Assembly (NCBI RefSeq): GCF_000380065.1
Contig: NZ_KB904387.1
Span: 1-64,000 of the forward strand
Direction: 5' to 3'
DNA from: Streptococcus massiliensis DSM 18628
GTDB taxonomy: Bacteria > Bacillota > Bacilli > Lactobacillales > Streptococcaceae
Length of the DNA: 64,000 nt
Both the position numbers and the translations under genes were made by a program. This document shows, one piece after another, positions 1-64,000 of the stretch; position 1 is the stretch's first letter; every line of letters begins with the position of its first letter. The notes under the pieces were generated by a model, which was not told the origin of the DNA, did not search any database, and worked only from the letters and a program-made list of their open reading frames with translations.

Positions 1-152
1 GCCATTTGTCCTTGGCAGTGAGGGCATTTAGGAGCGGGATAATCTAGCTTAGCCATGATTTCTTTATGTGTTCCAGCATCTACATAATCTAAAATAGTGA
101 TGTTAGGGTCTTTAATTCCGAGTAAGTTTGTGATAAAATTTAATTGTTCCAT
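1..152 (-). CDS. ISL3-family transposase, N-terminal part (runs off the window)
   Basis: The minus strand encodes MEQLNFITNLLGIKDPN, the typical N-terminus of streptococcal ISL3 (IS1167-like) transposases, then a CPHC pair that begins the family's N-terminal zinc finger. The ATG lies at 152-150 and the frame is open to the window edge, so only about 50 residues are visible. The protein would cut and paste its own element by recognising the terminal inverted repeats. An IR-like palindrome lies about 75 nt upstream of the start, as expected for an element end. Whether the copy is intact cannot be told from this window. Confidence 0.8.
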   Translation of the reverse strand, partial: MEQLNFITNLLGIKDPNITILDYVDAGTHKEIMAKLDYPAPKCPHCQGQM

Positions 153-225
153 AAGATTCTTTCTAATGATGGTTTGATCGCTTTTCATTATAGGTCTTAT
201 GGGACTTTTTTTCTACAACAAAATA

Positions 226-275
226 GGCTCCATAATTCCTAAAGTGATTTTACTCACTACAGAAATTATAGAGCC
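226..275. repeat. Palindromic terminal-repeat sequence of the ISL3 element
   Basis: Left arm GGCTCCATAATTCCTAAAGT and right arm (reverse complement) GGCTCTATAATTTCTGTAGT are near-identical and face each other across a few bases. The symmetry continues outward as AAATAG/CTATTT (221-280). Such ends are what ISL3 transposases bind. Two facing arms make this a strong cruciform or hairpin rather than a single IR. Confidence 0.6.
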
Positions 276-281
276 CTATTT

Positions 282-304
282 GAGAGCTTTCAGCTCTCTT
301 TTTG
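282..304 (+). terminator. Intrinsic terminator beside the IS end
   Basis: GAGAGCT-TTC-AGCTCTC is a perfect 7-bp stem followed by a run of T. It would stop transcription leaving the IS towards rnc. Confidence 0.55.
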
Positions 305-354
305 TTTCGCAAAAAAAGCCCGCCTGATTTGGCGAGCCTTATAGGGAGATTATT

Positions 355-438
355 ATGAAAAAGAAAAGTTATTTAGGAATATCAGTAAGAAACAATATTT
401 TCTTAACCGATGAATTAAGTATACCCCTTCAAGCTTAA
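355..438 (+). CDS. Possible 27-aa peptide of unknown function
   Basis: ATG at 355 is preceded at 6 nt by AGGGAG (343-348). The frame encodes a lysine-rich start (MKKKSYLGISVR) and ends ...SIPLQA before TAA. A GC-rich hairpin (318-337) lies just upstream of the ribosome binding site. I do not recognise the peptide. It has no clear signal peptide or membrane segment. It could be a short regulatory peptide or the remnant of a gene cut by the neighbouring insertion. The good ribosome binding site is the only support. Confidence 0.3.
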   Translation: MKKKSYLGISVRNNIFLTDELSIPLQA

Positions 439-490
439 ATGAAACTTAAGCAATTTTAAAATTTCTTTGTTTGTTTTCTTTCCCCTTTAA

Positions 491-521
491 TTGCCTATTT
501 GTAGTAAAATTTTGATATAAT
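491..521 (+). promoter_or_regulatory. Promoter of rnc-smc
   Basis: Extended -10 TGATATAAT at 513-521, with a poor -35 (TTGCCT, 491-496). It lies between the IS remnant and rnc, so the rnc-smc pair has its own promoter. Confidence 0.6.
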
Positions 522-554
522 AGACTGTGCATTAACAAAATGAGGGAGACTTTC

Positions 555-1244
555 ATGAAAAAATTACATCAAGCTCTGCTGGAGCGTTTCAACATTGTTT
601 TTTCTCAGCAAGAGCTGCTAGAAACGGCTTTTACTCACACTTCTTACGCCAATGAGCACCGCCTCTTAAAAATTTCACATAATGAGCGCTTGGAATTTTT
701 AGGAGACGCTGTTCTGCAACTGATTATCTCGCAATATTTGTACAGCAAGTATCCTAAGAAACCAGAAGGCGACTTGTCCAAACTGCGCTCGATGATTGTC
801 CGCGAGGAGAGTTTGGCTGGTTTTGCTAGAGATTGCCAATTTGACCAGTATATCAAGCTGGGCAAGGGTGAGGAAAAATCAGGCGGGCGTGAGCGCGATA
901 CGATTTTAGGGGATTTATTTGAGGCTTTTTTAGGCGCTCTGCTACTCGACAAGGATGTGGAAGCGGTCAAGGACTTTCTCTATCAGGTCATGATTCCCAA
1001 GGTGGAAGCGGGCGATTTTGAGCGGGTCACAGACTACAAGACCAAGCTGCAGGAGCTTCTGCAGGTCAATGGCGATGTGGACATTGATTATCAAGTGGTA
1101 GCCGAGTCTGGTCCAGCCCATGCCAAACGTTTTGAGGTGGCTGTTTTGGTCAATGGGCGAACTCTCGGAACAGGGAAAGGTCGATCCAAAAAGCTAGCCG
1201 AGCAGGAAGCTGCCAAAAGGGCAGTTGAAAAGGGGAATTACTAA
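555..1244 (+). CDS. rnc: Ribonuclease III
   Basis: A 229-aa endoribonuclease that cuts double-stranded RNA in rRNA processing and mRNA/sRNA turnover. The RNase III signature [11 protein letters not shown] is at about residues 44-54. The catalytic domain fills the first two thirds and a C-terminal dsRNA-binding domain (about 155-225) contains [12 protein letters not shown]. Start chosen at 555 (MKKLHQ) because GAGGGAG lies 7 nt upstream and streptococcal homologues begin there; an in-frame ATG at 540 precedes the ribosome binding site. The stop overlaps the smc start (TAATG), so the two are translationally coupled. In many streptococci rnc follows vicRKX; here an IS end lies upstream. Confidence 0.97.
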
Positions 1245-4200
1245 TGTTTTTGAAGGAAATTGAAATTCAGGGCTTCAAATCCTTTGCTGATAAGACCAAG
1301 GTCGTCTTTGACCAAGGGGTGACTGCGGTCGTGGGGCCAAATGGCTCTGGCAAGTCCAATATTACCGAAAGCCTGCGCTGGGCGCTGGGTGAGTCCAGTG
1401 TCAAAAGCCTGCGGGGCGGCAAGATGCCCGATGTTATTTTTGCAGGGACGGAAAATCGCAAGCCTTTGAATTATGCTTCAGTTGTCGTTCTTTTGGACAA
1501 TAAAGACCAATTTATCAAGAATGCTGGGGCAGAAATCCGCGTGGAGCGCCATATTTATCGGAGTGGCGACAGCGAATACAAGATTGACGGCAAGAAAGTT
1601 CGGCTGCGTGACATCCATGATTTGTTTATGGATACTGGCTTGGGGCGGGATAGTTTTTCCATTATTTCCCAAGGGAAGGTCGAAGAAATCTTTAACAGCA
1701 AGCCCGAAGAGCGCAGAGCGATTTTTGAGGAAGCCGCAGGGGTGCTCAAGTACAAGACGCGGCGAAAAGAGACAGAGAGCAAGCTCAATCAGACCCAGGA
1801 TAATCTGGACCGTCTAGAGGACATTATCTATGAGTTGGACAGCCAAGTTAAACCTCTAGAAAAACAGGCAAAAACGGCAAAACGTTTTTTGGAATTGGAC
1901 AAAGAGCGTAAGCGACTGTATCTGGATATTTTGGTGGCGCAAATTCATAAAAACAAAGAAGAGCTAACCGAACTGGAGAAAAATTTAGAAATTGTTCAGG
2001 AAGAACTCAAAAGTTATTATCAAAAAAGAGATGAGCTAGAAGTTAAAAGTCAGGAACTAAAAGCACAGCGTCAAAAATGCCTACACGAGCAAGAGAGTAG
2101 TCAAAATGCTCTGCTAGACTTAACTCGCTTAATCAGTGACTTGGAAGGAAAAATCCAAGTTGCAAAACTGGCTGCTAATCAGGAGGCTGCCAATCGCGAA
2201 GAAATTTTAGAGCGGATAGCAACACTAACTGCTAAAAAAGAGCAAGCAGAGGGTGAACAGGCGGCGAATCAGGAAGAAATTCTTAATTTATCTGCTAATT
2301 TAACCTCTTTAGATCAGAAAATCGCAAATTTGGAGGAAGAATTGCGAGATTTTTCTGATGACCCTGATCAGATGATTGAACGATTGCGTGAGCGCTATGT
2401 CAAACTGATGCAGGAAGAAGCGGGACTTTCAAACGATTTGACAGCTTTAGAAGTGCAGTTAAAATCTCAAGAGCAAGAAAACCAGTCTAAATTAGAGAAC
2501 CGGCGCAAGTTGGAAAATGATTTAGATGTAGTGCGAAAACAAGCTGATGAGCAAAGGCAAGAACTTGAACAAGTTAGGACAAACCTAGAGGAGTTGTTGA
2601 AAAATTACCAAGTTCTGAGCAACGAACATGTCAAAACTGAAAATCATTATCAGGAAGCACAAAAATCTATGTTTGATAGCATGGATGAGCTTAAAAATAA
2701 AAAAGCACGAAAAACCAGTCTGGAAAATATTTTACAAAATCATAGCAACCTCTATGCAGGTGTTAAGGCTATTTTGCAGAATGCTAAACAAATTGGAGGA
2801 ATTTTAGGTGCAGTCAGTGAAAATCTATCTTTTGATGCTAAGTATCAGACAGCACTTGAAATAGCTCTCGGAGCAAGTAGCCAAAATATTATTGTCGTTG
2901 ATGAGGAAGCTGCAAAGCGTGCTATTCGGTATCTTAAACAGAATCGTTTAGGTCGTGCGACCCTTTTGCCATTGACTACGATTAAACCTAGAGAAATCGT
3001 TAGTCATCATCGGCAAACAATCCAATCAAGTCAGGGATTTTTAGGAGTTGCTAGTGAGTTGGTTCGTTTTGATCAAGATTTTGAGACAATTTATAAAAAT
3101 CTACTAGGGACGACAGCCGTTTTTGATACAACAGAAAATGCTCAGCGTGCGGCGCGTGCGGTTCGTTATCAAGTACGGATTGTGACCTTGGATGGGACAG
3201 AACTTCGCCCGGGCGGTTCTTACGCCGGTGGTGCAAACCGCAATCAACAAACTATTTTTGTCAAACCTGAGTTGGAAGTTCTGACTAGTCAGATTGAGGC
3301 GGATGAGAAAGCCTTAGCTGAACGTGAAAATAAGGTAGCAGAATTGCAAGAACAGTTGACGAGATTAAGTCAGCAAATGCAAGAACTTAAGGAAGAAGGC
3401 GATCTTGCACGTCTAGCAGAGCAGAAGGCAAACTTGTCTTATCAACAGACTCAAGAGCGTTTGGGAGAGCTAGAAGACCTGCTTGATGCAAGTGCAGAAC
3501 AAGAGAGCATTGGTACTGGACAAGAATTACAAGTTAAGAAAGAAGCTTTAGCACAACGCTTGTCTGAAATTGAGCAAGCTAAAATGGATTTGACAGAGGA
3601 GATTGAGCAGGTTAAGTCAAATAAAGAAGCTGTTCAAGCACGTTTTGATAAACTCAATGAGACCTTGTCAGCAGCTCGATTAGAACGGACAGAATTTGCC
3701 AGCCGTAAAGGCTTTGAAGAAAGCCAAAAGAAACGGATCGAAGCGGAAAAAGCAGAATTAATTCAGCAAATTGCAGCACTTGAAAGCCGCTTAGAACAGG
3801 GTGATAGTATTGAAGAACCGGTTGACATTGCGCATTTAGAGGAACAGTTAACAGATGCTAAGGAGCGTAAAGAAAGTCTCAATCAAGCTATGATTCGTCT
3901 CCGTTTTGAACTAGAAGATGTAGAAGGTCAGAGTGATGACTTGCAAGAGCAATTAGCACATTCACGCTCTCAAAACGAAAATTGGATCCGTCAACAGGCG
4001 ACATTTGAAGCACAAAAAGAAAAAATTGTTGAGCAACTGCAAAACCTGGTATTGACTCTCACAGAAGACTATAAGATGAGTTTTGAAGAAGCAAATCAAC
4101 AGGCTGATGAGCTAGCAGATTTGCCAGTAGCTGAAAGTCAACATAAGGAACTGCAGAAAGCGATTCGTGCTTTGGGGCCGGTCAATCTGGAGGCCATTGA

Positions 4201-4777
4201 GCAATACGACGAAGTCAAAAATCGCTTGGATTTCCTAAATACCCAGCGCGACGATGTCTTGTCGGCTAAAAATCTGCTTCTTGCGACGATTGAGGAGATG
4301 AACGATGAGGTCAAAGAACGCTTCAAATCAACTTTTGAAGCTATTCGCGAGAGTTTCAAAGTGACCTTTAGGCAGATGTTTGGTGGTGGGTCAGCCGACC
4401 TGATTTTGACCGAGGGCGACCTCTTGACAGCTGGTGTTGAGATTTCGGTGCAGCCGCCGGGCAAGAAAATCCAGTCACTCAACCTCATGAGTGGTGGCGA
4501 AAAGGCGCTTTCGGCTCTGGCTCTGCTATTTTCCATTATCCGCGTCAAGACTATTCCTTTCGTCATTTTGGACGAGGTGGAAGCGGCGCTTGATGAGGCC
4601 AATGTCAAGCGTTTCGGGGATTATCTCAACCGCTTTGACAAGGAAAGCCAGTTTATCGTGGTCACTCACCGCAAGGGAACTATGTCTGCGGCAGACTCCA
4701 TTTACGGTGTGACCATGCAGGAGTCAGGCGTTTCCAAGATTGTGTCAGTGAAATTAAAAGATTTAGAAAGTGTGTAA
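1244..4777 (+). CDS. smc: Chromosome segregation ATPase SMC
   Basis: A 1177-aa SMC protein that, with ScpA and ScpB, organises and segregates the chromosome. Walker A GPNGSGKS is at residues 31-38. It is followed by a long Glu/Lys/Gln-rich coiled coil, a hinge at about 515-640, a second coiled coil, and a C-terminal ATPase lobe with signature LMSGGEKALSALALL and Walker B FVILDEVEAALD at about 1090-1130. Length is normal for the family. It overlaps rnc by one base. Base use is odd: the two ATPase ends use GC-rich codons, while roughly 1860-4130 is clearly AT-richer, with abrupt edges. Confidence 0.97.
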   Translation: MFLKEIEIQGFKSFADKTKVVFDQGVTAVVGPNGSGKSNITESLRWALGESSVKSLRGGKMPDVIFAGTENRKPLNYASVVVLLDNKDQFIKNAGAEIRVERHIYRSGDSEYKIDGKKVRLRDIHDLFMDTGLGRDSFSIISQGKVEEIFNSKPEERRAIFEEAAGVLKYKTRRKETESKLNQTQDNLDRLEDIIYELDSQVKPLEKQAKTAKRFLELDKERKRLYLDILVAQIHKNKEELTELEKNLEIVQEELKSYYQKRDELEVKSQELKAQRQKCLHEQESSQNALLDLTRLISDLEGKIQVAKLAANQEAANREEILERIATLTAKKEQAEGEQAANQEEILNLSANLTSLDQKIANLEEELRDFSDDPDQMIERLRERYVKLMQEEAGLSNDLTALEVQLKSQEQENQSKLENRRKLENDLDVVRKQADEQRQELEQVRTNLEELLKNYQVLSNEHVKTENHYQEAQKSMFDSMDELKNKKARKTSLENILQNHSNLYAGVKAILQNAKQIGGILGAVSENLSFDAKYQTALEIALGASSQNIIVVDEEAAKRAIRYLKQNRLGRATLLPLTTIKPREIVSHHRQTIQSSQGFLGVASELVRFDQDFETIYKNLLGTTAVFDTTENAQRAARAVRYQVRIVTLDGTELRPGGSYAGGANRNQQTIFVKPELEVLTSQIEADEKALAERENKVAELQEQLTRLSQQMQELKEEGDLARLAEQKANLSYQQTQERLGELEDLLDASAEQESIGTGQELQVKKEALAQRLSEIEQAKMDLTEEIEQVKSNKEAVQARFDKLNETLSAARLERTEFASRKGFEESQKKRIEAEKAELIQQIAALESRLEQGDSIEEPVDIAHLEEQLTDAKERKESLNQAMIRLRFELEDVEGQSDDLQEQLAHSRSQNENWIRQQATFEAQKEKIVEQLQNLVLTLTEDYKMSFEEANQQADELADLPVAESQHKELQKAIRALGPVNLEAIEQYDEVKNRLDFLNTQRDDVLSAKNLLLATIEEMNDEVKERFKSTFEAIRESFKVTFRQMFGGGSADLILTEGDLLTAGVEISVQPPGKKIQSLNLMSGGEKALSALALLFSIIRVKTIPFVILDEVEAALDEANVKRFGDYLNRFDKESQFIVVTHRKGTMSAADSIYGVTMQESGVSKIVSVKLKDLESV

Positions 4778-4861
4778 TGTCATGCCCCCAAAAATCGGAG
4801 AAAGCATACTTTGGAATAATGGATCAGATTTCATCTACAGACTGTATTTTAGGAGAAAATA

Positions 4862-5329
4862 GTGGATTATATAAGACAAATAAGAAAAAAAGTTGGTAAA
4901 GATAAAATTTTTTTGAACTTTACTAGTGGGATACTAAGTAGTTCTGGGAAAATACTTTTACAAAAAAGGTCAGATAAGGGTACTTGGGGTTTACCAGGCG
5001 GCGCTATCGAGTTAGGTGAATCAGCTGTAGAAGCGCTAATAAGGGAATTCTATGAAGAGACAGGAATAAAAGTGAGACCTGTGAAACTTCAAAATGTTTA
5101 TACAAAGTATACGGATTCTTATCCCAATGGTGATGAAGCGCAAGTAATTACTATTTTGTATTTAGTTCAAGCTGAGACTGATGTTTTTAATAATAATTTC
5201 AGCAGTGATGAAACCTTAGAATTAGCGTTTTTTGATTATGATGAGATACAAAATATAACCATTGTTAATCAACAACATAAAGATATGATTAAAGATTTTT
5301 TTGAAAATAACAGTCCAATAGAAAGGTAA
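4862..5329 (+). CDS. Nudix hydrolase
   Basis: A 155-aa protein with a complete Nudix box: GAIELGES, then REFYEETGI in the GX5EX7REUXEEXGU pattern, at about residues 44-66. It would hydrolyse a nucleoside diphosphate linked to another group; the substrate cannot be read from sequence. Start is GTG at 4862, with AGGAGA at 4851-4856. The gene is AT-rich compared with smc and the HAD genes on either side. It looks like an accessory insertion between smc and the conserved HAD-HAD-ftsY block. Confidence 0.85.
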   Translation: MDYIRQIRKKVGKDKIFLNFTSGILSSSGKILLQKRSDKGTWGLPGGAIELGESAVEALIREFYEETGIKVRPVKLQNVYTKYTDSYPNGDEAQVITILYLVQAETDVFNNNFSSDETLELAFFDYDEIQNITIVNQQHKDMIKDFFENNSPIER

Positions 5330-5507
5330 TTAAAGATTATAGATTAGTTTTTGGGAATACCGTTTCTGGACTTCTTTCTTCGTCAACACTCCTGTTATTT
5401 CATACTCCTCATAAAGGCTTTCTCCAGTACCAGCAGCATGTAAAACAGACACTGGGACAAGAAAGAAGATGAGCTGGAGATTTTACATCAAGCTGTTAGT
5501 AAAACTA

Positions 5508-5547
5508 AACAACCTTATCAATCTGATACGGTTGTTTTTTCTCTTTT
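5508..5547 (+). terminator. Strong intrinsic terminator
   Basis: AACAACC/GGTTGTT outer stem and TATCA/TGATA inner stem around loop ATC (5508-5536), followed by a T-rich tract. It separates the Nudix gene from the HAD-ftsY operon. Confidence 0.75.
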
Positions 5548-5548
5548 A

Positions 5549-5557
5549 TGATATAAT
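5549..5557 (+). promoter_or_regulatory. Extended -10 promoter of the HAD-HAD-ftsY operon
   Basis: TGATATAAT lies about 60 nt upstream of the first HAD start, directly after the terminator. Confidence 0.6.
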
Positions 5558-5617
5558 AAGAAAGAATGAAAAAGCGGGAAAGTTTATCAATCCCCCTTTA
5601 GAAGGAGTAAGATTAAA

Positions 5618-6415
5618 TTGTATCCAAAGTTAGTAGCAACAGATATGGACGGGACTTTTTTGGACGACAAGGGTCAGTTTGATATGGACCGTCTCAAGGC
5701 CTTGCTGATAGATTTTAGAGAAAAAGGGATGTATTTTGCGGTGGCAAGTGGGCGCGGTCTTCTGTCCTTGGAAAAGCTCTTTGATGAGGTGCGCGACGAG
5801 ATTATTTTCATTGCTGAAAATGGCAGCGTTGTTCAGTTTCACGGTGAGGATTTGTATGAAGCAACCATGCCCAAGGACTTTTACTTGCAGGTCTTTGACA
5901 AGCTCAAGACATCGCCTTACATGGACATCAACCAGCTGCTCTTGACTGGTAAAAAAGGCTGCTATGTGCTTGATACGGTCAATCCGACCTACCTATCTTT
6001 TAGCGCGCATTACAATGAAAATATCCAAAAAGTTGCTGATTTGGCTGAAATTGAGGACGAGATTTTCAAATTTACGACCAATTTCACCGAGGAGACGATT
6101 GAGGCGGGCGAAAGCTGGGTCAATGAGCATATTGACGGCGTAAAAGCGATGACGACGGGCTTTGCTTCTATTGACATCGTGCTGGACTATGTGGATAAAG
6201 GCGTGGCTGTGGTCGAGTTAGCGAAAAAGCTGGGCATTGACATGGATCAAGTCATGGTTTTCGGTGACAATCTCAACGACCTGCACATGATGCAGGTGGC
6301 AGGGCAACCTATTGCGCCAGAAAATGCACGACCAGAGATTTTGGCGGTCGCAAAACAGGTGATTGGACACCATGCGGCGGGCTCCGTTATGACTTACATG
6401 GAGGGCTTATCATGA
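5618..6415 (+). CDS. Cof-type HAD-IIB phosphatase
   Basis: A 265-aa haloacid-dehalogenase-type phosphatase. Motif I DMDGTFLDD (about residues 8-16) holds the nucleophile Asp. Motif II (VASGRG), the C2B cap and motif IV GDNLNDLHMM near residue 215 are all present. Such enzymes dephosphorylate sugar phosphates or cofactors in the cytoplasm; the exact substrate is unknown. Start is TTG at 5618, set by GAAGGAG 10 nt upstream. Its ATGA overlap with the next HAD gene shows coupling. Confidence 0.9.
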   Translation: MYPKLVATDMDGTFLDDKGQFDMDRLKALLIDFREKGMYFAVASGRGLLSLEKLFDEVRDEIIFIAENGSVVQFHGEDLYEATMPKDFYLQVFDKLKTSPYMDINQLLLTGKKGCYVLDTVNPTYLSFSAHYNENIQKVADLAEIEDEIFKFTTNFTEETIEAGESWVNEHIDGVKAMTTGFASIDIVLDYVDKGVAVVELAKKLGIDMDQVMVFGDNLNDLHMMQVAGQPIAPENARPEILAVAKQVIGHHAAGSVMTYMEGLS

Positions 6416-7230
6416 CGAATATTAAATTGATTGCTTTGGACTTGGACGGGACTTTGCTGACCCATGACAAAAAGATTTCGGTGCGGAACTTGGCAGCGCT
6501 CAAGGCGGCTCATGCTCGAGGCGTCAAAATTGTCCTGACAACGGGGCGTCCGCTCAAGGCCATGGACTTTTTCTTGAAAGAAATTGGCATCGCTGACCAA
6601 GAAAACGAGTACACCATTACTTTTAACGGCGGTCTGGTGCAGCGCAATACAGGGGAAGTTCTGGACAAAACGGTATTTCGTTATAGCGATGTGCATGACC
6701 TTTATGATCTTGCAGAACAGCTAAGGATTCCACTTGATGCAATTTGTGAAGGAGACGTTTATCAGATCCAATCTGATCAAGAATCACGCTACGCAACATT
6801 TAATCCAGCTCTTAATTTTACCTCTGTTGATTTTTCAGATCTCTCTAGCCAAATTTCCTACAACAAATGTGTATCTGCTTTTGATGCAGAGATTTTGGAT
6901 AGGGCTCTGGCTCAAATTCCCGAGGAAATGAAAAATAAATATGGTATTTTCAAATCTCGTGCACAAATTTTAGAGTTTTGTCCTAAAGAAGCTCACAAGG
7001 CCAACGGTTTGGCTAAGTTGATTGCGCATCTAGGCATTGAGCAAAGCCAAGTCATGACCGTGGGGGATGAAGCCAACGATCTGACCATGATTGAGTGGGC
7101 GGGGCTTGGAGTGGCTATGAAAAATGCGGTGCCTGCTGTCCAAGAGGCGGCCAAGGTGGTGACACCTTTGACCAATGACGAAGACGGTGTGGCTTGGGCG
7201 ATTGAAAAATATGTCTTAGAGGAGGAATGA
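6412..7230 (+). CDS. Cof-type HAD-IIB phosphatase (YidA-like)
   Basis: A 272-aa HAD-IIB phosphatase with DLDGTLLTHD (motif I), LTTGRP (motif II) and GDEANDLTMIEWAG (motif IV). It resembles the YidA group of sugar-phosphate phosphatases and is a paralogue of the gene it overlaps by 4 nt. The ends of the gene are GC-rich, while about 6665-6990 (mostly cap domain) is AT-rich, as though that stretch was replaced by recombination. ftsY starts 2 nt after the stop. Confidence 0.9.
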   Translation: MTNIKLIALDLDGTLLTHDKKISVRNLAALKAAHARGVKIVLTTGRPLKAMDFFLKEIGIADQENEYTITFNGGLVQRNTGEVLDKTVFRYSDVHDLYDLAEQLRIPLDAICEGDVYQIQSDQESRYATFNPALNFTSVDFSDLSSQISYNKCVSAFDAEILDRALAQIPEEMKNKYGIFKSRAQILEFCPKEAHKANGLAKLIAHLGIEQSQVMTVGDEANDLTMIEWAGLGVAMKNAVPAVQEAAKVVTPLTNDEDGVAWAIEKYVLEEE

Positions 7231-7231
7231 T

Positions 7232-8587
7232 ATGGGATTATTTGACCGTTTGTTTGGTCGGAAAAAAGACAAGCAAGAAGAGAAAGAGGAAGCAGCTACC
7301 CAAGAGCTCGTTCAAAAAGAAGTTCAGGTAGAAGAACAGCCGACAGCAGCTGAAGCTGTAAAAGAAGAGCTTCAACCAGTAGCTGATGAAGCCGATAGCC
7401 AGCAAGCTGAGCCTGGCGCGTCAGAAGAAGAGCGTGTAGAGCAAGAACCAGCAGAGTTTGCGGCAGAAGAAAGCGAGCCGGCTCCTGAAGAAATGGAGCC
7501 TGTTTTGAACGAGGCAAGTCCAGTAGAAGCGCAAGCCGTTGAGACGGTAGAAGCAGCGGCTCCAAGCGTGGAAGAGGAAGTAGAGACAAGAGTGGAAGAA
7601 ACTCCTATTGCATCAGAAGCAGAACAGTTGGCTGAAAGAAGCCCAGAGCCAGCCCAGCCTGAGACCGTCCAAGAAAAATACGACCGCAGTTTGAAGAAAA
7701 CGCGGACTGGATTTGGTGCTCGCCTCAATGCTTTCTTCGCCAATTTTCGGACAGTGGACGAGGATTTCTTTGAAGAGTTAGAAGAAGTCTTGATTACGAG
7801 CGACGTCGGTGTGCAGGTCGCTTCTAACTTGACTGAGGAATTGCGCCAAGAAGCCAAACTGGAAAATGCCAAAAAACCAGACTTGCTGCGGCAGTTAGTT
7901 ATTGAAAAGCTGGTTGATATTTACGAAAAAGACGGTTCTTACAAGGAAACGATCAATTTTCAAGACGGCTTGACAGTCATGCTCTTTGTCGGGGTCAACG
8001 GGGTCGGCAAGACCACCTCTATCGGCAAGTTAGCCTATAAATATAAGCAAGAAGGCAAAAAAGTCATGCTGGTTGCAGCGGACACCTTCCGTGCGGGGGC
8101 AGTTGCTCAGCTGGAGGAATGGGCGCGGCGGGTTGATGTTCCCATTGTGACAGGGCCTGAAAAGAGCGACCCAGCCAGTGTTGTTTTTGACGGCATGGAG
8201 CGGGCTAAGGCGGAAAATGTGGATATTCTCATGATTGATACGGCTGGACGCCTGCAAAACAAGGACAACCTCATGGCGGAGCTGGAAAAAATTGGGCGGA
8301 TTATCAAGCGGGTAGAGCCTGCGGCTCCGCATGAAACCTTCCTTGCTCTGGATGCTTCGACTGGGCAAAATGCGCTAGTTCAGGCTAAGGAATTTTCAAA
8401 AATCACGCCAGTTACTGGTATCGTGCTGACCAAGATTGACGGCACAGCGCGCGGTGGGATCGTGCTCGCCATTCGCGAAGAATTGGACATTCCAGTCAAG
8501 CTAATTGGTTTCGGTGAAAAAATCGACGACATCGGTGAATTTAACTCCGAAAACTTCATGCGCGGTTTGCTGGAAGGTTTGGTGTGA
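7232..8587 (+). CDS. ftsY: Signal recognition particle receptor FtsY
   Basis: A 451-aa SRP GTPase that docks ribosome-SRP complexes at the membrane translocon. Residues about 10-150 form a long acidic Glu/Ala/Val-rich A domain. The NG domain follows, with P-loop GVNGVGKTTSIGK (about 254), DTAGRLQNK (about 335) and TKIDGTARGG (about 400). The acidic domain is low-complexity and probably varies in length between strains. It is the last gene of the HAD-HAD-ftsY operon. Confidence 0.97.
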   Translation: MGLFDRLFGRKKDKQEEKEEAATQELVQKEVQVEEQPTAAEAVKEELQPVADEADSQQAEPGASEEERVEQEPAEFAAEESEPAPEEMEPVLNEASPVEAQAVETVEAAAPSVEEEVETRVEETPIASEAEQLAERSPEPAQPETVQEKYDRSLKKTRTGFGARLNAFFANFRTVDEDFFEELEEVLITSDVGVQVASNLTEELRQEAKLENAKKPDLLRQLVIEKLVDIYEKDGSYKETINFQDGLTVMLFVGVNGVGKTTSIGKLAYKYKQEGKKVMLVAADTFRAGAVAQLEEWARRVDVPIVTGPEKSDPASVVFDGMERAKAENVDILMIDTAGRLQNKDNLMAELEKIGRIIKRVEPAAPHETFLALDASTGQNALVQAKEFSKITPVTGIVLTKIDGTARGGIVLAIREELDIPVKLIGFGEKIDDIGEFNSENFMRGLLEGLV

Positions 8588-8683
8588 AGATAGTTTTATT
8601 TCACTCTCATGTACCTATTCTGCTTTGCAGTCTAGTAAACTGAAGATATTACGGAGTTATCGCATCTGCAAAACAAAATTTAG

Positions 8684-8711
8684 TGGCTGGAATTTTCTTC
8701 CAGCCATTTTG
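8684..8711 (+). terminator. Terminator after ftsY
   Basis: TGGCTGGAA-TTTTC-TTCCAGCCA, a perfect 9-bp stem followed by TTTTG. Confidence 0.8.
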
Positions 8712-8753
8712 CCACTTGAATATAAATTTCCACCTGTAAAATTAGTCAAAACA

Positions 8754-8762
8754 TGGTATAAT
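8754..8762 (+). promoter_or_regulatory. Extended -10 promoter of cdaA-cdaR-glmM
   Basis: TGGTATAAT, 35 nt before the cdaA start. No good -35 is visible, as is common for extended -10 promoters. Confidence 0.65.
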
Positions 8763-8797
8763 GGATAGGAACGTTTTTGGACAGAGAAGGTCGTGAC

Positions 8798-9643
8798 ATG
8801 AATTATCAACAGTTAACCAATTCTCAATATTGGGAAAATCTTTTTGCTAGTCCTTGGCAACTAGCTTTTAATTTATTGGATATTGCCCTGGTAGCTCTTC
8901 TACTTTATTATGTAATTAAGGCTATCGCTGGAACCAAGATTATGATTTTGGTTCGAGGGGTCTTGCTCTTTGTTTTGGCACAAATTATTGCTAATAGCTT
9001 AGGGCTGACAACAATTTCTTGGCTTATGAGTCAAGTGATCACCTACGGTGTTATTGCAGCCGTGGTGATTTTCACGCCAGAAATTCGGACAGGGCTAGAG
9101 CGTTTGGGACGAGCAACAGATTTTTTTACTTCCACAAATAATCTTACCACAGAAGAAAAAATGGTTCAGTCCTTTATCAAGGCAGTTGAGTACATGAGCC
9201 CTCGAAAGATTGGTGCCCTTATCGCTATTGAAGGGGCGCGCACCTTGCAAGAATATATTGCAACAGGTATTCCCTTAGATGCAGATGTATCTGGCGAATT
9301 ATTGATTAATATTTTTATCCCTAATACGCCCTTACATGACGGAGCTGTTATTATTCGTGAAAATAAAATCGCAGTTTCTTGCGCTTACCTCCCTTTGACG
9401 GAGTCATCAGGAATTTCTAAGGAATTTGGAACGCGTCACCGAGCTGCAATCGGTCTTTCTGAAGTATCCGATGCTTTGACTGTGGTTGTTTCTGAGGAAA
9501 CAGGAGCGATTTCTATTACTCATAATGGTGTCTTTAAACATGATTTGACTATTGAAGAATTGCGCGCGGAATTGGAGCAGGTCTTTGTAGCCCAACCTAG
9601 GAAGACACCAACGCTCCTTAGTCGCTTCAAAGGAGGAAAGTAG
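8798..9643 (+). CDS. cdaA: Diadenylate cyclase CdaA (c-di-AMP synthase)
   Basis: A 281-aa membrane enzyme that joins two ATP into c-di-AMP, which controls potassium and osmolyte transport. Three N-terminal transmembrane segments (about 20-90) are followed by the DAC domain with the catalytic DGA (in LHDGAVII, about 180) and RHR (GTRHRAAIG, about 212-214) motifs. Start set at ATG 8798 (MNYQQL), 7 nt after AGAAGG; homologues begin there. It leads the conserved cdaA-cdaR-glmM operon. A c-di-AMP/pApA phosphodiesterase lies at 15.4-16.3 kb. Confidence 0.96.
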   Translation: MNYQQLTNSQYWENLFASPWQLAFNLLDIALVALLLYYVIKAIAGTKIMILVRGVLLFVLAQIIANSLGLTTISWLMSQVITYGVIAAVVIFTPEIRTGLERLGRATDFFTSTNNLTTEEKMVQSFIKAVEYMSPRKIGALIAIEGARTLQEYIATGIPLDADVSGELLINIFIPNTPLHDGAVIIRENKIAVSCAYLPLTESSGISKEFGTRHRAAIGLSEVSDALTVVVSEETGAISITHNGVFKHDLTIEELRAELEQVFVAQPRKTPTLLSRFKGGK

Positions 9644-9644
9644 T

Positions 9645-10418
9645 ATGAAAGAACGTAAACAAATTTGGTACATTGTCTCATCCATTTTCTTTGCTTTGAT
9701 ACTTTTTGTGTACGCTACAACTAACAGTTTTCAAAAAAATATCAATACACGTCAAATTACCTCGGAAACTTATACAAATACAATCCAAAGTGTGCCAATT
9801 GATATCAAATATGACAGTGATGACTATTTTATCAGTGGTTTTTCATCTGAAGTATCCGTTCAGCTGACAGGTTCTAATCGGGTAACCTTAGCAAGTGAGA
9901 TGCAGGAAAATACTCGAAGTTTTCGTGTTGTAGCAGATTTATCAAAACTCCAGCCAGGGACACATGAAGTGGGATTGACTATTGAAAATCTACCAACAGG
10001 GTTGACTGCAACGATTAATCCGACCAAGATTACTGTAAAAATTGGTAAAAAAGCTAGCAAAACAGTTGAGGTAAAAGCGCTAATACCAAATAGTCAAATT
10101 GATGAAGATGTTACAGTAGACGAGGCAACAATCAGTACTGGCAAAGCAACGGTAACAAGCGATGAAGAGACATTGGAGCGGGTTGATCATGTTATTGCAA
10201 GTCTTCCAAGCAATATCAAGATAACCGGCAACTATTCTATCAGTGTACCCTTACAAGCGGTTGATGAGAATGGTACGGTTCTTCCAAGTGTTATCACGCC
10301 AGCAGAAGTTAATTTGAAAATTACTGTGAAGTCTAAACATAGTTCAAGCAGCGGCTCTAGTTCCTCATCAAGTACGAGCAGCAGCACGAGCACATCAAGT
10401 AGTGAATCAAGAAATTAG
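9645..10418 (+). CDS. cdaR: CdaR, YbbR-domain regulator of CdaA
   Basis: A 257-aa protein with one N-terminal membrane anchor (about 9-25) and extracytoplasmic YbbR repeats. It is known to bind and modulate CdaA. The C-terminus is a Ser/Thr-only tail (about 227-257) after a KSK segment, a low-complexity stretch likely to vary by slippage. It starts 1 nt after cdaA, with AGGAGG inside the cdaA end. Confidence 0.93.
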
Positions 10419-10435
10419 TAAAGGATTTTAAAATA

Positions 10436-11788
10436 ATGGGTAAATATTTTGGAACGGACGGAGTCCGCGGAGAGGCTAATGTAGAATTGACGCCAGAATT
10501 GGCTTTCAAATTAGGACGCTTCGGCGGCTATGTTCTCAGTCAGCACGAAAGCGAAGTGCCTCGGGTCTTCGTTGGACGCGACACGCGTATCTCAGGAGAA
10601 ATGCTAGAGAGCGCCTTGGTGGCGGGTCTCTTGTCGGTCGGTATTCGCGTTTATAAGCTAGGGGTGATTGCAACACCAGGAGTGGCTTACTTGGTCAAGT
10701 CTGAAAAAGCAAGCGCTGGGGTGATGATTTCAGCTAGTCACAATCCTGCTCTTGACAATGGGATTAAATTCTTTGGCGGTGACGGCTACAAGCTAGACGA
10801 CGAGAGAGAATTAGAAATCGAAGCGCTGCTAGACGCGGCAGAAGACATCCTTCCTCGCCCAAGTGCAGAAGGTCTGGGCACGCTGGTTGATTATCCAGAG
10901 GGCTTGCGCAAATACCAACAATACTTGGTTTCTACTGGTGTTGAATTGGAAGGGCTACATGTGGCGCTTGATACGGCAAATGGCGCTGCTTCAACTAGTG
11001 CTCGTCAAATTTTCGCAGACTTGGGGGCAAAATTAACCGTCATCGGTGAGGCTCCTGACGGCCTCAATATTAACTTGAACTGTGGTTCGACTCACCCAGA
11101 GCAATTGCAAGAGACGGTTGTGGAAGCTGGCGCAGCCATTGGACTTGCCTTTGACGGTGATAGCGACCGCCTCATCGCCGTTGATGAACAAGGTCAGCTG
11201 GTGGACGGCGACAAGATCATGTACATCATCGGTAAGTACATGGCTGAACAAGGTCAGCTAGCCCAAAATACCATTGTAACGACCGTTATGTCCAACCTCG
11301 GTTTCCACAAGGCTTTGGACCGCGAAGGCATCAACAAGGCTGTCACGGCCGTTGGTGACCGTTATGTTGTCGAAGAAATGAAAAAATCTGGCTACAATCT
11401 GGGCGGTGAGCAATCAGGGCACGTGATTATCATGGACTACAATACCACAGGTGACGGGCAGTTGACCGCTGTGCAACTAACCAAGGTCATGAAAGAAACG
11501 GGCAAAGCTCTGTCAGAATTAGCGGCAGAAGTGACCATTTATCCGCAAAAATTGGTTAATATCCGCGTTGAAAACAGCATGAAAGACAAGGCTATGGAAG
11601 TGCCTGCGATTGCGGCGATTATCCAAGAAATGGAAGCTAAAATGGCTGGCAACGGACGTATCTTGGTTCGCCCAAGCGGAACAGAGCCGCTCTTGCGTGT
11701 CATGGCAGAAGCACCGACCGACGAAGAAGTGGACTACTATGTGGACACCATTGCTGATGTGGTTCGTAATGTGATTGGAATTGAGTAA
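10436..11788 (+). CDS. glmM: Phosphoglucosamine mutase
   Basis: A 450-aa enzyme that converts glucosamine-6-phosphate to glucosamine-1-phosphate for peptidoglycan precursor synthesis. The phosphoserine loop ISASHNP has Ser101. The Mg-binding DGDSDR is at 240-245, the sugar-binding GGEQSGH near 320, and the C-terminal phosphate loop [11 protein letters not shown] is present. GlmM is known to inhibit CdaA in Firmicutes, matching the operon. Its codon use is GC-richer than that of cdaA and cdaR. Confidence 0.97.
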
Positions 11789-11822
11789 AAATAACCAGCA
11801 AAGAATTAGAAAAGAAGATTTT

Positions 11823-11863
11823 TCGCCATACACTTTTTAATGGGTGTTGGCGATTCTATTTTT
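11823..11863 (+). terminator. Terminator after glmM
   Basis: TCGCCA(T)ACAC pairs with GTGTTGGCGA with one bulge, followed by TTCTATTTTT. Confidence 0.7.
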
Positions 11864-11911
11864 CTGGTCTGACAAAAACATCTTTTTTACATTTTAAAAG
11901 GAGTAGTCGCG

Positions 11912-13051
11912 ATGAAACGCATTTTAATGGTAAATTTGCCTTTTTCTGGGCACACTAATCCGACTCTGGACTTGGCTCGGACTTTTGTCGGTTTGGGGCA
12001 TGAGGTGACTTACATTCATTCGCCCGCTTGGCGCGACAAGATAGAAGCGACTGGTGCGACTTTTGTGCCTTATGACAATTATAGAGCAGGAAAGTCGGCG
12101 GATATAAAAAGCTGGGCTTGGGCTTATGAAACGGTAAAGAGGATTGGCAAGGATTTTGATTGTCTGGTTTATGAAATGCTGTTTACGGCAGGGAAATCCT
12201 TGGCTGACCAACTAGGACTTCCTTCTTTTCGGCTGTTTTCGACCTTTGCTTTGAATGAACAGGTGCTAAGCGATTTTGGTCGGACAGGCGGCTTTTATCT
12301 GACATTGATTTTTCGTTTTCCAATTTTGCAGCGCCTTTTGTCGCGTCCATTGGCGCGACGTTTTGCTTGGCGCTATGCTGATATGGTGCGTGAAATGGTT
12401 GACAATGCGCCTGAGCTTAATTTTGTTTATACGGTGAAAGAGTTTCAAGTTTATCCTGACCAGTTTCCAGCCGAGCACTATCATTTTGTAGGTCCCTCTA
12501 TCGGGCACAGAACAGAAAGTGATTTTGATTTTTCAAATTTTCCTGATCCGATTGTCTACATTTCTTTGGGAACACTTTTAAATAACTCGCCTGATTTTTT
12601 CAAAAAGTGCATCCAGGCTTTTGGCAATCAAAAACTGTCTGTTATCATGTCAGTGGGCGATAAGATTGATGTGAAGGAGCTCGGAAATCTTCCAGATAAT
12701 ATTTTTCTGGCGCCTTTTTTGCCACAGTTGCAGATTTTGGAGCGCGCCAGCCTTTTTATCACTCACGGCGGTATGAATAGTGTCAACGAGGCGCTTTATT
12801 ATGGCGTGCCTATGCTGGTGGTTCCTATGGGCAATGACCAGCCTAGAGTTGCTCAGCAAGTGGCGGATGTGCATGTGGGGAAACGCTTAAATAAGCGTGG
12901 CTTGACAGTTCAGCAGCTTCAAGAAGCAGCAGGAGAGTTATTGGAGGACAAGTCTTATCAAAAACGAGCGCAGGATTTTCAAAACAAGTGTCAGACCGCA
13001 GGTGGCAATCAGAAGATAGCCCAGCTGATTTTGGATCAATTGGAAGTTTAA
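11912..13051 (+). CDS. MGT-type glycosyltransferase (GT1 family)
   Basis: A 379-aa UDP-sugar glycosyltransferase of the macrolide-glycosyltransferase/YjiC type. The N-terminal acceptor domain begins MKRILMVNLPFSGHTNP. The C-terminal donor domain contains SLGTLLN, PFLPQLQILERASLFITHGG and the nucleotide-sugar motif ITHGGMNSVNEAL (about 287-299) with the PMGNDQP tail. Such enzymes glycosylate small hydrophobic acceptors (flavonoids, macrolides, lipids). It stands alone with its own AAAGGAG site between glmM and obgE, so it is probably accessory. The acceptor cannot be deduced. Confidence 0.88.
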   Translation: MKRILMVNLPFSGHTNPTLDLARTFVGLGHEVTYIHSPAWRDKIEATGATFVPYDNYRAGKSADIKSWAWAYETVKRIGKDFDCLVYEMLFTAGKSLADQLGLPSFRLFSTFALNEQVLSDFGRTGGFYLTLIFRFPILQRLLSRPLARRFAWRYADMVREMVDNAPELNFVYTVKEFQVYPDQFPAEHYHFVGPSIGHRTESDFDFSNFPDPIVYISLGTLLNNSPDFFKKCIQAFGNQKLSVIMSVGDKIDVKELGNLPDNIFLAPFLPQLQILERASLFITHGGMNSVNEALYYGVPMLVVPMGNDQPRVAQQVADVHVGKRLNKRGLTVQQLQEAAGELLEDKSYQKRAQDFQNKCQTAGGNQKIAQLILDQLEV

Positions 13052-13065
13052 AACTTTAAGCTGTA

Positions 13066-13111
13066 TTTTATCATGAAAACTGTTTGTAAAATCTGCGTAT
13101 TCATGATAAAA
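13066..13111. promoter_or_regulatory. Inverted repeat overlapping the -10 of the DUF4044 gene
   Basis: TTTTATCATGAA (13066-13077) and TTCATGATAAAA (13100-13111) are a perfect 12-bp inverted repeat with a 22-bp spacer. The right arm contains most of an extended -10 (TGATAAAAT, 13104-13112). It is an operator candidate. It is not a good terminator because no T-run follows. Confidence 0.4.
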
Positions 13112-13140
13112 TGAAAGCAGTAATTCAAGAAAAAGAGGTA

Positions 13141-13275
13141 ATGAAATTGGCTTTTGGAGATAATGGACAACGAAAAAAAACAGGTTTTGAACGTTTGACT
13201 TTGATTGTCGTTTTGATCATGCTAGTTGTCACTGTTGGTGCGATTGTCATGAGTGCAGTCGGAGCATTGATGTAA
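13141..13275 (+). CDS. DUF4044 small membrane protein
   Basis: A 44-aa protein: a basic N-terminus (FGDNGQRKKTGFER) followed by one hydrophobic helix, LTLIVVLIMLVVTVGAIVM. It matches the short DUF4044 family found just upstream of obgE in streptococci. Function unknown; probably a single-pass membrane peptide. ATG at 13141 follows AAAGAGG. A terminator directly after it separates it from obgE. Confidence 0.8.
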   Translation: MKLAFGDNGQRKKTGFERLTLIVVLIMLVVTVGAIVMSAVGALM

Positions 13276-13280
13276 GGCAG

Positions 13281-13304
13281 AAACGCTTGTAAAAGCGTTT
13301 TTTT
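13281..13304 (+). terminator. Terminator between DUF4044 gene and obgE
   Basis: AAACGCTT-GTAA-AAGCGTTT stem followed by TTTT. It is only 20 nt before the obgE start, so partial read-through probably feeds obgE. Confidence 0.75.
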
Positions 13305-13323
13305 GAAGAAAGAAAGTAAAAAA

Positions 13324-14634
13324 ATGAGTATGTTTTTAGATACAGCCAAGATTCAGGTCAAGGCTGGTCGTGGCGGCGACGGCATGGTCGCTTTTCGGCG
13401 AGAAAAATACGTTCCTAATGGTGGTCCTTGGGGCGGTGACGGTGGTCGTGGTGGCAATGTTATTTTCGTGGTAGACGAAGGCTTACGCACCCTTATGGAC
13501 TTCCGTTACAATCGTCATTTTAAGGCACAGGCGGGTGAGAAAGGCATGACCAAGGGCATGCACGGACGCGGGGCAGAAGATTTGATTGTTCGTGTGCCGC
13601 AAGGGACGACGGTGCGTGATGCGGAGACAGGCAAGGTCATCACCGACTTGATTGAAAATGGTCAAGAGTTCATCGTGGCGCGCGGTGGCCGCGGTGGCCG
13701 CGGCAATATTCGCTTTGCGACTCCCAAAAATCCCGCTCCAGAAATCTCTGAAAACGGAGAACCCGGCCAAGAGCGCGACTTGCTCCTAGAACTGAAAGTT
13801 TTGGCAGATGTTGGTCTGGTTGGATTTCCCTCTGTCGGGAAATCAACTTTGCTCAGCGTCATCACCTCTGCCAAGCCCAAAATCGGAGCCTACCATTTCA
13901 CAACGATTGTGCCCAATCTGGGCATGGTTCGCACCCAGTCTGGCCAGTCGTTTGCTGTGGCTGATTTGCCGGGCTTGATTGAAGGGGCTAGTCAGGGCGT
14001 GGGGCTAGGAACGCAGTTTCTTCGCCATATTGAGCGGACGCGGGTCATTCTCCATGTGCTGGACATGTCTGCGAGCGAGGGGCGCGACCCTTATGAAGAC
14101 TATCTAGCCATTAACAAGGAGCTGGAATCCTATAATCTGCGTCTCATGGAGCGCCCACAAATCATCGTGGCCAATAAAATGGACATGCCTGATAGTGCAG
14201 AAAATCTCAAGATTTTCAAGGAAAAATTAGCAGCTTCTTATGACGAATTTGAAGAATTGCCAGCTATTTTTCCTATCTCCAGTCTGACCAAGCAAGGTTT
14301 AGCACCGCTTTTGGACGCTACAGCGCAGCTATTGGACGAAACACCAGAATTTCTGCTCTATGATGAGACGGACATGGAAGATGAGGCCTACTACGGCTTT
14401 GATGCCGACGCGCCAGCTTTTGAAATTTCGCGCGATGACGATGCGACTTGGGTCTTGTCGGGCGACAAGCTAGAGAAGCTCTTTACCATGACCAACTTTG
14501 ACTGTGACGAAGCTGTTATGAAATTCTCGCGGCAACTGCGCGGCATGGGCGTTGACGAAGCCTTGCGTGATCGAGGAGCCAAGGACGGCGACTTGGTGCG
14601 CATTGGCAAATTTGAGTTTGAATTTGTAGATTAG
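13324..14634 (+). CDS. obgE: GTPase ObgE/CgtA
   Basis: A 436-aa ribosome-associated GTPase in 50S assembly and stress signalling. The glycine-rich Obg fold spans residues 1-160 ([21 protein letters not shown]). The G domain has P-loop GFPSVGKST (167-175), [10 protein letters not shown] and NKMD. A C-terminal OCT domain follows (about 350-436). Start chosen at 13324 (MSMFLDTA) by homology; the ribosome binding site is weak. In-frame TTG at 13303 lies inside the terminator and is unlikely. Confidence 0.96.
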
Positions 14635-14643
14635 GAGGAGCTT

Positions 14644-14802
14644 ATGGGTGATAAACCAATATCCTTCAAAGATGAAAATGGAAATTTTGTCTCAGCAGCC
14701 GATGTCTGGAATGCTGAGAAATTAGAGGAGCTATTTAATCGTTTGAATCCTAACCGTAAGTTTCGTTTAGAAAGAGAACGACTAGCAAAAGAAGGTAAAT
14801 AA
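14644..14802 (+). CDS. Small conserved streptococcal protein downstream of obgE
   Basis: A 52-aa soluble, charged protein (MGDKPISFKDENGNFVSAAD...KLEELFNRLNPNRKFRL). It starts 9 nt after obgE with AGGAGGAG overlapping the obgE stop, so it is the second gene of that operon. Similar short proteins follow obgE in other streptococci, which supports reality; no function is known to me. Confidence 0.75.
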   Translation: MGDKPISFKDENGNFVSAADVWNAEKLEELFNRLNPNRKFRLERERLAKEGK

Positions 14803-14807
14803 AAATG

Positions 14808-14832
14808 AGGCTGGGAGATTTCCTAGCCTTTC
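14808..14832 (+). terminator. Terminator after the obgE operon
   Basis: AGGCTGGGA / TCCTAGCCT stem followed by TTTC. It lies directly before the CRISPR relic. Confidence 0.65.
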
Positions 14833-14851
14833 ATTATATTCATATTTTGCT

Positions 14852-14952
14852 AAATTTAAAAAACTTAAATCTTGAGAGTACAAAAACCTAAACTCTATCG
14901 TTAAAGGTAGCATATAGTTTTACAGTTACTTAAATCTTGAGGGTACAAAAAT
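14852..14952 (-). CRISPR. Two-repeat CRISPR relic, type II-A repeat of the S. thermophilus CRISPR1 kind
   Basis: Two 36-nt repeats (14852-14887 and 14917-14952) share 24 of 25 bases over the segment ACTTAAATCTTGAG(A/G)GTACAAAAA and flank a 29-nt unique spacer (14888-14916). Read on the minus strand they give (G/A)TTTTTGTAC(T/C)CTCAAG then ATTTAAGT, which I recognise as the CRISPR1 repeat of S. thermophilus (GTTTTTGTACTCTCAAG, ATTTAAGTAACTGTA...). The left copy loses its AACTGTAAAAC end, as a leader-distal terminal repeat often does, giving minus-strand orientation. No cas genes and no tracrRNA occur in this window. Confidence 0.75.
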
Positions 14953-14995
14953 ATCTGCGTGTTGATCACAGCGACATGTCGGTTTCACAATTACA

Positions 14996-15024
14996 AAAAC
15001 TACCTCCGATTTGGAAGTAGTTTT
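14996..15024 (-). terminator. Terminator of rpmE2
   Basis: AAAACTAC / GTAGTTTT outer stem and TCC/GGA inner stem. On the minus strand it follows the rpmE2 stop by about 10 nt and runs into TTTTTG. Confidence 0.7.
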
Positions 15025-15035
15025 GATTTTGTTTC

Positions 15036-15278
15036 TTATTTGAGACCGTATTTTTTGTTGAAACGATCCACGCGTCCATCTGCTTGGGTGAATTTTTGAC
15101 GTCCAGTGTAGAATGGATGTGAGTCTGATGAAATTTCGACACGGATCAATGGATAAGTTTCCCCTTCAAATTCAACAGTTTCGTTTGAACGTTTTGTTGA
15201 ACCACTCAAGAACTTGTAGCCAGTTGAAGTGTCCATAAAGACAACAGGACGGTATTCTGGATGAATATCTTTTCTCAT
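15036..15278 (-). CDS. rpmE2: 50S ribosomal protein L31 type B
   Basis: An 80-aa L31 of the zinc-free B type: no CxxC pairs, typical [14 protein letters not shown] start and KKYGLK end. Start set at 15278 by homology and an AAGGAA site. The frame is open for 23 codons further upstream, including [11 protein letters not shown], but that part lies in the 5' UTR and is absent from family members. It has its own promoter inside the end of the pde2 region. Confidence 0.93.
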
Positions 15279-15337
15279 TTTAAAAAATTTCCTTTCTGCC
15301 ATGCGCTCTTTGCGAGCCATAGTTTTGTTACCTTGAT

Positions 15338-15366
15338 AGTTTACCAAATTATCAACACTTTGGCAA
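15338..15366 (-). promoter_or_regulatory. Promoter of rpmE2
   Basis: On the minus strand TTGCCA (15366-15361), a 17-nt spacer, then TAAACT (15343-15338). Confidence 0.6.
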
Positions 15367-15375
15367 GCTTTTTCT

Positions 15376-16317
15376 TTATTTTTTTCCAGAAATTAGTGCT
15401 TGCAATTCTTGATAAATGGTTTCATTTTCTTGTTTGGAGTAAGAGTTAGCACCACTAGCCAATGGATGCCCTCCGCCATTATGTTTTTTGGCGACTTCAT
15501 TAATAGGAATGGACTTACTACGTAAACGGACGCGATAATGCCCGTCTGTTTGCTCAACAAAAATTCCCCAGAGTTTGACATCTTCAATCCTACCAGGAGC
15601 AGCCACGATAGCAGAAGTGTCCGCGTCAGTCAATCCTTTTGTTTGTAGAAATTCTTGTGTCAAGACGATGCGTGCAGCGCCATTCTCATCAACTTCTAAA
15701 TGATCGTAGATATAACCTTGTAATTTAGCAATCTTATAACTGAAAGAATCCATTTTTCGTGCTATCTCGGCAAAGTCAAATGGAATTTCGCGAAGTTTGC
15801 TAGCAATAGCAAATGTTCTTGAAGTTGTTGCAGGATAGAGAAAACGTCCTGTATCGCCAACAATACCTGCATAAAGAAGTCTAGCTGTGGTTTCTGTGAC
15901 TTTGAGATCATTTTCAAAAGCAAAGAGAGCGATGAGCTCGCAGGTGCTACTGGATTTTGTATCCACCCACATAAGGTCACCGTAACTATCGTCGTTAGGA
16001 TGGTGGTCAATTTTGATCAGAAAGTCTCCACTAGAGTAGCGAGCATCATCAATTCTTGGAGTATTAGCTGTATCACAAACGATGACAAGAGCACCTTCGT
16101 AGTCCTTATCTGTCACCTGATCCATCTGCGCTAACCAAGTTAGAGTAGGCTCATTATAGCCAGTAGCAAGGATGTGCTTATCGGGGAAATTGTGTTGCAG
16201 AAGTTTCTGCAAACCAACTTGACTTCCAATCGCATCAGGATCTGGGCGCATATGGCGGTGGATGATAATAGTATCGTATTCTTTGATTTTTTGTAAAATT
16301 TGAGTTTGAATGGTCAT
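15376..16317 (-). CDS. pde2: DHH/DHHA1 phosphodiesterase Pde2 (pApA/c-di-AMP hydrolase)
   Basis: A 313-aa stand-alone DHH-DHHA1 protein, the length and architecture of pneumococcal Pde2, which hydrolyses pApA (and short oligonucleotides) to AMP. Metal-binding motifs are [13 protein letters not shown] (20-32), the CDT near 81-83 and the DHH at 104-106. The DHHA1 substrate-binding loop [11 protein letters not shown] is at about 282-292. It completes c-di-AMP turnover begun by CdaA. RNase-like nanoRNase activity (NrnA-type) is an alternative or additional role. Upstream of the start are AAGGAAG and an extended -10 TGATACAAT. Confidence 0.92.
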
Positions 16318-16384
16318 ATTATTCTTCCTTTGGTTTTCCTTTCATTGTATCATAAGATTTTTTATTTTAAAAATCCTAAACTTA

Positions 16385-16393
16385 TGATATAAT
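16385..16393 (+). promoter_or_regulatory. Promoter of the flavodoxin gene
   Basis: Extended -10 TGATATAAT, about 28 nt before the start codon. It is divergent from pde2. Confidence 0.6.
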
Positions 16394-16420
16394 GAAGAGA
16401 GTGAATTATTGGAGGAAATT

Positions 16421-16864
16421 ATGGCTTTAGCTAAGATTGTATTTGCTAGTATGACTGGAAATACCGAAGAAATTGCAGATATTGTTGCAGATAAATTGAA
16501 AGAACTAGGACTAGAAGTAGATGTTGATGAATGTACCACTGTTGATGCAGAGGATTTTCTGGAAGCAGATGTGGCTATTATCGCAACTTACACATATGGT
16601 GATGGAGAATTGCCTGATGAGATGATGGACTTCTATGAAGATTTGAGTGGGCTAGATTTGTCAGGTAAGTTCTATGGAGTTGTAGGATCTGGTGACACTT
16701 TTTACGATGAATTTTGTAAAGCAGTTGATGATTTTGATGCCGTTTTTGCGGCTATCGGAGCAGAAAAGGCTTCTGAAAATGTCAAGGTTGATCTTTCAGC
16801 AGAAGATGAAGATATTAAAAACTTAGAACGTTTTGCTGAAGAAGTAGCAGCCAAAGTTCAATAA
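16421..16864 (+). CDS. Flavodoxin
   Basis: A 147-aa short-chain flavodoxin carrying FMN as a low-potential electron carrier. The phosphate-binding loop ASMTGNTEEIAD is at residues 9-20. The TYTYGDGELPDE and GSGDTFYDEFC loops contact the isoalloxazine ring. Start at ATG 16421, with GGAGG 5 nt upstream. It lies between pde2 and a lone sufB. A terminator separates it from sufB, so co-transcription is not expected. Confidence 0.93.
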   Translation: MALAKIVFASMTGNTEEIADIVADKLKELGLEVDVDECTTVDAEDFLEADVAIIATYTYGDGELPDEMMDFYEDLSGLDLSGKFYGVVGSGDTFYDEFCKAVDDFDAVFAAIGAEKASENVKVDLSAEDEDIKNLERFAEEVAAKVQ

Positions 16865-16868
16865 TAGT

Positions 16869-16921
16869 GAGAGTGGGATAGAAATATTTTCTGAAAAGAA
16901 TTTGTTTCTAATTCCACTTTT
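16869..16921 (+). terminator. Terminator of flavodoxin, from a dispersed streptococcal hairpin family
   Basis: AGTGGGATAGAAA pairs with TTTCTAATTCCACT (one bulge), followed by TTTTTG. The GAGTGGGA(T/C)AGAA head recurs at 41972 after metK. Confidence 0.6.
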
Positions 16922-16940
16922 TGATTTTCAGTCTTATTTT

Positions 16941-16969
16941 CTGACATTTCTCAGAAAGAAGAGTATAAT
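16941..16969 (+). promoter_or_regulatory. Promoter of sufB
   Basis: CTGACA, 17-nt spacer, TATAAT (16964-16969): a near-consensus sigma-A promoter. Confidence 0.7.
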
Positions 16970-17013
16970 GAAGGAAAACGGTATTATGAATTGCAGAAAG
17001 GAAGGGTAGCCAA

Positions 17014-18396
17014 ATGAAAGAACGAGATTATGCTTTTGGTTTTCACGATGACATTAAGCCCCTCTATTCAACAGGGAAAGGACTGACAGAGGAAATAGTT
17101 CGTAATATTTCAGAAATCAAAAATGAACCAGAATGGATGCTGAACTATCGCCTGCGCTCTTTGGAGCTTTTCCACAAGTTACCCATGCCTGATTTTGGAC
17201 CAGATTTGTCAGGTATTCGTTTTGATGATATTATTTATTATCAAAAATTAAGCGGAGAACGTGCCAACACTTGGGACGAGGTACCAGATGAGATTAAAAA
17301 AACCTTTGATCGTCTGGGCATTCCAGAGGCGGAGCGGCAGTTTCTCTCTGGGGCAGTCGCCCAGTATGAGTCAGAGGTCGTCTATCATAATATGAAGGAC
17401 GAATTTGCTAAGATGGGCATCATTTTTACAGATACTGATACGGCGGTACAGGAGTATCCCGAGCTAGTTAAAAAGTATTTTGGAACGGTCATTTCTAATG
17501 CAGAGCACAAATTTTCAGCCTTAAATAGTGCAGTATGGTCAGGAGGGACATTTATCTATGTTCCCAAAAATGTCCAGTGTACAGTTCCAGTGCAGACTTA
17601 TTTTCGGATCAATGGTGAAAATGCAGGACAATTTGAGCGTTCTCTTATAATTATAGAAGAGGGAGCTTCTATCCAATATATTGAGGGCTGTACTGCACCG
17701 ACTTATACAGCCAATAGTCTTCATGCGGCGAATGTAGAAATTATTGTCAAAAAGGATGCTTTTTTCCGCTACACCACTATTCAAAATTGGTCAGATAATG
17801 TTTATAATCTAGTGACCGAACGAGGGACAGTCGAAGAGGGCGGGACACTGGAGTGGATTGACGGTAATCTCGGCAGCAAGGTCAATATGAAATATCCATG
17901 CAGTATCTTGAATGGCCGTAATGCTAGAACCTCTGTCTTGTCCATGTCCTTTGCAAATGCAGGTCAGCACCTTGATGCAGGTTGTAAAGTCTACCATAAT
18001 GCCCCTAAGACTTCTAGCACCTTGATTTCCAAGTCGGTGGCTAAAGACGGAGGCAAGACCGATTATCGTGGGCAAGTTCGCTTTGGCAAAGATAGCGCAG
18101 GCTCTAAATCGCATATCGAGTGTGACACCATTCTCATGGACGGTGAGTCAAGTTCCGACACCATTCCCTTCAATGAAATCCATAATTCTAATGTGGCGCT
18201 GGAGCATGAAGCCAAGGTGTCCAAGGTGTCAGAAGACCAGCTTTACTATCTTATGAGCCGTGGCATTAGTGAAGAAGATGCGACAGCCATGATTATCAAT
18301 GGTTTTATGGAACCAATCACCAAAGAACTTCCTATGGAATACGCCGTTGAACTCAACCAGCTCATCAATATGAGCATGGAAGGCTCGGTTGGTTAA
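17014..18396 (+). CDS. sufB: Fe-S cluster assembly protein SufB (stand-alone)
   Basis: A 460-aa SufB/SufD-family scaffold protein. Beta-helix motifs typical of SufB are intact: [49 protein letters not shown], and the C-terminal end [20 protein letters not shown]. In SUF the scaffold normally sits in a sufCDSUB operon. Here no sufC, D, S or U is nearby, and the gene has its own promoter and an AAAGGAAGG site. From memory it differs noticeably from the operon-encoded streptococcal SufB, with a shorter N-terminus, so it may be a paralogue. A relocated sole copy cannot be excluded. Confidence 0.9.
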
Positions 18397-18436
18397 TCAA
18401 TAGACAAGTTTTTTCATCTTTTAAAATGACAAGATA

Positions 18437-18467
18437 AGGTTAGGATATATTTTTCCTGACCTTTTTG
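18437..18467 (+). terminator. Terminator after sufB
   Basis: AGGTTAGGA / TCCTGACCT stem with one mismatch, then TTTTTG. Confidence 0.65.
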
Positions 18468-18518
18468 CTTGAAATATTTGTTAAGAATAGTATAATAGAT
18501 ATAAACTTAACTAGTTAA
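18468..18518 (+). promoter_or_regulatory. Promoter of rpsN with a perfect AdcR (zinc repressor) operator
   Basis: CTTGAA (18468-18473), 17-nt spacer, TATAAT (18491-18496). The palindrome TTAACTAGTTAA at 18507-18518, just downstream of the expected start site, matches the streptococcal AdcR consensus TTAACNNGTTAA. Zinc-loaded AdcR would block transcription here. Confidence 0.75.
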
Positions 18519-18539
18519 GTAAAATCGAAGGAGACGAAC

Positions 18540-18809
18540 ATGGCTAAAAAATCAAAAATGGCACGTTATCACAAACAGTTAAAACTCATTGAGCAGTATG
18601 CCGACTTGCGGCGAGAGCTCAAGGATAAGGGGGATTATGAAGCCTTGCGCAAATTGCCGCGTGATTCCAACCCTAATCGCTTGAAGCACCGCGATCGGCT
18701 GGACGGGCGCCCGCATGCCTATATGCGGAAGTTTGGATTGAGCCGCATTCATTTTCGTGAACTGGCGCACAAAGGGCAGCTTCCAGGAGTTAAAAAAGCC
18801 AGCTGGTAA
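18540..18809 (+). CDS. rpsN: 30S ribosomal protein S14, zinc-independent form
   Basis: An 89-aa S14 without the CxxC...CxxC zinc ribbon of the 61-aa form usually encoded in the spc operon. It has the family's C-terminal RNA-binding part ([20 protein letters not shown]). In Firmicutes such zinc-free paralogues replace the zinc form when the metal is scarce. The AdcR operator between its promoter and start codon agrees with that. RBS GAAGGAG is 7 nt upstream. The zinc-form copy is outside this window. Confidence 0.93.
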
Positions 18810-18878
18810 GAGAAATGAGCTGGAAAATTTTTCTCGCTTTTGATATGATAGAATCAGCACAAACACAAGGAGAGAATC

Positions 18879-19145
18879 ATGGACTTAGCAGACATCAGGC
18901 GGGAAATTGATCAAGTGGACGATGAACTGGTCAATCTTTTAGAAAAAAGAATGGAGCTAGTAAGTCAGGTTGTTGCCTATAAACAATCTAGCGGAAGGGC
19001 AATTTTAGATCGAGCGCGTGAGCAAGCGATTTTAGATAAGGTGGCAGCACATGTTGAAAATAAACAGTATGTCGAAACTATTGTAGACTCTTTTGCGGAC
19101 TTGATGAGACACTCACGTGAGTATCAAAATAAGAACCTATCATGA
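18879..19145 (+). CDS. Chorismate mutase (AroQ type)
   Basis: An 88-aa all-helical chorismate mutase that turns chorismate into prephenate for Phe/Tyr synthesis. It begins with the typical DLADIRREIDQVDDELVNLL helix (residues 2-21), followed by KRMELVSQV, YKQ and the DRAREQAIL active-site helix. AGGAGAG precedes the ATG. The stop overlaps the next gene by 4 nt (ATGA), so it is coupled with the fluoride-channel genes, an arrangement also seen in other streptococci. Confidence 0.92.
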   Translation: MDLADIRREIDQVDDELVNLLEKRMELVSQVVAYKQSSGRAILDRAREQAILDKVAAHVENKQYVETIVDSFADLMRHSREYQNKNLS

Positions 19146-19516
19146 TAAAATTCAAAGATAATCTTGCAGTTTTTGCAGCTGGTGCGCTAGGCGGTTTGTG
19201 CCGGTATGAGTTCAGTATGAGTTTGCTGGTAGACTTTTCTTTTCCTTGGGGCACGCTGTTAGTTAACTGGCTAGGAGTGTGGTTGCTCGTTTGGTTTGTT
19301 AAAGGATATTTAGCTAGTCGCGGAGCTGCAAGGCGTTTGGTTTTAGCTTTGGGTACAGGTTTCTGTGGCGGCCTGACAACTTTTTCGAGCTTGCTATTAG
19401 ATAGTGTTAAATTACTAGACAAAGGTGATTTACTCAGCCTACTAATCTATCTTTCTCTGAGCATTTTAGGTGGATTTGCAATTGCTCTTATCGCAGAAAA
19501 GCGGGTGCAATCATGA
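19142..19516 (+). CDS. fluC: Fluoride ion channel Fluc/CrcB, subunit 1
   Basis: A 124-aa four-helix membrane protein of the CrcB/Fluc family that exports fluoride. Conserved motifs: AGALGGLCRYEFS, GTLLVNWLGVWLL (pore Asn) and GTGFCGGLTTFSSLLLD. Two adjacent genes indicate a heterodimeric channel. It overlaps both neighbours by 4 nt. I see no fluoride riboswitch ahead of the operon. Confidence 0.92.
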   Translation: MIKFKDNLAVFAAGALGGLCRYEFSMSLLVDFSFPWGTLLVNWLGVWLLVWFVKGYLASRGAARRLVLALGTGFCGGLTTFSSLLLDSVKLLDKGDLLSLLIYLSLSILGGFAIALIAEKRVQS

Positions 19517-19845
19517 GTATGGTTCTATATTTGATGACTGCTTGTGGGTTAGGAACTCTGATACGTTTTGTCTTTTCACAGTTAAATAGCCGCTATGCTT
19601 TACCACTAGGCACTCTTGTTGCTAACATTTTAGGTGCCTTTCTGATTGGTATTTTTTATAAATCTGTTGCCGATAAACAAGTTTACGCCATTCTAGCAAC
19701 GGGTTTTTGTGGCGGTTTGACAACCTTTTCTACCTTGAATGCGGAGCTCCTTGCCCTGCTAGAAAATAAGAAAAAGTTTCTCTCTTACTTGCTTTTGACC
19801 TATCTCCTTGGTTTTTTAGCAATTTTTTTAGGAATTCTGCTCTAA
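19513..19845 (+). CDS. fluC: Fluoride ion channel Fluc/CrcB, subunit 2
   Basis: A 110-aa partner of the preceding channel gene. It has the same four-helix plan with GLGTLIRFVFSQL, GTLVANILGAFLIG and ATGFCGGLTTFSTLNAEL. The shared GFCGGLTTFS motif shows the two arose by duplication. It ends the chorismate mutase-fluC-fluC operon. Confidence 0.92.
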   Translation: MSMVLYLMTACGLGTLIRFVFSQLNSRYALPLGTLVANILGAFLIGIFYKSVADKQVYAILATGFCGGLTTFSTLNAELLALLENKKKFLSYLLLTYLLGFLAIFLGILL

Positions 19846-19850
19846 AAATC

Positions 19851-19961
19851 TTTACTTTTAGCGGAAATCTGGTATAATATTCTCTGTGTGTAATGGACGC
19901 ACAGAAAACGACTAATCCGCTGGGCAACTTGCTTGATGATTAGTAAGATAGGAGAAGAAAT
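19851..19961 (+). promoter_or_regulatory. rplS promoter and L19 leader RNA
   Basis: TTTACT, 16-nt spacer, TATAAT (19873-19878). The roughly 75-nt leader before rplS can fold (TGTGTG...CGCACA; ACTAATC...GATTAGT at about 19910-19945) and has the position and size of the Firmicutes L19 leader, thought to mediate feedback by L19. Assignment to that family is from position and folding only. Confidence 0.55.
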
Positions 19962-20309
19962 ATGAATCCATTGATCCAAAGTTTGACAGAAGGTCAACTT
20001 CGCACTGATATCCCTGCATTCCGCCCTGGTGACACGGTTCGCGTTCACGCGAAAGTTGTCGAAGGAAACCGCGAACGTATCCAGATTTTTGAAGGTGTCG
20101 TTATTGCGCGTAAAAATAGCGGAATTTCAGAAACTTACACAGTTCGTAAAATTTCTAACGGTGTAGGTGTTGAACGTACTTTCCCAGTTCACACTCCACG
20201 TGTTGATAAGATTGAAGTCGTTCGTTACGGTAAAGTACGCCGTGCTAAACTTTACTACCTTCGTGCATTGCAAGGTAAGGCAGCGCGTATCAAAGAAATT
20301 CGCCGTTAA
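19962..20309 (+). CDS. rplS: 50S ribosomal protein L19
   Basis: A 115-aa L19, normal length, located at the 30S-50S interface. Diagnostic stretches are [29 protein letters not shown] and [13 protein letters not shown]. Strong AGGAGAAG ribosome binding site. It is a monocistronic unit with its own promoter, leader and terminator. Confidence 0.97.
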
Positions 20310-20324
20310 TCAGATTTTGAGAGA

Positions 20325-20354
20325 AGTTCTTCTTGTACAAGGAGAGCTTTTTTC
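20325..20354 (+). terminator. Terminator after rplS
   Basis: AGTTCTTCTTG / CAAGGAGAGCT stem with G-U pairs, followed by TTTTTTC. Confidence 0.65.
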
Positions 20355-20533
20355 TATGTCTGCCGCTAAAGAGTTAGTATTATTTTTGAGTATATAGAGA
20401 GATGAAGTATCTGATACAAGAACTTAAAAAGACGGTCATAGCTAAAAATAATTGACATCTTATCCTTCATGATAGGCATTTTCCCTTAAAAATGCTACAA
20501 TAAGGATAAAATATTGTGTGAGGTTTTGATTTA

Positions 20534-21709
20534 GTGAAGAAAAAAGATTTTAGTTTAAGTTGGTTTTTCCGCTGGTTTTTAGACAATAAGGCAATTACGG
20601 TCTTTCTGGTGACCCTTCTTTTGGGGCTTAATATTTTTCTGTTAAGTAAGATTAGTTTTGTTTTTATTCCCTTTTTAGATTTTCTAAAAGTCATCATGCT
20701 GCCTATCATTATTTCGGGTTTGCTTTATTATTTGATTGTTCCTTTGGTTGATTGGCTTGAAAGTAAGAAAATGAATCGTGTAATGGCGATTTCGTTGGTA
20801 TTTATCCTGATTGTATTGCTTTTGATTTGGGGTCTGGCAGTAGCTATTCCAAGTTTGCAAAAACAAGTTATTAGCTTTTTCAAACATTTGCCAAGCAATT
20901 TGGAGACAATCAGTGACAATATAGATGCCCTTTTGCAAGATCCACGATTTGATGATATCAAGCCTCAGTTGGATCAGATTACTAAAAACCTCTCTTCACA
21001 AGCCGCTAGTTGGTCTAGCACAGTTTCTAGCAGAGCAGTGAATTGGGTAAGCACATTTCTCAGCGCGACTTCACAAGTCATTGTTTCTCTTATTATTATG
21101 CCTTTTATCGTTTTTTACCTTTTACGCGACGGAAAAAATCTGAAAGGTTATATTGCTAAATTCTTTCCAACCAAGCTGCGTGAACCGGTTGCTAATGTAC
21201 TCAGTGAGGTGAATAGTCAACTGGCTAACTATGTGCGCGGTCAGGTGACGGTAGCTGTAGTTGTTGCCGTCATGTTCATCATCTTTTTTAAGATTATTGG
21301 ATTGCGTTATGCGGTAACTTTGGGGGTAACTGCCGGTATTCTCAATCTTATCCCATACTTGGGAAGTTTCTTGGCCATGCTTCCAGCTCTAGTTTTAGGA
21401 GCGATTGCTGGACCGATTATGTTGATTAAGGTCATTATTGTTTTCATCATAGAGCAAACGATTGAAGGACGCTTCGTTTCTCCGTTAGTTCTTGGTAGCC
21501 AGTTGAATATTCATCCGATTACCATATTGTTTGTGCTCTTAACGTCCGGTTCGATGTTTGGTTTATGGGGTGTGGTTTTGGGAATTCCTGCCTACGCCTC
21601 AGCCAAGGTCGTTATTTCCGCTATTTTTGAATGGTACAAGGAAGTCAGCGGCCTCTACGAAGATGAAGCTGAAACGAAAGAAACAGGAGAAGAAAGTGAG
21701 CAATCATAG
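20534..21709 (+). CDS. AI-2E family transporter (UPF0118)
   Basis: A 391-aa multi-pass membrane protein of the AI-2E/PerM family: several N-terminal helices, a soluble middle part (about 110-200) and a conserved C-terminal block with GILNLIPYLGSFLAMLP and FIIEQTIEGRFVSPLVLG. Family members have been linked to autoinducer-2 export or to sodium/proton transport; which applies is not visible. GTG start at 20534 with a modest TGAGG site; an extended -10 (TGCTACAAT) lies at 20493-20501. The end overlaps the next gene, and the last 150 nt are GC-richer than the rest. Confidence 0.85.
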   Translation: MKKKDFSLSWFFRWFLDNKAITVFLVTLLLGLNIFLLSKISFVFIPFLDFLKVIMLPIIISGLLYYLIVPLVDWLESKKMNRVMAISLVFILIVLLLIWGLAVAIPSLQKQVISFFKHLPSNLETISDNIDALLQDPRFDDIKPQLDQITKNLSSQAASWSSTVSSRAVNWVSTFLSATSQVIVSLIIMPFIVFYLLRDGKNLKGYIAKFFPTKLREPVANVLSEVNSQLANYVRGQVTVAVVVAVMFIIFFKIIGLRYAVTLGVTAGILNLIPYLGSFLAMLPALVLGAIAGPIMLIKVIIVFIIEQTIEGRFVSPLVLGSQLNIHPITILFVLLTSGSMFGLWGVVLGIPAYASAKVVISAIFEWYKEVSGLYEDEAETKETGEESEQS

Positions 21710-22928
21710 TCAGAACATGCTAGACGCTCTGCGAGAACAAGATTTGGCAAAAGCCGAACAGCATTTTGCCACTGCCCTAGCAGAGGACACAAATGAAGAA
21801 CTTCTTGATTTAGCCGACTACTTGGAAAGTATCGGCTTTTTCCCTCAAGCCAAGCAAATCTATGAAAAATTGGCCGACCTTTATCCAGAGTCCTATATCA
21901 GTCTCGCTCAAATTGCTAGCGACGACGGAGATATAGAGGCCGCCTTTGCCTATCTAGAAGCTATTTCGCCAGAGAGTGACTTCTATGCGGCGGCTTTATT
22001 GGCCAAGGCAGACCTCTACCAAATGGAGGGCTTGCCAGATGTCGCGCGGGAAAAATTACTGGAAGCAAGCTCGATTACGACTGACCCGCTTATTACCTTT
22101 GCGCTTGCAGAGATTGACTTGGAGCTGGGGCGTTTTCAAGAGGCAATCAAAGAATACGCCAGCCTTGACAATCGCGAGATTTACCAGCAGACAGGCGTTT
22201 CGACCTACCAACGGATTGGGATTTCCTATGCGAATTTAGGAAAATTTGAGGCGGCGATTGAGTTTTTGGAAAAGGCGGTGGAGTTAGAGTATGATGAAGC
22301 GGCGGTGTTTGAGCTGGCTCTGCTCCTCGCTGACCAAAAGGAATATCAAAGGGCAAACTTGTATTTCAAGCAGCTGGACACGATTTCGCCCGATTTTGAG
22401 GGCTACGAGTACGGCTATGCCCAGTCGCTTCATGCCGAGCACAAGACCGAGGAAGCTCTGGCTCTTGCCCAGCAAGGACTGGCAAAAAATCCCTTTGACA
22501 CCCAGCACTTGCTCCTTGCTTCCCAGCTGTCCTACGAGCTTCACGACCAGAAAAAGGCAGAAGACTATCTCTTGCAGGCGCAGGAAAATGCCGATGATAT
22601 GGAAGAAGTGGCGCTGCGCTTGACCAATCTCTATCTGGAGCAGGAGCGCTATGAGGACTTGCTGGCTTTTGAGAAGCAGGACTTGGACAATATCTTGACC
22701 CGCTGGAATATCGCGCGTGCCTATGAGGCCTTGGAAAATCCTGAAAAAGCCTTGCAGCTCTTTCAGGATCTACAGACCGATTTGCAGGACAATCCAGAAT
22801 TTTTGGAGCAATACAGCTATTTGCTGCGGGAAATGGGGCAAGCAGCGGAAGCCAAAAATCAAGCAGGACGCTATTTGCAGCTAGTGCCGGATGACGCCAG
22901 CATGCAGGAATTTTATCACAGTTTGTAA
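21696..22928 (+). CDS. Tetratricopeptide-repeat protein
   Basis: A 410-aa soluble protein made of tandem TPR-like helix pairs, such as GFFPQAKQIYEKLADLYPES and GKFEAAIEFLEKAVELEYDE, ending with another near residue 380. TPR arrays serve as protein-protein docking surfaces; the partner is unknown. Start chosen at GTG 21696, with AGGAGAAG just upstream, giving a 14-nt overlap with the AI-2E gene. ATG 21717 is the alternative. The gene is GC-rich throughout. Translational coupling suggests a job linked to the permease. Confidence 0.82.
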   Translation: MSNHSQNMLDALREQDLAKAEQHFATALAEDTNEELLDLADYLESIGFFPQAKQIYEKLADLYPESYISLAQIASDDGDIEAAFAYLEAISPESDFYAAALLAKADLYQMEGLPDVAREKLLEASSITTDPLITFALAEIDLELGRFQEAIKEYASLDNREIYQQTGVSTYQRIGISYANLGKFEAAIEFLEKAVELEYDEAAVFELALLLADQKEYQRANLYFKQLDTISPDFEGYEYGYAQSLHAEHKTEEALALAQQGLAKNPFDTQHLLLASQLSYELHDQKKAEDYLLQAQENADDMEEVALRLTNLYLEQERYEDLLAFEKQDLDNILTRWNIARAYEALENPEKALQLFQDLQTDLQDNPEFLEQYSYLLREMGQAAEAKNQAGRYLQLVPDDASMQEFYHSL

Positions 22929-22995
22929 AAAGTTTAACAAGCGTTCCCTTTGTCAAATGTGGTAGATGATTTTAATCTTAGAAAGATTTCTTCTT

Positions 22996-23024
22996 TTGGC
23001 GATAGCTTTAGAGTATGATATACT
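22996..23024 (+). promoter_or_regulatory. Promoter of alsD
   Basis: TTGGCG, 17-nt spacer, TATACT (23019-23024), about 43 nt before the start codon. Confidence 0.55.
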
Positions 23025-23066
23025 AAAAGTGCTTTATAGTAAGAGAAAGGTAAATTAGGAGGAATT

Positions 23067-23786
23067 ATGGCAGAACCAGTAAAATTATTTCAATATAATA
23101 CCTTGGGTGCCCTCATGGCAGGTCTGTACGGAGGTGGTATGACCGTTGGTGAGCTTTTGCAGTATGGAGATTTAGGGATTGGAACACTAGATTCGATTGA
23201 TGGAGAGCTGATTGTCTTAGACGGGAAAGCCTATCAAGCTAGGGGTTCTGGTGAGGTACCAGAGGTGATTGAAGTATCAGACGAAGTAACAGTTCCTTAT
23301 GCAGCCGTTGTGCCCCACCAGTCAGAAGTTATTTTTCGCCAGCGTTTTGAAATGACGGATAAAGAACTTGAACAGCGTATTGAATCCTATTATGACGGGG
23401 AAAATCTCTTTCGTTCCATTAAAATTCATGGCGAATTTGCTCATATGCATGTGAGGATGATTCCAAAATCAACGGATGAACGAAAGTTTGCTGAGGTGGC
23501 GATTAGCCAACCAGAGTACCAGATTGATGATATAACGGGGACAATTGTTGGTATTTGGACGCCAGAAATTTTTCATGGAGTGAGCGTTGCTGGCTATCAT
23601 TTACATTTCATTTCTGACGACCATACTTTTGGCGGTCACGTTATGGATTTTGTTATCAAGGAAGGGATAGTTGAAGTGGGAGCAGTTGATCAGTTGGATC
23701 AGCGTTTCCCAGTTCAAGATCGTAAATATCTTTTTGCCAAGTTTAATGTCAATGAATTACGAGAAGATATTAACAAGGCAGAGTGA
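23067..23786 (+). CDS. alsD: Alpha-acetolactate decarboxylase
   Basis: A 239-aa zinc enzyme that turns acetolactate into acetoin, diverting pyruvate from acid production and adjusting branched-chain amino acid precursors. Family signatures: LYQ-like N-terminus (KLFQYNTLGALMAG), GIGTLDSIDGELIVLDG, and the His-rich metal site GYHLHFISDDHTFGGHVMDF at about 173-192. AGGAGG precedes the ATG. No acetolactate synthase gene is adjacent, so it stands as a single gene. Confidence 0.94.
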   Translation: MAEPVKLFQYNTLGALMAGLYGGGMTVGELLQYGDLGIGTLDSIDGELIVLDGKAYQARGSGEVPEVIEVSDEVTVPYAAVVPHQSEVIFRQRFEMTDKELEQRIESYYDGENLFRSIKIHGEFAHMHVRMIPKSTDERKFAEVAISQPEYQIDDITGTIVGIWTPEIFHGVSVAGYHLHFISDDHTFGGHVMDFVIKEGIVEVGAVDQLDQRFPVQDRKYLFAKFNVNELREDINKAE

Positions 23787-23807
23787 AATCTGACCTGATG
23801 AACCTCT

Positions 23808-23837
23808 AGATTGAAGGCTGTGTCTTTCAATCTTTTC
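23808..23837 (+). terminator. Terminator after alsD
   Basis: AGATTGAA / TTCAATCT stem (23808-23833) followed by TTTTC. Confidence 0.65.
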
Positions 23838-23946
23838 TAATTTTGGCCGAGAACTGGTGTGATTATTTGGATTTTATTGTAAAATTTGGTAAAAACCGAA
23901 TATTTTTTAAAATAAATTGCTAAAATTTTACAATTTCTTTATTTTG

Positions 23947-24030
23947 TGATAGAATTCTTGTGAAAACGTCAAGAAAGACGGAGCGATGCGCAAGCATAGG
24001 TTGGGGAATTTTATAGATTGAGGCTCAAAG
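23947..24030 (+). promoter_or_regulatory. guaC promoter and structured 5' leader
   Basis: Extended -10 TGATAGAAT (23947-23955) starts a leader of about 69 nt with two hairpins: CGTC-AAGAAA-GACG and ATGC-GCAA-GCAT with a GNRA-type loop (23986-23997), then a G-rich segment GGTTGGGG. Upstream, AAAACCGAATATTTT (23892-23906) resembles a PurR box with one mismatch. I do not recognise the leader as a named riboswitch. Confidence 0.4.
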
Positions 24031-25014
24031 ATGCTAAATGACTTTCCAATTTTCGATTATGAAGATGTGCAGCTTATTCCAAATAAGTGTATTATCAATA
24101 GCCGTTCGGAGGCAGATACGTCTATCACTTTTGGTAAACATACATTTAGGTTGCCAGTGGTGCCTGCCAATATGCAGACGATACTAGATGAGGATATTGC
24201 AGAAAAATTAGCTCAAAATGGCTATTTTTATATTATGCATCGTTTTGATGAAGAAGGACGTAAGCCTTTTGTCAAACGCATGCATGAACAGGGACTGATT
24301 GCTTCAATTTCTGTAGGTGTTAAAGACAATGAGTATGACTTTGTAACAAGCCTTGTAGATGATGCACCAGAATACATTACCATTGATATTGCCCATGGTC
24401 ATGCAGATAGCGTGATTAAAATGATTCAGCATATCAAGGCGACTTTACCTGAGACCTTTGTTATCGCAGGAAATGTTGGTACACCTGAGGCGGTTCGTGA
24501 GCTTGAAAACGCTGGAGCAGACGCGACCAAGGTCGGAATTGGCCCGGGTAAGGTTTGCATTACCAAGGTTAAAACTGGTTTTGGAACCGGTGGGTGGCAA
24601 TTAGCGGCACTGCGCTGGTGTGCCAAGGCAGCACGTAAGCCAATTATCGCGGACGGGGGGATTCGTACCCACGGTGATATTGCTAAGTCCATTCGTTTTG
24701 GTGCTAGCATGGTTATGATAGGTTCGCTCTTTGCGGGGCACATCGAAAGTCCAGGTAAGCTGGTAGAAATAGATGGTGAGCAGTTCAAAGAGTATTATGG
24801 TTCGGCTTCACAGTACCAAAAAGGAACTTATAAGAATGTTGAGGGGAAAAAGATTCTCCTGCCGGTAAAAGGCCATTTGAAAGATACCTTGATTGAAATG
24901 GAGCAGGATTTACAGAGCTCTATTTCCTATGCGGGTGGCAAGGATTTGTCTGGGCTGACACGTGTAGATTATGTTATCGTGAAAAACTCCATTTGGAATG
25001 GAGATTCGATTTAA
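24031..25014 (+). CDS. guaC: GMP reductase
   Basis: A 327-aa IMPDH/GMPR-family enzyme that deaminates GMP to IMP with NADPH, returning guanine nucleotides to the adenine branch. The catalytic Cys176 sits in [11 protein letters not shown]. The phosphate loop is [14 protein letters not shown], and the family flap region is GSASQYQKG. Length fits the Firmicutes GuaC2 type; no CBS domains are present, excluding IMP dehydrogenase. A guanine riboswitch begins 7 nt after the stop, ahead of xpt. Confidence 0.95.
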
Positions 25015-25021
25015 AAATAAA

Positions 25022-25174
25022 TTACTTATTTAAGTTATGGATTTGGCATAACGTCTCTACGGGGCACCTAAGGCTCCACAATAAGTAAGGAAAAACTTGG
25101 AGAAATTTTCTCTAGGTCTCTTTTTCCTATACTATTAGAGATGTTTTGCGGAGCTCATGGAGCTTCGCTTTTTG
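25022..25174 (+). promoter_or_regulatory. Guanine-class purine riboswitch controlling xpt-pbuX
   Basis: P1 TTACTTATT (25022-25030) pairs perfectly with AATAAGTAA (25080-25088). P2 is GTTATG/CATAAC with loop GATTTGG. J2/3 is GTCTCTAC. P3 is GGGGC/GCTCC with loop ACCTAAG. J3/1 is AC, so the ligand-pairing base is C, the guanine/hypoxanthine type, not adenine. Two hairpins follow: a near-perfect one at about 25096-25118 before CTCTTTTT, and GCGGAGCT-CATGG-AGCTTCGC before TTTTT (25149-25174). This fits transcriptional attenuation when guanine is present. No clear promoter lies between guaC and the aptamer. Confidence 0.85.
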
Positions 25175-25199
25175 TATCGCTGTTTAGAAAAGGAGAAAA

Positions 25200-25781
25200 A
25201 TGAAACAGTTAGAAGAACGCATTTTGCAAGATGGGCATGTTCTGGGAGAAAATATCCTCAAGGTTGACTCTTTTTTAACTCACCAAGTGGATTTTCAGTT
25301 GATGAAGGAGATAGGGCAGACTTTTGCAGAATATTTTCAGTCGGCAGGAATTACAAAAGTGGTGACCATTGAAGCCTCAGGGATTGCACCTGCTATTTAT
25401 ACGGCTGAAGCATTAAATGTTCCGATGATTTTTGCTAAGAAAGCTAAAAATATCACGATGTTGGATGGGATTTTGACAGCAGAGGTCTATTCTTTTACCA
25501 AACAAGTGACTAGCACAGTTTCTATTGCAAGCAAGTTTTTAAATAACAGAGACCGAGTGCTCATCGTTGACGACTTTTTGGCAAATGGACAGGCGGCAAA
25601 GGGCTTGGTAGACATTATCCAGCAAGCAGGAGCTGAGGTGGAAGGAATTGGTATTGTAATTGAAAAATCTTTTCAAGATGGACGGACATTACTTGAAAAG
25701 GCTGGCCAAAAAGTTGTTTCTTTAGCGCGAATTGAGCATTTTGAAAATGGAAAAGTAGTATTTAAGGAGGCAGATCTCTAA
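25200..25781 (+). CDS. xpt: Xanthine phosphoribosyltransferase
   Basis: A 193-aa type I PRTase that makes XMP from xanthine and PRPP. The PRPP-binding loop [18 protein letters not shown] is at about 120-137, and [16 protein letters not shown] matches the Xpt family. GGAGAAAA precedes ATG 25200. The stop overlaps the pbuX start (TAATG). It is preceded by the guanine riboswitch, as in Bacillus xpt-pbuX. Confidence 0.95.
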
Positions 25782-27046
25782 TGAAACTCAATGAAAAAAA
25801 TCATCCCCAGTCAGCTGTTTTAGGGTTGCAGCATTTGCTGGCTATGTACTCAGGCTCTATTTTGGTGCCGATCATGATTGCAGGAGCTCTTAATTATTCG
25901 CCTGCTCAATTGACTTATTTGATTTCGACAGATATTTTTATGTGCGGGGTTGCAACTTTTCTTCAGCTTCAGTTAAATAAATATTTTGGGATCGGGCTTC
26001 CTGTTGTTTTGGGAGTAGCCTTTCAATCCGTTGCGCCACTGTCGCTCATTGGGGCGGCTCACGGCAGCGGTGCCATGTTTGGGGCCCTTATTGTATCGGG
26101 AATTTTTGTCCTCTTAATCGCAGGTGTATTTTCAAAGATTGTTCGATTTTTCCCGCCTATCGTGACAGGGTCTGTGATTACAACTATTGGTTTGACCTTG
26201 ATTCCTGTAGCGATTGGCAATATGGGAGATAATGCTGATAAACCTACAGGACAAAGTGTGCTATTGGCGGCTCTGACCATTTTGATTATTCTTTTGGTTA
26301 ATATTTTTGCTAAGGGATTTCTCAAGTCTATTTCGATTTTAATCGGTTTGATTGCCGGAACTATTATTGCGACGTTCTTTGGTTTGGTGAATTTTGATGC
26401 GGTTGCTTCTGCACCATTAGTACATGTGCCTACCCCATTTTATTTTGGGATGCCTAAATTTGAACTTTCTTCCATTGCCATGATGTGTATCATTGCCGTC
26501 GTTTCTTTAGTTGAATCAACAGGTGTCTATCTTGCCTTGTCTGATATTACAGGTGAGACACTAGATGCGCAACGTTTGCGCAATGGCTATCGCGCAGAAG
26601 GTCTGGCCGTGCTTTTGGGTGGAATTTTTAACACTTTCCCATATACAGGCTTTTCGCAAAATGTTGGCTTGGTTAAATTGTCTGGTATCAAAACTCGTTT
26701 GCCTATTTATTATGCAGCTGGTTTTCTGGTTATTTTAGGTTTATTACCAAAATTTGGAGCACTTGCCCAAATTATCCCAAGTCCAGTTTTAGGTGGTGCG
26801 ATGTTAGTCATGTTTGGAATGGTTTCTGTTCAAGGAATGCAAATTTTAGCCCGAGTAGACTTTACTCACAATGAACATAATTTGTTAATTGCAGCTGTTT
26901 CTATTGCAGCAGGTGTGGGTCTTAATAACACCCAACTCTTTCAAAGTCTACCAACAGGTTTGCAGATGTTTGTAACTAATGGGATTGTAATGGCGAGCCT
27001 TTTGGCGGTGGTACTCAATCTGATTCTTAATCGTGAGAAAAAATAA
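25781..27046 (+). CDS. pbuX: Xanthine permease PbuX
   Basis: A 421-aa NCS2/uracil-xanthine permease with about 12-14 membrane segments. Signature segments: LQHLLAMYSGSILVPIMIAG, FQSVAPL and the NCS2 motif around SLVESTGVYLALSDITGE, with NVGLVKLSGIKTR. It imports xanthine by proton symport for Xpt. Translationally coupled to xpt and under the same riboswitch. Confidence 0.95.
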   Translation: MKLNEKNHPQSAVLGLQHLLAMYSGSILVPIMIAGALNYSPAQLTYLISTDIFMCGVATFLQLQLNKYFGIGLPVVLGVAFQSVAPLSLIGAAHGSGAMFGALIVSGIFVLLIAGVFSKIVRFFPPIVTGSVITTIGLTLIPVAIGNMGDNADKPTGQSVLLAALTILIILLVNIFAKGFLKSISILIGLIAGTIIATFFGLVNFDAVASAPLVHVPTPFYFGMPKFELSSIAMMCIIAVVSLVESTGVYLALSDITGETLDAQRLRNGYRAEGLAVLLGGIFNTFPYTGFSQNVGLVKLSGIKTRLPIYYAAGFLVILGLLPKFGALAQIIPSPVLGGAMLVMFGMVSVQGMQILARVDFTHNEHNLLIAAVSIAAGVGLNNTQLFQSLPTGLQMFVTNGIVMASLLAVVLNLILNREKK

Positions 27047-27051
27047 TAGGA

Positions 27052-27082
27052 AGCAGCTCGACGAAAGTCCGGCTGTTTTTTC
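27052..27082 (+). terminator. Terminator after pbuX
   Basis: AGCAGC...GCTGTT outer stem with an inner CGAC-GAAA-GTC(C)G stem, followed by TTTTTC. Confidence 0.65.
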
Positions 27083-27083
27083 A

Positions 27084-27112
27084 TTGACAAGAAAAGGAGC
27101 ATCTAGTAGAGT
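27084..27112 (+). promoter_or_regulatory. Promoter of the MATE gene
   Basis: TTGACA (27084-27089), 17-nt spacer, TAGAGT (27107-27112): consensus -35, weak -10. Confidence 0.5.
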
Positions 27113-27142
27113 AATAGTTAGAAATAGTTTTTAGGAGTAGAC

Positions 27143-28492
27143 ATGTACCAAACGCACTCTATCAGAGAAAAAATGCAGCTCTTTTTCGTGATTTTTTTAC
27201 CGATTTTGATTTATCAATTTGCCAATTATTCGGCATCCTTTATTGATACCATGATGACAGGGCAGTATCATACAGTTGATTTGGCGGGTGTGGCGATTGC
27301 AACGAGTCTCTGGAATCCCTTTTTTACCTTTCTGACAGGAATCGTTTCTGCCCTTGTTCCCATTGTCGGGCATCATCTAGGACGCGGAAATCGAGAAAGA
27401 ATTAGTTCGGATCTTTGGCAATTTCTCTATCTATCGCTTGTTCTGGCTGCTATTCTTTTTTTCTTGGTGCTTGTTGGAGCGCGTTTTGCCCTTGGTCTGA
27501 TGCCTTTGGAGACACAAGTTGTAGAGATTGCTCACAACTATCTTTTTTATATGGTCTTAGGGATTGTTCCTTTTCTGCTTTTTAGTGTTTTTCGTTCTTT
27601 CTTTGACGCACTGGGATTGACGCGACTTTCTATGTATTTGATGCTTCTTGTTGTGCCGTTCAATGCCTTTTTTAACTATATTCTCATTTATGGAAAATTT
27701 GGTTTACCACAGATGGGCGGAGCGGGAGCAGGACTAGGAACGGCACTAGCTTATTGGTTATTATTAATTGTTGTTGTGTTGGTCCTTGCTTGTCATCCTA
27801 AAATTCGCCCCTACAAGGTTTTTCAACCAAGGGCTTTTCAGAAAGCAGAGTTTTGGGAAGGGGTGAAACTTGGGCTACCTGTCGGTGGTGCTGTGTTTGC
27901 AGAGTCGGGAATTTTTAATGTTGTAGGCTTGTACATGTCTAAATTTTCTTCAGAAGTTATTGCTAGCCATCAGGCAGCTATGAATTTTGCAACCCTACTC
28001 TACGCTTTTCCATTTAGTGTTTCTATGGCGATGGCTATTATCATTTCTTATGAAGTCGGGGCAAAACGAGCACATGACGTGCGGACATACACGCGATTAG
28101 GTCGTCTAGTGGCCTTTGCCTTTGCCTGCTTAACCTTAACCTTTCTCTATGTATTCCGCTTTAATATTGCAGCTCTGTACGGGAACAATCGCGGTTTTAT
28201 TCAGCTGACAGCTATTTTTCTAACCTATGCTCTTTGTTTTCAATTTGCAGATGCTTTTGCAGCTCCTATCCAAGGAATTTTGCGAGGCTACAAAGACACT
28301 TCTATGCCTTTTCTAATTGGTGTGTTCAGCTATTGGACGATTCCACTTCCGTTGGGAATCTTGCTTGAAAATCGAACCAATCTCGGTCCCTATGCTTATT
28401 GGATTGGTTTGATTGCCGGAATAGCTGTCTGTGGTTTGCTGTTACAGAGACGTTTACTCACCATTGAAAGAACTCGTTTGAAAAACCAATAA
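27143..28492 (+). CDS. MATE-family multidrug efflux protein
   Basis: A 449-aa membrane protein with 12 predicted helices in two related halves, the MATE plan. The N-half has SFIDTMMTGQYHTVDLAGVAIA and VSALVPIVGHHLGRGN; the C-half has GLPVGGAVFAESG and QFADAFAAPIQGILRGYKD. It would export cationic drugs in exchange for sodium or protons. RBS TAGGAG before ATG 27143. It stands as a single gene between pbuX and the DUF1149 gene. Confidence 0.92.
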   Translation: MYQTHSIREKMQLFFVIFLPILIYQFANYSASFIDTMMTGQYHTVDLAGVAIATSLWNPFFTFLTGIVSALVPIVGHHLGRGNRERISSDLWQFLYLSLVLAAILFFLVLVGARFALGLMPLETQVVEIAHNYLFYMVLGIVPFLLFSVFRSFFDALGLTRLSMYLMLLVVPFNAFFNYILIYGKFGLPQMGGAGAGLGTALAYWLLLIVVVLVLACHPKIRPYKVFQPRAFQKAEFWEGVKLGLPVGGAVFAESGIFNVVGLYMSKFSSEVIASHQAAMNFATLLYAFPFSVSMAMAIIISYEVGAKRAHDVRTYTRLGRLVAFAFACLTLTFLYVFRFNIAALYGNNRGFIQLTAIFLTYALCFQFADAFAAPIQGILRGYKDTSMPFLIGVFSYWTIPLPLGILLENRTNLGPYAYWIGLIAGIAVCGLLLQRRLLTIERTRLKNQ

Positions 28493-28552
28493 GGCTTTAC
28501 TTTTAGAATTATTTTTGAATGAAATTTTTCTATAGGCTCATTTATTATTTTA

Positions 28553-28561
28553 TGGTATAAT
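28553..28561 (+). promoter_or_regulatory. Extended -10 promoter of the DUF1149-degV unit
   Basis: TGGTATAAT, 31 nt before the DUF1149 start. Confidence 0.6.
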
Positions 28562-28592
28562 AAAAAGAACGTAACTTTTTAGGAGAACAGCG

Positions 28593-28967
28593 ATGGAATT
28601 ACAACGTGAAAAAGAATTTGTTAGTCAATACCACTATGATGCTCGTAATTTTGAATGGGAAAAGGAACACGGAGCACCTGAGACTAAGATTGATGTCAAT
28701 TTTCAGCTTTTGAGTCGTGATAATGAAGCGCATACTACCTCAATGGTGGTTATCGTTAACTTTATGGTCGTTTTTGATGCTTTTGTGATTTCAGGTGTTA
28801 TTTCGCAGGTCAATCATGTTTTGGATCGTGCCATTCAAGAACCGAGTGAATTTTTACAAGAAGAAGTTGAGCAATTAGCGCGACCTTCTTTAAATATGCT
28901 TAATCGTTTGACGTATGAAGTTACAGAAATTGCCCTAGATTTACCGGGAATTAATTTGGAGTTTTAA
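28593..28967 (+). CDS. DUF1149 family protein
   Basis: A 124-aa acidic cytoplasmic protein (MELQREKEFVSQYHYDARNFEWE...) matching the DUF1149 family of lactic acid bacteria. I recall the family as having a SecB-like fold but no assigned function. It starts a run of closely spaced genes, degV-dapB-cca-ABC-F, in which gaps are 14 nt or less. The conserved position suggests a housekeeping role. Confidence 0.82.
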   Translation: MELQREKEFVSQYHYDARNFEWEKEHGAPETKIDVNFQLLSRDNEAHTTSMVVIVNFMVVFDAFVISGVISQVNHVLDRAIQEPSEFLQEEVEQLARPSLNMLNRLTYEVTEIALDLPGINLEF

Positions 28968-28973
28968 AAATAC

Positions 28974-29822
28974 ATGAAAATCGCAGTGATCACAGATTCT
29001 TCCGCCTATTTGACCGAAGTTATTAAAAAAAAGGATAATCTTTTTGTTTTAGATATTCCTGTCATAATTGACGGTGTGTCCTATGTTGAGGGAGAAAATC
29101 TGACCGCTAAGGAATTCTACCAAAAAATGGCCGCGTCAAGTGAACTTCCTAAGACTAGCCAACCGAGTGTTGCAGAGCTGGAAAAAATCCTATCTAATTT
29201 ACCTGATTTAGGCTACACTCATGTTTTGGGTATTTTCCTTTCAAGTGGTATTTCTGGCTTTTATCAAAATATCCAGTATCTCAAAGACGAATTTGAAGGC
29301 TTAACCATTGCTTTCCCAGATAGCAAAATCACTTCAGCACCGCTTGGTAAGATGGTGTCAGATAGCTTGATGTGGGCAGAAGAAGGTCTTACATTTGAGC
29401 AAATTTTAAATAAGATAGAGGCTATGGCTGCCGATACGACGGCTTACATTTTGGTTGACGACCTCAATCATTTAGTTAAAGGTGGTCGTTTATCTAACGG
29501 TGCAGCTGTTCTGGGAAATCTCCTCAGCATTAAACCAATCCTTTATTTTAATGATGAGGGTGTCATTGAAGTTTTTGAAAAGATCCGTACAGAGAAAAAA
29601 GCTTATAAGCGCCTTGCAGATGTAGTAGCAGAGCATGTAGCTACTGGTAATTATACTGTTCGGGTTTTGGAAGCAAATGCAATGGATAAGGCTGAGGTAT
29701 TTAGAACTCTACTGGAAGAAAAAGGTATTGATAGTCCAATTGAGATTGTGCCGCTTGGAAGTGTCGTTGGAACACATCTGGGTGAGGGTGCGATTGCTTG
29801 TTGCTACACACCTAATGTTTAA
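28974..29822 (+). CDS. DegV family fatty-acid-binding protein
   Basis: A 282-aa DegV protein. It starts [12 protein letters not shown] and has the lipid-head motif SQPS (residues about 60-65), [11 protein letters not shown] and the family [10 protein letters not shown] loop. DegV proteins hold a fatty acid and can act as FakB subunits of fatty acid kinase. The start has no good ribosome binding site of its own and is 6 nt after the DUF1149 stop, suggesting coupling. A second DegV is encoded at 42.1-43.0 kb. Confidence 0.9.
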
Positions 29823-29836
29823 AGCAAGGAGAAATC

Positions 29837-30604
29837 ATGAGTATCAAGGTTATTATTGCTGGTTTTAAAGGGAAAATGGGGCAGGCGGCCTACAAAATGG
29901 TGACGGAAGATAGCGACCTAGAATTGGTCGCGCTGCTCGATCCATTCACTTCTGAAAAAGAGGTGGCTGGAGTGCCTGTCTTCAATCAAAAGGAAGAACT
30001 GATTGGGCTGGATGCTCAAGTCTGGGTGGATTTCACCACGCCAGCAGTTGCCTATGAGAATACTCGCTTTGCTTTAGAAAATGGCTTTGCTCCCGTTGTT
30101 GGCACGACTGGTTTTACAAGTGAGGAAATCGCTGAGCTGACCGAACTTTCGCGTAGCAAGAAGCTCGGCGGCTTGATTGCTCCCAACTTTGCTCTTGGGG
30201 CTGTTCTTCTCATGCAATTTGCTGCGCAAGCAGCCAAGTATTTCCCAGATGTGGAAATTATCGAATTGCACCACGACCAGAAAAAGGATGCACCGAGCGG
30301 AACGGCTGTCAAGACGGCAGAACTCATCAGCCAAGTGCGGACGAGCAAGCAGCAAGGAGTAGCAGACGAGACAGAAAGCCTAGCAGGTGCTCGTGGCGCT
30401 GAATTTGACGGTATGCGTATTCACAGCGTCCGTTTGCCGGGATTGGTTGCCCACCAAGAAGTGATTTTTGGTAGTCAGGGCGAAGGCTTGACTTTGCGGC
30501 ATGATTCCTATGATCGCGTTTCCTTTATGACGGGTGTCAACCTTGCTATCAAAGAGGTTGTCAAACGCGCAGAACTCGTATATGGTTTGGAACATTTACT
30601 ATGA
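29837..30604 (+). CDS. dapB: 4-hydroxy-tetrahydrodipicolinate reductase
   Basis: A 255-aa enzyme of lysine/peptidoglycan precursor synthesis. NAD(P) loop [12 protein letters not shown] at about 6-17, [18 protein letters not shown] and the substrate motif [15 protein letters not shown] with its catalytic His/Lys pair. Length is normal. AAGGAGA precedes ATG 29837. It overlaps cca by 4 nt, as in other streptococci. Confidence 0.96.
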
Positions 30605-31809
30605 GATTAAAGAATTTGCCTTCTGAGTTTCAGGAGGCTTTACCAATTTTAGAAAAAATAAAAGCGGCTGGTTTTGAGGCTTATTTTGTCGGCGGGTCTG
30701 TTCGAGATGCTCTTCTCAATCGCCCCATTCACGATGTCGACATCGCCAGCTCTAGCTATCCAGAAGAGACCAAGCGCATTTTTCCGCGAACCATTGATGT
30801 GGGAATTGAGCACGGCACGGTTCTGGTTTTGGCTGGCGAACGAGAATACGAAGTAACGACCTTTCGGACGGAAGATGTCTATGTGGATTATCGTCGCCCC
30901 AGTCAGGTCACTTTTGTGCGCTCGCTGGAAGAAGATCTGAAGCGGCGCGATTTTACCATTAACGCTTTTGCCTTGGATGAAGCAGGCAATGTCATTGACA
31001 AGTTTGCTGGCTTGGAGGATTTGGACAATCATCTCTTACGGGCAGTCGGTCTTGCGGCAGAGCGTTTCAATGAGGATGCTTTGCGGATTATGCGCGGTTT
31101 TCGTTTCCAAGCTAGTCTTGATTTTGATTTGGAAGCAGAGACTTTTGCTGCCATGACGGCTTGTGCGCCCTTGCTTGAGAAGATTTCGGTCGAGCGGATT
31201 TTTATCGAGTTTGATAAGCTCTTGACAGCGCCTTATTGGCGGCGGGGGCTGCTTAGCCTCATCAACAGTCGGGCTTATGATTTTTTACCTGATTTGAAAA
31301 ATAGAGAAGCTGCACTCATGGATTTGCTTGAAAAAACAAGCCCGAATACTCTTTTCACAAGTTCTGAGCAGGCTTGGGCGAGTTTACTTTTGGCTCTGAA
31401 ACCCTCGTCTGTCAAAGCCTTTCTTAAGCGCTGGAAAACCTCCAACGATTTCCAAAAACGAGTGGAGCAAATCGTGGATATTTACTATATTCGTCAGGAA
31501 AGAGCCCTGAACAAGCGCGATTGCTACTGCTTTGAGCTGGATTTACTGAGAGAAGCCGAGGAAATCAGACAGGCTCAGGGCTTGCCTGTTGATTTTGACC
31601 ACCTTCAGAAGACCTACGATGCCCTGAGCATTCACGACAAGCGGCAAATTGTGGTCAAGGGGCGTCAGCTGATTGAGGAATTTGGTTTTCAGCCGGGGCC
31701 AGACTTAGGAAAAATCTTGTCACAGGTCGAGCAGGCTATTGTGGACGGCGAGTTGAGCAATGAAAAAGCAGCTATCATGACATTTATCAAGGAGAAAAGC
31801 AGTGAGTGA
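30601..31809 (+). CDS. cca: CCA tRNA nucleotidyltransferase
   Basis: A 402-aa class II nucleotidyltransferase that adds CCA to tRNA 3' ends without a template. Head-domain motif [19 protein letters not shown] (31-49) holds the catalytic DxD. RRRD-like motif [13 protein letters not shown] and the ERxxxE stretch [14 protein letters not shown] follow. RNA-binding neck and tail fill the rest. Overlaps dapB (ATGA) and the ABC-F gene by 8 nt. GC-rich codon use. Confidence 0.96.
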
Positions 31810-33667
31810 TTTTATTGTTGAGGGATTGAGCAAGTCGGTGGGAGACAAGACCGTTTTTCGCAACCTTTCCTTTATTATCCATGATTTGGATCGGGTCGGT
31901 CTGATTGGGGTCAATGGGACAGGAAAAACCACCCTGCTGGATGTCCTGTCGGGTGTGAGCGGTTTTGACGGCGATGTCAATCCTTTTTCCACCAAAAGCG
32001 GTTATCGGATTGCTTATTTAAAACAGGAACCCGATTTTGACGATAGCAAAACGGTGCTGGATACGGTTTTATCTAGCGACCTGCGAGAAATGGAGCTCAT
32101 TCGTCAGTACGAGCTGCTCTTGGCAAATTATGACGAAGCCAAGCAAGAGAAACTAGAAAAAATTATGGCAGAAATGGATTCGCTAGACGCTTGGTCCATT
32201 GAAAATCAAGTCAAAACGGTTCTCAATAAGCTAGGGATTGTGGATTTGACAGCAAAAGTTGGACAGTTGTCAGGCGGTTTGCGTCGCCGTGTCCAACTTG
32301 CCCAGGTTCTCTTGGGAAATGACGATTTGCTGCTTTTGGACGAGCCGACCAACCACTTGGACATTGCCACCATTGAGTGGCTGGCGAATTTTCTGAAAAA
32401 TGCTAAAAAGACCGTTTTGTTCATCACCCATGACCGCTATTTTTTGGATAATTTGTCTACACGGATTTTTGAGTTGGATGCTGGAAATCTCATCGAATAC
32501 CAAGGGAATTATCAGGATTATGTCCGACTGAAAGCTGAGCAAGACGAGCGCGATGCTGCGCTTTTGCACAAGAAAGAACAGCTCTATAAGCAGGAACTGT
32601 CTTGGATGCGGCGGCAACCGCAGGCGCGAGCAACCAAGCAACAAGCTCGCATCAATCGTTTTCAGGATTTGAAGCAAGATTTGGCGGGCAAAAGCACGGC
32701 CAGCGACTTGGAAATGAATTTTGAAACCAGCCGTATTGGGAAAAAGGTCATCGAATTTAAGGATGTCAGTTTTGGCTATGAGGGCAAACCGCTGCTCAGT
32801 CACTTTAATCTTCTTGTCCAAAATAAGGACCGTATCGGGATTGTCGGAGACAACGGCGTTGGAAAATCAAGTCTGCTCAATCTTATCGCTGGAAAAATAG
32901 GAGCGACCAGCGGTCAGCTGATCATCGGCGAAACCGTTCGGGTGGGCTATTTTTCTCAGCAGACGGAAGGGCTGGACGAGTCAAAGCGGGTCATCAATTA
33001 TCTACAGGAAATTGCGCAGGAAGTGAAGAGCGAGACGGGAACGGTCAGCATTGCCGAGCTGCTGGAGCAGTTTCTCTTTCCGCGTTCTAGTCATGGCACT
33101 CTGATTGAAAAGTTGTCGGGTGGCGAGAAAAAGCGGCTTTATCTCTTGAAAATCTTGCTAGAGAAGCCCAATGTTCTTTTGCTGGACGAGCCGACCAATG
33201 ACTTGGACATAGCGACTCTGACCGTTTTGGAGAGTTTTTTGCAGCGTTTTGCGGGTCCAGTTATCACAGTTAGTCACGACCATTACTTTTTGGATAAGGT
33301 GGCGAGCAAGATTTTGGCTTTTGAAAATGGGCAAATCCGAGAATTTTTTGGCAATTACACGGATTATTTGGACGAAAAGGCTTTTGAGGAGAACAGCTCT
33401 GCTATTTCCCAAAAGCATGAAAAAGAAAAGACGGCCAAGGTGCGTGAGGGCAAGAAGCGCATGAGCTATTTTGAGAAGCAGGAGTGGGAGACCATTGAGG
33501 CGGATATTGAGCGGCTGGAGGATGAGATTGCGCAGGTCGAGGCGGAAATGCAGGTGCATGCGTCGGACTTTGACAAGCTCTCGCACTTGCAGGCGGACTT
33601 GGATGCCAAAAATGAGCAACTGCTGGAAAAATACGAGCGCTATGAATATCTGAGCGAGTTGGAGTAG
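31802..33667 (+). CDS. ABC-F ribosome-associated ATPase (Uup/YfmR group)
   Basis: A 621-aa protein with two ABC domains and no membrane segments. First domain: [12 protein letters not shown] (about 38-49), [27 protein letters not shown]. Second: [40 protein letters not shown] basic linker (about 245-310) and a C-terminal coiled coil (about 545-620) match the Uup/YfmR branch, which helps ribosomes through difficult sequences. It is not obviously an antibiotic-resistance ABC-F. GTG start at 31802 overlaps cca. Confidence 0.9.
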
Positions 33668-33703
33668 GGGACCACATTCCTATCATCATTGAGTTAGATA
33701 TAT

Positions 33704-33738
33704 AAAAAGAAAACGGTTTTCAGGGCTGTTTTCTTTTT
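33704..33738 (+). terminator. Terminator after the dapB-cca-ABC-F operon
   Basis: AAAAAGAAAAC / GTTTTCTTTTT, a perfect 11-bp A/T-rich stem. Confidence 0.75.
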
Positions 33739-33765
33739 GCAAACCTTTTCATTTTCTTGTAAATT

Positions 33766-33774
33766 TGGTATAAT
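33766..33774 (+). promoter_or_regulatory. Extended -10 promoter of glcK
   Basis: TGGTATAAT, 33 nt before the glcK start. Confidence 0.65.
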
Positions 33775-33807
33775 GAACATGAAAATAATCTATTGAGGTA
33801 AAGAAAA

Positions 33808-34767
33808 ATGGAGAAAAAGATTATTGGGATTGACCTGGGTGGTACTTCCATAAAGTTTGCGATTTTGACCCTCGCTGGTGAAATTCAGGAAAAGTGGTCT
33901 ATTAAGACCAATATTTTGGATGACGGCAGCCATATCGTTGATGACATGATTGCTTCTATTCAGCATCATTTGGGGCTTTTGAACCTCTCTGCTGAAAATT
34001 TCCTCGGGATTGGAATGGGTTCTCCTGGCGTTGTTGACCGCTTTGAAGGTACGGTTATCGGCGCTTATAATCTCAACTGGAAGACCTTGCAGCCAGTCAA
34101 GGAAAAAATCGAAAGCGCGCTGGGCATTCCTTTCTTCATTGATAACGACGCCAATGTAGCGGCTCTTGGCGAGCAGTGGGTCGGCGCTGGGGCAAATAAT
34201 CCAGATGTCGTTTTTGTAACGCTGGGGACAGGTGTCGGCGGTGGCATTATCGCGGACGGAAAACTTCTGCACGGCGTAGCTGGTGCAGCTGGAGAGCTGG
34301 GGCACATCACGGTTGACTTTGAGCAACCAATCCAGTGTACTTGTGGCAAGGCTGGTTGCTTGGAAACAGTAGCGTCAGCGACTGGGATTGTCAATTTGAC
34401 CCGTCGTTATGCCGAAGAATATGCTGGCGATGCGGAGTTGAAAAGGCTGATTGATGACGGACAAGATGTGACAGCCAAGATTGTTTTTGATTTGGCAAAA
34501 GAAGGTGACGAACTGGCGCATATCGTTTATCGCAATTTTTCACGCTATCTGGGAATTGCTTGTGCCAATATCGCGAGCGTCCTTAACCCTGCAACGATTG
34601 TTATCGGGGGCGGTGTGTCAGCAGCGGGAGACTTTCTCTTAGCGGGCGTGCAAGAAGTCTTTGATAAAAACGCTTTTCCGCAAATTAGAACTTCAACCAA
34701 ATTGGCCTTAGCCAACCTCGGAAACGATGCCGGCGTGATTGGAGCAGCTTCGCTGGTTTTGCAATAA
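33808..34767 (+). CDS. glcK: Glucokinase (ROK family)
   Basis: A 319-aa ROK-family kinase that phosphorylates glucose with ATP. ATP loop GIDLGGTSIKFA near the N-terminus, sugar-binding NDANVAALGEQ, catalytic Asp in IDND, ROK signature EXGH (ELGHI) and the zinc-binding CTCGKAGCLE. C-terminal IGGGVSAAGD contacts the nucleotide. Normal length for streptococcal GlcK. RBS GAGG before ATG 33808. Confidence 0.95.
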   Translation: MEKKIIGIDLGGTSIKFAILTLAGEIQEKWSIKTNILDDGSHIVDDMIASIQHHLGLLNLSAENFLGIGMGSPGVVDRFEGTVIGAYNLNWKTLQPVKEKIESALGIPFFIDNDANVAALGEQWVGAGANNPDVVFVTLGTGVGGGIIADGKLLHGVAGAAGELGHITVDFEQPIQCTCGKAGCLETVASATGIVNLTRRYAEEYAGDAELKRLIDDGQDVTAKIVFDLAKEGDELAHIVYRNFSRYLGIACANIASVLNPATIVIGGGVSAAGDFLLAGVQEVFDKNAFPQIRTSTKLALANLGNDAGVIGAASLVLQ

Positions 34768-34789
34768 AATTTTATTAGAGAGTATATTT

Positions 34790-35473
34790 ATGAAAGTTTA
34801 TAAGGAAAATATAGAACGCTTTAATAAATTCTATTATAGTGATTTTTACAAAATACTAGAAGAAACTGAACCAGACTATATTCCCGCAATATTTGCTAGG
34901 TTATCTGAAGATCCTGACGCTTGTGATCCTGAATTGTATCAAGAACTAGGAGAGAAATTTGGCTTAAAAGCTAATAAATATTGCCTTAATGACAACGGAA
35001 TCCGTTTAGCTGCGGACTCAATATGTGCTAGAAAACCAATTTACCAATTTCATAAGGGTGAGTATGAAAAGTGGGTCAGAGATTATGGAAAATTAAGAGG
35101 AAATTTAGATTTTCATTTAGTTTGGCCTAAGCACAAATTACCAACAATCAACACTTATCGCTATACAATTTATAGAGACCGTATAGATTGTTTGTTGTAT
35201 GATTTGAAAATGTTTTTTCAAGGCGAAAAAACACCGATGAACAAAGCTTATGTAAACGGGACAACAAAAGAATGGCTAGCCAGATTTGAAAATTTCCCCG
35301 ATTTTGTTAATAAAATGCAGTTAAATCGTTTTGTAGATGATCATTATAACGTTTATGATATTAGTAAAGGTCAAGGAAAAGAGATTATCTTAGAGTGCGT
35401 CCTTACTGTAAAGGAAATTAAGGATAATTTACCTTTTTATTTAAATAATCTTATAAACAATTATTTTGATTAA
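34790..35473 (+). CDS. Hypothetical protein (AT-rich, accessory)
   Basis: A 227-aa cytoplasmic protein I do not firmly recognise. It is rich in Tyr, Asn, Lys and Asp, has no signal peptide or membrane helix, and contains GNLDFHLVWPKHKLPTINTY and YRYTIYRDRIDCLLYDLKMF. The overall look recalls uncharacterised DUF6994-type proteins, but this is a guess. ATG 34790 is preferred over an in-frame TTG at 34739 inside glcK. The gene is much more AT-rich than glcK and sits alone between glcK and the hydrolase, suggesting recent acquisition. Confidence 0.7.
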   Translation: MKVYKENIERFNKFYYSDFYKILEETEPDYIPAIFARLSEDPDACDPELYQELGEKFGLKANKYCLNDNGIRLAADSICARKPIYQFHKGEYEKWVRDYGKLRGNLDFHLVWPKHKLPTINTYRYTIYRDRIDCLLYDLKMFFQGEKTPMNKAYVNGTTKEWLARFENFPDFVNKMQLNRFVDDHYNVYDISKGQGKEIILECVLTVKEIKDNLPFYLNNLINNYFD

Positions 35474-35507
35474 GTGATATATTATTATTGCTAGGTAGGA
35501 GACAAGC

Positions 35508-36140
35508 ATGAAACTAATCTTTTTGCAGGGAGCGGGTCAGATGGCTGATGATTGGGGGCAAGTTCGCGAGCATTTAGCAAACTATCCTAGCGCAGCTCCT
35601 GAACTCTTGCCAAGCGGCGTCTTTCCAGCAGATTTTGCTCAGTTAAAAGCAAATGCGCTAGAGCACATAAAACAAGAAAATGAAGATTTTGTTTTGGTTG
35701 GTCTTTCGCTAGGCGGAACCTTGGCTTTAGCTTTGGCAGAAGAAAAGTTGCCTCAATTGAAAGGCTTGGTTGTGTCTGCTGGTCAATATGACCTGAAACA
35801 TAGTTTCTTTTATAAACTGCAAAATATCGCTTTTAAATTGCTACCTAGTAAAACCCTTGCTCAAGAAGGGGTTGATAAGGCGAGCCTGGTTCGGTTTTTT
35901 AAGTCAATGAAAAATCTTGATATGACAGAGCAGGTGAAGCATATCAATCTGCCTGTGCGTGTCATCTGTGGTAGTAAAGATAAGGTCAATCTCGCTTCTG
36001 CGAAGGATTTGGCTCGATTGCTGCCCCACGCTCAGTTGACTATTCTTGAGAATGGCGGGCATGAACTCAATAAAGAAATGCCCAAGGAATTTTCGGTAAT
36101 CGTTGAAGATTTTTTGCAAAAGAGATTTGGGATTGATTAA
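35508..36140 (+). CDS. Alpha/beta hydrolase
   Basis: A 210-aa alpha/beta-hydrolase. The nucleophile elbow GLSLGG (Ser about 68), acid Asp in CGSKDKVN and the catalytic His in ENGGHELNKE complete the triad. LQGAGQMADDW near the N-terminus forms the oxyanion region. The substrate (ester, lipid or peptide) is not predictable. TAGGAG before ATG 35508. Confidence 0.88.
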   Translation: MKLIFLQGAGQMADDWGQVREHLANYPSAAPELLPSGVFPADFAQLKANALEHIKQENEDFVLVGLSLGGTLALALAEEKLPQLKGLVVSAGQYDLKHSFFYKLQNIAFKLLPSKTLAQEGVDKASLVRFFKSMKNLDMTEQVKHINLPVRVICGSKDKVNLASAKDLARLLPHAQLTILENGGHELNKEMPKEFSVIVEDFLQKRFGID

Positions 36141-36208
36141 ATTGGTTTGTTTGAAACGACTGGTTCTATTTTGGCAAACATATCTTACTCTAAGGAGGTA
36201 TGAAGAAG

Positions 36209-36625
36209 ATGAAATTTCTGAAATCATTGTCCGTTCTTGTGCTAGCAGTTTTCTTTCTCGTCGCTTGTCATTCAAACCGTGCGAAGTCTCAAGACACCAT
36301 TACAGTCTTTGATAGTGATAATCAGCAGGTTTTGCAAACTTCAAACACAGAGGCTTTGGAATGGTTCGACGAAATTTTAGATGAAATTGATGAAGCGGAT
36401 AAAAGCGAGAGAGGAGAGGGATTGGCCGAGCTCCCCGCCGATGCGCAAGTCAATTATTCTTATGATGTCAGCAGACGAAAAGAGGGTGTTTCTGTACGTT
36501 TTACAACCTATAAGAACTATCCGCTGGTCACCATTTCTCATATCCCAGCCGTTCCAGAGATTACTTTGGAATTGACTGATTTAGAAGCTAACGATCTCAA
36601 TCATCCTAATAATTGGATAAAATAA
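36209..36625 (+). CDS. Small lipoprotein, function unknown
   Basis: A 138-aa secreted lipoprotein. MKFLKSLSVLVLAVFFLVAC is a type II signal peptide with lipobox LVAC, so Cys20 would be lipidated and the rest exposed outside the membrane. The mature part is acidic (ILDEIDEADKSERGEGLAEL) and of DUF4947-like character. Start chosen at ATG 36209 because AGGAGG ends 10 nt upstream; ATG 36200 is only 1 nt from it. Confidence 0.82.
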   Translation: MKFLKSLSVLVLAVFFLVACHSNRAKSQDTITVFDSDNQQVLQTSNTEALEWFDEILDEIDEADKSERGEGLAELPADAQVNYSYDVSRRKEGVSVRFTTYKNYPLVTISHIPAVPEITLELTDLEANDLNHPNNWIK

Positions 36626-36629
36626 GAAA

Positions 36630-36664
36630 AATTTCTACAAGAATTTCCTTGTAGAAGTTTTTTT
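36630..36664 (+). terminator. Terminator after the lipoprotein gene
   Basis: TTCTACAAG-AATTTC-CTTGTAGAA, a perfect 9-bp stem followed by GTTTTTTT. Confidence 0.8.
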
Positions 36665-36723
36665 GATATGAAGTATATAACTTATGATATACTAGATAAG
36701 ACAGAAATCAAAAAGGAGCTAGC

Positions 36724-37563
36724 ATGACCAAAGCAGATAAGATTTTCAAGGAAAATATTCAAAAGATTATGGAAGAGGGCGTTTTTAGTGAAAATGCGCG
36801 TCCGCGCTATAAGGACGGAAATGTAGCAAACTCCAAATATATCACAGGTTCTTTCGCCGAATACGATTTGTCCAAGGGCGAATTTCCCATTACTACTCTG
36901 CGCCCCATTGCCATAAAATCGGCAATCAAGGAAGTGCTCTGGATTTACCAAGACCAAAGCAACAGCCTAGAGGTGCTGAATGACAAGTACAATGTCCACT
37001 ACTGGAATGACTGGGAAGTTGGCGAGAGCGGAACGATTGGGCAGCGCTACGGCGCTGTTGTCAAAAAGCATGATATTATTGGCAAGATTTTAAAGCAGCT
37101 AGAAGCCAATCCTTGGAATCGTCGCAATATCATCTCGCTCTGGGATTATGAGGCTTTCGAAGAGACGGAAGGTCTTTTGCCTTGCGCTTTTCAGACCATG
37201 TTTGATGTGCGGCGGGTGGACGGCGATATTTATCTGGACGCGACTCTGACCCAGCGCAGCAATGATATGCTAGTGGCGCACCATATCAACGCCATGCAGT
37301 ATGTGGCGCTGCAAATGATGATTGCTAAGCATTTTGGTTGGAAAGTCGGGAAATTTTTCTATTTTGTCAATAATCTGCACATTTACGACAATCAATTTGA
37401 ACAGGCTGATGAGCTTTTGCGGCGTGAACCTGCTGAATGCCAGCCGAGCTTGGTTTTAAATATCCCAGACGGTACCAATTTCTTTGACATCAAGCCAGAA
37501 GATTTTGAATTATTGGACTACAAACCTGTCAAACCGCAGTTGAAATTCGATTTGGCGATTTAA
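36724..37563 (+). CDS. thyA: Thymidylate synthase
   Basis: A 279-aa ThyA that methylates dUMP with methylene-tetrahydrofolate. The nucleophile Cys is in [13 protein letters not shown] (about 154). The folate/dUMP motifs [20 protein letters not shown] and [12 protein letters not shown] are intact. Promoter -10 TATACT at 36688-36693. The next gene is dihydrofolate reductase, which regenerates the folate that ThyA oxidises. Confidence 0.96.
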
Positions 37564-37642
37564 GCAGTAATTATAGTAGTTAAAAACAGCCTTTTTCCAA
37601 GTTTTCTGGTAAAATAGTAGTATCATTAAAAAGGAAAAGTAC

Positions 37643-38152
37643 ATGTCAAAAAAAATTGTTGCTATTTGGGCGCAAGACGAGGCTGGCTTGATCGGAAAAG
37701 ACAACCGCATGCCTTGGTATTTACCTGCCGAGCTACAGCATTTTAAGGAAACGACCATGGGGCAAGCAATCCTTATGGGGCGCGTGACATTTGATGGAAT
37801 GAAACGGCGAGTTTTGTCAGGGCGGACGACTCTTGTGTTAACTGCTGATAAACATTATCAAATTGAGGACGAGCGTGTTCTCGTTTTTCATGATGTTCAG
37901 AGTGTTTTGCGCTGGTATGAAAAGCAAGATAAGACACTTTTTATCATCGGTGGCGCACAGATTTTGGCAGCTTTTGAGCCATATATAGAAGAAATTGTGC
38001 AAACACAAGTGCATGCTACCTTGGAGGGAGACACTTATTTCCCAGAAAGATTTGACTTGTCGAAGTTTGCTTTGCTTAAGGAAGATTTTCATGCTAAAGA
38101 TGAAAAAAATCCTTATGATTTCACTGTTAAGTTATTGAGAAAGGAGGCATAG
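37643..38152 (+). CDS. folA: Dihydrofolate reductase
   Basis: A 169-aa DHFR, the trimethoprim target. [25 protein letters not shown] carries the Met20-loop region and the acidic substrate residue, with MGRVTFDGM and IIGGAQI further on. Preceded by an extended -10 TGGTAAAAT (37607-37615) and AAAAGGAAAAG. It starts the conserved folA-small membrane protein-clpX-engB run. Confidence 0.95.
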
Positions 38153-38323
38153 ATGGAAAGAAATTTATTTGGCCTATTTACAGCTTTTTTAGCCTTTGTT
38201 TGCCTCCTGTGTGCAGGACAGGCGTTTAGAAAAAAACGCTTTGGTTTAGCGATGCTTTTTTTGTTGAATGCCTTTACAAATTTAGTAAATACGATTCATG
38301 CGGTCTATCAGACCCTATTTTAA
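38153..38323 (+). CDS. Small conserved membrane protein between folA and clpX
   Basis: A 56-aa protein whose ATG directly follows the folA TAG; AGGAGG lies inside the folA end. It has two hydrophobic segments (LFGLFTAFLAFVCLLCAG and FGLAMLFLLNAFTNLVNTI) separated by a basic RKKR turn, predicting a two-helix hairpin. Short proteins of this type sit between folA and clpX in other streptococci; function unknown. Confidence 0.8.
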   Translation: MERNLFGLFTAFLAFVCLLCAGQAFRKKRFGLAMLFLLNAFTNLVNTIHAVYQTLF

Positions 38324-38353
38324 ATATAAAAAATGATTAGAAATGGAGTTATC

Positions 38354-39586
38354 ATGCCCAACAATCGAACGAATGAGCCGATGATTTATTGCTCATTTTG
38401 CGGTAAAAATCAAAACGAAGTTCAAAAAATTATCGCTGGTAATAATGCTTTTATCTGTAATGAATGCGTAGAACTAGCGCAAGAAATTATTCGCGAAGAA
38501 CTAGCTGAAGAAGTACTGTCTGATCTGTCAGAAGTACCAAAGCCAGTTGAATTACTCAATATTCTCAACCATTATGTGATTGGTCAAGACAGAGCTAAAC
38601 GCGCTTTAGCAGTTGCGGTTTACAACCATTATAAACGAATTAATTTTCACGATAGCCGTGAAGAAGATGATGATGTTGATTTACAAAAATCAAATATTCT
38701 GATGATTGGGCCGACCGGCTCTGGTAAGACTTTCCTAGCGCAGACGCTGGCTCGCAGCCTCAATGTGCCCTTTGCTATTGCAGATGCGACTGCTCTTACC
38801 GAAGCTGGCTATGTCGGTGAGGATGTGGAAAATATCCTGCTCAAGCTCTTGCAGGCGGCGGATTTCAATATCGAACGCGCTGAGCGCGGTATTATCTATG
38901 TCGATGAGATTGACAAGATTGCTAAGAAATCTGAAAATGTCTCAATCACACGCGATGTGTCTGGTGAAGGGGTGCAGCAAGCCCTGCTGAAAATCATCGA
39001 AGGAACAGTTGCCAGTGTGCCGCCACAAGGCGGGCGTAAGCATCCGCAGCAAGAGATGATACAAGTGGACACCAAGAATATCCTCTTTATCGTGGGCGGC
39101 GCCTTTGACGGCATCGAAGAAATCGTCAAGCAACGTCTGGGTGAGAAAGTTATTGGTTTCGGGCAAAACAACCGTGCTATTGACGAGGGAAGTTCTTATA
39201 TGCAAGAAATTGTTTCTGAAGACATTCAGAAATTTGGAATTATCCCTGAACTGATTGGGCGTTTGCCTGTCTTTGCTGTTCTGGAGCAGTTAACGGTTGA
39301 TGACTTGGTGCGGATTTTGCGTGAGCCAAAGAATGCCTTGGTCAAACAGTACCAAACTTTGTTGTCCTATGACGATGTCAAGCTGGAATTTGACGATGAT
39401 GCTTTGCAAGAGATTGCCAACAAGGCGATTGAGCGTAAGACGGGGGCGCGTGGACTTCGCTCTATTATCGAGGAAACGATGATGGATGTCATGTTTGAAG
39501 TGCCGAGCCAAGACGATGTCAAGCTGGTTCGCATTACCAAAGAAGCGGTTGACGGTACAGATAAGCCTATTCTGGAAACAGCTTAG
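38354..39586 (+). CDS. clpX: ClpX, ATP-binding subunit of ClpXP protease
   Basis: A 410-aa AAA+ unfoldase that feeds substrates to ClpP. N-terminal zinc-binding Cys13, Cys16, Cys35, Cys38 are present. Walker [13 protein letters not shown], Walker [14 protein letters not shown] and the ClpP-docking loop IGF in KVIGFGQNN are intact. Start chosen at ATG 38354 (MPNNRT), 5 nt after TGGAG; ATG 38333 is in frame upstream without a site. Composition changes from AT-rich to GC-rich near 38700. Confidence 0.96.
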
Positions 39587-39595
39587 AGGTGTGAC

Positions 39596-40201
39596 ATGAG
39601 TGAGTTTTTAAATACCCACAATGCAAGTCTTCTCTTGTCAGCAGCCAACAAGAGTCATTATCCACAAGATGATCTACCTGAGGTAGCTCTCGCTGGGCGT
39701 TCTAATGTTGGAAAATCAAGTTTTATCAATATTTTGCTTAATCGGAAGAATCTGGCGCGGACTTCCAGCAAGCCTGGGAAAACGCAGTTGCTGAATTTTT
39801 ACAATATCGATGACAAGTTGCGCTTTGTGGACGTTCCTGGCTACGGTTATGCCAAAGTTTCCAAGACCGAGCGCGCCAAATGGGGGCGGATGATTGAGGA
39901 ATATCTGACCAGTCGTGACAATCTGCGGGCTGTGGTGAGCTTGGTGGATTTGCGGCATGACCCTAGTGCAGACGATGTACAGATGTACGAATTTCTCAAA
40001 TATTACGATATTCCTGTCATTATCGTGGCGACTAAGGCGGATAAAATTCCCCGCGGAAAATGGAACAAGCACGAAAGTGCCATTAAAAATAAACTGGATT
40101 TTGACAAAAACGATGATTTTATCATCTTTTCAGCAGTTGATAAAACAGGTTTGGATCAGTCTTGGGACGCTATTATAGCAGCAATTAATGGAGAGTTCTA
40201 G
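39596..40201 (+). CDS. engB: Ribosome biogenesis GTPase EngB/YsxC
   Basis: A 201-aa TrmE-Era-EngA-like GTPase needed for 50S assembly. P-loop [10 protein letters not shown] (about 33-42), switch [12 protein letters not shown], and ATKADK are intact. It starts 9 nt after clpX with GAGGTG, the standard clpX-engB pair. Confidence 0.95.
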
Positions 40202-40220
40202 TTAAAATAACTAGGCTCTT
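40198..40220 (+). terminator. Terminator after engB
   Basis: CTAGTTA-AAA-TAACTAG, perfect 7-bp stem overlapping the engB stop, then GCTCTTTT. Confidence 0.65.
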
Positions 40221-40253
40221 TTAATTTTTTATGATTTCAATTTATTAAAAAAA

Positions 40254-40769
40254 TGATACAATAGTAAACGTTAAAAGAGTCCCGAAAAGGCGACTGAAGA
40301 AGTTTTGAAAATGTTGCTCATTTGAGAATTTTCTTTTCAAAGAGGAACACCTTTGCTCGGACTGATAAGTCCTCGCAAAGAACCTCCTTTATGCAACATC
40401 ATTTTAGAGATGTTGTTGTATTTTCTAGGTAGGAAAAGACTTTGCTCAAACCTAGTGGTTTTCGCAAAATTCTACTTAGAAAGAGAAAATCTTTGCTCGG
40501 ACTATAAGTCCTCGCAAAGCACCTTCTTCGTTCAACATTATTCTAGAGAAGTTGTCGGAGTTTAAACATTCTAGGAGAAAAAACCTTTGCTCAAACCTGG
40601 AGGTTCTTTGTAACTTTTTAACTTTCTAAGCAAGATGGCTGTTTCCTAGCTCATCTTGCTACGACAATTACTATAGTAATTGTCTAAGAAACTTACTGAG
40701 AAAAAATTAAAATAAGATCGATTTTGATTTTTTCTGGCGTAACAAATTCATTAAAAGGGGGACATGGAT
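40254..40769 (+). promoter_or_regulatory. metK promoter and long leader: predicted SMK (SAM-III) box with a very large insert
   Basis: Extended -10 TGATACAAT (40254-40262) puts the start near 40269. The 5' half GTCCCGAAAAGG (40279-40290) and the 3' half GTAAC (40739-40743)...AAAAGGGGGAC resemble the Enterococcus/Streptococcus SMK box: GTCCC (40279-40283) pairs perfectly with GGGAC (40759-40763), covering the metK Shine-Dalgarno. GAAGAA (40296-40301) can pair with TTTTTC (40729-40734). About 427 nt separate the halves. They hold the tandem hairpins described separately, a hairpin AGCAAGATG/CATCTTGCT (40629-40660) and the perfect palindrome at 40663-40684. Confidence 0.6.
40341..40630 (+). repeat. 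Tandem duplication (period about 140 nt) of hairpin cassettes inside the metK leader
   Basis: Hairpin A occurs twice (40351-40380, 40491-40519): CTTTGCTC-GGACT-loop-AGTCC-TCGCAAAG. A middle hairpin CAACATC/GATGTTG (40394-40415) recurs as CAACATT/GAAGTTG (40533-40554). Hairpin B occurs at 40440-40469 as CTTTGCTC-AAACC-TAGT-GGTTT-TCGCAAA and in decayed form from 40585. The frame CTTTGCTC...TCGCAAA is constant, while the inner stem changes on both sides together. Confidence 0.8.
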
Positions 40770-41957
40770 ATGTCTGAAAGGAAACTATTTACATCAGAGT
40801 CCGTATCAGAAGGGCATCCAGACAAGATTGCAGACCAAATTTCGGATGCGATTTTGGATGCAATTTTGGCGAAAGACCCAGAGGCGCATGTAGCGGCAGA
40901 AACGGCTGTTTATACGGGCTCGGTACACATTTTTGGTGAAATATCGACGACGGCTTACGTTGACATCAACCGAGTGGTGCGCGATACGATTGCTGAGATT
41001 GGCTACACAGATACGGCTTATGGCTTCTGTGCGGAAACGGTCGGCGTTCATCCGTCCTTGGTTGAGCAGTCGCCAGATATTGCCCAAGGGGTCAATGAAG
41101 CCTTGGAAGTACGTGGCAATAGCGACCAAGACCCGCTCGATTTGATTGGTGCGGGGGATCAAGGGCTCATGTTTGGCTTTGCGATTGATGAGACCGAGGA
41201 GCTCATGCCTTTGCCGATTTCGCTCAGTCACAGGCTGGTGCGTCGCTTGGCAGAATTGCGGAAAACAAAGAAGCTGTCCTACCTGCGTCCAGATGCTAAG
41301 TCGCAAGTGACGGTCGAATACGACGAAAACGACCGTCCAGTGCGCGTGGATACAGTGGTCATTTCCACCCAGCACGACCCAGATGTGACCAATGAGCAGC
41401 TGCACCAAGACATCATTGACAAGGTGATTAAGGTTATCATTCCAGCGGAATACTTGGATGAGGAGACCAAATTTTTCATCAATCCGACGGGGCGTTTTGT
41501 CATCGGTGGGCCGCAAGGCGATTCTGGCTTGACTGGCCGCAAGATTATCGTAGACACTTACGGTGGCTATGCGCGTCACGGTGGGGGAGCCTTTTCTGGT
41601 AAGGATGCGACCAAGGTTGACCGTTCGGCTTCCTATGCAGCGCGCTATATCGCTAAAAACATCGTAGCAGCAGGTCTTGCCAAGAAAGCAGAAGTCCAGC
41701 TGGCTTATGCGATTGGAGTGGCGCATCCAGTCTCTGTGCGGATTGATACTTTCGGCACGGCTAAGGTGGCGGAAAGCCGTTTGGAAAAAACGGTACGACA
41801 AATCTTTGACCTGCGCCCAGCAGGCATTATCCAAATGCTGGATTTGAAGCGTCCAATTTACCGACAAACCGCGGCTTATGGACATATGGGACGAACGGAC
41901 ATTGACCTGCCTTGGGAAAAATTAGACAAGGTAGAAGAATTGAAAAAAGTCTTATAA
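40770..41957 (+). CDS. metK: S-adenosylmethionine synthetase
   Basis: A 395-aa MetK that makes SAM from methionine and ATP. Substrate motifs: [17 protein letters not shown] at the N-terminus, [12 protein letters not shown] and [16 protein letters not shown]. Start set at ATG 40770 (MSERKLF), 8 nt after GGGGG; ATG 40764 is only 2 nt from it. The Shine-Dalgarno is predicted to be hidden when SAM binds the leader. Confidence 0.97.
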
Positions 41958-41973
41958 TGACGTAAAAAAGGGA

Positions 41974-42141
41974 GTGGGACAGAACTACTTCCTGTAAAGG
42001 AATAGTTCGTCGTCCCACCCCCGCGATGCCTATTAGACTTGTACGGAGCCTATAATGGCGAACGTAGAAGCCAAGAGGCTACCGCGTCTTGCAGATAATC
42101 CAAATTAATTTTAGAGGCTGAGAACTATTGTCCCAGCCTCT
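41974..42141. repeat. Composite dispersed streptococcal intergenic repeat with terminator hairpins
   Basis: Three consecutive foldbacks fill the space between the convergent metK and degV genes: GTGGGAC...GTCCCAC with inner GAACTA/TAGTTC (41974-42018); a middle block bounded by CGCG at 42022 and 42089; and AGAGGCTG...CAGCCTCT (42114-42136) followed by TTTCTTT. The heads GAGTGGGACAGAA and TTGTCCCAGCCTC are the hallmark of a repeat I remember as common between streptococcal genes. It probably terminates both genes. Confidence 0.55.
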
Positions 42142-42145
42142 TTCT

Positions 42146-42988
42146 TTATGAAATTTCATATCCAATCAAAAGCCCACCTTCTTCAGCATAGAAACTGCAT
42201 AGACCAGAAGTTGGTAATTCTTCAATAGCTGCTTGAGGGTAGTCTGCTCGAATGAGTTGGCTCAACTCTTGACAGAATTTATCATTATGACGATGTGCCA
42301 TGACAATTTTTCCACCAGCATAACCAGCTTTTTTCATTTCGTCATAAGTGGCAAAGAGTGATTTTTTATACCCACGAGCCTTTTGCAGTAATTCTAAAGT
42401 TCCTTCGCGACTTGCTTCGCCAACCATGCGGATATTGAGTAGCCCGACTACAGCTCCGATCAGTTTACTGAGGCGACCATTTTTTACTAAGTTGTCAACT
42501 TTAGCAAGGACAAAAATTAACTTAGTCTTTTTTTGGTAGTCGGTTATCTTTGTTACAACCTGATCAAAAGTTAATTCTTGGTTAATCAATTCTCCTAATT
42601 TAGTCATAAGTAGGTCAATTTCGCCGCCAGCTGATAGACTATCAATCACATGGATATTAACATTAGGATGTTCTTCTTGGTATAATTGTTTAGCAACTTG
42701 AGCACTATTTTGACTGCCAGATAATGTCCCTGTAATGGTGATGATAATAATATTATCTGCTCCGTCAAAGGCTTTTATATAGTCATCTGGACTAGGACAG
42801 GCTGACTTTGAAGCGGTTGAAGTAGTGTACATTTTATCCATCATTTTGTCAATGTCTAAAGTCAGATCATCAACGAAAATCTCTTGCCCTACCTGAATGG
42901 TGAGGGGGACACGTTCAAATTTCCCTTTTGAAGTCAAGTCTAGTGTTTTTAAATCGCAGCCGGAATCAGCTACAAGTTTCCAAGTCAT
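42146..42988 (-). CDS. DegV family fatty-acid-binding protein (second copy)
   Basis: A 280-aa DegV protein, distant from the one at 29 kb. It begins MTWKLVADSGCDLK and has SACPSPDDYIKAF (head-group loop), TGTLSGSQNSAQVA and LVKNGRLSKL. It may serve as a FakB subunit presenting a fatty acid to its kinase. ATG at 42988 has TAGGAGAA 7 nt upstream on the minus strand. It is monocistronic and convergent with metK. Confidence 0.9.
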   Translation of the reverse strand: MTWKLVADSGCDLKTLDLTSKGKFERVPLTIQVGQEIFVDDLTLDIDKMMDKMYTTSTASKSACPSPDDYIKAFDGADNIIIITITGTLSGSQNSAQVAKQLYQEEHPNVNIHVIDSLSAGGEIDLLMTKLGELINQELTFDQVVTKITDYQKKTKLIFVLAKVDNLVKNGRLSKLIGAVVGLLNIRMVGEASREGTLELLQKARGYKKSLFATYDEMKKAGYAGGKIVMAHRHNDKFCQELSQLIRADYPQAAIEELPTSGLCSFYAEEGGLLIGYEIS

Positions 42989-43130
42989 GGGCTTCTCCTA
43001 TTAAGTCAATTTTTAGACAAATGTTTAAAATTTGTCGTTAGCGCTATTATATCATGAAATAGTTAAAATAGATACTTAAAATATTAATTGAATTATAAAT
43101 AACTCTGTCAAGTTTTTTTCTTGACAGCTA

Positions 43131-43159
43131 TTGACAAGGAGTGAAATTCGTGATAAACT
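43131..43159 (+). promoter_or_regulatory. Promoter of rpsP-khpA
   Basis: TTGACA (43131-43136), 17-nt spacer, TAAACT (43154-43159). A second TTGACA sits 10 nt upstream. Confidence 0.65.
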
Positions 43160-43220
43160 GTTAAAGGTAAATGGATAGAAGTTCTATTCATAAATAAAAA
43201 AGAAAAGAGATATTGCAAAA

Positions 43221-43493
43221 ATGGCAGTAAAAATCCGTTTAACTCGTATGGGTTCTAAGAAAAAACCTTTCTACCGTATCAACGTTGCTGACTCACGTGC
43301 GCCACGTGACGGACGTTTCATCGAAACTGTTGGAACTTACAACCCACTTGTAGCTGAAAACCAAGTGACTTTGAAAGAAGACCGCATTCTTGAGTGGTTG
43401 GGTAACGGTGCGCAACCGTCTGACACTGTTCGTAACATTCTTTCAAAAGCTGGAGTTATGAAGAAATTCCACGATTCAAAATACTCAAAATAA
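43221..43493 (+). CDS. rpsP: 30S ribosomal protein S16
   Basis: A 90-aa S16: [39 protein letters not shown] and the end [12 protein letters not shown]. Normal length. It leads the rpsP-khpA pair, with khpA starting 11 nt later. Codon choice is that of a highly expressed gene. Confidence 0.97.
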
Positions 43494-43504
43494 GAGGTTG
43501 ACTG

Positions 43505-43744
43505 ATGGACACGATTGAAAATCTTATTATTGCAATAGTGAAACCTTTGATTTCACAGCCAGATGCCTTGACAATCAAGATTGAGGATACCCCTGAGTTT
43601 ATGGAGTATCATTTGGATCTTGACCCGGATGATGTTGGGCGCGTAATTGGTCGGAAAGGTCGCACCATTTCTGCGATAAGAACGATTGTTTACTCGGTCC
43701 CAACCGAAGATAAAAAAGTCAGAATTGTGATTGATGAAAAGTAG
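43505..43744 (+). CDS. khpA: KH-domain RNA-binding protein KhpA
   Basis: A 79-aa single KH domain with the GxxG loop in [15 protein letters not shown] (about 45-59). In pneumococcus KhpA pairs with KhpB/EloR in an RNA-binding complex linked to cell elongation and division. AGAGG before ATG 43505. The position after rpsP is conserved in Firmicutes. Confidence 0.93.
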
Positions 43745-43781
43745 TGGGAGACCACTGCTTTTTGTTTTGAAAGGAGGAAAG

Positions 43782-44338
43782 ATGAAATTTTATCAAGATC
43801 TTATCCTAAAAGACGGGCAAACTTGCCTGCATAGAAATGCCAGAGCGAGCGACGCGGAAGCTCTCTTTGAGCATTTTGTTTTGACCCATGAGCAAACAGA
43901 CAATATGATTACTTATTCAGATGAGAAAGATTTTGGTTTGAAAAAAGAAGTGCAGTCCTTGCAGAAGATAGCACCGATAAAATCATACTTTGCGCCATTC
44001 TTGACGAGCGGATTGTGGGGGCGGCAAGCCTGACCCGACCGGCTAAGAAAGGTAAGCTAAAGCACCGTGCTATTTTTGCCATTGCCCTTGACCGCAAAGT
44101 GTGGGGCAAGGGTCTCGGACGAACTTTGACAGAAGTCTGTATCAACTGCGCCAAAGAAGCGGCTTATCTTCAGCTAGAATTGGAAGTGGTGGCTAGCAAT
44201 CAAGCAGCGCTTGCCTTATACAAATCAGTCGGCTTTGTTGAATACGGCAGAAATCCCAAAGCCTTTCTCACCCGCAAGGGAAATTACCAAGAAACCCTCC
44301 TCATGCGTCTAGAGTTAGACAGCTACGCTGCTAAATAA
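43782..44338 (+). pseudogene. GNAT N-acetyltransferase split by a frameshift
   Basis: AAGGAGG precedes ATG 43782 (MKFYQDLILKDGQTC). This frame reads sensible GNAT N-terminal sequence up to about KKEVQSL, then goes off. From about 43961 the +2 frame continues AEDSTDKIILCAILDERIVG, then AASLTRPAKKG, the acetyl-CoA loop RKVWGKGLGRTL and the NQAALALYKSVGFVEYG signature to TAA 44338. One missing base near TCCTTGCAGAAG (43955-43966) explains it. Joined, the protein would be about 185 aa. It is inactive unless the shift is a sequencing error or is suppressed. Confidence 0.8.
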
Positions 44339-44340
44339 AA

Positions 44341-44370
44341 AATCCATTTCAGATGAAATGGATTTTATGT
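44341..44370. terminator. Bidirectional terminator between the acetyltransferase and gpo
   Basis: AATCCATTT-CAGATG-AAATGGATT with T-runs on both outer sides. It serves the convergent gpo gene on the minus strand (TTTTTTATTT). Confidence 0.7.
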
Positions 44371-44371
44371 T

Positions 44372-44845
44372 TTAGAGGAGGGCTTGAATATCTTTTTCGA
44401 TTTCTTCTGGAGCAGTGGTCGGAGCGTAGCGCTTGATGACTTTGCCTTCACGGTCTACCAGAAACTTAGTAAAATTCCACTTGATTTTACTGGAGAGTAA
44501 GCCTGCCTTTTGCTCCTTGAGCCATTGGTAAATAGGAGCCGTATCTGAGCCATTGACATCAACCTTTGCAAAACGCGGGAAGCTAGTTTGGTAATGAAGG
44601 CTGCAGAAAGAATTGATTTCATCAGCCGTGCCAGGCGCCTGCTCTTTAAATTGATTACAAGGAAAATCAAGAATTTCCAACCCTTGTGCTTGATAGTGCT
44701 CATAAAGATTTTGTAGTCCCTCATATTGTGGCGTCAGCCCGCAGCCAGTAGCTGTATTAACAATGAGTAGCACTTTGCCTTGATAGGGCGCAAGAGTGGT
44801 TTCTGTTCCGTCTTGCTGGGTAATAGGGATTTTGTAAAGTGACAT
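44372..44845 (-). CDS. gpo: Glutathione peroxidase family thiol peroxidase
   Basis: A 157-aa cysteine-type GPx that reduces hydroperoxides. The peroxidatic Cys35 lies in NTATGCGLTPQY; FPCNQFKEQ carries the conserved Gln and a second Cys, and IKWNFTKFLV the catalytic Trp/Asn. Start set at 44845 (MSLYKIP); upstream in-frame codons lack the family sequence. It follows har by 73 nt on the same strand, so the two may form a redox-defence unit. Confidence 0.93.
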   Translation of the reverse strand: MSLYKIPITQQDGTETTLAPYQGKVLLIVNTATGCGLTPQYEGLQNLYEHYQAQGLEILDFPCNQFKEQAPGTADEINSFCSLHYQTSFPRFAKVDVNGSDTAPIYQWLKEQKAGLLSSKIKWNFTKFLVDREGKVIKRYAPTTAPEEIEKDIQALL

Positions 44846-44918
44846 GGTCTTACCTGCTTTCATGTGATAATAAAGCAATTTTACCATAAAAGGAACCCAA
44901 GTAGGTTCCTTAAAGTCC

Positions 44919-46232
44919 TTAAATTGCAAACAAGTCGTTCAAGTTCTCAGCCAAGGTTGGGTGAGTGAAGATTTGTTTTGTGAAATAGGTGTATGAAATC
45001 TTGTTGTCCATGGCAAGAGTGATAAGGTTGATGATTTCTTCGGCACCTTGAGAGAAGATGGTCGCACCGAGGATTTCCTTTGTTTCCGTATTGACAATGG
45101 CTTTAAAGGCACCCCGCAAATCAGCATTAACATGTCCGCGAGGCATACCAGCGACTGGCATTTCTTTTGCTGCATAGGGCAGACCTTGTTCTTTTGCTTC
45201 TTTTTCAGTCAAGCCGATCTGAGCAAGGGGTGGATTAAGAAACATCGTAGTCGGAACATTTTTGCGTTCTTTGAGCGTATAGCTACCGTCACCTGCCAAT
45301 TGGCTATAGAGAATGCGGAAATCGTCTAGTGAGATGTAGGTGAATTGAAGTCCGCCATTGACATCACCTGCCGCATAGACACCAGAAACAGTTGTTTCGA
45401 GGCAGTCGTTGACCTTGATAGCACCACGTTCGGTTAGTTCGATATCTGTGTTTTCAAGATAAAGAGGCTCAACATTTGGTTTGCGTCCAGTCGCATACAT
45501 GAGAGCATCAAAACGGTAAGTCTCATTTTCTGCAATCAAGACGACTTCATCACCTTCGTTTTTGATTTCTTTGGTGCGGATGTTTTGTAGTAATGTTACA
45601 CCATCTTCTTCTAAATATTGTTTGGCAAGAGCAGCGATAGAAGGTTCAACACGTGGTAAGAAAATGTCGCTGGCATCTAAGACTGTCACTTGACTACCTA
45701 ATTTATTAAAGATGCCAGCAAATTCCAGTCCGATATTTCCACCGCCAAGAATTCCCAAGCGTTTAGGTGCTTGCTCAAGGAATTGAATACCTGTTGAGTC
45801 ATATACATGCTTGGTTGTTGTGATGCCAGGGATTGGTAAGATATTAGAGACAGCACCAGTATTGATGACGATTGTCTCAGCGGTTAGTTCTTGGTGTTCA
45901 CCATTAGCAGTGGCTTCGATGACTTTGTTTGATAGGAATTTTGCTTCAGCGTCAATCACGTCAACATGAGCAGAAACCCCAGCGTAGTTTTTGGCGTTAA
46001 GACGCGTAATAACGGCTGTCTTTTCAGCCATGGCTTGATCGAAAGTTAGATTTTTTTCGGCTGCGACATAAAGGGTTTTAGTTGGAATACAAGCGATATT
46101 GATGCAAGTTCCACCATACATAGCTTTGCTGCGCTCAATCAGAGCAACTTTTTTACCAGCAGCGGCCATTTTAGCAGCCAAAGTTTTTCCAGCTTTACCA
46201 AAGCCGATTACAATTAAATCATAGGTTAACAT
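44919..46232 (-). CDS. har: FAD-dependent disulfide oxidoreductase, RclA-like (hypothiocyanous acid reductase)
   Basis: A 437-aa flavoprotein of the pyridine-nucleotide disulfide oxidoreductase family. FAD loop VIGFGKAGKTLA, redox pair GGTCINIACIP (Cys43, Cys48), NAD(P)H loop GILGGGNIGLEFAG, FAD-binding YAAGDVNGG and the C-terminal dimer motif FTHPTLAENLNDLF. It closely resembles, from memory, the pneumococcal Har enzyme that reduces hypothiocyanous acid made by host peroxidases. GGAGG site, and an extended -10 TGATAAAAT on the minus strand at 46267-46259. Confidence 0.88.
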   Translation of the reverse strand: MLTYDLIVIGFGKAGKTLAAKMAAAGKKVALIERSKAMYGGTCINIACIPTKTLYVAAEKNLTFDQAMAEKTAVITRLNAKNYAGVSAHVDVIDAEAKFLSNKVIEATANGEHQELTAETIVINTGAVSNILPIPGITTTKHVYDSTGIQFLEQAPKRLGILGGGNIGLEFAGIFNKLGSQVTVLDASDIFLPRVEPSIAALAKQYLEEDGVTLLQNIRTKEIKNEGDEVVLIAENETYRFDALMYATGRKPNVEPLYLENTDIELTERGAIKVNDCLETTVSGVYAAGDVNGGLQFTYISLDDFRILYSQLAGDGSYTLKERKNVPTTMFLNPPLAQIGLTEKEAKEQGLPYAAKEMPVAGMPRGHVNADLRGAFKAIVNTETKEILGATIFSQGAEEIINLITLAMDNKISYTYFTKQIFTHPTLAENLNDLFAI

Positions 46233-46412
46233 TCTAATACTTCCTCCATTCGAATTCTATTTTATCATAGGCTTTATTTTTTTGCTTAATTCTGCTACGG
46301 AAATTTATTTTCTTGTTTTCAGAAAATATTAATTAATTTTCAAGCAAATATTTTGCACACCTTGTCTAAAAATGCTATCCTATGTTTATCGAAAATAGAA
46401 ATGGAGATAGTT

Positions 46413-46769
46413 ATGTCAATTATCACATTAGTTTTAGGAAGTTTAGTTGCTTTGGAATTTTTCTATATCATGTATTTGGAAACTTTCGCAACAACTTCAG
46501 CTGCAACGGCGCGTGTTTTCAATATGACTAAGGAAGAGTTGGAACGCCTAAGTGTCAATACCCTTTTCAAAAATCAGGGCGTTTACAATGGTTTAATTGG
46601 AGTCCTGCTTTTAATTGCCCTTTTTGTAGTGCCAAGTCTAGTCTGGACGAGAATTTTGCTGAGCTACATCATCTTAGTAGCAGCTTATGGTGCAGCGACT
46701 TCTGATCCAAAAATCCTGCTCAAGCAAGGAGGGCTCGCAATTTTAACTTTAATCAGCTTATTGTTTTAA
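46413..46769 (+). CDS. DUF1304 membrane protein
   Basis: A 118-aa protein with four predicted membrane helices, matching DUF1304: GSLVALEFFYIMYLETF, FKNQGVYNGLIGVLLL, and two C-terminal helices. Function unknown. Start at ATG 46413 (MSIITLVLG), with TGGAG upstream. It is divergent from har across a 180-nt AT-rich space that holds both promoters. Confidence 0.83.
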   Translation: MSIITLVLGSLVALEFFYIMYLETFATTSAATARVFNMTKEELERLSVNTLFKNQGVYNGLIGVLLLIALFVVPSLVWTRILLSYIILVAAYGAATSDPKILLKQGGLAILTLISLLF

Positions 46770-46808
46770 TAATCTGCTCACTGAATAGTGGGCATTTTTA
46801 TAAATTAT

Positions 46809-46824
46809 TGCTACAATAGACCCA
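46809..46824 (+). promoter_or_regulatory. Promoter giving a predicted leaderless mRNA for the YjbR-like gene
   Basis: TGCTACAAT (46809-46817), then 6 nt (AGACCC), then ATG 46824. The expected start nucleotide is the A of the ATG. No ribosome binding site precedes it. Confidence 0.6.
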
Positions 46825-47504
46825 TGGAAAATTTATTTGAAAAATATCAGGCTGTGCCAGAAAAGTTATTAGCATACGGTTTTACGAAAGAAGTGGACAT
46901 TTATGTCTATCAAACGACAATTATGGCTGGTGATTTTGAGCTATGCGTGCAAGTGAAAAATAATCGTGTGACTTACCAGCTTTTTGATCTGGATACGGGT
47001 GATGAATATATTCAAGTGCATCAAGCTAGCATGATGGGAAAATTTGTTGGGCAAGTACGAGCAGCATGCACAGAGGTGCTTTTGGATATTCGAGAATCAT
47101 GTTTTGAAGCGGCTGGTTTTCTTAATGAGCAAAGCCATCGTTTAGTGGATTATGTGGCGCAAACCTATCAAGGGCGGATGGAATATTTATGGAAAAATTC
47201 TTCCAAAAATCGGGCAAATCATACGGGAGTTTTTCGTCATCAACACAGTAAAAAATGGTATGGTCTGTTTATGACCATTGATTGGTCAAAACTTAATCCT
47301 GCACGAACAGGAAAGGTTGAGGTGATCAATGTCAAGAGTGATCGTGTAGTGGACTTGGTCAAACAGTCAGGTATTTATCCAGCCTATCACATGAATAAAA
47401 AATACTGGCTTAGCTTGCCTTTGGACGGCGGTTTGGCAGATGAGCAAATTCAATCTTTGCTGGATCATGGTTTTCAACTTACGAAAAGTTCGTCAGATGA
47501 GTAA
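46824..47504 (+). CDS. MmcQ/YjbR-family protein
   Basis: A 226-aa protein with an N-terminal region (about 1-95) and a C-terminal MmcQ/YjbR-like domain: HSKKWYGLFMTIDWSKL, KVEVINVKSDRVVDLV, GIYPAYHMNKKYWLSLPLDG. The fold is CyaY-like and sometimes called DNA-binding, but the function is unproven. Start at 46824 (MENLFEKY); an upstream in-frame GTG (46788) lies before the promoter. The last codons form half of a terminator shared with the convergent gene. Confidence 0.85.
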   Translation: MENLFEKYQAVPEKLLAYGFTKEVDIYVYQTTIMAGDFELCVQVKNNRVTYQLFDLDTGDEYIQVHQASMMGKFVGQVRAACTEVLLDIRESCFEAAGFLNEQSHRLVDYVAQTYQGRMEYLWKNSSKNRANHTGVFRHQHSKKWYGLFMTIDWSKLNPARTGKVEVINVKSDRVVDLVKQSGIYPAYHMNKKYWLSLPLDGGLADEQIQSLLDHGFQLTKSSSDE

Positions 47505-47520
47505 CTGACGAACCTTTTTT
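47488..47520. terminator. Terminator hairpin made of the overlapping ends of two convergent genes
   Basis: GTTCGTCAG (47488-47496) and CTGACGAAC (47505-47513) pair perfectly, then TTTTTT on the plus strand and TTTT on the minus strand. The stop codons of both flanking genes lie within it. Confidence 0.75.
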
Positions 47521-48761
47521 AAATGATCGGCAAAATTAGTACTGTAAGGTAGATAAGCATAGTCGTAGGGACAAGGATTTAAATAACTACTTTCAAAAAA
47601 ATTTAGTGGTAAATAGCTATGTTTAAGTTGAGGGATTTTTGTTTGTCCTCGTAAATCCAGCAAAATTCCGCGACTAGATAGATGATATGGTAGGGGCAAT
47701 GGGGACTGTTTTAGAGCATTTTTTATAGATAGTTCCTGTTTTTCCTCCATTGATAAAAGTAGCTGGCGATTTTTGGCAAACATGAGATTGTCAATGTAAA
47801 GAGAGAGCGCTTTTTGCATAATGAGATTGTTGTCGTAATCCATGGCATTTTTGTAACGAATGAAAGGCTCTTTGATTGAAGAAGGGAGAACGCAGGCAGC
47901 TACGCGGAGGGCCGGAAAGAGAATGCTTGAAAAAGATTTAATATAAATCACACGATTTTGAGTGTCCAGATAATGTAAAGGAAGTTTTTTTTGACGATCG
48001 AAATCAGCCAGATAGTCGTCTTCAACAATGTAGACATTATAACGGTTTGCCAAGTTTAAAATATCCTCTTTTTCCTTACGACTAAGTGATTGTCCCAAAG
48101 GATTATGAAGGCGAGGAATCATATAAAAGAACTTGATTTCTTCTGTTTGGAAAATTTCTTCTAAGGCCGCTAAATGAATACCTTCGGGTGTCCGTTCAAT
48201 GCTAGCGTAGGGCAGATGTTGGGATTGGACAAGTTCATTCATGCGACTGTATGTCGGTTGTTCCACTAAAATTTTTTCGCGACCATTTGGAAAATCAATC
48301 TGTGAGAGAATTGAGAGGGCCTGTTGGGTGCCTGATGTGATAACAATATTGTTTAGTTGAGTATAGACGGCACTATCTGTGAGAAGTTTTTGGACAGACT
48401 GTTGCAATTCTTCCAGACCTTCCTGTCGATGGTAGTAATTGAAAAGGTAATTTTCACGACCAATTAGAGTTTCATTGACACAGAGACGGAAGTCTTCATA
48501 GGCCTGCTCATGGCCATCTGTTATGAGAACTTCCAAATCTTGATATTCGTTTTCGTCGCCTAAAACATAATAGCCACTTTTAGGTTTGGCGTAAATGATA
48601 TGCTGAAATTTCAGCTCCAACAAGGCTCTTTGTACAGTGTCTTTGTTGCAGGAATATTGAGCGCTTAGTGTCCGAATGGATGGTAATTTTTCTCCTCGTT
48701 GCAGTTTACCAATTTTTATTTGTTTTTCAATATCTGAAATGATTTGTTGGTATTTGTTCAT
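47493..48761 (-). CDS. MocR-type transcription factor (GntR helix-turn-helix plus aminotransferase domain)
   Basis: A 422-aa regulator. N-terminal GntR winged helix: GEKLPSIRTLSAQYSCNKDTVQRALLEL (about 20-47). The rest is an aminotransferase class I-like domain: VITSGTQQALSIL, the EDDYLADF Asp and the PLP-Lys region IYIKSFSSILFPALRVAA. MocR proteins sense PLP or an amino compound. Start at 48761 (MNKYQQ) with GGGGGA; a -10 GTACAAT lies upstream. No target gene is adjacent in a divergent position. Confidence 0.88.
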   Translation of the reverse strand: MNKYQQIISDIEKQIKIGKLQRGEKLPSIRTLSAQYSCNKDTVQRALLELKFQHIIYAKPKSGYYVLGDENEYQDLEVLITDGHEQAYEDFRLCVNETLIGRENYLFNYYHRQEGLEELQQSVQKLLTDSAVYTQLNNIVITSGTQQALSILSQIDFPNGREKILVEQPTYSRMNELVQSQHLPYASIERTPEGIHLAALEEIFQTEEIKFFYMIPRLHNPLGQSLSRKEKEDILNLANRYNVYIVEDDYLADFDRQKKLPLHYLDTQNRVIYIKSFSSILFPALRVAACVLPSSIKEPFIRYKNAMDYDNNLIMQKALSLYIDNLMFAKNRQLLLSMEEKQELSIKNALKQSPLPLPYHLSSRGILLDLRGQTKIPQLKHSYLPLNFFESSYLNPCPYDYAYLPYSTNFADHLKKVRQLLI

Positions 48762-48811
48762 GTGTCCCCCGACAGATTTTTCTCCATTGTACCGCAAATA
48801 TTGGAAAATGA

Positions 48812-48851
48812 AAAGAAAAATGAAGGTGAAACGAATTTTTCACCTTCATTT
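48812..48851 (-). terminator. Terminator of trhA
   Basis: On the minus strand TGAAGGTGAAA / TTTCACCTTCA (48848-48821) followed by TTTTTCTTTTC. Confidence 0.75.
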
Positions 48852-49501
48852 TACAACATGCAGTAAACGATGCCAATATATTGCAGAGCCGAAGCTGCCA
48901 TGATAAATAAGTGCCAAATCATATGGAAGTAGGGTTTCTTTTTGGCATAGAAAAGTGCACCGATGGTGTAGCAGAGCCCGCCTGCCAACATTAGACCCCA
49001 AAAGGTAGGAGTGGTTTGCTGGAGCAAGGCAGGAAGGATAAAGATTACCAGCCAGCCCATAAGTAGATAGAGAAAGAGGCTAAATTTTTCATTGATTTTC
49101 TTGGCAAAAATTTTATAGAGAATACCGAAAATTGTCGTCCCCCATTGAAGGATAATAATAACATAACCCAGCCAGCCATGGACCAATGAGAGAGCAACAG
49201 GGGTGTAACTCCCTGCAATAGCAATGTAAATCATACTATGGTCAATAATTCGCAAGACATATTTGTGGGTTGAACCATAGGTCATAGAATGATAAATCGT
49301 AGATGACAGGAACATGAGAAAGAGGGAAATGACAAAGATTGACATGCCAACAGCCGCTTTCATACCATAGCTGTTATAGGCATGGATAGCAGTGATAGGG
49401 AGCAGTGCCAGCATAGCAGCAGCACCAACTGCATGAGTGACAGCATTTGCAACTTCTTCACCAAAACTGAGTTTAATAGATAATTTAGCTGTTTGATTCA
49501 T
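48851..49501 (-). CDS. trhA: Hemolysin III / TrhA family membrane protein
   Basis: A 216-aa seven-helix protein of the PAQR-like hemolysin III family. Conserved metal-ligand motifs are NAVTHAVGAA, SSTIYHSM, IIDHSMIYIAIAGSYTP and MIWHLFIMAASALQY. In Bacillus and E. coli such proteins influence membrane energetics and lipid homeostasis. Start at 49501 (MNQTAK) with a GAGG site, overlapping the upstream DUF1836 gene by 17 nt; the two form an operon. Confidence 0.9.
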   Translation of the reverse strand: MNQTAKLSIKLSFGEEVANAVTHAVGAAAMLALLPITAIHAYNSYGMKAAVGMSIFVISLFLMFLSSTIYHSMTYGSTHKYVLRIIDHSMIYIAIAGSYTPVALSLVHGWLGYVIIILQWGTTIFGILYKIFAKKINEKFSLFLYLLMGWLVIFILPALLQQTTPTFWGLMLAGGLCYTIGALFYAKKKPYFHMIWHLFIMAASALQYIGIVYCML

Positions 49502-49931
49502 GAGAAACCTCACTTTCTAATTGTGAGAGGAGTTGACGTGTCTGATAGTAAGTTTTTAGCGTGTGACAAGCAGAAAGAATGAGTTCGGGTATATCCGCAT
49601 TTTCTTCATTCATGGCACTGACAAAGCTATTGTAAAGTTGTTCGGGAGGTAATTCCAGCTTTTCGATAGCTGTCCAGATGTCTTGAATAGAAAAGACGGG
49701 CTTTAAGCTAGTAATAGCTAGCAAGCGAGCCACTTGTAAAGAGTTATACTTTTTTTTGATGGGTTTAGGAATATAACCGTGTTTAACGTAATTATTGACC
49801 ATTGAGGCTGTTAAGGTTACTTGAGGTTGATCAGTTGCTGCTAATATAGTCTGGTTAACATAACTCAGAACTTGGTCAAGATAGAGATCCAGCTGAGGTA
49901 GATTCTCCCATTTTGGAAAAGATGATTTCAT
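49485..49931 (-). CDS. DUF1836 family putative regulator
   Basis: A 148-aa protein of the DUF1836 family. The N-terminal part resembles a MerR-like helix-turn-helix (LTASMVNNYVKHGYIPKP, KKKYNSLQVARLLAI). It is probably a transcriptional regulator of itself and of trhA, with which it overlaps. An inverted repeat sits over its own promoter. Start at 49931; the ribosome binding site (GAAAG) is weak. Confidence 0.82.
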   Translation of the reverse strand: MKSSFPKWENLPQLDLYLDQVLSYVNQTILAATDQPQVTLTASMVNNYVKHGYIPKPIKKKYNSLQVARLLAITSLKPVFSIQDIWTAIEKLELPPEQLYNSFVSAMNEENADIPELILSACHTLKTYYQTRQLLSQLESEVSHESNS

Positions 49932-49950
49932 ATTTTCAACTTTCTTTCAT

Positions 49951-49973
49951 CTAGTTTTTATAACTAGATTATA
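49951..49973 (-). promoter_or_regulatory. Promoter and candidate autoregulatory operator of the DUF1836-trhA operon
   Basis: Minus-strand TATAAT (49973-49968) directly abuts CTAGTT-N5-AACTAG (49967-49951), so the palindrome covers the expected start site. Confidence 0.45.
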
Positions 49974-50012
49974 AAATATTAAAGATTAAATGTCAACTAT
50001 TTATCTGAGATA

Positions 50013-50027
50013 TGTTACAATGAAAAT
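50013..50027 (+). promoter_or_regulatory. Promoter giving a predicted leaderless yaaA mRNA
   Basis: TGTTACAAT (50013-50021), then GAAAAT, then ATG 50028. No ribosome binding site. Confidence 0.6.
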
Positions 50028-50756
50028 ATGAAAATTTTAATTCCAACCGCAAAAGAAATGAATTTGGAGAGAGAAGTTGTAGATTCAGCCCCTCTTTCGG
50101 ACAATAGCAGAGCTGTTCTGGCGGCTTTGAGGGCTTATTCCAGTCATGAACTTGCCCAACTTTACAAGGTCAGCCCAGAAAAAGCCCAGCAAGAATATAA
50201 AAACATTGAAAAATTAGCAAAAGGTCAGGCTGCCAGCTACCCAGCTCTTTATCTGTTTGACGGACTCATGTACCGCCATATCAAGCGGGACAATTTGACG
50301 GCAGCAGAGGAAGATTATCTGCGCCAGCATATTCTCATCACTTCCAGTCTCTATGGTGTCATTCCAGCCCTATCGCCTATTTCGCCTCACCGTTTGGACT
50401 TTATGGTCAAGCTGCAAGTGGCTGGGCAAAGCCTCAAGAAATTTTGGCAAAAGCCTTACGCGCAAGCGGTGGCAGGAGAAGACTGGCTGCTTTCTCTCTT
50501 ATCCAGCGAGTTTGAGACCGTTTTTCCAAAGGCTATTCGCGATAAGATGATTCGGGTTAAGTTTTTAGAGGAAAAGGCAGGGGTCTTGAAAGTGCATTCG
50601 ACCATTTCCAAAAAAGCGCGCGGACAATTTTTGACGGCTCTAATGGAGAAGAATATTACCAGCCTCGAGCAGATGAAACAACTAGAATTTACTGGTTTTT
50701 TCTATCGTCCAGACCTTTCTAGTGAGACAGAACTTGTATTTGTTAAGAAAAAATAG
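50028..50756 (+). CDS. yaaA: YaaA family peroxide-stress protein
   Basis: A 242-aa YaaA/UPF0246 protein: MKILIPTAKEM start, ALYLFDGLMYRHI, SSLYGVIPALSPISPHRLDF and FLEEKAGVLKVHSTISKKARG. In E. coli YaaA limits free iron and DNA damage during hydrogen peroxide stress. The start codon lies 6 nt after an extended -10. Near other oxidative-stress genes (gpo, har, FMN reductase). Confidence 0.9.
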   Translation: MKILIPTAKEMNLEREVVDSAPLSDNSRAVLAALRAYSSHELAQLYKVSPEKAQQEYKNIEKLAKGQAASYPALYLFDGLMYRHIKRDNLTAAEEDYLRQHILITSSLYGVIPALSPISPHRLDFMVKLQVAGQSLKKFWQKPYAQAVAGEDWLLSLLSSEFETVFPKAIRDKMIRVKFLEEKAGVLKVHSTISKKARGQFLTALMEKNITSLEQMKQLEFTGFFYRPDLSSETELVFVKKK

Positions 50757-50780
50757 AAAAGCGACCATTGGTCGCTTTTT
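50757..50780. terminator. Bidirectional terminator between yaaA and the FMN reductase gene
   Basis: AAAAGCGACC-ATT-GGTCGCTTTT stem, TTTTTG on plus and TTTTCTATTTTT on minus. Confidence 0.8.
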
Positions 50781-50802
50781 GTTGGTAGGATAAACAGATT
50801 TA

Positions 50803-51357
50803 TTATTTTGCTTCAGTAGCTGAAATTAAAGCATCTGCCTGTGCTTGCAATTCAGCGAATTTGTCTTCGGCAACAGCCAATTTTCCGTCGCCCCATGCTT
50901 CTGGATTGATACTAACGCCCGTGAATGGCTCAACAACATTGGTACGGATGAATGGAAGCAAGCCGCGGTAGTACTTGAAGACTTCGTCTGGAGAAGCTCC
51001 GTTTGCGACTGAGGATACAGTGACCAATTTTCCGTTCAAGGCAGAAGGGCCAGTTGGGTCTGAAAGATCAAGAGCGCGAGACAACCAGTCAAGCAAGTTT
51101 TTCATTACGCCTGGGATAGACCAGTTGTAAACGGGTGAGAAAATCCAGATTGCGTCAGCAGCCAAGATTTCTTCGCGAGCTTTGGCAACAGCAGCTGGAG
51201 CCGGGCTTTCAAGGTCTTGGTTGAAGAAAGGCACTTGACTGTAGTCAAGATAAGAAACTTCCGCTTTGCCAGCAAGAGCTTTTTCAGCTTGCGCTGCTAA
51301 TTGGTGGTTGAATGAGCCTTGGCGGAATGAACCGACGATAAATAATACTTTAGACAT
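50803..51357 (-). CDS. NADPH-dependent FMN reductase
   Basis: A 184-aa flavodoxin-fold reductase: [19 protein letters not shown] (FMN phosphate loop), [41 protein letters not shown] (flavin-binding) and [14 protein letters not shown]. It reduces flavins, quinones or similar. Start at 51357 with GGAGA. It lies directly downstream of a MarR regulator, with a palindrome between them, suggesting control by it. Confidence 0.9.
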
Positions 51358-51376
51358 AAGAGTCTCCATTTCTTTT

Positions 51377-51403
51377 TTGTTGTATGCATATATGTTACAA
51401 CAA
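51377..51403 (-). promoter_or_regulatory. Candidate MarR operator before the FMN reductase gene
   Basis: TTGTTGTA-N11-TACAACAA, a perfect 8-bp inverted repeat at 51377-51403, just downstream of a possible minus-strand -10 (TGATAAT) and upstream of the GGAGA site. Confidence 0.45.
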
Positions 51404-51424
51404 TTATCACTAGTTAGCAACAAT

Positions 51425-51871
51425 TTAGCTCAAATTTTTAAATTTCTTTAAAATACGGATTAAATCTTCCTTATCCTGCTCGTTCAAAATTCCCAAAACA
51501 TGCGAAATATTTTCTATGTGATAGGGAAGAACTTCCTCAATTTTTTGGCGTCCTAATGGAGTAAGTCCGATAAGAAAAGAACGCCGATCACTAGGATCGC
51601 AAGTTTTAAAAATCCAACCGTCTCTTACCATATTTTTGATAACGACAGTCATATTGCCAGAAGTAGCAAGCATTTTGTCAATGAGGTCTTGAATGCGAAG
51701 GTTGCCTTTGCTGTACAAAGTTTCGAGCACAGAGAACTGAGTAGGTGTTAATCCATGCTCTTTAATAACTAGATTTTCGTGTGTACTCACGGTTCGGGAA
51801 GCTTTATGGAGGACAATAGCTGTTTTGAGTGATAGCTGGTTTTGGTTTAGAAGTTCATTCATCATTTTCAT
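51425..51871 (-). CDS. MarR family transcriptional regulator
   Basis: A 148-aa MarR protein. The winged helix spans about 40-105: [28 protein letters not shown], recognition helix [19 protein letters not shown], and wing [16 protein letters not shown]. One Cys (FKTCDPSD) precedes the wing and could make it redox-sensitive. ATG 51871 lies 6 nt after an extended -10 and lacks a ribosome binding site. It is adjacent to, and probably governs, the FMN reductase gene. Confidence 0.9.
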
Positions 51872-51877
51872 AATGAT

Positions 51878-51886
51878 ATTTTATCA
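51878..51886 (-). promoter_or_regulatory. Promoter giving a predicted leaderless marR mRNA
   Basis: Minus-strand TGATAAAAT (51886-51878), then ATCATT, then ATG at 51871. Confidence 0.55.
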
Positions 51887-51940
51887 CGATATAGTAAAAA
51901 AGCAAGAGCAAGAAAAATTCTAGTAAAGTAGGAGAATTTT

Positions 51941-51955
51941 TGGTATAATGATTGG
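51941..51955 (+). promoter_or_regulatory. Promoter giving a predicted leaderless ypmB-like mRNA
   Basis: TGGTATAAT (51941-51949), then GATTGG, then GTG 51956. It is divergent from the leaderless marR promoter. Confidence 0.6.
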
Positions 51956-52441
51956 GTGAAAAATAGAAGAAATAAAACTCCAAAGAGCTTGTTTTGGCAG
52001 TTAAGTATGGGCTCGGCCTTGCTATTGTTGTCTTTGATTATATCATTGGGAGTGATTGTCTATCTGGCTCAACTTCCTTATGCGGCGGCAAGGCAGGAAA
52101 TAACTCGGATTGCGGGAAAAGAAGCAGGTATTAAGACGATAGAAAGTATTGATTTTTTCAATGCAAAGGAGAGCTATACTAGTTTGATTGGCAAAAATGT
52201 GAAGGGGCATGAAAAGGCTGTTCTTTTGGACAAAAAACAGCAGCAGGTTTACATTTATGATTTGAAGCAAGGACTCAGCCAAAAAGAGGCAGAAAAGATT
52301 GCGCATACTAAGGGTGTTAAGCAAATTGATAAGGTAACTTTTGGTCGCTTGAATGACAAGCCGGTTTGGGAAGTCAAATCGGGTGTTCACTATTATATCG
52401 TTAATTTTGAAAAGGCCATTACTTCGAAAGAGGAGGAATAA
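51956..52441 (+). CDS. YpmB-like DUF5590 membrane protein
   Basis: A 161-aa protein: basic start (MKNRRNKTPKSLFWQL), one membrane helix (about 20-42), then an extracytoplasmic domain with PepSY-like repeats (ITRIAGKEAGIKTIESIDFF; KGVKQIDKVTFGRLNDKPVW). In Bacillus ypmB precedes aspB and asnS, the same order as here. GTG 51956 is 6 nt after an extended -10. It overlaps aspC by one base. Confidence 0.85.
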   Translation: MKNRRNKTPKSLFWQLSMGSALLLLSLIISLGVIVYLAQLPYAAARQEITRIAGKEAGIKTIESIDFFNAKESYTSLIGKNVKGHEKAVLLDKKQQQVYIYDLKQGLSQKEAEKIAHTKGVKQIDKVTFGRLNDKPVWEVKSGVHYYIVNFEKAITSKEEE

Positions 52442-53625
52442 TGAACTTAAAATTATCAAATCGCGTTTTAAATATGGAAGAAAGTGTGACCTTGGCGGCA
52501 GGAGCACGGGCCAAAGCTTTGAAAGCTCAAGGGCGAGACATTCTTTCGCTGACCTTGGGAGAGCCTGATTTTCTGACGCCTGAAAATATTCGCCATGCGG
52601 CAGTGCAGGCAATCGAAGACGGGCGAGCTAGTTTTTATACGGTGACCAGCGGTCTGCCTGAGTTGAAAGCTGCTATCGTTGATTATTTTGCCAAATACTA
52701 TGGCTATCAGATTGAGCCCAATCAAGTGACGGTGGGGACAGGAGCTAAATTTTCTCTCTACACCTTCTTTATGAGCGTTATCAATCCTCTGGACGAAGTG
52801 ATTATTCCGACGCCTTACTGGGTCAGCTATGCCGACCAGATTAAAATGGCGGAAGGGCAGCCAGTCTTTGTGGAAGCAAAGGAAGCCAATCGATTCAAAA
52901 TAACGGTCGAGCAGCTGGAAGCTGCGCGGACGGACAAGACCAAGGTCTTGGTGCTCAATTCACCGTCTAATCCGACAGGTATGATTTATACGGCAGAGGA
53001 ATTGCTGGCGATTGGAAATTGGGCAGTGGAGCATGATATTCTTATTTTGGCCGACGATATTTACGGTCGCTTGGTTTATAATGGCAATCAATTTACGCCG
53101 ATTTCTAGTCTGTCGGAGGCAATTCGTAAGCAGACGATTGTCGTCAATGGTGTGTCCAAGACCTATTCTATGACTGGTTGGCGGATTGGTTACGCGGTTG
53201 GCGATGCGGAGATTATTGCAGCCATGACTAAGGTAGCAGGGCAAACGACTTCCAATCCGACAGCGGCAGCCCAATACGCTGCCATTGAAGCACTAGCTGG
53301 CTCACAAGATACCGTTGAGACCATGCGTCAAGCCTTTGAGAAGCGCCTCAATACCATTTATCCTTTGCTGGCTGAAGTACCGGGCTTTGAAGTGGTCAAG
53401 CCGCAGGGAGCCTTCTACCTGTTCCCAAATGTCAAAAAAGCCATGGAAATGAAAGGCTATACGGATGTGACCGACTTTACGACGGCTATTTTGGAAGAAG
53501 TGGGTGTTGCCTTGGTGACGGGTGCCGGCTTTGGCGCGCCAGAAAATGTGCGGCTCAGCTATGCGACCGACCTTGATACACTCAAGGAAGCGGTAGAGCG
53601 CCTCAAAAAATTTATGGAAAATTAA
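52441..53625 (+). CDS. aspC: Aspartate aminotransferase
   Basis: A 394-aa class I PLP aminotransferase (subgroup I-gamma, like Bacillus AspB). LSLTLGEPDFLTPENI at the N-terminus, the LNSPSNPTG turn, ADDIYGRLVY Asp, PLP-Lys in NGVSKTYSMTGWRIGY (about 240) and Arg in VRLSYATD. It makes aspartate, which AsnS next door is linked to through asparagine. GAGGAGG site. Confidence 0.94.
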   Translation: MNLKLSNRVLNMEESVTLAAGARAKALKAQGRDILSLTLGEPDFLTPENIRHAAVQAIEDGRASFYTVTSGLPELKAAIVDYFAKYYGYQIEPNQVTVGTGAKFSLYTFFMSVINPLDEVIIPTPYWVSYADQIKMAEGQPVFVEAKEANRFKITVEQLEAARTDKTKVLVLNSPSNPTGMIYTAEELLAIGNWAVEHDILILADDIYGRLVYNGNQFTPISSLSEAIRKQTIVVNGVSKTYSMTGWRIGYAVGDAEIIAAMTKVAGQTTSNPTAAAQYAAIEALAGSQDTVETMRQAFEKRLNTIYPLLAEVPGFEVVKPQGAFYLFPNVKKAMEMKGYTDVTDFTTAILEEVGVALVTGAGFGAPENVRLSYATDLDTLKEAVERLKKFMEN

Positions 53626-53643
53626 AGAGAAAAGAGAAAAAAC

Positions 53644-54990
53644 GTGTCGAAAAAATACATTTCAATCATTGATGTCAAAGACCATGTCGGTCAAGAAATT
53701 ACCATTGGCGCTTGGGTCGCCAATAAATCTGGCAAGGGCAAAATCGCTTTCTTGCAGCTGCGCGACGGAACGGCTTTCTTTCAAGCAGTCGCTTTTAAGC
53801 CCAACTTTATCGAAAAATTTGGCGAAGAAGAAGGCTTGGCAAAATTTGATACTATTAAAAAATTGAGCCAAGAAACTTCTGTCTTGGTGAAAGGAATTGT
53901 CAAGGAAGACGAGCGCTCTAAATTTGGCTACGAGCTGGATGTGACGGATCTTGAGGTCATTGGCGAGTCGACCGACTATCCGATTACGCCTAAGGAGCAC
54001 GGGACGGACTTCCTCATGGATCACCGTCATCTGTGGCTGCGTTCGCGCAAGCAAATGGCTATGATGCAGATTCGTAATGCCCTGATTTATGCTTCTTACG
54101 AGTTTTTTGACCAAAATGGCTTTATCAAGTTTGATAGCCCGATTTTGTCTGGCAATGCTGCTGAAAATACGACAGAGCTTTTTGAGACCGACTATTTTGG
54201 CAATCCTGCCTTTCTCAGTCAATCAGGTCAGCTTTATCTAGAAGCGGGCGCTATGGCGCTAGGGCGGGTTTTCGACTTCGGACCTGTTTTCCGCGCTGAA
54301 AAATCCAAAACGCGTCGCCACTTGACCGAATTTTGGATGATGGACGCAGAGTATCCTTTTGTCACACATGACGAGTCTTTGGATTTGCAAGAAGCCTATG
54401 TCAAAGCCTTGATTCAGGGTGTGCTTGACCGTGCGCCACAAGCCTTGGACATCTTGGAACGCAACACGGACTTACTCAAAACCTATCTTGAGCAGCCTTT
54501 CAAGCGTGTCTCTTACGATGAAGCCATTGATCTGCTTCAGGAGCATGAAAATGACGAAGATGCCGACTACGAGCATATTGAGCGCGGCGAGGATTTCGGT
54601 TCACCGCATGAGACTTGGATTTCTAATTATTTTGGTCTGCCGACCTTTATCGTTAATTACCCGGCAAGTTTCAAGGCTTTTTATATGAAGCCTGTGCCTG
54701 GCAATGAAGACCGCGTGCTCTGTGCCGATCTCCTTGCGCCAGAAGGTTATGGCGAGATTATCGGCGGCTCTGAACGGGAGACGGATTACGATAAATTGCT
54801 AGAAAAAATCAAGGAAAATGGGCTGGATCCTAAAGACTACGACTGGTATCTCCAGCTGCGCCAATACGGCTCTGTCCCTCACGCAGGCTTTGGGCTGGGC
54901 TTGGAGCGCATGGTGACCTTTGTAGCAGGTACCAAGCATATCCGCGAAGCCATTCCCTTCCCACGCATGCTGCACCGAATTAAACCATAA
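53644..54990 (+). CDS. asnS: Asparaginyl-tRNA synthetase
   Basis: A 448-aa class IIb synthetase. The N-terminal OB-fold ([20 protein letters not shown]) reads the anticodon. Catalytic motif 2 is [17 protein letters not shown] and motif 3 [13 protein letters not shown] start at 53644 with a weak AGAGAAAAGAG site. Third gene of the ypmB-aspC-asnS operon. Confidence 0.96.
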
Positions 54991-54999
54991 AAGAAAGAA

Positions 55000-55034
55000 A
55001 ATCCTAAGTTTAGCTATTAAATTTGGGATTTTTT
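55000..55034 (+). terminator. Terminator after asnS
   Basis: AATCCTAAGTTTA / TAAATTTGGGATT stem, then TTTTTC. Confidence 0.7.
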
Positions 55035-55081
55035 CATCTCTTGAAAGGAGATGAAAACAGATATTATTTGAGTAAAAATTA

Positions 55082-55090
55082 TGGTATAAT
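55082..55090 (+). promoter_or_regulatory. Extended -10 promoter of ridA
   Basis: TGGTATAAT, 30 nt upstream of the ridA start. Confidence 0.65.
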
Positions 55091-55120
55091 GAAGTAAATA
55101 CTACTTCAAGGAGAATCAAT

Positions 55121-55501
55121 ATGGCACAAGCAATTCATACAGATAAAGCCCCTGCAGCAATCGGACCTTATGTACAAGGAAAAATCGTTGGAAATCTTTT
55201 ATTTGCCAGTGGTCAAGTTCCACTATCGCCAGAGACTGGTGAGATTATAGGTGAAACGATTCAGGAGCAAACTAAACAAGTGTTGTCAAACATCAAAGCG
55301 ATTTTAGAAGAAGCAGGGACGGATTTTGACCATGTTGTTAAGACAACTTGCTTCCTTAGTGACATGAATGATTTTGTGCCATTTAACGAAATCTACGCAA
55401 CGGCCTTTACCAAGGAATTTCCAGCTCGCTCTGCGGTGGAAGTTGCTCGCCTGCCACGTGATGTTAAGGTCGAAATCGAAGTAATTGCAGAATTGAAATA
55501 A
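55121..55501 (+). CDS. ridA: RidA family enamine/imine deaminase
   Basis: A 126-aa trimeric YjgF/YER057c/UK114 protein that hydrolyses reactive enamines from PLP enzymes. AAPAAIGPYVQGK-like N-terminus (DKAPAAIGPYVQG), FASGQVPLSPETGE, KTTCFLSDMNDF and the active-site Arg in PARSAVEVARLP. AAGGAG site. The next operon (rapZ-yvcK-whiA) begins 48 nt later. Confidence 0.95.
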   Translation: MAQAIHTDKAPAAIGPYVQGKIVGNLLFASGQVPLSPETGEIIGETIQEQTKQVLSNIKAILEEAGTDFDHVVKTTCFLSDMNDFVPFNEIYATAFTKEFPARSAVEVARLPRDVKVEIEVIAELK

Positions 55502-55549
55502 GTTGGACGCTTGTCTAACTATCCTAAGCTAGAAAAGAAAGGAGCTCTC

Positions 55550-56440
55550 ATGGCAGAAGGGAAAATTCAATTAGTTGTGGTGACTGGAATGAGTGGGGCA
55601 GGAAAAACGGTAGCGATCCAATCTTTTGAAGATCTGGGTTATTTTACTATTGATAATATGCCGCCTGCTCTTGTCTCTAAATTTATCCAGCTGGTGCAAG
55701 GAACAAAGGACGACAATAAAATTGCTCTGGTCGTGGATATGAGGAGCAGGTCTTTCTTTTCTGAAATCCAAGATGTTCTAAATGAGCTTGAAGACAATGA
55801 AGACTTGGACTTTAAAATTCTCTTCTTAGATGCGGCAGATAAGGAATTGGTGGCACGTTATAAAGAAACGCGCCGTAGCCATCCGCTAGCAGCGGACGGA
55901 CGGATTTTGGACGGTATTAAATTGGAGCGCGAACTCTTATCGCCCTTGAAAAATATCAGTCAGAATGTGGTTGATACAACAGAAATCACTCCACGAGAGC
56001 TTAGAAAGACGATTGCAGAACAATTTTCTGGCGACCAAGATCAGCAGTCTTTTCGGGTCGAAGTGGTGAGTTTTGGCTTTAAATACGGCTTGCCTCTTGA
56101 TGCGGATCTGGTTTTTGATGTGCGTTTTTTGCCCAATCCATATTATAAACCTGAGTTGCGCAATCAGACAGGACTTGATCAACCGGTCTATGACTATGTT
56201 ATGGAACATCAGGCGTCAGAGGAGTTTTATCAACATTTGCTGGCTTTAATTGAGCCAATTTTACCTGGGTACCAAAAAGAAGGAAAGTCTGTCTTGACGA
56301 TTGCTGTTGGCTGTACTGGTGGCCAACACCGCAGTGTGGCATTTGCCCATCGTCTAGCTAATGATTTAGCAAAAAATTGGCCGATAAACGAAAGTCATCG
56401 AGACAAAGATCGTCGAAAGGAGACGGTGAATCGTTCATGA
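55550..56440 (+). CDS. rapZ: RNase adapter RapZ / YvcJ nucleotide-binding protein
   Basis: A 296-aa P-loop protein. Walker A GMSGAGKT (13-20), KRRHPL-like [22 protein letters not shown] and the C-terminal [13 protein letters not shown]-type motif ([14 protein letters not shown]). In E. coli it steers small RNAs to RNase E; in Gram-positives (YvcJ) the role is less clear. Start at ATG 55550 after AAAGGAG. Overlaps yvcK by 4 nt. Confidence 0.94.
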
Positions 56441-57414
56441 GAAAGCCTAAAATTACAGTTATTGGTGGCGGAACGGGAATCTCTGTGATTTTAAACAGTC
56501 TGCGCAAAAAAGATGTGGAGATTGCTGCTATTGTGACGGTAGCCGATGATGGGGGAAGTTCTGGCGAGTTGCGTAAAAACATGCAACAGCTAACTCCACC
56601 AGGAGATTTACGAAATGTTCTTGTCGCTTTGTCTGACATGCCTCGTTTTTACGAGCGAGTTTTTCAATATCGCTTTGCTGACGAAGATGGTCCACTAGCT
56701 GGTCATCCGCTAGGAAATCTCATCATAGCTGGGATTTCTGAAATGCAGGGCTCAACCTACAATGCCATGCAACTCTTGACGAAATTTTTCCATACGACTG
56801 GTAAAATTTATCCGTCAAGTGATGATCCCTTGACGCTACACGCTGTTTTTACTGATGGTATTGAAGTGGCGGGTGAGAGCCATATTGCTGAGCATGAAGG
56901 CATGATTGATCACGTTTATGTGACAAAGACATTAGACGGTGGGAAGCCTGAAGCGAGCCGTAAGGTAGTGCAAACGATTATGGAAAGTGATATGGTGGTG
57001 CTAGGTCCGGGATCTCTGTTCACCTCCATTTTACCCAATCTGGTCATAGAAGAAATCGGCCAAGCACTGCTAGAGACAGAAGCCGAGGTGGCTTACGTTT
57101 GCAATATCATGACTCAACGTGGGGAAACGGAGCATTTCAGTGATAGCGACCATGTGGCGGTACTTCAGAGTCACCTAGGGCGACCCTTTATTGATACCGT
57201 TTTGGTCAATATCGAACAGGTACCAAAAGAATATATGAATAGCAATCAATTTGATGAATACTTGGTTCAGGTTGAACATGATTTTGTTGGGCTTTCTGCA
57301 CTGGTGCCACGCGTTATCTCGTCAAATTTCCTACGTTTGGAGAATGGCGGAGCCTTTCATGATGGGGATTTGCTGGCTGATGAGCTTATGCAGATTATCA
57401 AGGTGCGCAAATGA
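56437..57414 (+). CDS. yvcK: YvcK, gluconeogenesis/cell-wall regulatory protein
   Basis: A 325-aa CofD-like protein: [56 protein letters not shown] and [17 protein letters not shown]. YvcK binds UDP-sugars and controls carbon flow into the envelope in Firmicutes. Start at 56437 with AAAGGAG; ATGA overlap with rapZ and with whiA. Confidence 0.94.
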
Positions 57415-58322
57415 GTTTTACCATCCAAGTTAAAGAAGAACTCCTAGGGATTAATCAACCGCAAAAGAGTGAGTTGGCAGCGATTATCAAGTTGTCAGGC
57501 AGTCTTGGGATTGCTACGGCTGGTTTGAATTTATCTGTTACGACAGAAAATGCCAAAATTGCTCGTCACATCTACGAATTGCTGTTACACTTTTATCAAG
57601 TGAAAGCCGAAATTCGCCATCATCAGAAAACAAATTTACGAAAAAATCGGGTCTATACTGTTTTTTTAGACAATGGTGTAGAGGAGATCTTGGCGGATTT
57701 ACAGTTGGCAGATTCTTTTTTTGGAATTGAAACAGGGATCTCCGAGCAGATTTTAGCTGACGAAGAAGCCAGCAGAGCCTATCTGCGGGGAGCTTTTCTC
57801 TCAAATGGCAGCATTCGTGATCCAGAATCGGGTCGCTATCAGCTAGAAATCGTCTCTGTCTATCTGGACCACGCCGAGGACTTGGCTAGCTTGATGCAGC
57901 ATTTTCTTCTACCAGCAAAGACAATTGAGCGTAAGCGTGGTGCAGTGACCTATCTCCAACGTGCAGAAGATATCATGGATTTTCTCATCGTAATCGGTGC
58001 GATGGAGGGGATGCAGACCTTTGAAGGAATCAAACTTTTGCGTGAAACCCGCAACGACCTTAACCGTGCAAACAATGCTGAAACTGCCAATATTGCGCGC
58101 ACAGTTGCTGCAAGTGTGAAGATTATTCACAATATAGCCAAGATTAGAGATAGTATCGGTCTAGAAAGTCTGCCGCTAGATTTGCAGGAAGTTGCACATC
58201 TACGCCTGCAGCACCCTGACTATTCTATTCAGCAGTTGGCCGATAGCTTGACAAAGCCTCTGACCAAGAGTGGTGTCAATCACCGCCTGCGTAAAATTAA
58301 TAAGATTGCAGAAGAATTATAA
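57411..58322 (+). CDS. whiA: WhiA, LAGLIDADG-like DNA-binding protein
   Basis: A 303-aa protein. The N-terminal LAGLIDADG-like domain ([26 protein letters not shown]) lacks endonuclease acid residues, as usual. The C-terminal helix-turn-helix is [21 protein letters not shown]. In Firmicutes WhiA affects division and chromosome segregation. End of the rapZ-yvcK-whiA operon. Confidence 0.95.
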
Positions 58323-58354
58323 AACCTCAGATTTTATTTGATCTGAGGTTTTTG
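58323..58354. terminator. Bidirectional terminator after whiA
   Basis: AACCTCAGAT / ATCTGAGGTT, a perfect 10-bp stem with T-tracts on both sides. Confidence 0.8.
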
Positions 58355-58405
58355 TGTATAACATTAAAATGATCTGAATCTATTTGCGGAAGAACTTATC
58401 TGAGT

Positions 58406-59374
58406 TTATAGACTTGTTGAATGTTTCGGCTGAACTTTTTGGTCTGGGTAAATGTAGTTCATGGCATTGTTGACAGCGGTAGGAGCTTCACCTAAACCTG
58501 TCGCTATTAAATCAACCTTGCCCTCGTAACTGCAACAATCGCCAATTGCATAAATGCCTACGAGAGAGCTTTCTTGCTTACTATTTACAATGATTTTGTG
58601 GCGATTTAGCTCCAGCCCCCAATTTTTGAGATTGCCAACAGACGACTTAAAGCCGTAATTGACAAAGAGATGGTCGAGCGGAATCAGTTCTGTTTCTTGG
58701 CTTTTCACTTTTGAGATTTCTAGGTGGGTCAAATGCCCGTTTGCGCCGATTAGTTTGCTTGGCACATAAGGAGTTTTAATGCTTACATTAGAATTTTTTA
58801 GCTCGGAAACGCTGTGCTCCAGAGCACGGAAATTGTCTCTCCGGTGGATGATAGTGGTTGGTGCGATCTTTTCAAAAGCGAGCGACCAATCGACAGCAGA
58901 GTCGCCACCACCTAGCACAACAACTTGTTTATCTGCATATTGTTGGATATTGGCTACGTGATAGTGAATATTGTCAAATTCCTCAGCGCCTTCTAGTTCC
59001 AAAGCGCGTGGTTTAAAGGCGCCACCACCCATAGCGATAATGATCGTTTTTGACTGATGTTGCCCTTTATTTGTCTTAATAGTGAAAAGATCATTTTTTT
59101 TGACGATGTCTTCTGCCGTTTCATTGAGGCAAATATCCGTTTCAAAGGTCTCCAACTGCTCAATCAAACGATTAGTTAGTTCTTCGCCAGTCAGATTGAT
59201 AAAGGCTGGAACATCAAGTATTTTCTTTTCAGGATAGAGAATAGCGGGTTGTCCGCCAAGCTGTGGAAGAGAATCAATCAGTTTGACACGAGCTTTTCGC
59301 ATATGAGCATAAAAGGCTGCAAAAAGTCCAACAGGACCGCCACCAATAATGGTAATATCATAAATTTCAGACAT
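58406..59374 (-). CDS. Ferredoxin/flavodoxin-NADP+ reductase (TrxR-like type)
   Basis: A 322-aa flavoprotein of the YumC/FNR2 family. FAD loop IIGGGPVGLFAAFYAH, NADP loop VVVLGGGDSAVDWSL, and FAD motif IYAIGDCC. It lacks the CxxC of thioredoxin reductase, which distinguishes it. It would pass electrons from NADPH to ferredoxin or flavodoxin; a flavodoxin is encoded at 16.4 kb. GAGGAGAA before ATG 59374 on the minus strand. Confidence 0.92.
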   Translation of the reverse strand: MSEIYDITIIGGGPVGLFAAFYAHMRKARVKLIDSLPQLGGQPAILYPEKKILDVPAFINLTGEELTNRLIEQLETFETDICLNETAEDIVKKNDLFTIKTNKGQHQSKTIIIAMGGGAFKPRALELEGAEEFDNIHYHVANIQQYADKQVVVLGGGDSAVDWSLAFEKIAPTTIIHRRDNFRALEHSVSELKNSNVSIKTPYVPSKLIGANGHLTHLEISKVKSQETELIPLDHLFVNYGFKSSVGNLKNWGLELNRHKIIVNSKQESSLVGIYAIGDCCSYEGKVDLIATGLGEAPTAVNNAMNYIYPDQKVQPKHSTSL

Positions 59375-59506
59375 GAATTTCTCCTCGGTTAAAATAAAAC
59401 TATTTCTAGTCTATCATATTTTGAGGCAAATGGCATGGTTTTGGAGAGGAAATTCTATTTTCTCTGATTGATTTGACATTTTTTGAAAGTTTTTGATAGA
59501 AAATGC

Positions 59507-59554
59507 TTGACTTTTATCTAAAACTGAGTATAATGAAAACTGTAAACGATTGCA
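59507..59554 (+). promoter_or_regulatory. fru operon promoter with a CcpA cre site
   Basis: TTGACT (59507-59512), 16-nt spacer, TATAAT (59529-59534). TGTAAACGATTGCA (59541-59554) overlaps the start site and matches the cre consensus TGWNANCGNTNWCA at all but one position, so glucose repression through CcpA is expected. Confidence 0.75.
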
Positions 59555-59567
59555 GGGAGGTGTTATT

Positions 59568-60311
59568 ATCTTAAAATCAGAGCGTAAGCAGGTGATTTTG
59601 GATACCGTTAACCGTGACCGCATTGTATCTCTGGAAAGTTTGGTACAGATGCTTTCGACCTCTGAATCCACCGTTCGTAGGGATTTGGATGAACTTGAGA
59701 GTGAACATAAACTTCGTCGAGTTCATGGTGGTGCAGAAAGTTTGCAGCCGCTTCAGGCTGAAGAAACCAATCAGCAAAAATCTATCAAAAACGTTCAAGA
59801 AAAACTTCGTGTTGCACGAAAAGCAGCGACTTATATTCAGGATTATGATGTGATTTTTATTGATGCTGGAACAACCAATGAGCTGTTAGTTAATGAGATT
59901 CAGGCACAAAAGGTAACGGTTGTCACTAATTCTATTCACCATGCGACTCAACTTGTTGAGCGAGGAATAGATACAGTTATTATCGGGGGGTTAGTTAAGA
60001 GCGCCACAGACGCAAGTATTGGGGGAGCAGCACTAAACCAGATTGGTCAACTGAATTTTGATAAGGCTTTTATCGGAATGAATGGAATTGATGAAGGTTT
60101 TTTCACTACTCCAGAAATGGAAGAAGGCGCGATTAAGCGAGCGATTTTAGAAAACGCCAAACAGACCTATGTGCTGGTGGATCATTCTAAAATTGGACAA
60201 ACTTCTTTTGTTAAGGTGGCACCTGTTGCTAGAGCAAGTATCATTACCAATAAATCCGATGGAGAACTTATTAAAAAGCTAAAAGGAAAGACAGAGGTAA
60301 TCGAGGCATGA
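59568..60311 (+). CDS. fruR: DeoR-family fructose operon repressor FruR
   Basis: A 247-aa DeoR regulator. The helix-turn-helix VSLESLVQMLSTSESTVRRDL and the DLDELESEHKLRRVHGGAE signature lie near the N-terminus. The sugar-phosphate sensor domain follows (FIDAGTTNELL, VTNSIHHA, GMNGIDEGFFTT). GGGAGG (59555-59560) points to ATC 59568, in front of LKSERKQ where homologues have Met; ATT 59565 is the other choice. The only in-frame TTG (59550) precedes the binding site. It is coupled to fruB (ATGA) and is expected to respond to fructose-1-phosphate. Confidence 0.88.
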   Translation: MLKSERKQVILDTVNRDRIVSLESLVQMLSTSESTVRRDLDELESEHKLRRVHGGAESLQPLQAEETNQQKSIKNVQEKLRVARKAATYIQDYDVIFIDAGTTNELLVNEIQAQKVTVVTNSIHHATQLVERGIDTVIIGGLVKSATDASIGGAALNQIGQLNFDKAFIGMNGIDEGFFTTPEMEEGAIKRAILENAKQTYVLVDHSKIGQTSFVKVAPVARASIITNKSDGELIKKLKGKTEVIEA

Positions 60312-61219
60312 TTTATACAGTCACACTTAACCCTTCTATTGACTACATTGTCCGTCTGGACGAGGTCAAGGTCGGTAGTGTAAATCGCATGGACAGCGAT
60401 GATAAATTTGCCGGCGGCAAGGGTATCAACGTTAGTCGGGTGCTCAAGCGCCTAGGCATTGACAGTACAGCGACTGGTTTTATCGGTGGTTTTACTGGTA
60501 AGTTTATTACAGATATTCTTGAAAGTGAGAAAATTGCAACGAATTTTGTTCAAGTAGCAGAAGATACGCGTATCAATGTCAAGATTAAGGCGGATGCAGA
60601 AACGGAAATCAATGGCACAGGGCCAACGATTGCTCCTGAAAATTTGGCGGATTTGGAAAGCATTCTTTCTTCCCTGACCGCAGAAGACACCGTCGTTTTT
60701 GCTGGCAGCAGTCCTAAAAATTTGGGCAACGCTATCTACAAGGAGCTCATCGGTTTGGCTCGTAAGACAGGGGCGCAGGTTGTCTGCGACTTTGAGGGAC
60801 AGACACTTCTCGACTCTTTGGACTTCCAGCCGCTTTTAGTCAAACCAAATAATCATGAACTGGGCGATATTTTCGGTGTGACCCTGACAGACTTGCCAGA
60901 CATCGAAAAATACGCGCGTCAGCTTTTGGACAAGGGAGCGCAGCAGGTCATTATTTCTATGGCGGGCGACGGGGCTCTTTTGGTCACTCGAGACGGCTCT
61001 TACTTCGCTAAACCTATCAAGGGCACAGTGAAAAATTCTGTCGGCGCTGGCGACTCCATGGTGGCTGGCTTTACAGGAGAATTGGTGCGGACAGGCGACG
61101 TCCTTTCAGCTTTCAAATGGGGAGTGGCTTGCGGAACGGCAACTACCTTCTCAGACGACTTAGCAAGCGCTGATTACATTAACGAAATTTATGGAAAAGT
61201 AGAGGTAGAAAAACTATGA
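60308..61219 (+). CDS. fruB: 1-phosphofructokinase
   Basis: A 303-aa PfkB-family kinase that makes fructose-1,6-bisphosphate from the fructose-1-phosphate delivered by FruA. MIYTVTLNPSIDYIV start, FAGGKGINVSRVL (sugar site) and the catalytic GAGDSMVAGF near residue 255. Overlaps fruR and fruA by 4 nt each, the standard fruRBA operon. Confidence 0.95.
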   Translation: MIYTVTLNPSIDYIVRLDEVKVGSVNRMDSDDKFAGGKGINVSRVLKRLGIDSTATGFIGGFTGKFITDILESEKIATNFVQVAEDTRINVKIKADAETEINGTGPTIAPENLADLESILSSLTAEDTVVFAGSSPKNLGNAIYKELIGLARKTGAQVVCDFEGQTLLDSLDFQPLLVKPNNHELGDIFGVTLTDLPDIEKYARQLLDKGAQQVIISMAGDGALLVTRDGSYFAKPIKGTVKNSVGAGDSMVAGFTGELVRTGDVLSAFKWGVACGTATTFSDDLASADYINEIYGKVEVEKL

Positions 61220-63165
61220 AAATTCAAGACTTACTGAATAAGAATGTCATGATTTTAGATTTGCAGGCGACTGAAAAAATAGCTGCCATTGAAGAAATGA
61301 TTCACAAACTGGTAGACCAAGGTGTGGTAACAGACTTTGAAGCTTTCAAAGAAGGAATTTTAGCACGTGAAGCCTTGACTTCAACGGGGCTCGGTGACGG
61401 GATTGCCATGCCCCACAGCAAAAATGCAGCGGTTAAAGAAGCGACAGTTCTCTTTGCTAAGTCAAACAAGGGTGTGGACTATGAGAGTTTGGACGGTCAA
61501 CCAACTGACCTTTTCTTCATGATTGCAGCGCCAGAAGGTGCCAACGATACGCACTTGGCAGCCTTGGCTGAGTTGTCCCAATACTTGATGAAAGATGGCT
61601 TTGCTGATAAATTGCGCCAAGTGACTTCTCCTGACGAAGTGTTTGCGCTCTTTGACAGTGCTGAAGAAAAAGCAGAAGAGCCCGCAACTGTTGAGCCTGC
61701 TGCTGAGGGGAGCGACTTCCTCGTTGCAGTTACTGCTTGTACGACAGGGATTGCCCATACTTATATGGCACAAGAAGCCTTGCAAAAAGTGGCTGCTGAG
61801 CTGGGCGTTGGTATCAAGGTCGAAACCAACGGTGCCAGCGGTATTGGCAACAAACTGACAGCAGAAGACATCGCTAGGGCCAAAGGTGTTATCGTTGCGG
61901 CTGACAAGGCAGTGGAAATGGAACGCTTTGACGGTAAACCATTGGTACAGCGCCCTGTTGCAGACGGTATCAGAAAGACAGAAGAGTTGATTAACTTAGC
62001 TCTTTCTGGCCAAGCACCAATTTATCATGCCAGCCACAAGGGAGAAGCTGCTTCAACGACTTCTTCAGCTGGTGCAGGTCTTTACAAGCACTTGATGAGC
62101 GGTGTCAGTCAAATGTTGCCATTCGTTATCGGTGGCGGTATCTTGATTGCTCTTGCTTTCCTCTTTGACCAATTTATGGGTGTGCCACAAGACCAGTTGG
62201 CTCAGCTAGGTAGTTACCACGAAATTGCAGCCCTCTTTAAGAGCATTGGTGGCGCAGCCTTTGGCTTTATGCTTCCAGTTCTTGCGGGTTACATTGCTTA
62301 CTCAATCGCTGAAAAACCAGGTCTTGCTCCTGGATTTGTGGCAGGTGCTCTAGCAGCGTCAGGTGCGGCTTTTGGTAAAGTTCCTTTTGCTTCAGGAGGA
62401 AAAGAAACTTTAGCTTTGGTTGGTATTCCGTCCGGTTTCCTTGGAGCTCTTGTTGGTGGTTTCCTGGCTGGTTATGCGGTTAATTTCCTTAAGAAAGCCC
62501 TCAAAGGCTTGCCAAAATCGCTGGAAGGTATCAAATCAATCCTGCTCTATCCACTTCTTGGTACAGCAGTGACAGGCTTCCTTATGCTTGCGGTCAATAT
62601 TCCAATGGCTGCAATCAATACTGGCTTGAACGGTTTCCTTGAAGGCCTAAGCGGAACATCAGCTGTCCTTTTGGGACTGGTCGTTGGTGGAATGATGGCA
62701 ATCGACATGGGTGGACCTTTCAACAAGGCGGCCTACATCTTTGGTACAGGTACCTTGGCAGCGACTGTCTCAACGGGTGGTTCAGTCGTTATGGCAGCCG
62801 TTATGGCAGGTGGTATGGTTCCTCCGCTCGCGGTCTTTGTCGCAACTCTGCTCTTTAGAAATAAATTCACCGAAGAAGAACGCAACTCAGGTATTACCAA
62901 TATTGTTATGGGTCTGTCCTTCATTACAGAAGGTGCTATTCCATTTGGTGCTGCTGACCCAGCGCGCGCCATTCCAAGTTTTGTCGCAGGTTCTGCTCTT
63001 ACAGGTGCCTTGGTCGGTCTGGCAGGTATCAAGCTCATGGCGCCACACGGTGGTATCTTCGTTATTGGTCTAACAACCAATCCGCTTCTTTACCTGCTCT
63101 TTGTTCTAGTCGGAGCAGTAGTCAGCGGTATCCTCTTTGGAGCACTTCGTAAACCATTGAAATAA
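61216..63165 (+). CDS. fruA: PTS fructose-specific EIIABC
   Basis: A 649-aa membrane transporter that imports and phosphorylates fructose to fructose-1-phosphate. IIA domain (1-150) with phospho-His67 in GDGIAMPHSKN. IIB (about 167-265) with phospho-Cys175 in AVTACTTGIAHTYMA. IIC (about 290-645) with some ten helices, GGGILIALAFLFDQF and ITEGAIPFGAADPAR. Linkers are Ala/Glu-rich. Last gene of fruRBA. Confidence 0.95.
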   Translation: MKIQDLLNKNVMILDLQATEKIAAIEEMIHKLVDQGVVTDFEAFKEGILAREALTSTGLGDGIAMPHSKNAAVKEATVLFAKSNKGVDYESLDGQPTDLFFMIAAPEGANDTHLAALAELSQYLMKDGFADKLRQVTSPDEVFALFDSAEEKAEEPATVEPAAEGSDFLVAVTACTTGIAHTYMAQEALQKVAAELGVGIKVETNGASGIGNKLTAEDIARAKGVIVAADKAVEMERFDGKPLVQRPVADGIRKTEELINLALSGQAPIYHASHKGEAASTTSSAGAGLYKHLMSGVSQMLPFVIGGGILIALAFLFDQFMGVPQDQLAQLGSYHEIAALFKSIGGAAFGFMLPVLAGYIAYSIAEKPGLAPGFVAGALAASGAAFGKVPFASGGKETLALVGIPSGFLGALVGGFLAGYAVNFLKKALKGLPKSLEGIKSILLYPLLGTAVTGFLMLAVNIPMAAINTGLNGFLEGLSGTSAVLLGLVVGGMMAIDMGGPFNKAAYIFGTGTLAATVSTGGSVVMAAVMAGGMVPPLAVFVATLLFRNKFTEEERNSGITNIVMGLSFITEGAIPFGAADPARAIPSFVAGSALTGALVGLAGIKLMAPHGGIFVIGLTTNPLLYLLFVLVGAVVSGILFGALRKPLK

Positions 63166-63171
63166 TTAATC

Positions 63172-63199
63172 AAATCGTCTCGTAAGAGGCGATTTTTTT
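63172..63199 (+). terminator. Terminator after the fru operon
   Basis: AAATCGTCTC-GTAA-GAGGCGATTT stem followed by TTTTG. Confidence 0.8.
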
Positions 63200-63231
63200 G
63201 TCTGGCTTTGGTTTTCTAGGCTTCATAAATA

Positions 63232-63240
63232 TGGTATAAT
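63232..63240 (+). promoter_or_regulatory. Extended -10 promoter of lepA
   Basis: TGGTATAAT, 31 nt before the lepA start. Confidence 0.6.
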
Positions 63241-63271
63241 GGAGAGAATACACAAAGGAATAGAAACACTG

Positions 63272-64000
63272 ATGAATATTGAAGATTTTAGAAAACGACA
63301 GGAGAAAATCCGTAATTTCTCCATTATTGCCCATATTGACCACGGAAAATCAACCTTGGCAGACCGCATTTTGGAGGCGACCGAAACAGTGTCTAGCCGC
63401 GAAATGCAGGCGCAGCTCCTCGACAGTATGGACTTGGAGCGCGAACGTGGCATTACCATTAAGCTCAACGCTATCGAGCTCAATTATAAGGCCAAAGACG
63501 GTGAAACCTACATTTTCCACCTGATTGATACGCCGGGGCATGTGGATTTTACCTATGAAGTGTCGCGCTCGCTAGCTGCCTGCGAAGGGGCGGTCTTGGT
63601 CGTTGACGCAGCGCAAGGGATTGAGGCGCAGACCTTGGCTAATGTCTATCTGGCGCTGGATAACGATTTGGAAATCCTGCCAGTCATCAATAAAATCGAC
63701 CTGCCAGCGGCAGACCCAGAGCGTGTGCGGACAGAAATCGAAGACGTCATCGGGCTGGACGCTAGCGAAGCAGTGCTTGCCTCCGCCAAGTCTGGTATCG
63801 GAATTGAGGAGATTTTGGAGCAGATTGTGGAGAAGGTGCCTGCACCGACAGGAGATGTGGCAGCTCCGCTCAAAGCCTTGATTTTTGACTCGGTTTATGA
63901 CAGCTACCGCGGTGTGATTTTGCAAGTCCGCGTCATGGACGGTCTTGTCAAGCCGGGCGATACGATTGAGCTCATGAGCAATGACAAGACTTTCGATGTG
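63272..64000 (+). CDS. lepA: Elongation factor 4 (LepA), 5' part
   Basis: The first 243 residues of LepA, a translational GTPase that back-translocates or rescues stalled ribosomes; the gene runs past the window end. G1 [11 protein letters not shown] (20-30), G2 RERGITIK, G3 DTPGHVDF, G4 [10 protein letters not shown] and G5 SAKSG are all present. ATG 63272 follows AAAGGAA. Confidence 0.96.

What the first reader, a model, noticed from the sequence alone, without database searches (positions are those of the whole stretch)
40254..40769. metK leader: a SAM-III (SMK) box split by an insert of about 427 nt
The 5' segment GTCCCGAAAAGG and the 3' segment GTAAC...AAAAGGGGGAC have the look of the SMK box of Enterococcus and Streptococcus metK. 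GTCCC pairs exactly with GGGAC, which is the metK Shine-Dalgarno region, and differs from the UUCCC/GGGAA pair I remember for E. faecalis in a compensatory way. The linker in known SMK boxes is usually short or of modest length. Here the two halves are far apart and the space is full of ordered hairpins. The leader may act as a two-part sensor, with the insert adding a second input or an sRNA. The weak point is the P2 helix, which I could build only with mismatches and a G-U pair.
Basis: partly seen in the sequence, partly recalled or inferred. Interest (0 to 1): 0.75.

Follow-up and report, generated by a model that had tools for sequence, protein, structure and literature searches.

The report
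SAM riboswitch stuffed with structured repeats
The control region of a Streptococcus gene for making SAM looks like a known SAM-sensing RNA switch whose two loops have been filled with folded RNA modules, one of them a copy of a widespread Streptococcus RNA repeat that often sits at the ends of housekeeping genes.

Summary
The metK leader is very probably a real SMK (SAM-III) box. Models trained on 138 other Streptococcus leaders rank its three parts as the best sites in 64 kb: 40269-40290, 40602-40619 and 40750-40765. GTAAC at 40739-40743 is not the SAM-pocket strand; that strand lies in GGTTCTTTGTAAC, 40602-40614. So there are two inserts. Insert A (about 310 nt, P3 side) holds three full copies and one half copy of a CUUUGC/GCAAAG hairpin whose stem-forming exact matches in 147 genomes lie only at metK. 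Insert B (40618-40743) fills the P4 loop and belongs to a covarying, dispersed Streptococcus RNA family of about 130 nt (917 matches in 133 of 147 genomes). A model built only from copies away from metK finds it at 97 bits, E 1.6e-22. In 48 of 63 sampled loci the best copy starts exactly on the upstream gene's stop codon (groEL, argS, prfC, nrdE, pheS and others). Long inserts are common: 73 of 139 leaders. Best reading: a translational SMK switch (P0 ON against P1/P4 OFF) that tolerates folded repeats in its loops. SAM binding is untested, and the P2/P3 junction here is not canonical.

The parts
40235..40262 (+). putative promoter: weak -35 TTTCAA (40235-40240), 16-nt spacer, -10 TACAAT (40257-40262)
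   Evidence: read; a -10-like hexamer (one of nine listed) lies 13-16 nt, once 22 nt, before GTCCC in 137 of 139 leaders; the general promoter scan did not report this site
40270..40277 (+). P0 5' strand GUUAAAAG (ON-state helix), pairs with 40615-40622
   Evidence: sequence; constrained folds; P0 of at least 8 of 9 pairs in 111 of 139 leaders against a mean of 5.5 with shuffled 5' strands
40279..40283 (+). P1 5' strand GUCCC (anti-Shine-Dalgarno)
   Evidence: PWM hit 40269-40290, 21.2 bits, best in 64 kb
40284..40290 (+). J1/2 and P2 5' strand (GAAAAGG; AAGG = 40287-40290)
   Evidence: same PWM hit
40291..40601 (+). insert A, P3 side: three full and one half copy of the CUUUGC-UC..UC-GCAAAG hairpin plus other hairpins; a substitute P3 40292-40302/40523-40533 is predicted
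40351..40380 (+). hairpin copy 1
40440..40468 (+). hairpin copy 2
40491..40519 (+). hairpin copy 3
40585..40605 (+). half copy 4 (CUUUGCUCAAACC-UGGA-GGUU), its 3' arm replaced by the SMK core CUUUGU
   Evidence: sequence, repeats D2 and D3
40602..40614 (+). SMK middle core GGUUCUUUGUAAC: P2 3' strand CUUU 40606-40609, SAM-pocket strand GUAAC 40610-40614
   Evidence: PWM hit 40602-40619, 26.7 bits, best in 64 kb
40614..40622 (+). shared switch strand CUUUUUAAC: pairs with 40270-40277 (P0, ON) or 40751-40758 (P4, OFF)
   Evidence: constrained folds
   Evidence: R2, built without any metK copy: 97.2 bits, E 1.6e-22; R1, which includes this copy: 105.3 bits
40751..40758 (+). P4 3' strand UUAAAAGG
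   Evidence: constrained fold
40757..40763 (+). Shine-Dalgarno and P1 3' strand GGGGGAC (GGGAC = 40759-40763)
   Evidence: PWM hit 40750-40765, 25.1 bits
40770..41957 (+). metK; most listed homologues align from query residue 2 or 3 (MSERK), so ATG 40770 is the likely start rather than 40764

Best explanation
The leader is a translational SMK (SAM-III) riboswitch of metK. With SAM, GUCCC pairs with GGGAC of the Shine-Dalgarno region (P1). P2 (AAGG/CUUU), the GUAAC pocket strand and P4 (CUUUUUAA/UUAAAAGG) form, and metK translation is off. Without SAM, the 5' end GUUAAAAG takes the strand CUUUUUAAC to make P0, P4 and P1 open, and translation is on. The loops of the two peripheral hairpins carry cargo. 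The P3 side holds a hairpin found only at metK, which multiplies in tandem in some other species. The P4 loop holds a copy of a genus-wide, dispersed, structured RNA repeat. The cargo folds on its own and mainly sets the distance between the halves and the balance between the two states. It is tolerated because it sits in terminal loops. Shown: the three conserved SMK parts, family membership of insert B, covariation of insert B's family, and near-equal predicted energies of the two states. Inferred: SAM binding, control of metK, and that the cargo is mostly tolerated rather than a second sensor.
For: PWMs trained without the window put all three SMK parts here and in order. The 5' core, within 2 substitutions, is found in 139 of 150 metK loci of 147 genomes. 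Of the 11 misses, 7 have it outside the context the script required, one has a degenerate form (by eye), two are second metK copies without it, and one is masked. Insert B: R1; independent R2 97.2 bits, none of R2's 63 source loci having an SMK 5' core. Covariation: 33 of 38 pairs with both-side changes in 22 metK copies; in 126 copies elsewhere, aligned to the model, score 0.647 against at most 0.125 when slid, 36 of 38 pairs changed on both sides. Constrained folds: free -157.1, P1/P4 -155.9, P0 -156.0 kcal/mol. P0 has at least 8 of 9 pairs in 111 of 139 leaders; shuffling the 5' strand gives a mean of 5.5, maximum 12. A review gives the same two states for E. faecalis, ON with P0 and P5, OFF with P1 to P4, -18.8 and -17.4 (PMC6152003, passages). 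Long inserts in 73 of 139 leaders, at the same two places by eye.
Against: No SAM binding or expression data. Rfam SAM-III gives no match here. In leaders with the same or nearly the same 5' P3 strand (L010, L015, L057, L135) the base of P3 abuts P2; in the window that 3' strand is gone. The substitute P3 (40292-40302/40523-40533) leaves about 72 nt between P3 and P2, so the P2/P3 junction is not canonical. P1-only and P0-only folds pair the core CUUUGU with the GCAAAG arm of hairpin 1 instead of making P2, and forcing P1+P2 costs about 8 kcal/mol (-148.8 against -157.1). Energy models for a 500-nt RNA are rough. P1 strands were invariant in nearly every leader printed, so they give no covariation support within the genus.
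Confidence: 0.75

Rival explanations
1. Decayed or de-tuned switch: the inserts and the loss of the P3 3' strand have broken the SAM pocket in this lineage, so the leader is constitutive or responds only weakly.
For: The P3 3' strand seen in L010, L015, L057 and L135 is absent; P1+P2 is about 8 kcal/mol above the free minimum and the core CUUUGU prefers a hairpin arm.
Against: All three core parts are kept with high PWM scores although the sequence between them has turned over; P0 and P4 are intact and the two states are within about 0.1 kcal/mol.
Confidence: 0.15
2. Composite regulator: insert B and/or the insert A hairpins are a second input (ligand, protein, tRNA or ribosome-sensitive switch) coupled to the SMK core. 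UUAC inside the element can pair either with its own 3' GUAA or with a 5' GUAA, which in several species is the SMK pocket strand.
For: The element is a conserved, covarying fold with invariant unpaired stretches. Copies at metK cluster on a tree: 7 label changes against a shuffled mean of 36.2 and minimum of 28 in 300 shuffles, so they look like old residents. In 9 of the 12 leaders whose P0 falls below 7 of 9 pairs, an element copy directly follows the pocket strand.
Against: The same family sits at many unrelated genes, 66 of 139 leaders have no long insert, and no ligand or partner is known. In the window P0 is intact and the element lies in the P4 loop.
Confidence: 0.25
3. Pure hitch-hiking: both inserts are selfish repeats (MITE-like or slippage products) with no effect.
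For: Tandem copy number varies (1-5 hairpins; 1-3 elements). BOX, RUP and SPRITE repeats of the pneumococcus are judged parasitic (PMC3049150, abstract).
Against: Sense orientation and exact register on stop codons in 48 of 63 sampled loci, strong covariation and clustering of metK copies suggest constraint, though a site-specific mobile repeat could also give the first.
Confidence: 0.35

Closest known systems
SMK box / SAM-III riboswitch (Rfam RF01767; Enterococcus faecalis metK)
   Same: Position before metK, anti-SD/SD helix with GGGGGA, GA(A)AAGG junction, CUUUGUAAC-like pocket strand, P0-versus-P1/P4 logic; named Enterococcus loci L238 and L239 show the same layout.
   Different: About 500 nt instead of the 80-134 of short Streptococcus leaders; loops P3 and P4 hold structured repeats; the P2/P3 junction in this copy is not canonical; P0 pairs with a strand just 3' of the pocket, whereas in L238/L239 the 5' GUUACAAG is complementary to the pocket strand CUUGUAAC itself.
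Pneumococcal trp leader: two T boxes separated by a BOX repeat (PMC3049150, passages)
   Same: A dispersed structured repeat inside a riboswitch leader, with the riboswitches apparently still working according to the authors.
   Different: There the BOX lies between two complete riboswitches; here the repeats lie inside the loops of one. The repeat does not contain the four primer stretches printed in that paper (at least 5 substitutions in every one of 148 copies; no fetched locus held a BOX as positive control).
S. suis BOX-type elements with boxE (115 nt) and boxF (133 nt) modules (PMC3049150, section 7)
   Same: Composite Streptococcus repeats of similar size.
   Different: Their sequences are not given in the text read, so identity with the present family is not tested.

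Membership tests
SMK box / SAM-III | directly upstream of metK with SD inside P1 | tested here: met
   GGGAC 40759-40763 pairs with GUCCC 40279-40283; metK start 40770
SMK box / SAM-III | conserved J1/2 and pocket strand (GAAAAGG; CUUUGUAAC) | tested here: met
   PWM hits 40269 and 40602, best in 64 kb. That G71 and A73 form triples in E. faecalis is from PMC3764141 passages; matching them to GUAAC here is by recalled numbering
SMK box / SAM-III | P2 next to a P3 hairpin | tested here: inconclusive
   P2 AAGG/CUUU possible but not preferred by the folding program; P3 base of other leaders absent; substitute P3 40292-40302/40523-40533 leaves 72 nt
SMK box / SAM-III | P4 and an alternative P0 (ON) helix | tested here: met
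   P4 40614-40621/40751-40758, P0 40270-40277/40615-40622; -155.9 and -156.0 kcal/mol; P0 in 111 of 139 leaders with at least 8 of 9 pairs, shuffled mean 5.5
SMK box / SAM-III | score over Rfam gathering cut-off (45 bits) | tested here: not met
   no match in the window; but 0 of 147 Streptococcus genomes exceed the cut-off, best 39.7 bits, so the model under-covers the genus
SMK box / SAM-III | binds SAM and lowers metK translation | not testable with these tools
   no assay available
dispersed Streptococcus three-hairpin element (this work, models R1/R2) | match to a model built only from copies away from metK | tested here: met
   97.2 bits, E 1.6e-22
dispersed Streptococcus three-hairpin element (this work, models R1/R2) | 5' end on the stop codon of the preceding gene (common, not universal) | tested here: not met
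   48 of 63 sampled loci elsewhere; in the metK leader the 5' end is UUAAC of the switch strand
BOX element (pneumococcus) | BOX sequence (published primer stretches) | tested here: not met
   at least 5 substitutions in all 148 aligned copies, without a positive control among the loci

The most novel reading that the evidence does not exclude
Streptococcus has an undescribed, genus-wide class of structured RNA element, about 130 nt, that commonly starts on the stop codon of housekeeping genes. The genus has domesticated it inside the metK SAM riboswitch. Where the element directly follows the pocket strand and P0 has been lost (9 of 139 leaders), its own CUUAC strand would replace P0 as the partner of the SAM-pocket GUAA. 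That would make a repeat the switching arm of a riboswitch.
Probability: 0.2. Interest if true: 0.85.

Novelty: new variant of a known kind. Interest (0 to 1): 0.66.

Why it matters
One paper calls SAM-III one of the smallest riboswitches in its study (PMC3764141 passage). In Streptococcus these leaders range from about 80 to 881 nt and hold folded repeats, which makes it testable how a riboswitch keeps its switching energy while its loops grow several-fold. Standard annotation misses them: Rfam's cut-off is reached in 0 of 147 genomes. The embedded element itself appears to be a large, strongly covarying RNA family without an Rfam match over cut-off. In the loci sampled it is tied to the stop codons of groEL, argS, prfC, nrdE, pheS and others, which raises the question of what a structured RNA does at the exact point where translation ends.

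Tried and rejected
Rejected: GTAAC at 40739 as the SMK 3' half. No support: internal transcription start (one search found one promoter-like site, on the minus strand; shuffles give a mean of 1.4). Rejected: insert as an Rfam family (only weak matches of unrelated families, all below their cut-offs; none over cut-off in 10 related loci). Rejected: insert B as pneumococcal BOX, by primer stretches only and without a positive control. No match to the leader in the phage collection. Left open: a contact of the conserved apical AUCG of the element's third hairpin with the SMK junction CGAU/CGAA; by eye it does not covary. The upstream-versus-downstream pairing of UUAC is not decided: some rows keep one partner, some the other. 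The window copy's place on the element tree is weakly supported; its nearest copies by distance include copies away from metK. The 63 loci come from the higher-scoring listed places of two capped searches and include many orthologues, so 48 of 63 is not a genome-wide rate. Papers: the primary SMK papers looked up are not held, so whether they already report long Streptococcus linkers could not be checked; I recall a mention of variable sequences outside the core, and the title of Lu 2011 says so (seen in a reference list). Searches (listings with abstract starts; passages of some papers read) showed no paper describing such inserts or this element family. The supplement of the 104-motif paper, whose table lists a Streptococcus motif ScRE without an Rfam number, could not be read.

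Full report
WHAT WAS CLAIMED.

THE SMK BOX IS THERE, BUT ITS MIDDLE WAS MISPLACED. I took the metK leaders of 147 genomes of the same genus. There are 150 metK loci in all. A 5' core GTCCCGANAAGG, within two substitutions and preceded by GTT, was found in 139 of 150. Of the 11 misses, seven have the core without that context, one (L023) has a degenerate form by eye, two are second metK copies without it, and one is masked. Position-weight models of three parts, trained on the 138 leaders other than the window's (50, 26 and 21 distinct strings) and scanned over both strands of the 64 kb, each rank the metK leader first: 5' part 40269-40290 (21.2 bits, best other 2.6), middle part 40602-40619 (26.7, best other 10.0), 3' part 40750-40765 (25.1, best other 8.9). 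With the right middle part, P2 is AAGG 40287-40290 with CUUU 40606-40609, and the pocket strand is GUAAC 40610-40614. Rfam does not find the box in the window. It gives no hit over its own cut-off in any of 147 Streptococcus genomes (best 39.7 of 45 bits; 61 genomes have a hit at E below 0.001), so this is a limit of the model.

THE SWITCH. Folding 40265-40775 with P1 enforced gives -155.9 kcal/mol and produces P4 (40614-40621 with 40751-40758). Enforcing P0 (40270-40277 with 40615-40622) gives -156.0, and the free minimum is -157.1. P0 and P4 share one strand, so they exclude each other. P0 has at least 8 of 9 pairs (G-U allowed, best of six offsets) in 111 of 139 leaders; with the letters of the 5' strand shuffled the mean is 5.5 and the maximum 12 in 100 rounds, and among 55 distinct strand pairs it is 35 against a mean of 2.5. 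A review describes the same logic for E. faecalis: ON with P0 and P5, OFF with P1 to P4, -18.8 and -17.4 kcal/mol (PMC6152003, passages seen). In two named Enterococcus loci, L238 and L239, the 5' strand GUUACAAG is complementary to the pocket strand CUUGUAAC itself, whereas in most Streptococcus leaders its partner lies just 3' of the pocket.

LONG INSERTS ARE COMMON. The distance from GTCCC to just past the metK start codon is 80-134 nt in 66 of 139 leaders and 139-881 nt in 73 of 139; the window has 499. Two of the long ones contain runs of N. By eye the inserts lie in two places, the P3 loop and the P4 loop. The window has both.

INSERT A (40291-40601). It holds hairpins CUUUGC-UC(A)-stem-loop-stem-(U)UC-GCAAAG: three full copies and one half copy whose 3' arm is replaced by the core CUUUGU. 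The upper stems differ in compensating ways (GGACU/AGUCC, AAACC/GGUUU; AAGAC/GUCUU elsewhere). An exact pattern search of 147 genomes gave 33 matches in 21 genomes. Of these, 21 lie in metK leaders of 10 genomes; the other 12 lie elsewhere and have inner stems of at most 3 pairs, against 4-6 in the leaders. A looser count within leaders gives 29 copies in 14 of 139, in tandem with a 39-nt period in several. Its GCAAAG arm is complementary to the core CUUUGU, and the folding program uses that pairing. Whether this is regulation or a flaw is open.

INSERT B (40618-40743). This is a three-hairpin element: a closing helix around two hairpins, then UUAC-UAG, a third hairpin with apical AUCG, then CGUC-GUAAC. 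In 22 metK copies, 33 of 38 predicted pairs have both-side changes. The model R1 finds 917 matches (E up to 0.1) in 133 of 147 genomes, 1 to 23 per genome (summed); the metK leaders account for only 55 matches with the second model. In a search of the order, 16 of 118 genomes match at E up to 0.001, all in this one genus of 42. From 63 loci away from metK I collected 126 copies. Their covariation score is 0.647 against at most 0.125 for slid structures, 92.4% of cells are paired, and 36 of 38 pairs have both-side changes; this alignment was fitted to the model, which favours the structure. A second model R2 made only from these, with no SMK 5' core in any of the 63 loci, hits the window at 97.2 bits, E 1.6e-22, and hits 45 of 150 metK loci (10 of 52, 35 of 98). 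Rfam has no match over cut-off in 10 such loci.

WHERE THE ELEMENT OFTEN SITS. For the best-scoring copy of each of the 63 loci, positions 2-4 are the stop codon of the preceding same-strand reading frame in 48 (47 TAA, 1 TGA); 7 more have TAG at positions 6-8; 8 do not fit. The 63 were taken from the higher-scoring listed places of two searches and include many orthologues, so this is not a random sample. The 48 fall behind 10 different genes. One representative of each was scanned with NCBIfam: groEL, argS, prfC, nrdE, pheS, obgE and ruvA exceed a curated cut-off; a C-terminal piece of a dnaK-like protein, a corA-like protein and an ABC ATPase match below it. Six further weaker copies exist in the window's own genome, 32-48 bits; two of these lie before glyQ-like and pyrE-like genes, named here by eye from the protein starts.

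HISTORY. On a tree of the 112 best copies, 47 of them at metK, metK and other copies interchange 7 times against a shuffled mean of 36.2 and minimum of 28 in 300 shuffles. The element has thus mostly stayed at metK rather than arriving afresh in each species. The window copy cannot be placed: its nearest neighbours are distant, support on its path is mixed, and its nearest copies by distance include copies away from metK.

HOW IT WORKS, MOST LIKELY. A translational SMK switch with cargo in its loops. The cargo folds on its own and probably shifts the balance and speed of switching. In 12 of 139 leaders P0 is below 7 of 9 pairs, and in 9 of these an element directly follows the pocket strand. 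There the element's CUUAC could pair with the pocket GUAA and take P0's part. That is the boldest reading and is not shown.

WEAK POINTS. The 3' strand of P3 seen in L010, L015, L057 and L135 is missing in the window. A substitute P3 leaves about 72 nt before P2, and P1+P2 together cost about 8 kcal/mol. So this particular copy may be de-tuned or broken. SAM binding is untested.

COMPARED WITH WHAT IS KNOWN. The nearest parallel in print that I could read is the pneumococcal trp leader with a BOX repeat between two T boxes (PMC3049150, abstract, passages and section 7). The present element does not contain the BOX primer stretches; S. suis boxE/boxF could not be compared. [quoted passage not shown] The primary SMK papers were not available.

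Noticed in passing
window 165-275: Match to Rfam Srn266 (Streptococcus RNA 266), 108.9 bits.
   Followed up: no
window 25006-25101: Purine riboswitch aptamer, 53 bits.
   Followed up: no
window 41970-42150: Intergenic repeat-like stretch after metK (GGGAGTGGGACAGAA...GTCCCACC...GTCCCAGCCTC); a similar stretch is seen by eye in L011. Model R2 gives a weak hit at 42026-42157 (15.5 bits, E 0.09).
   Followed up: no
L024, L025, L117, L123, L126, L127, L129, L152, L159, L160: A different P3-loop insert with shared stretches (such as CTTCGTTAGCTCATCTTGATATACTTCAGTATTATCTGCGA) in metK leaders of other Streptococcus species, seen by eye; possibly another structured domain.
   Followed up: no
L204 1502-1631 and L205 1500-1627 (own genome): Divergent relatives of the insert B element before a glyQ-like and a pyrE-like gene.
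   Followed up: partly
L125 and L147: Second metK copies (genomes G066 and G153) without an SMK 5' core within 1.1 kb.
   Followed up: no
metK leaders of 147 Streptococcus genomes: Rfam's SAM-III cut-off is reached in 0 of 147 genomes although the SMK 5' core is present at 146 of 150 metK loci.
   Followed up: yes
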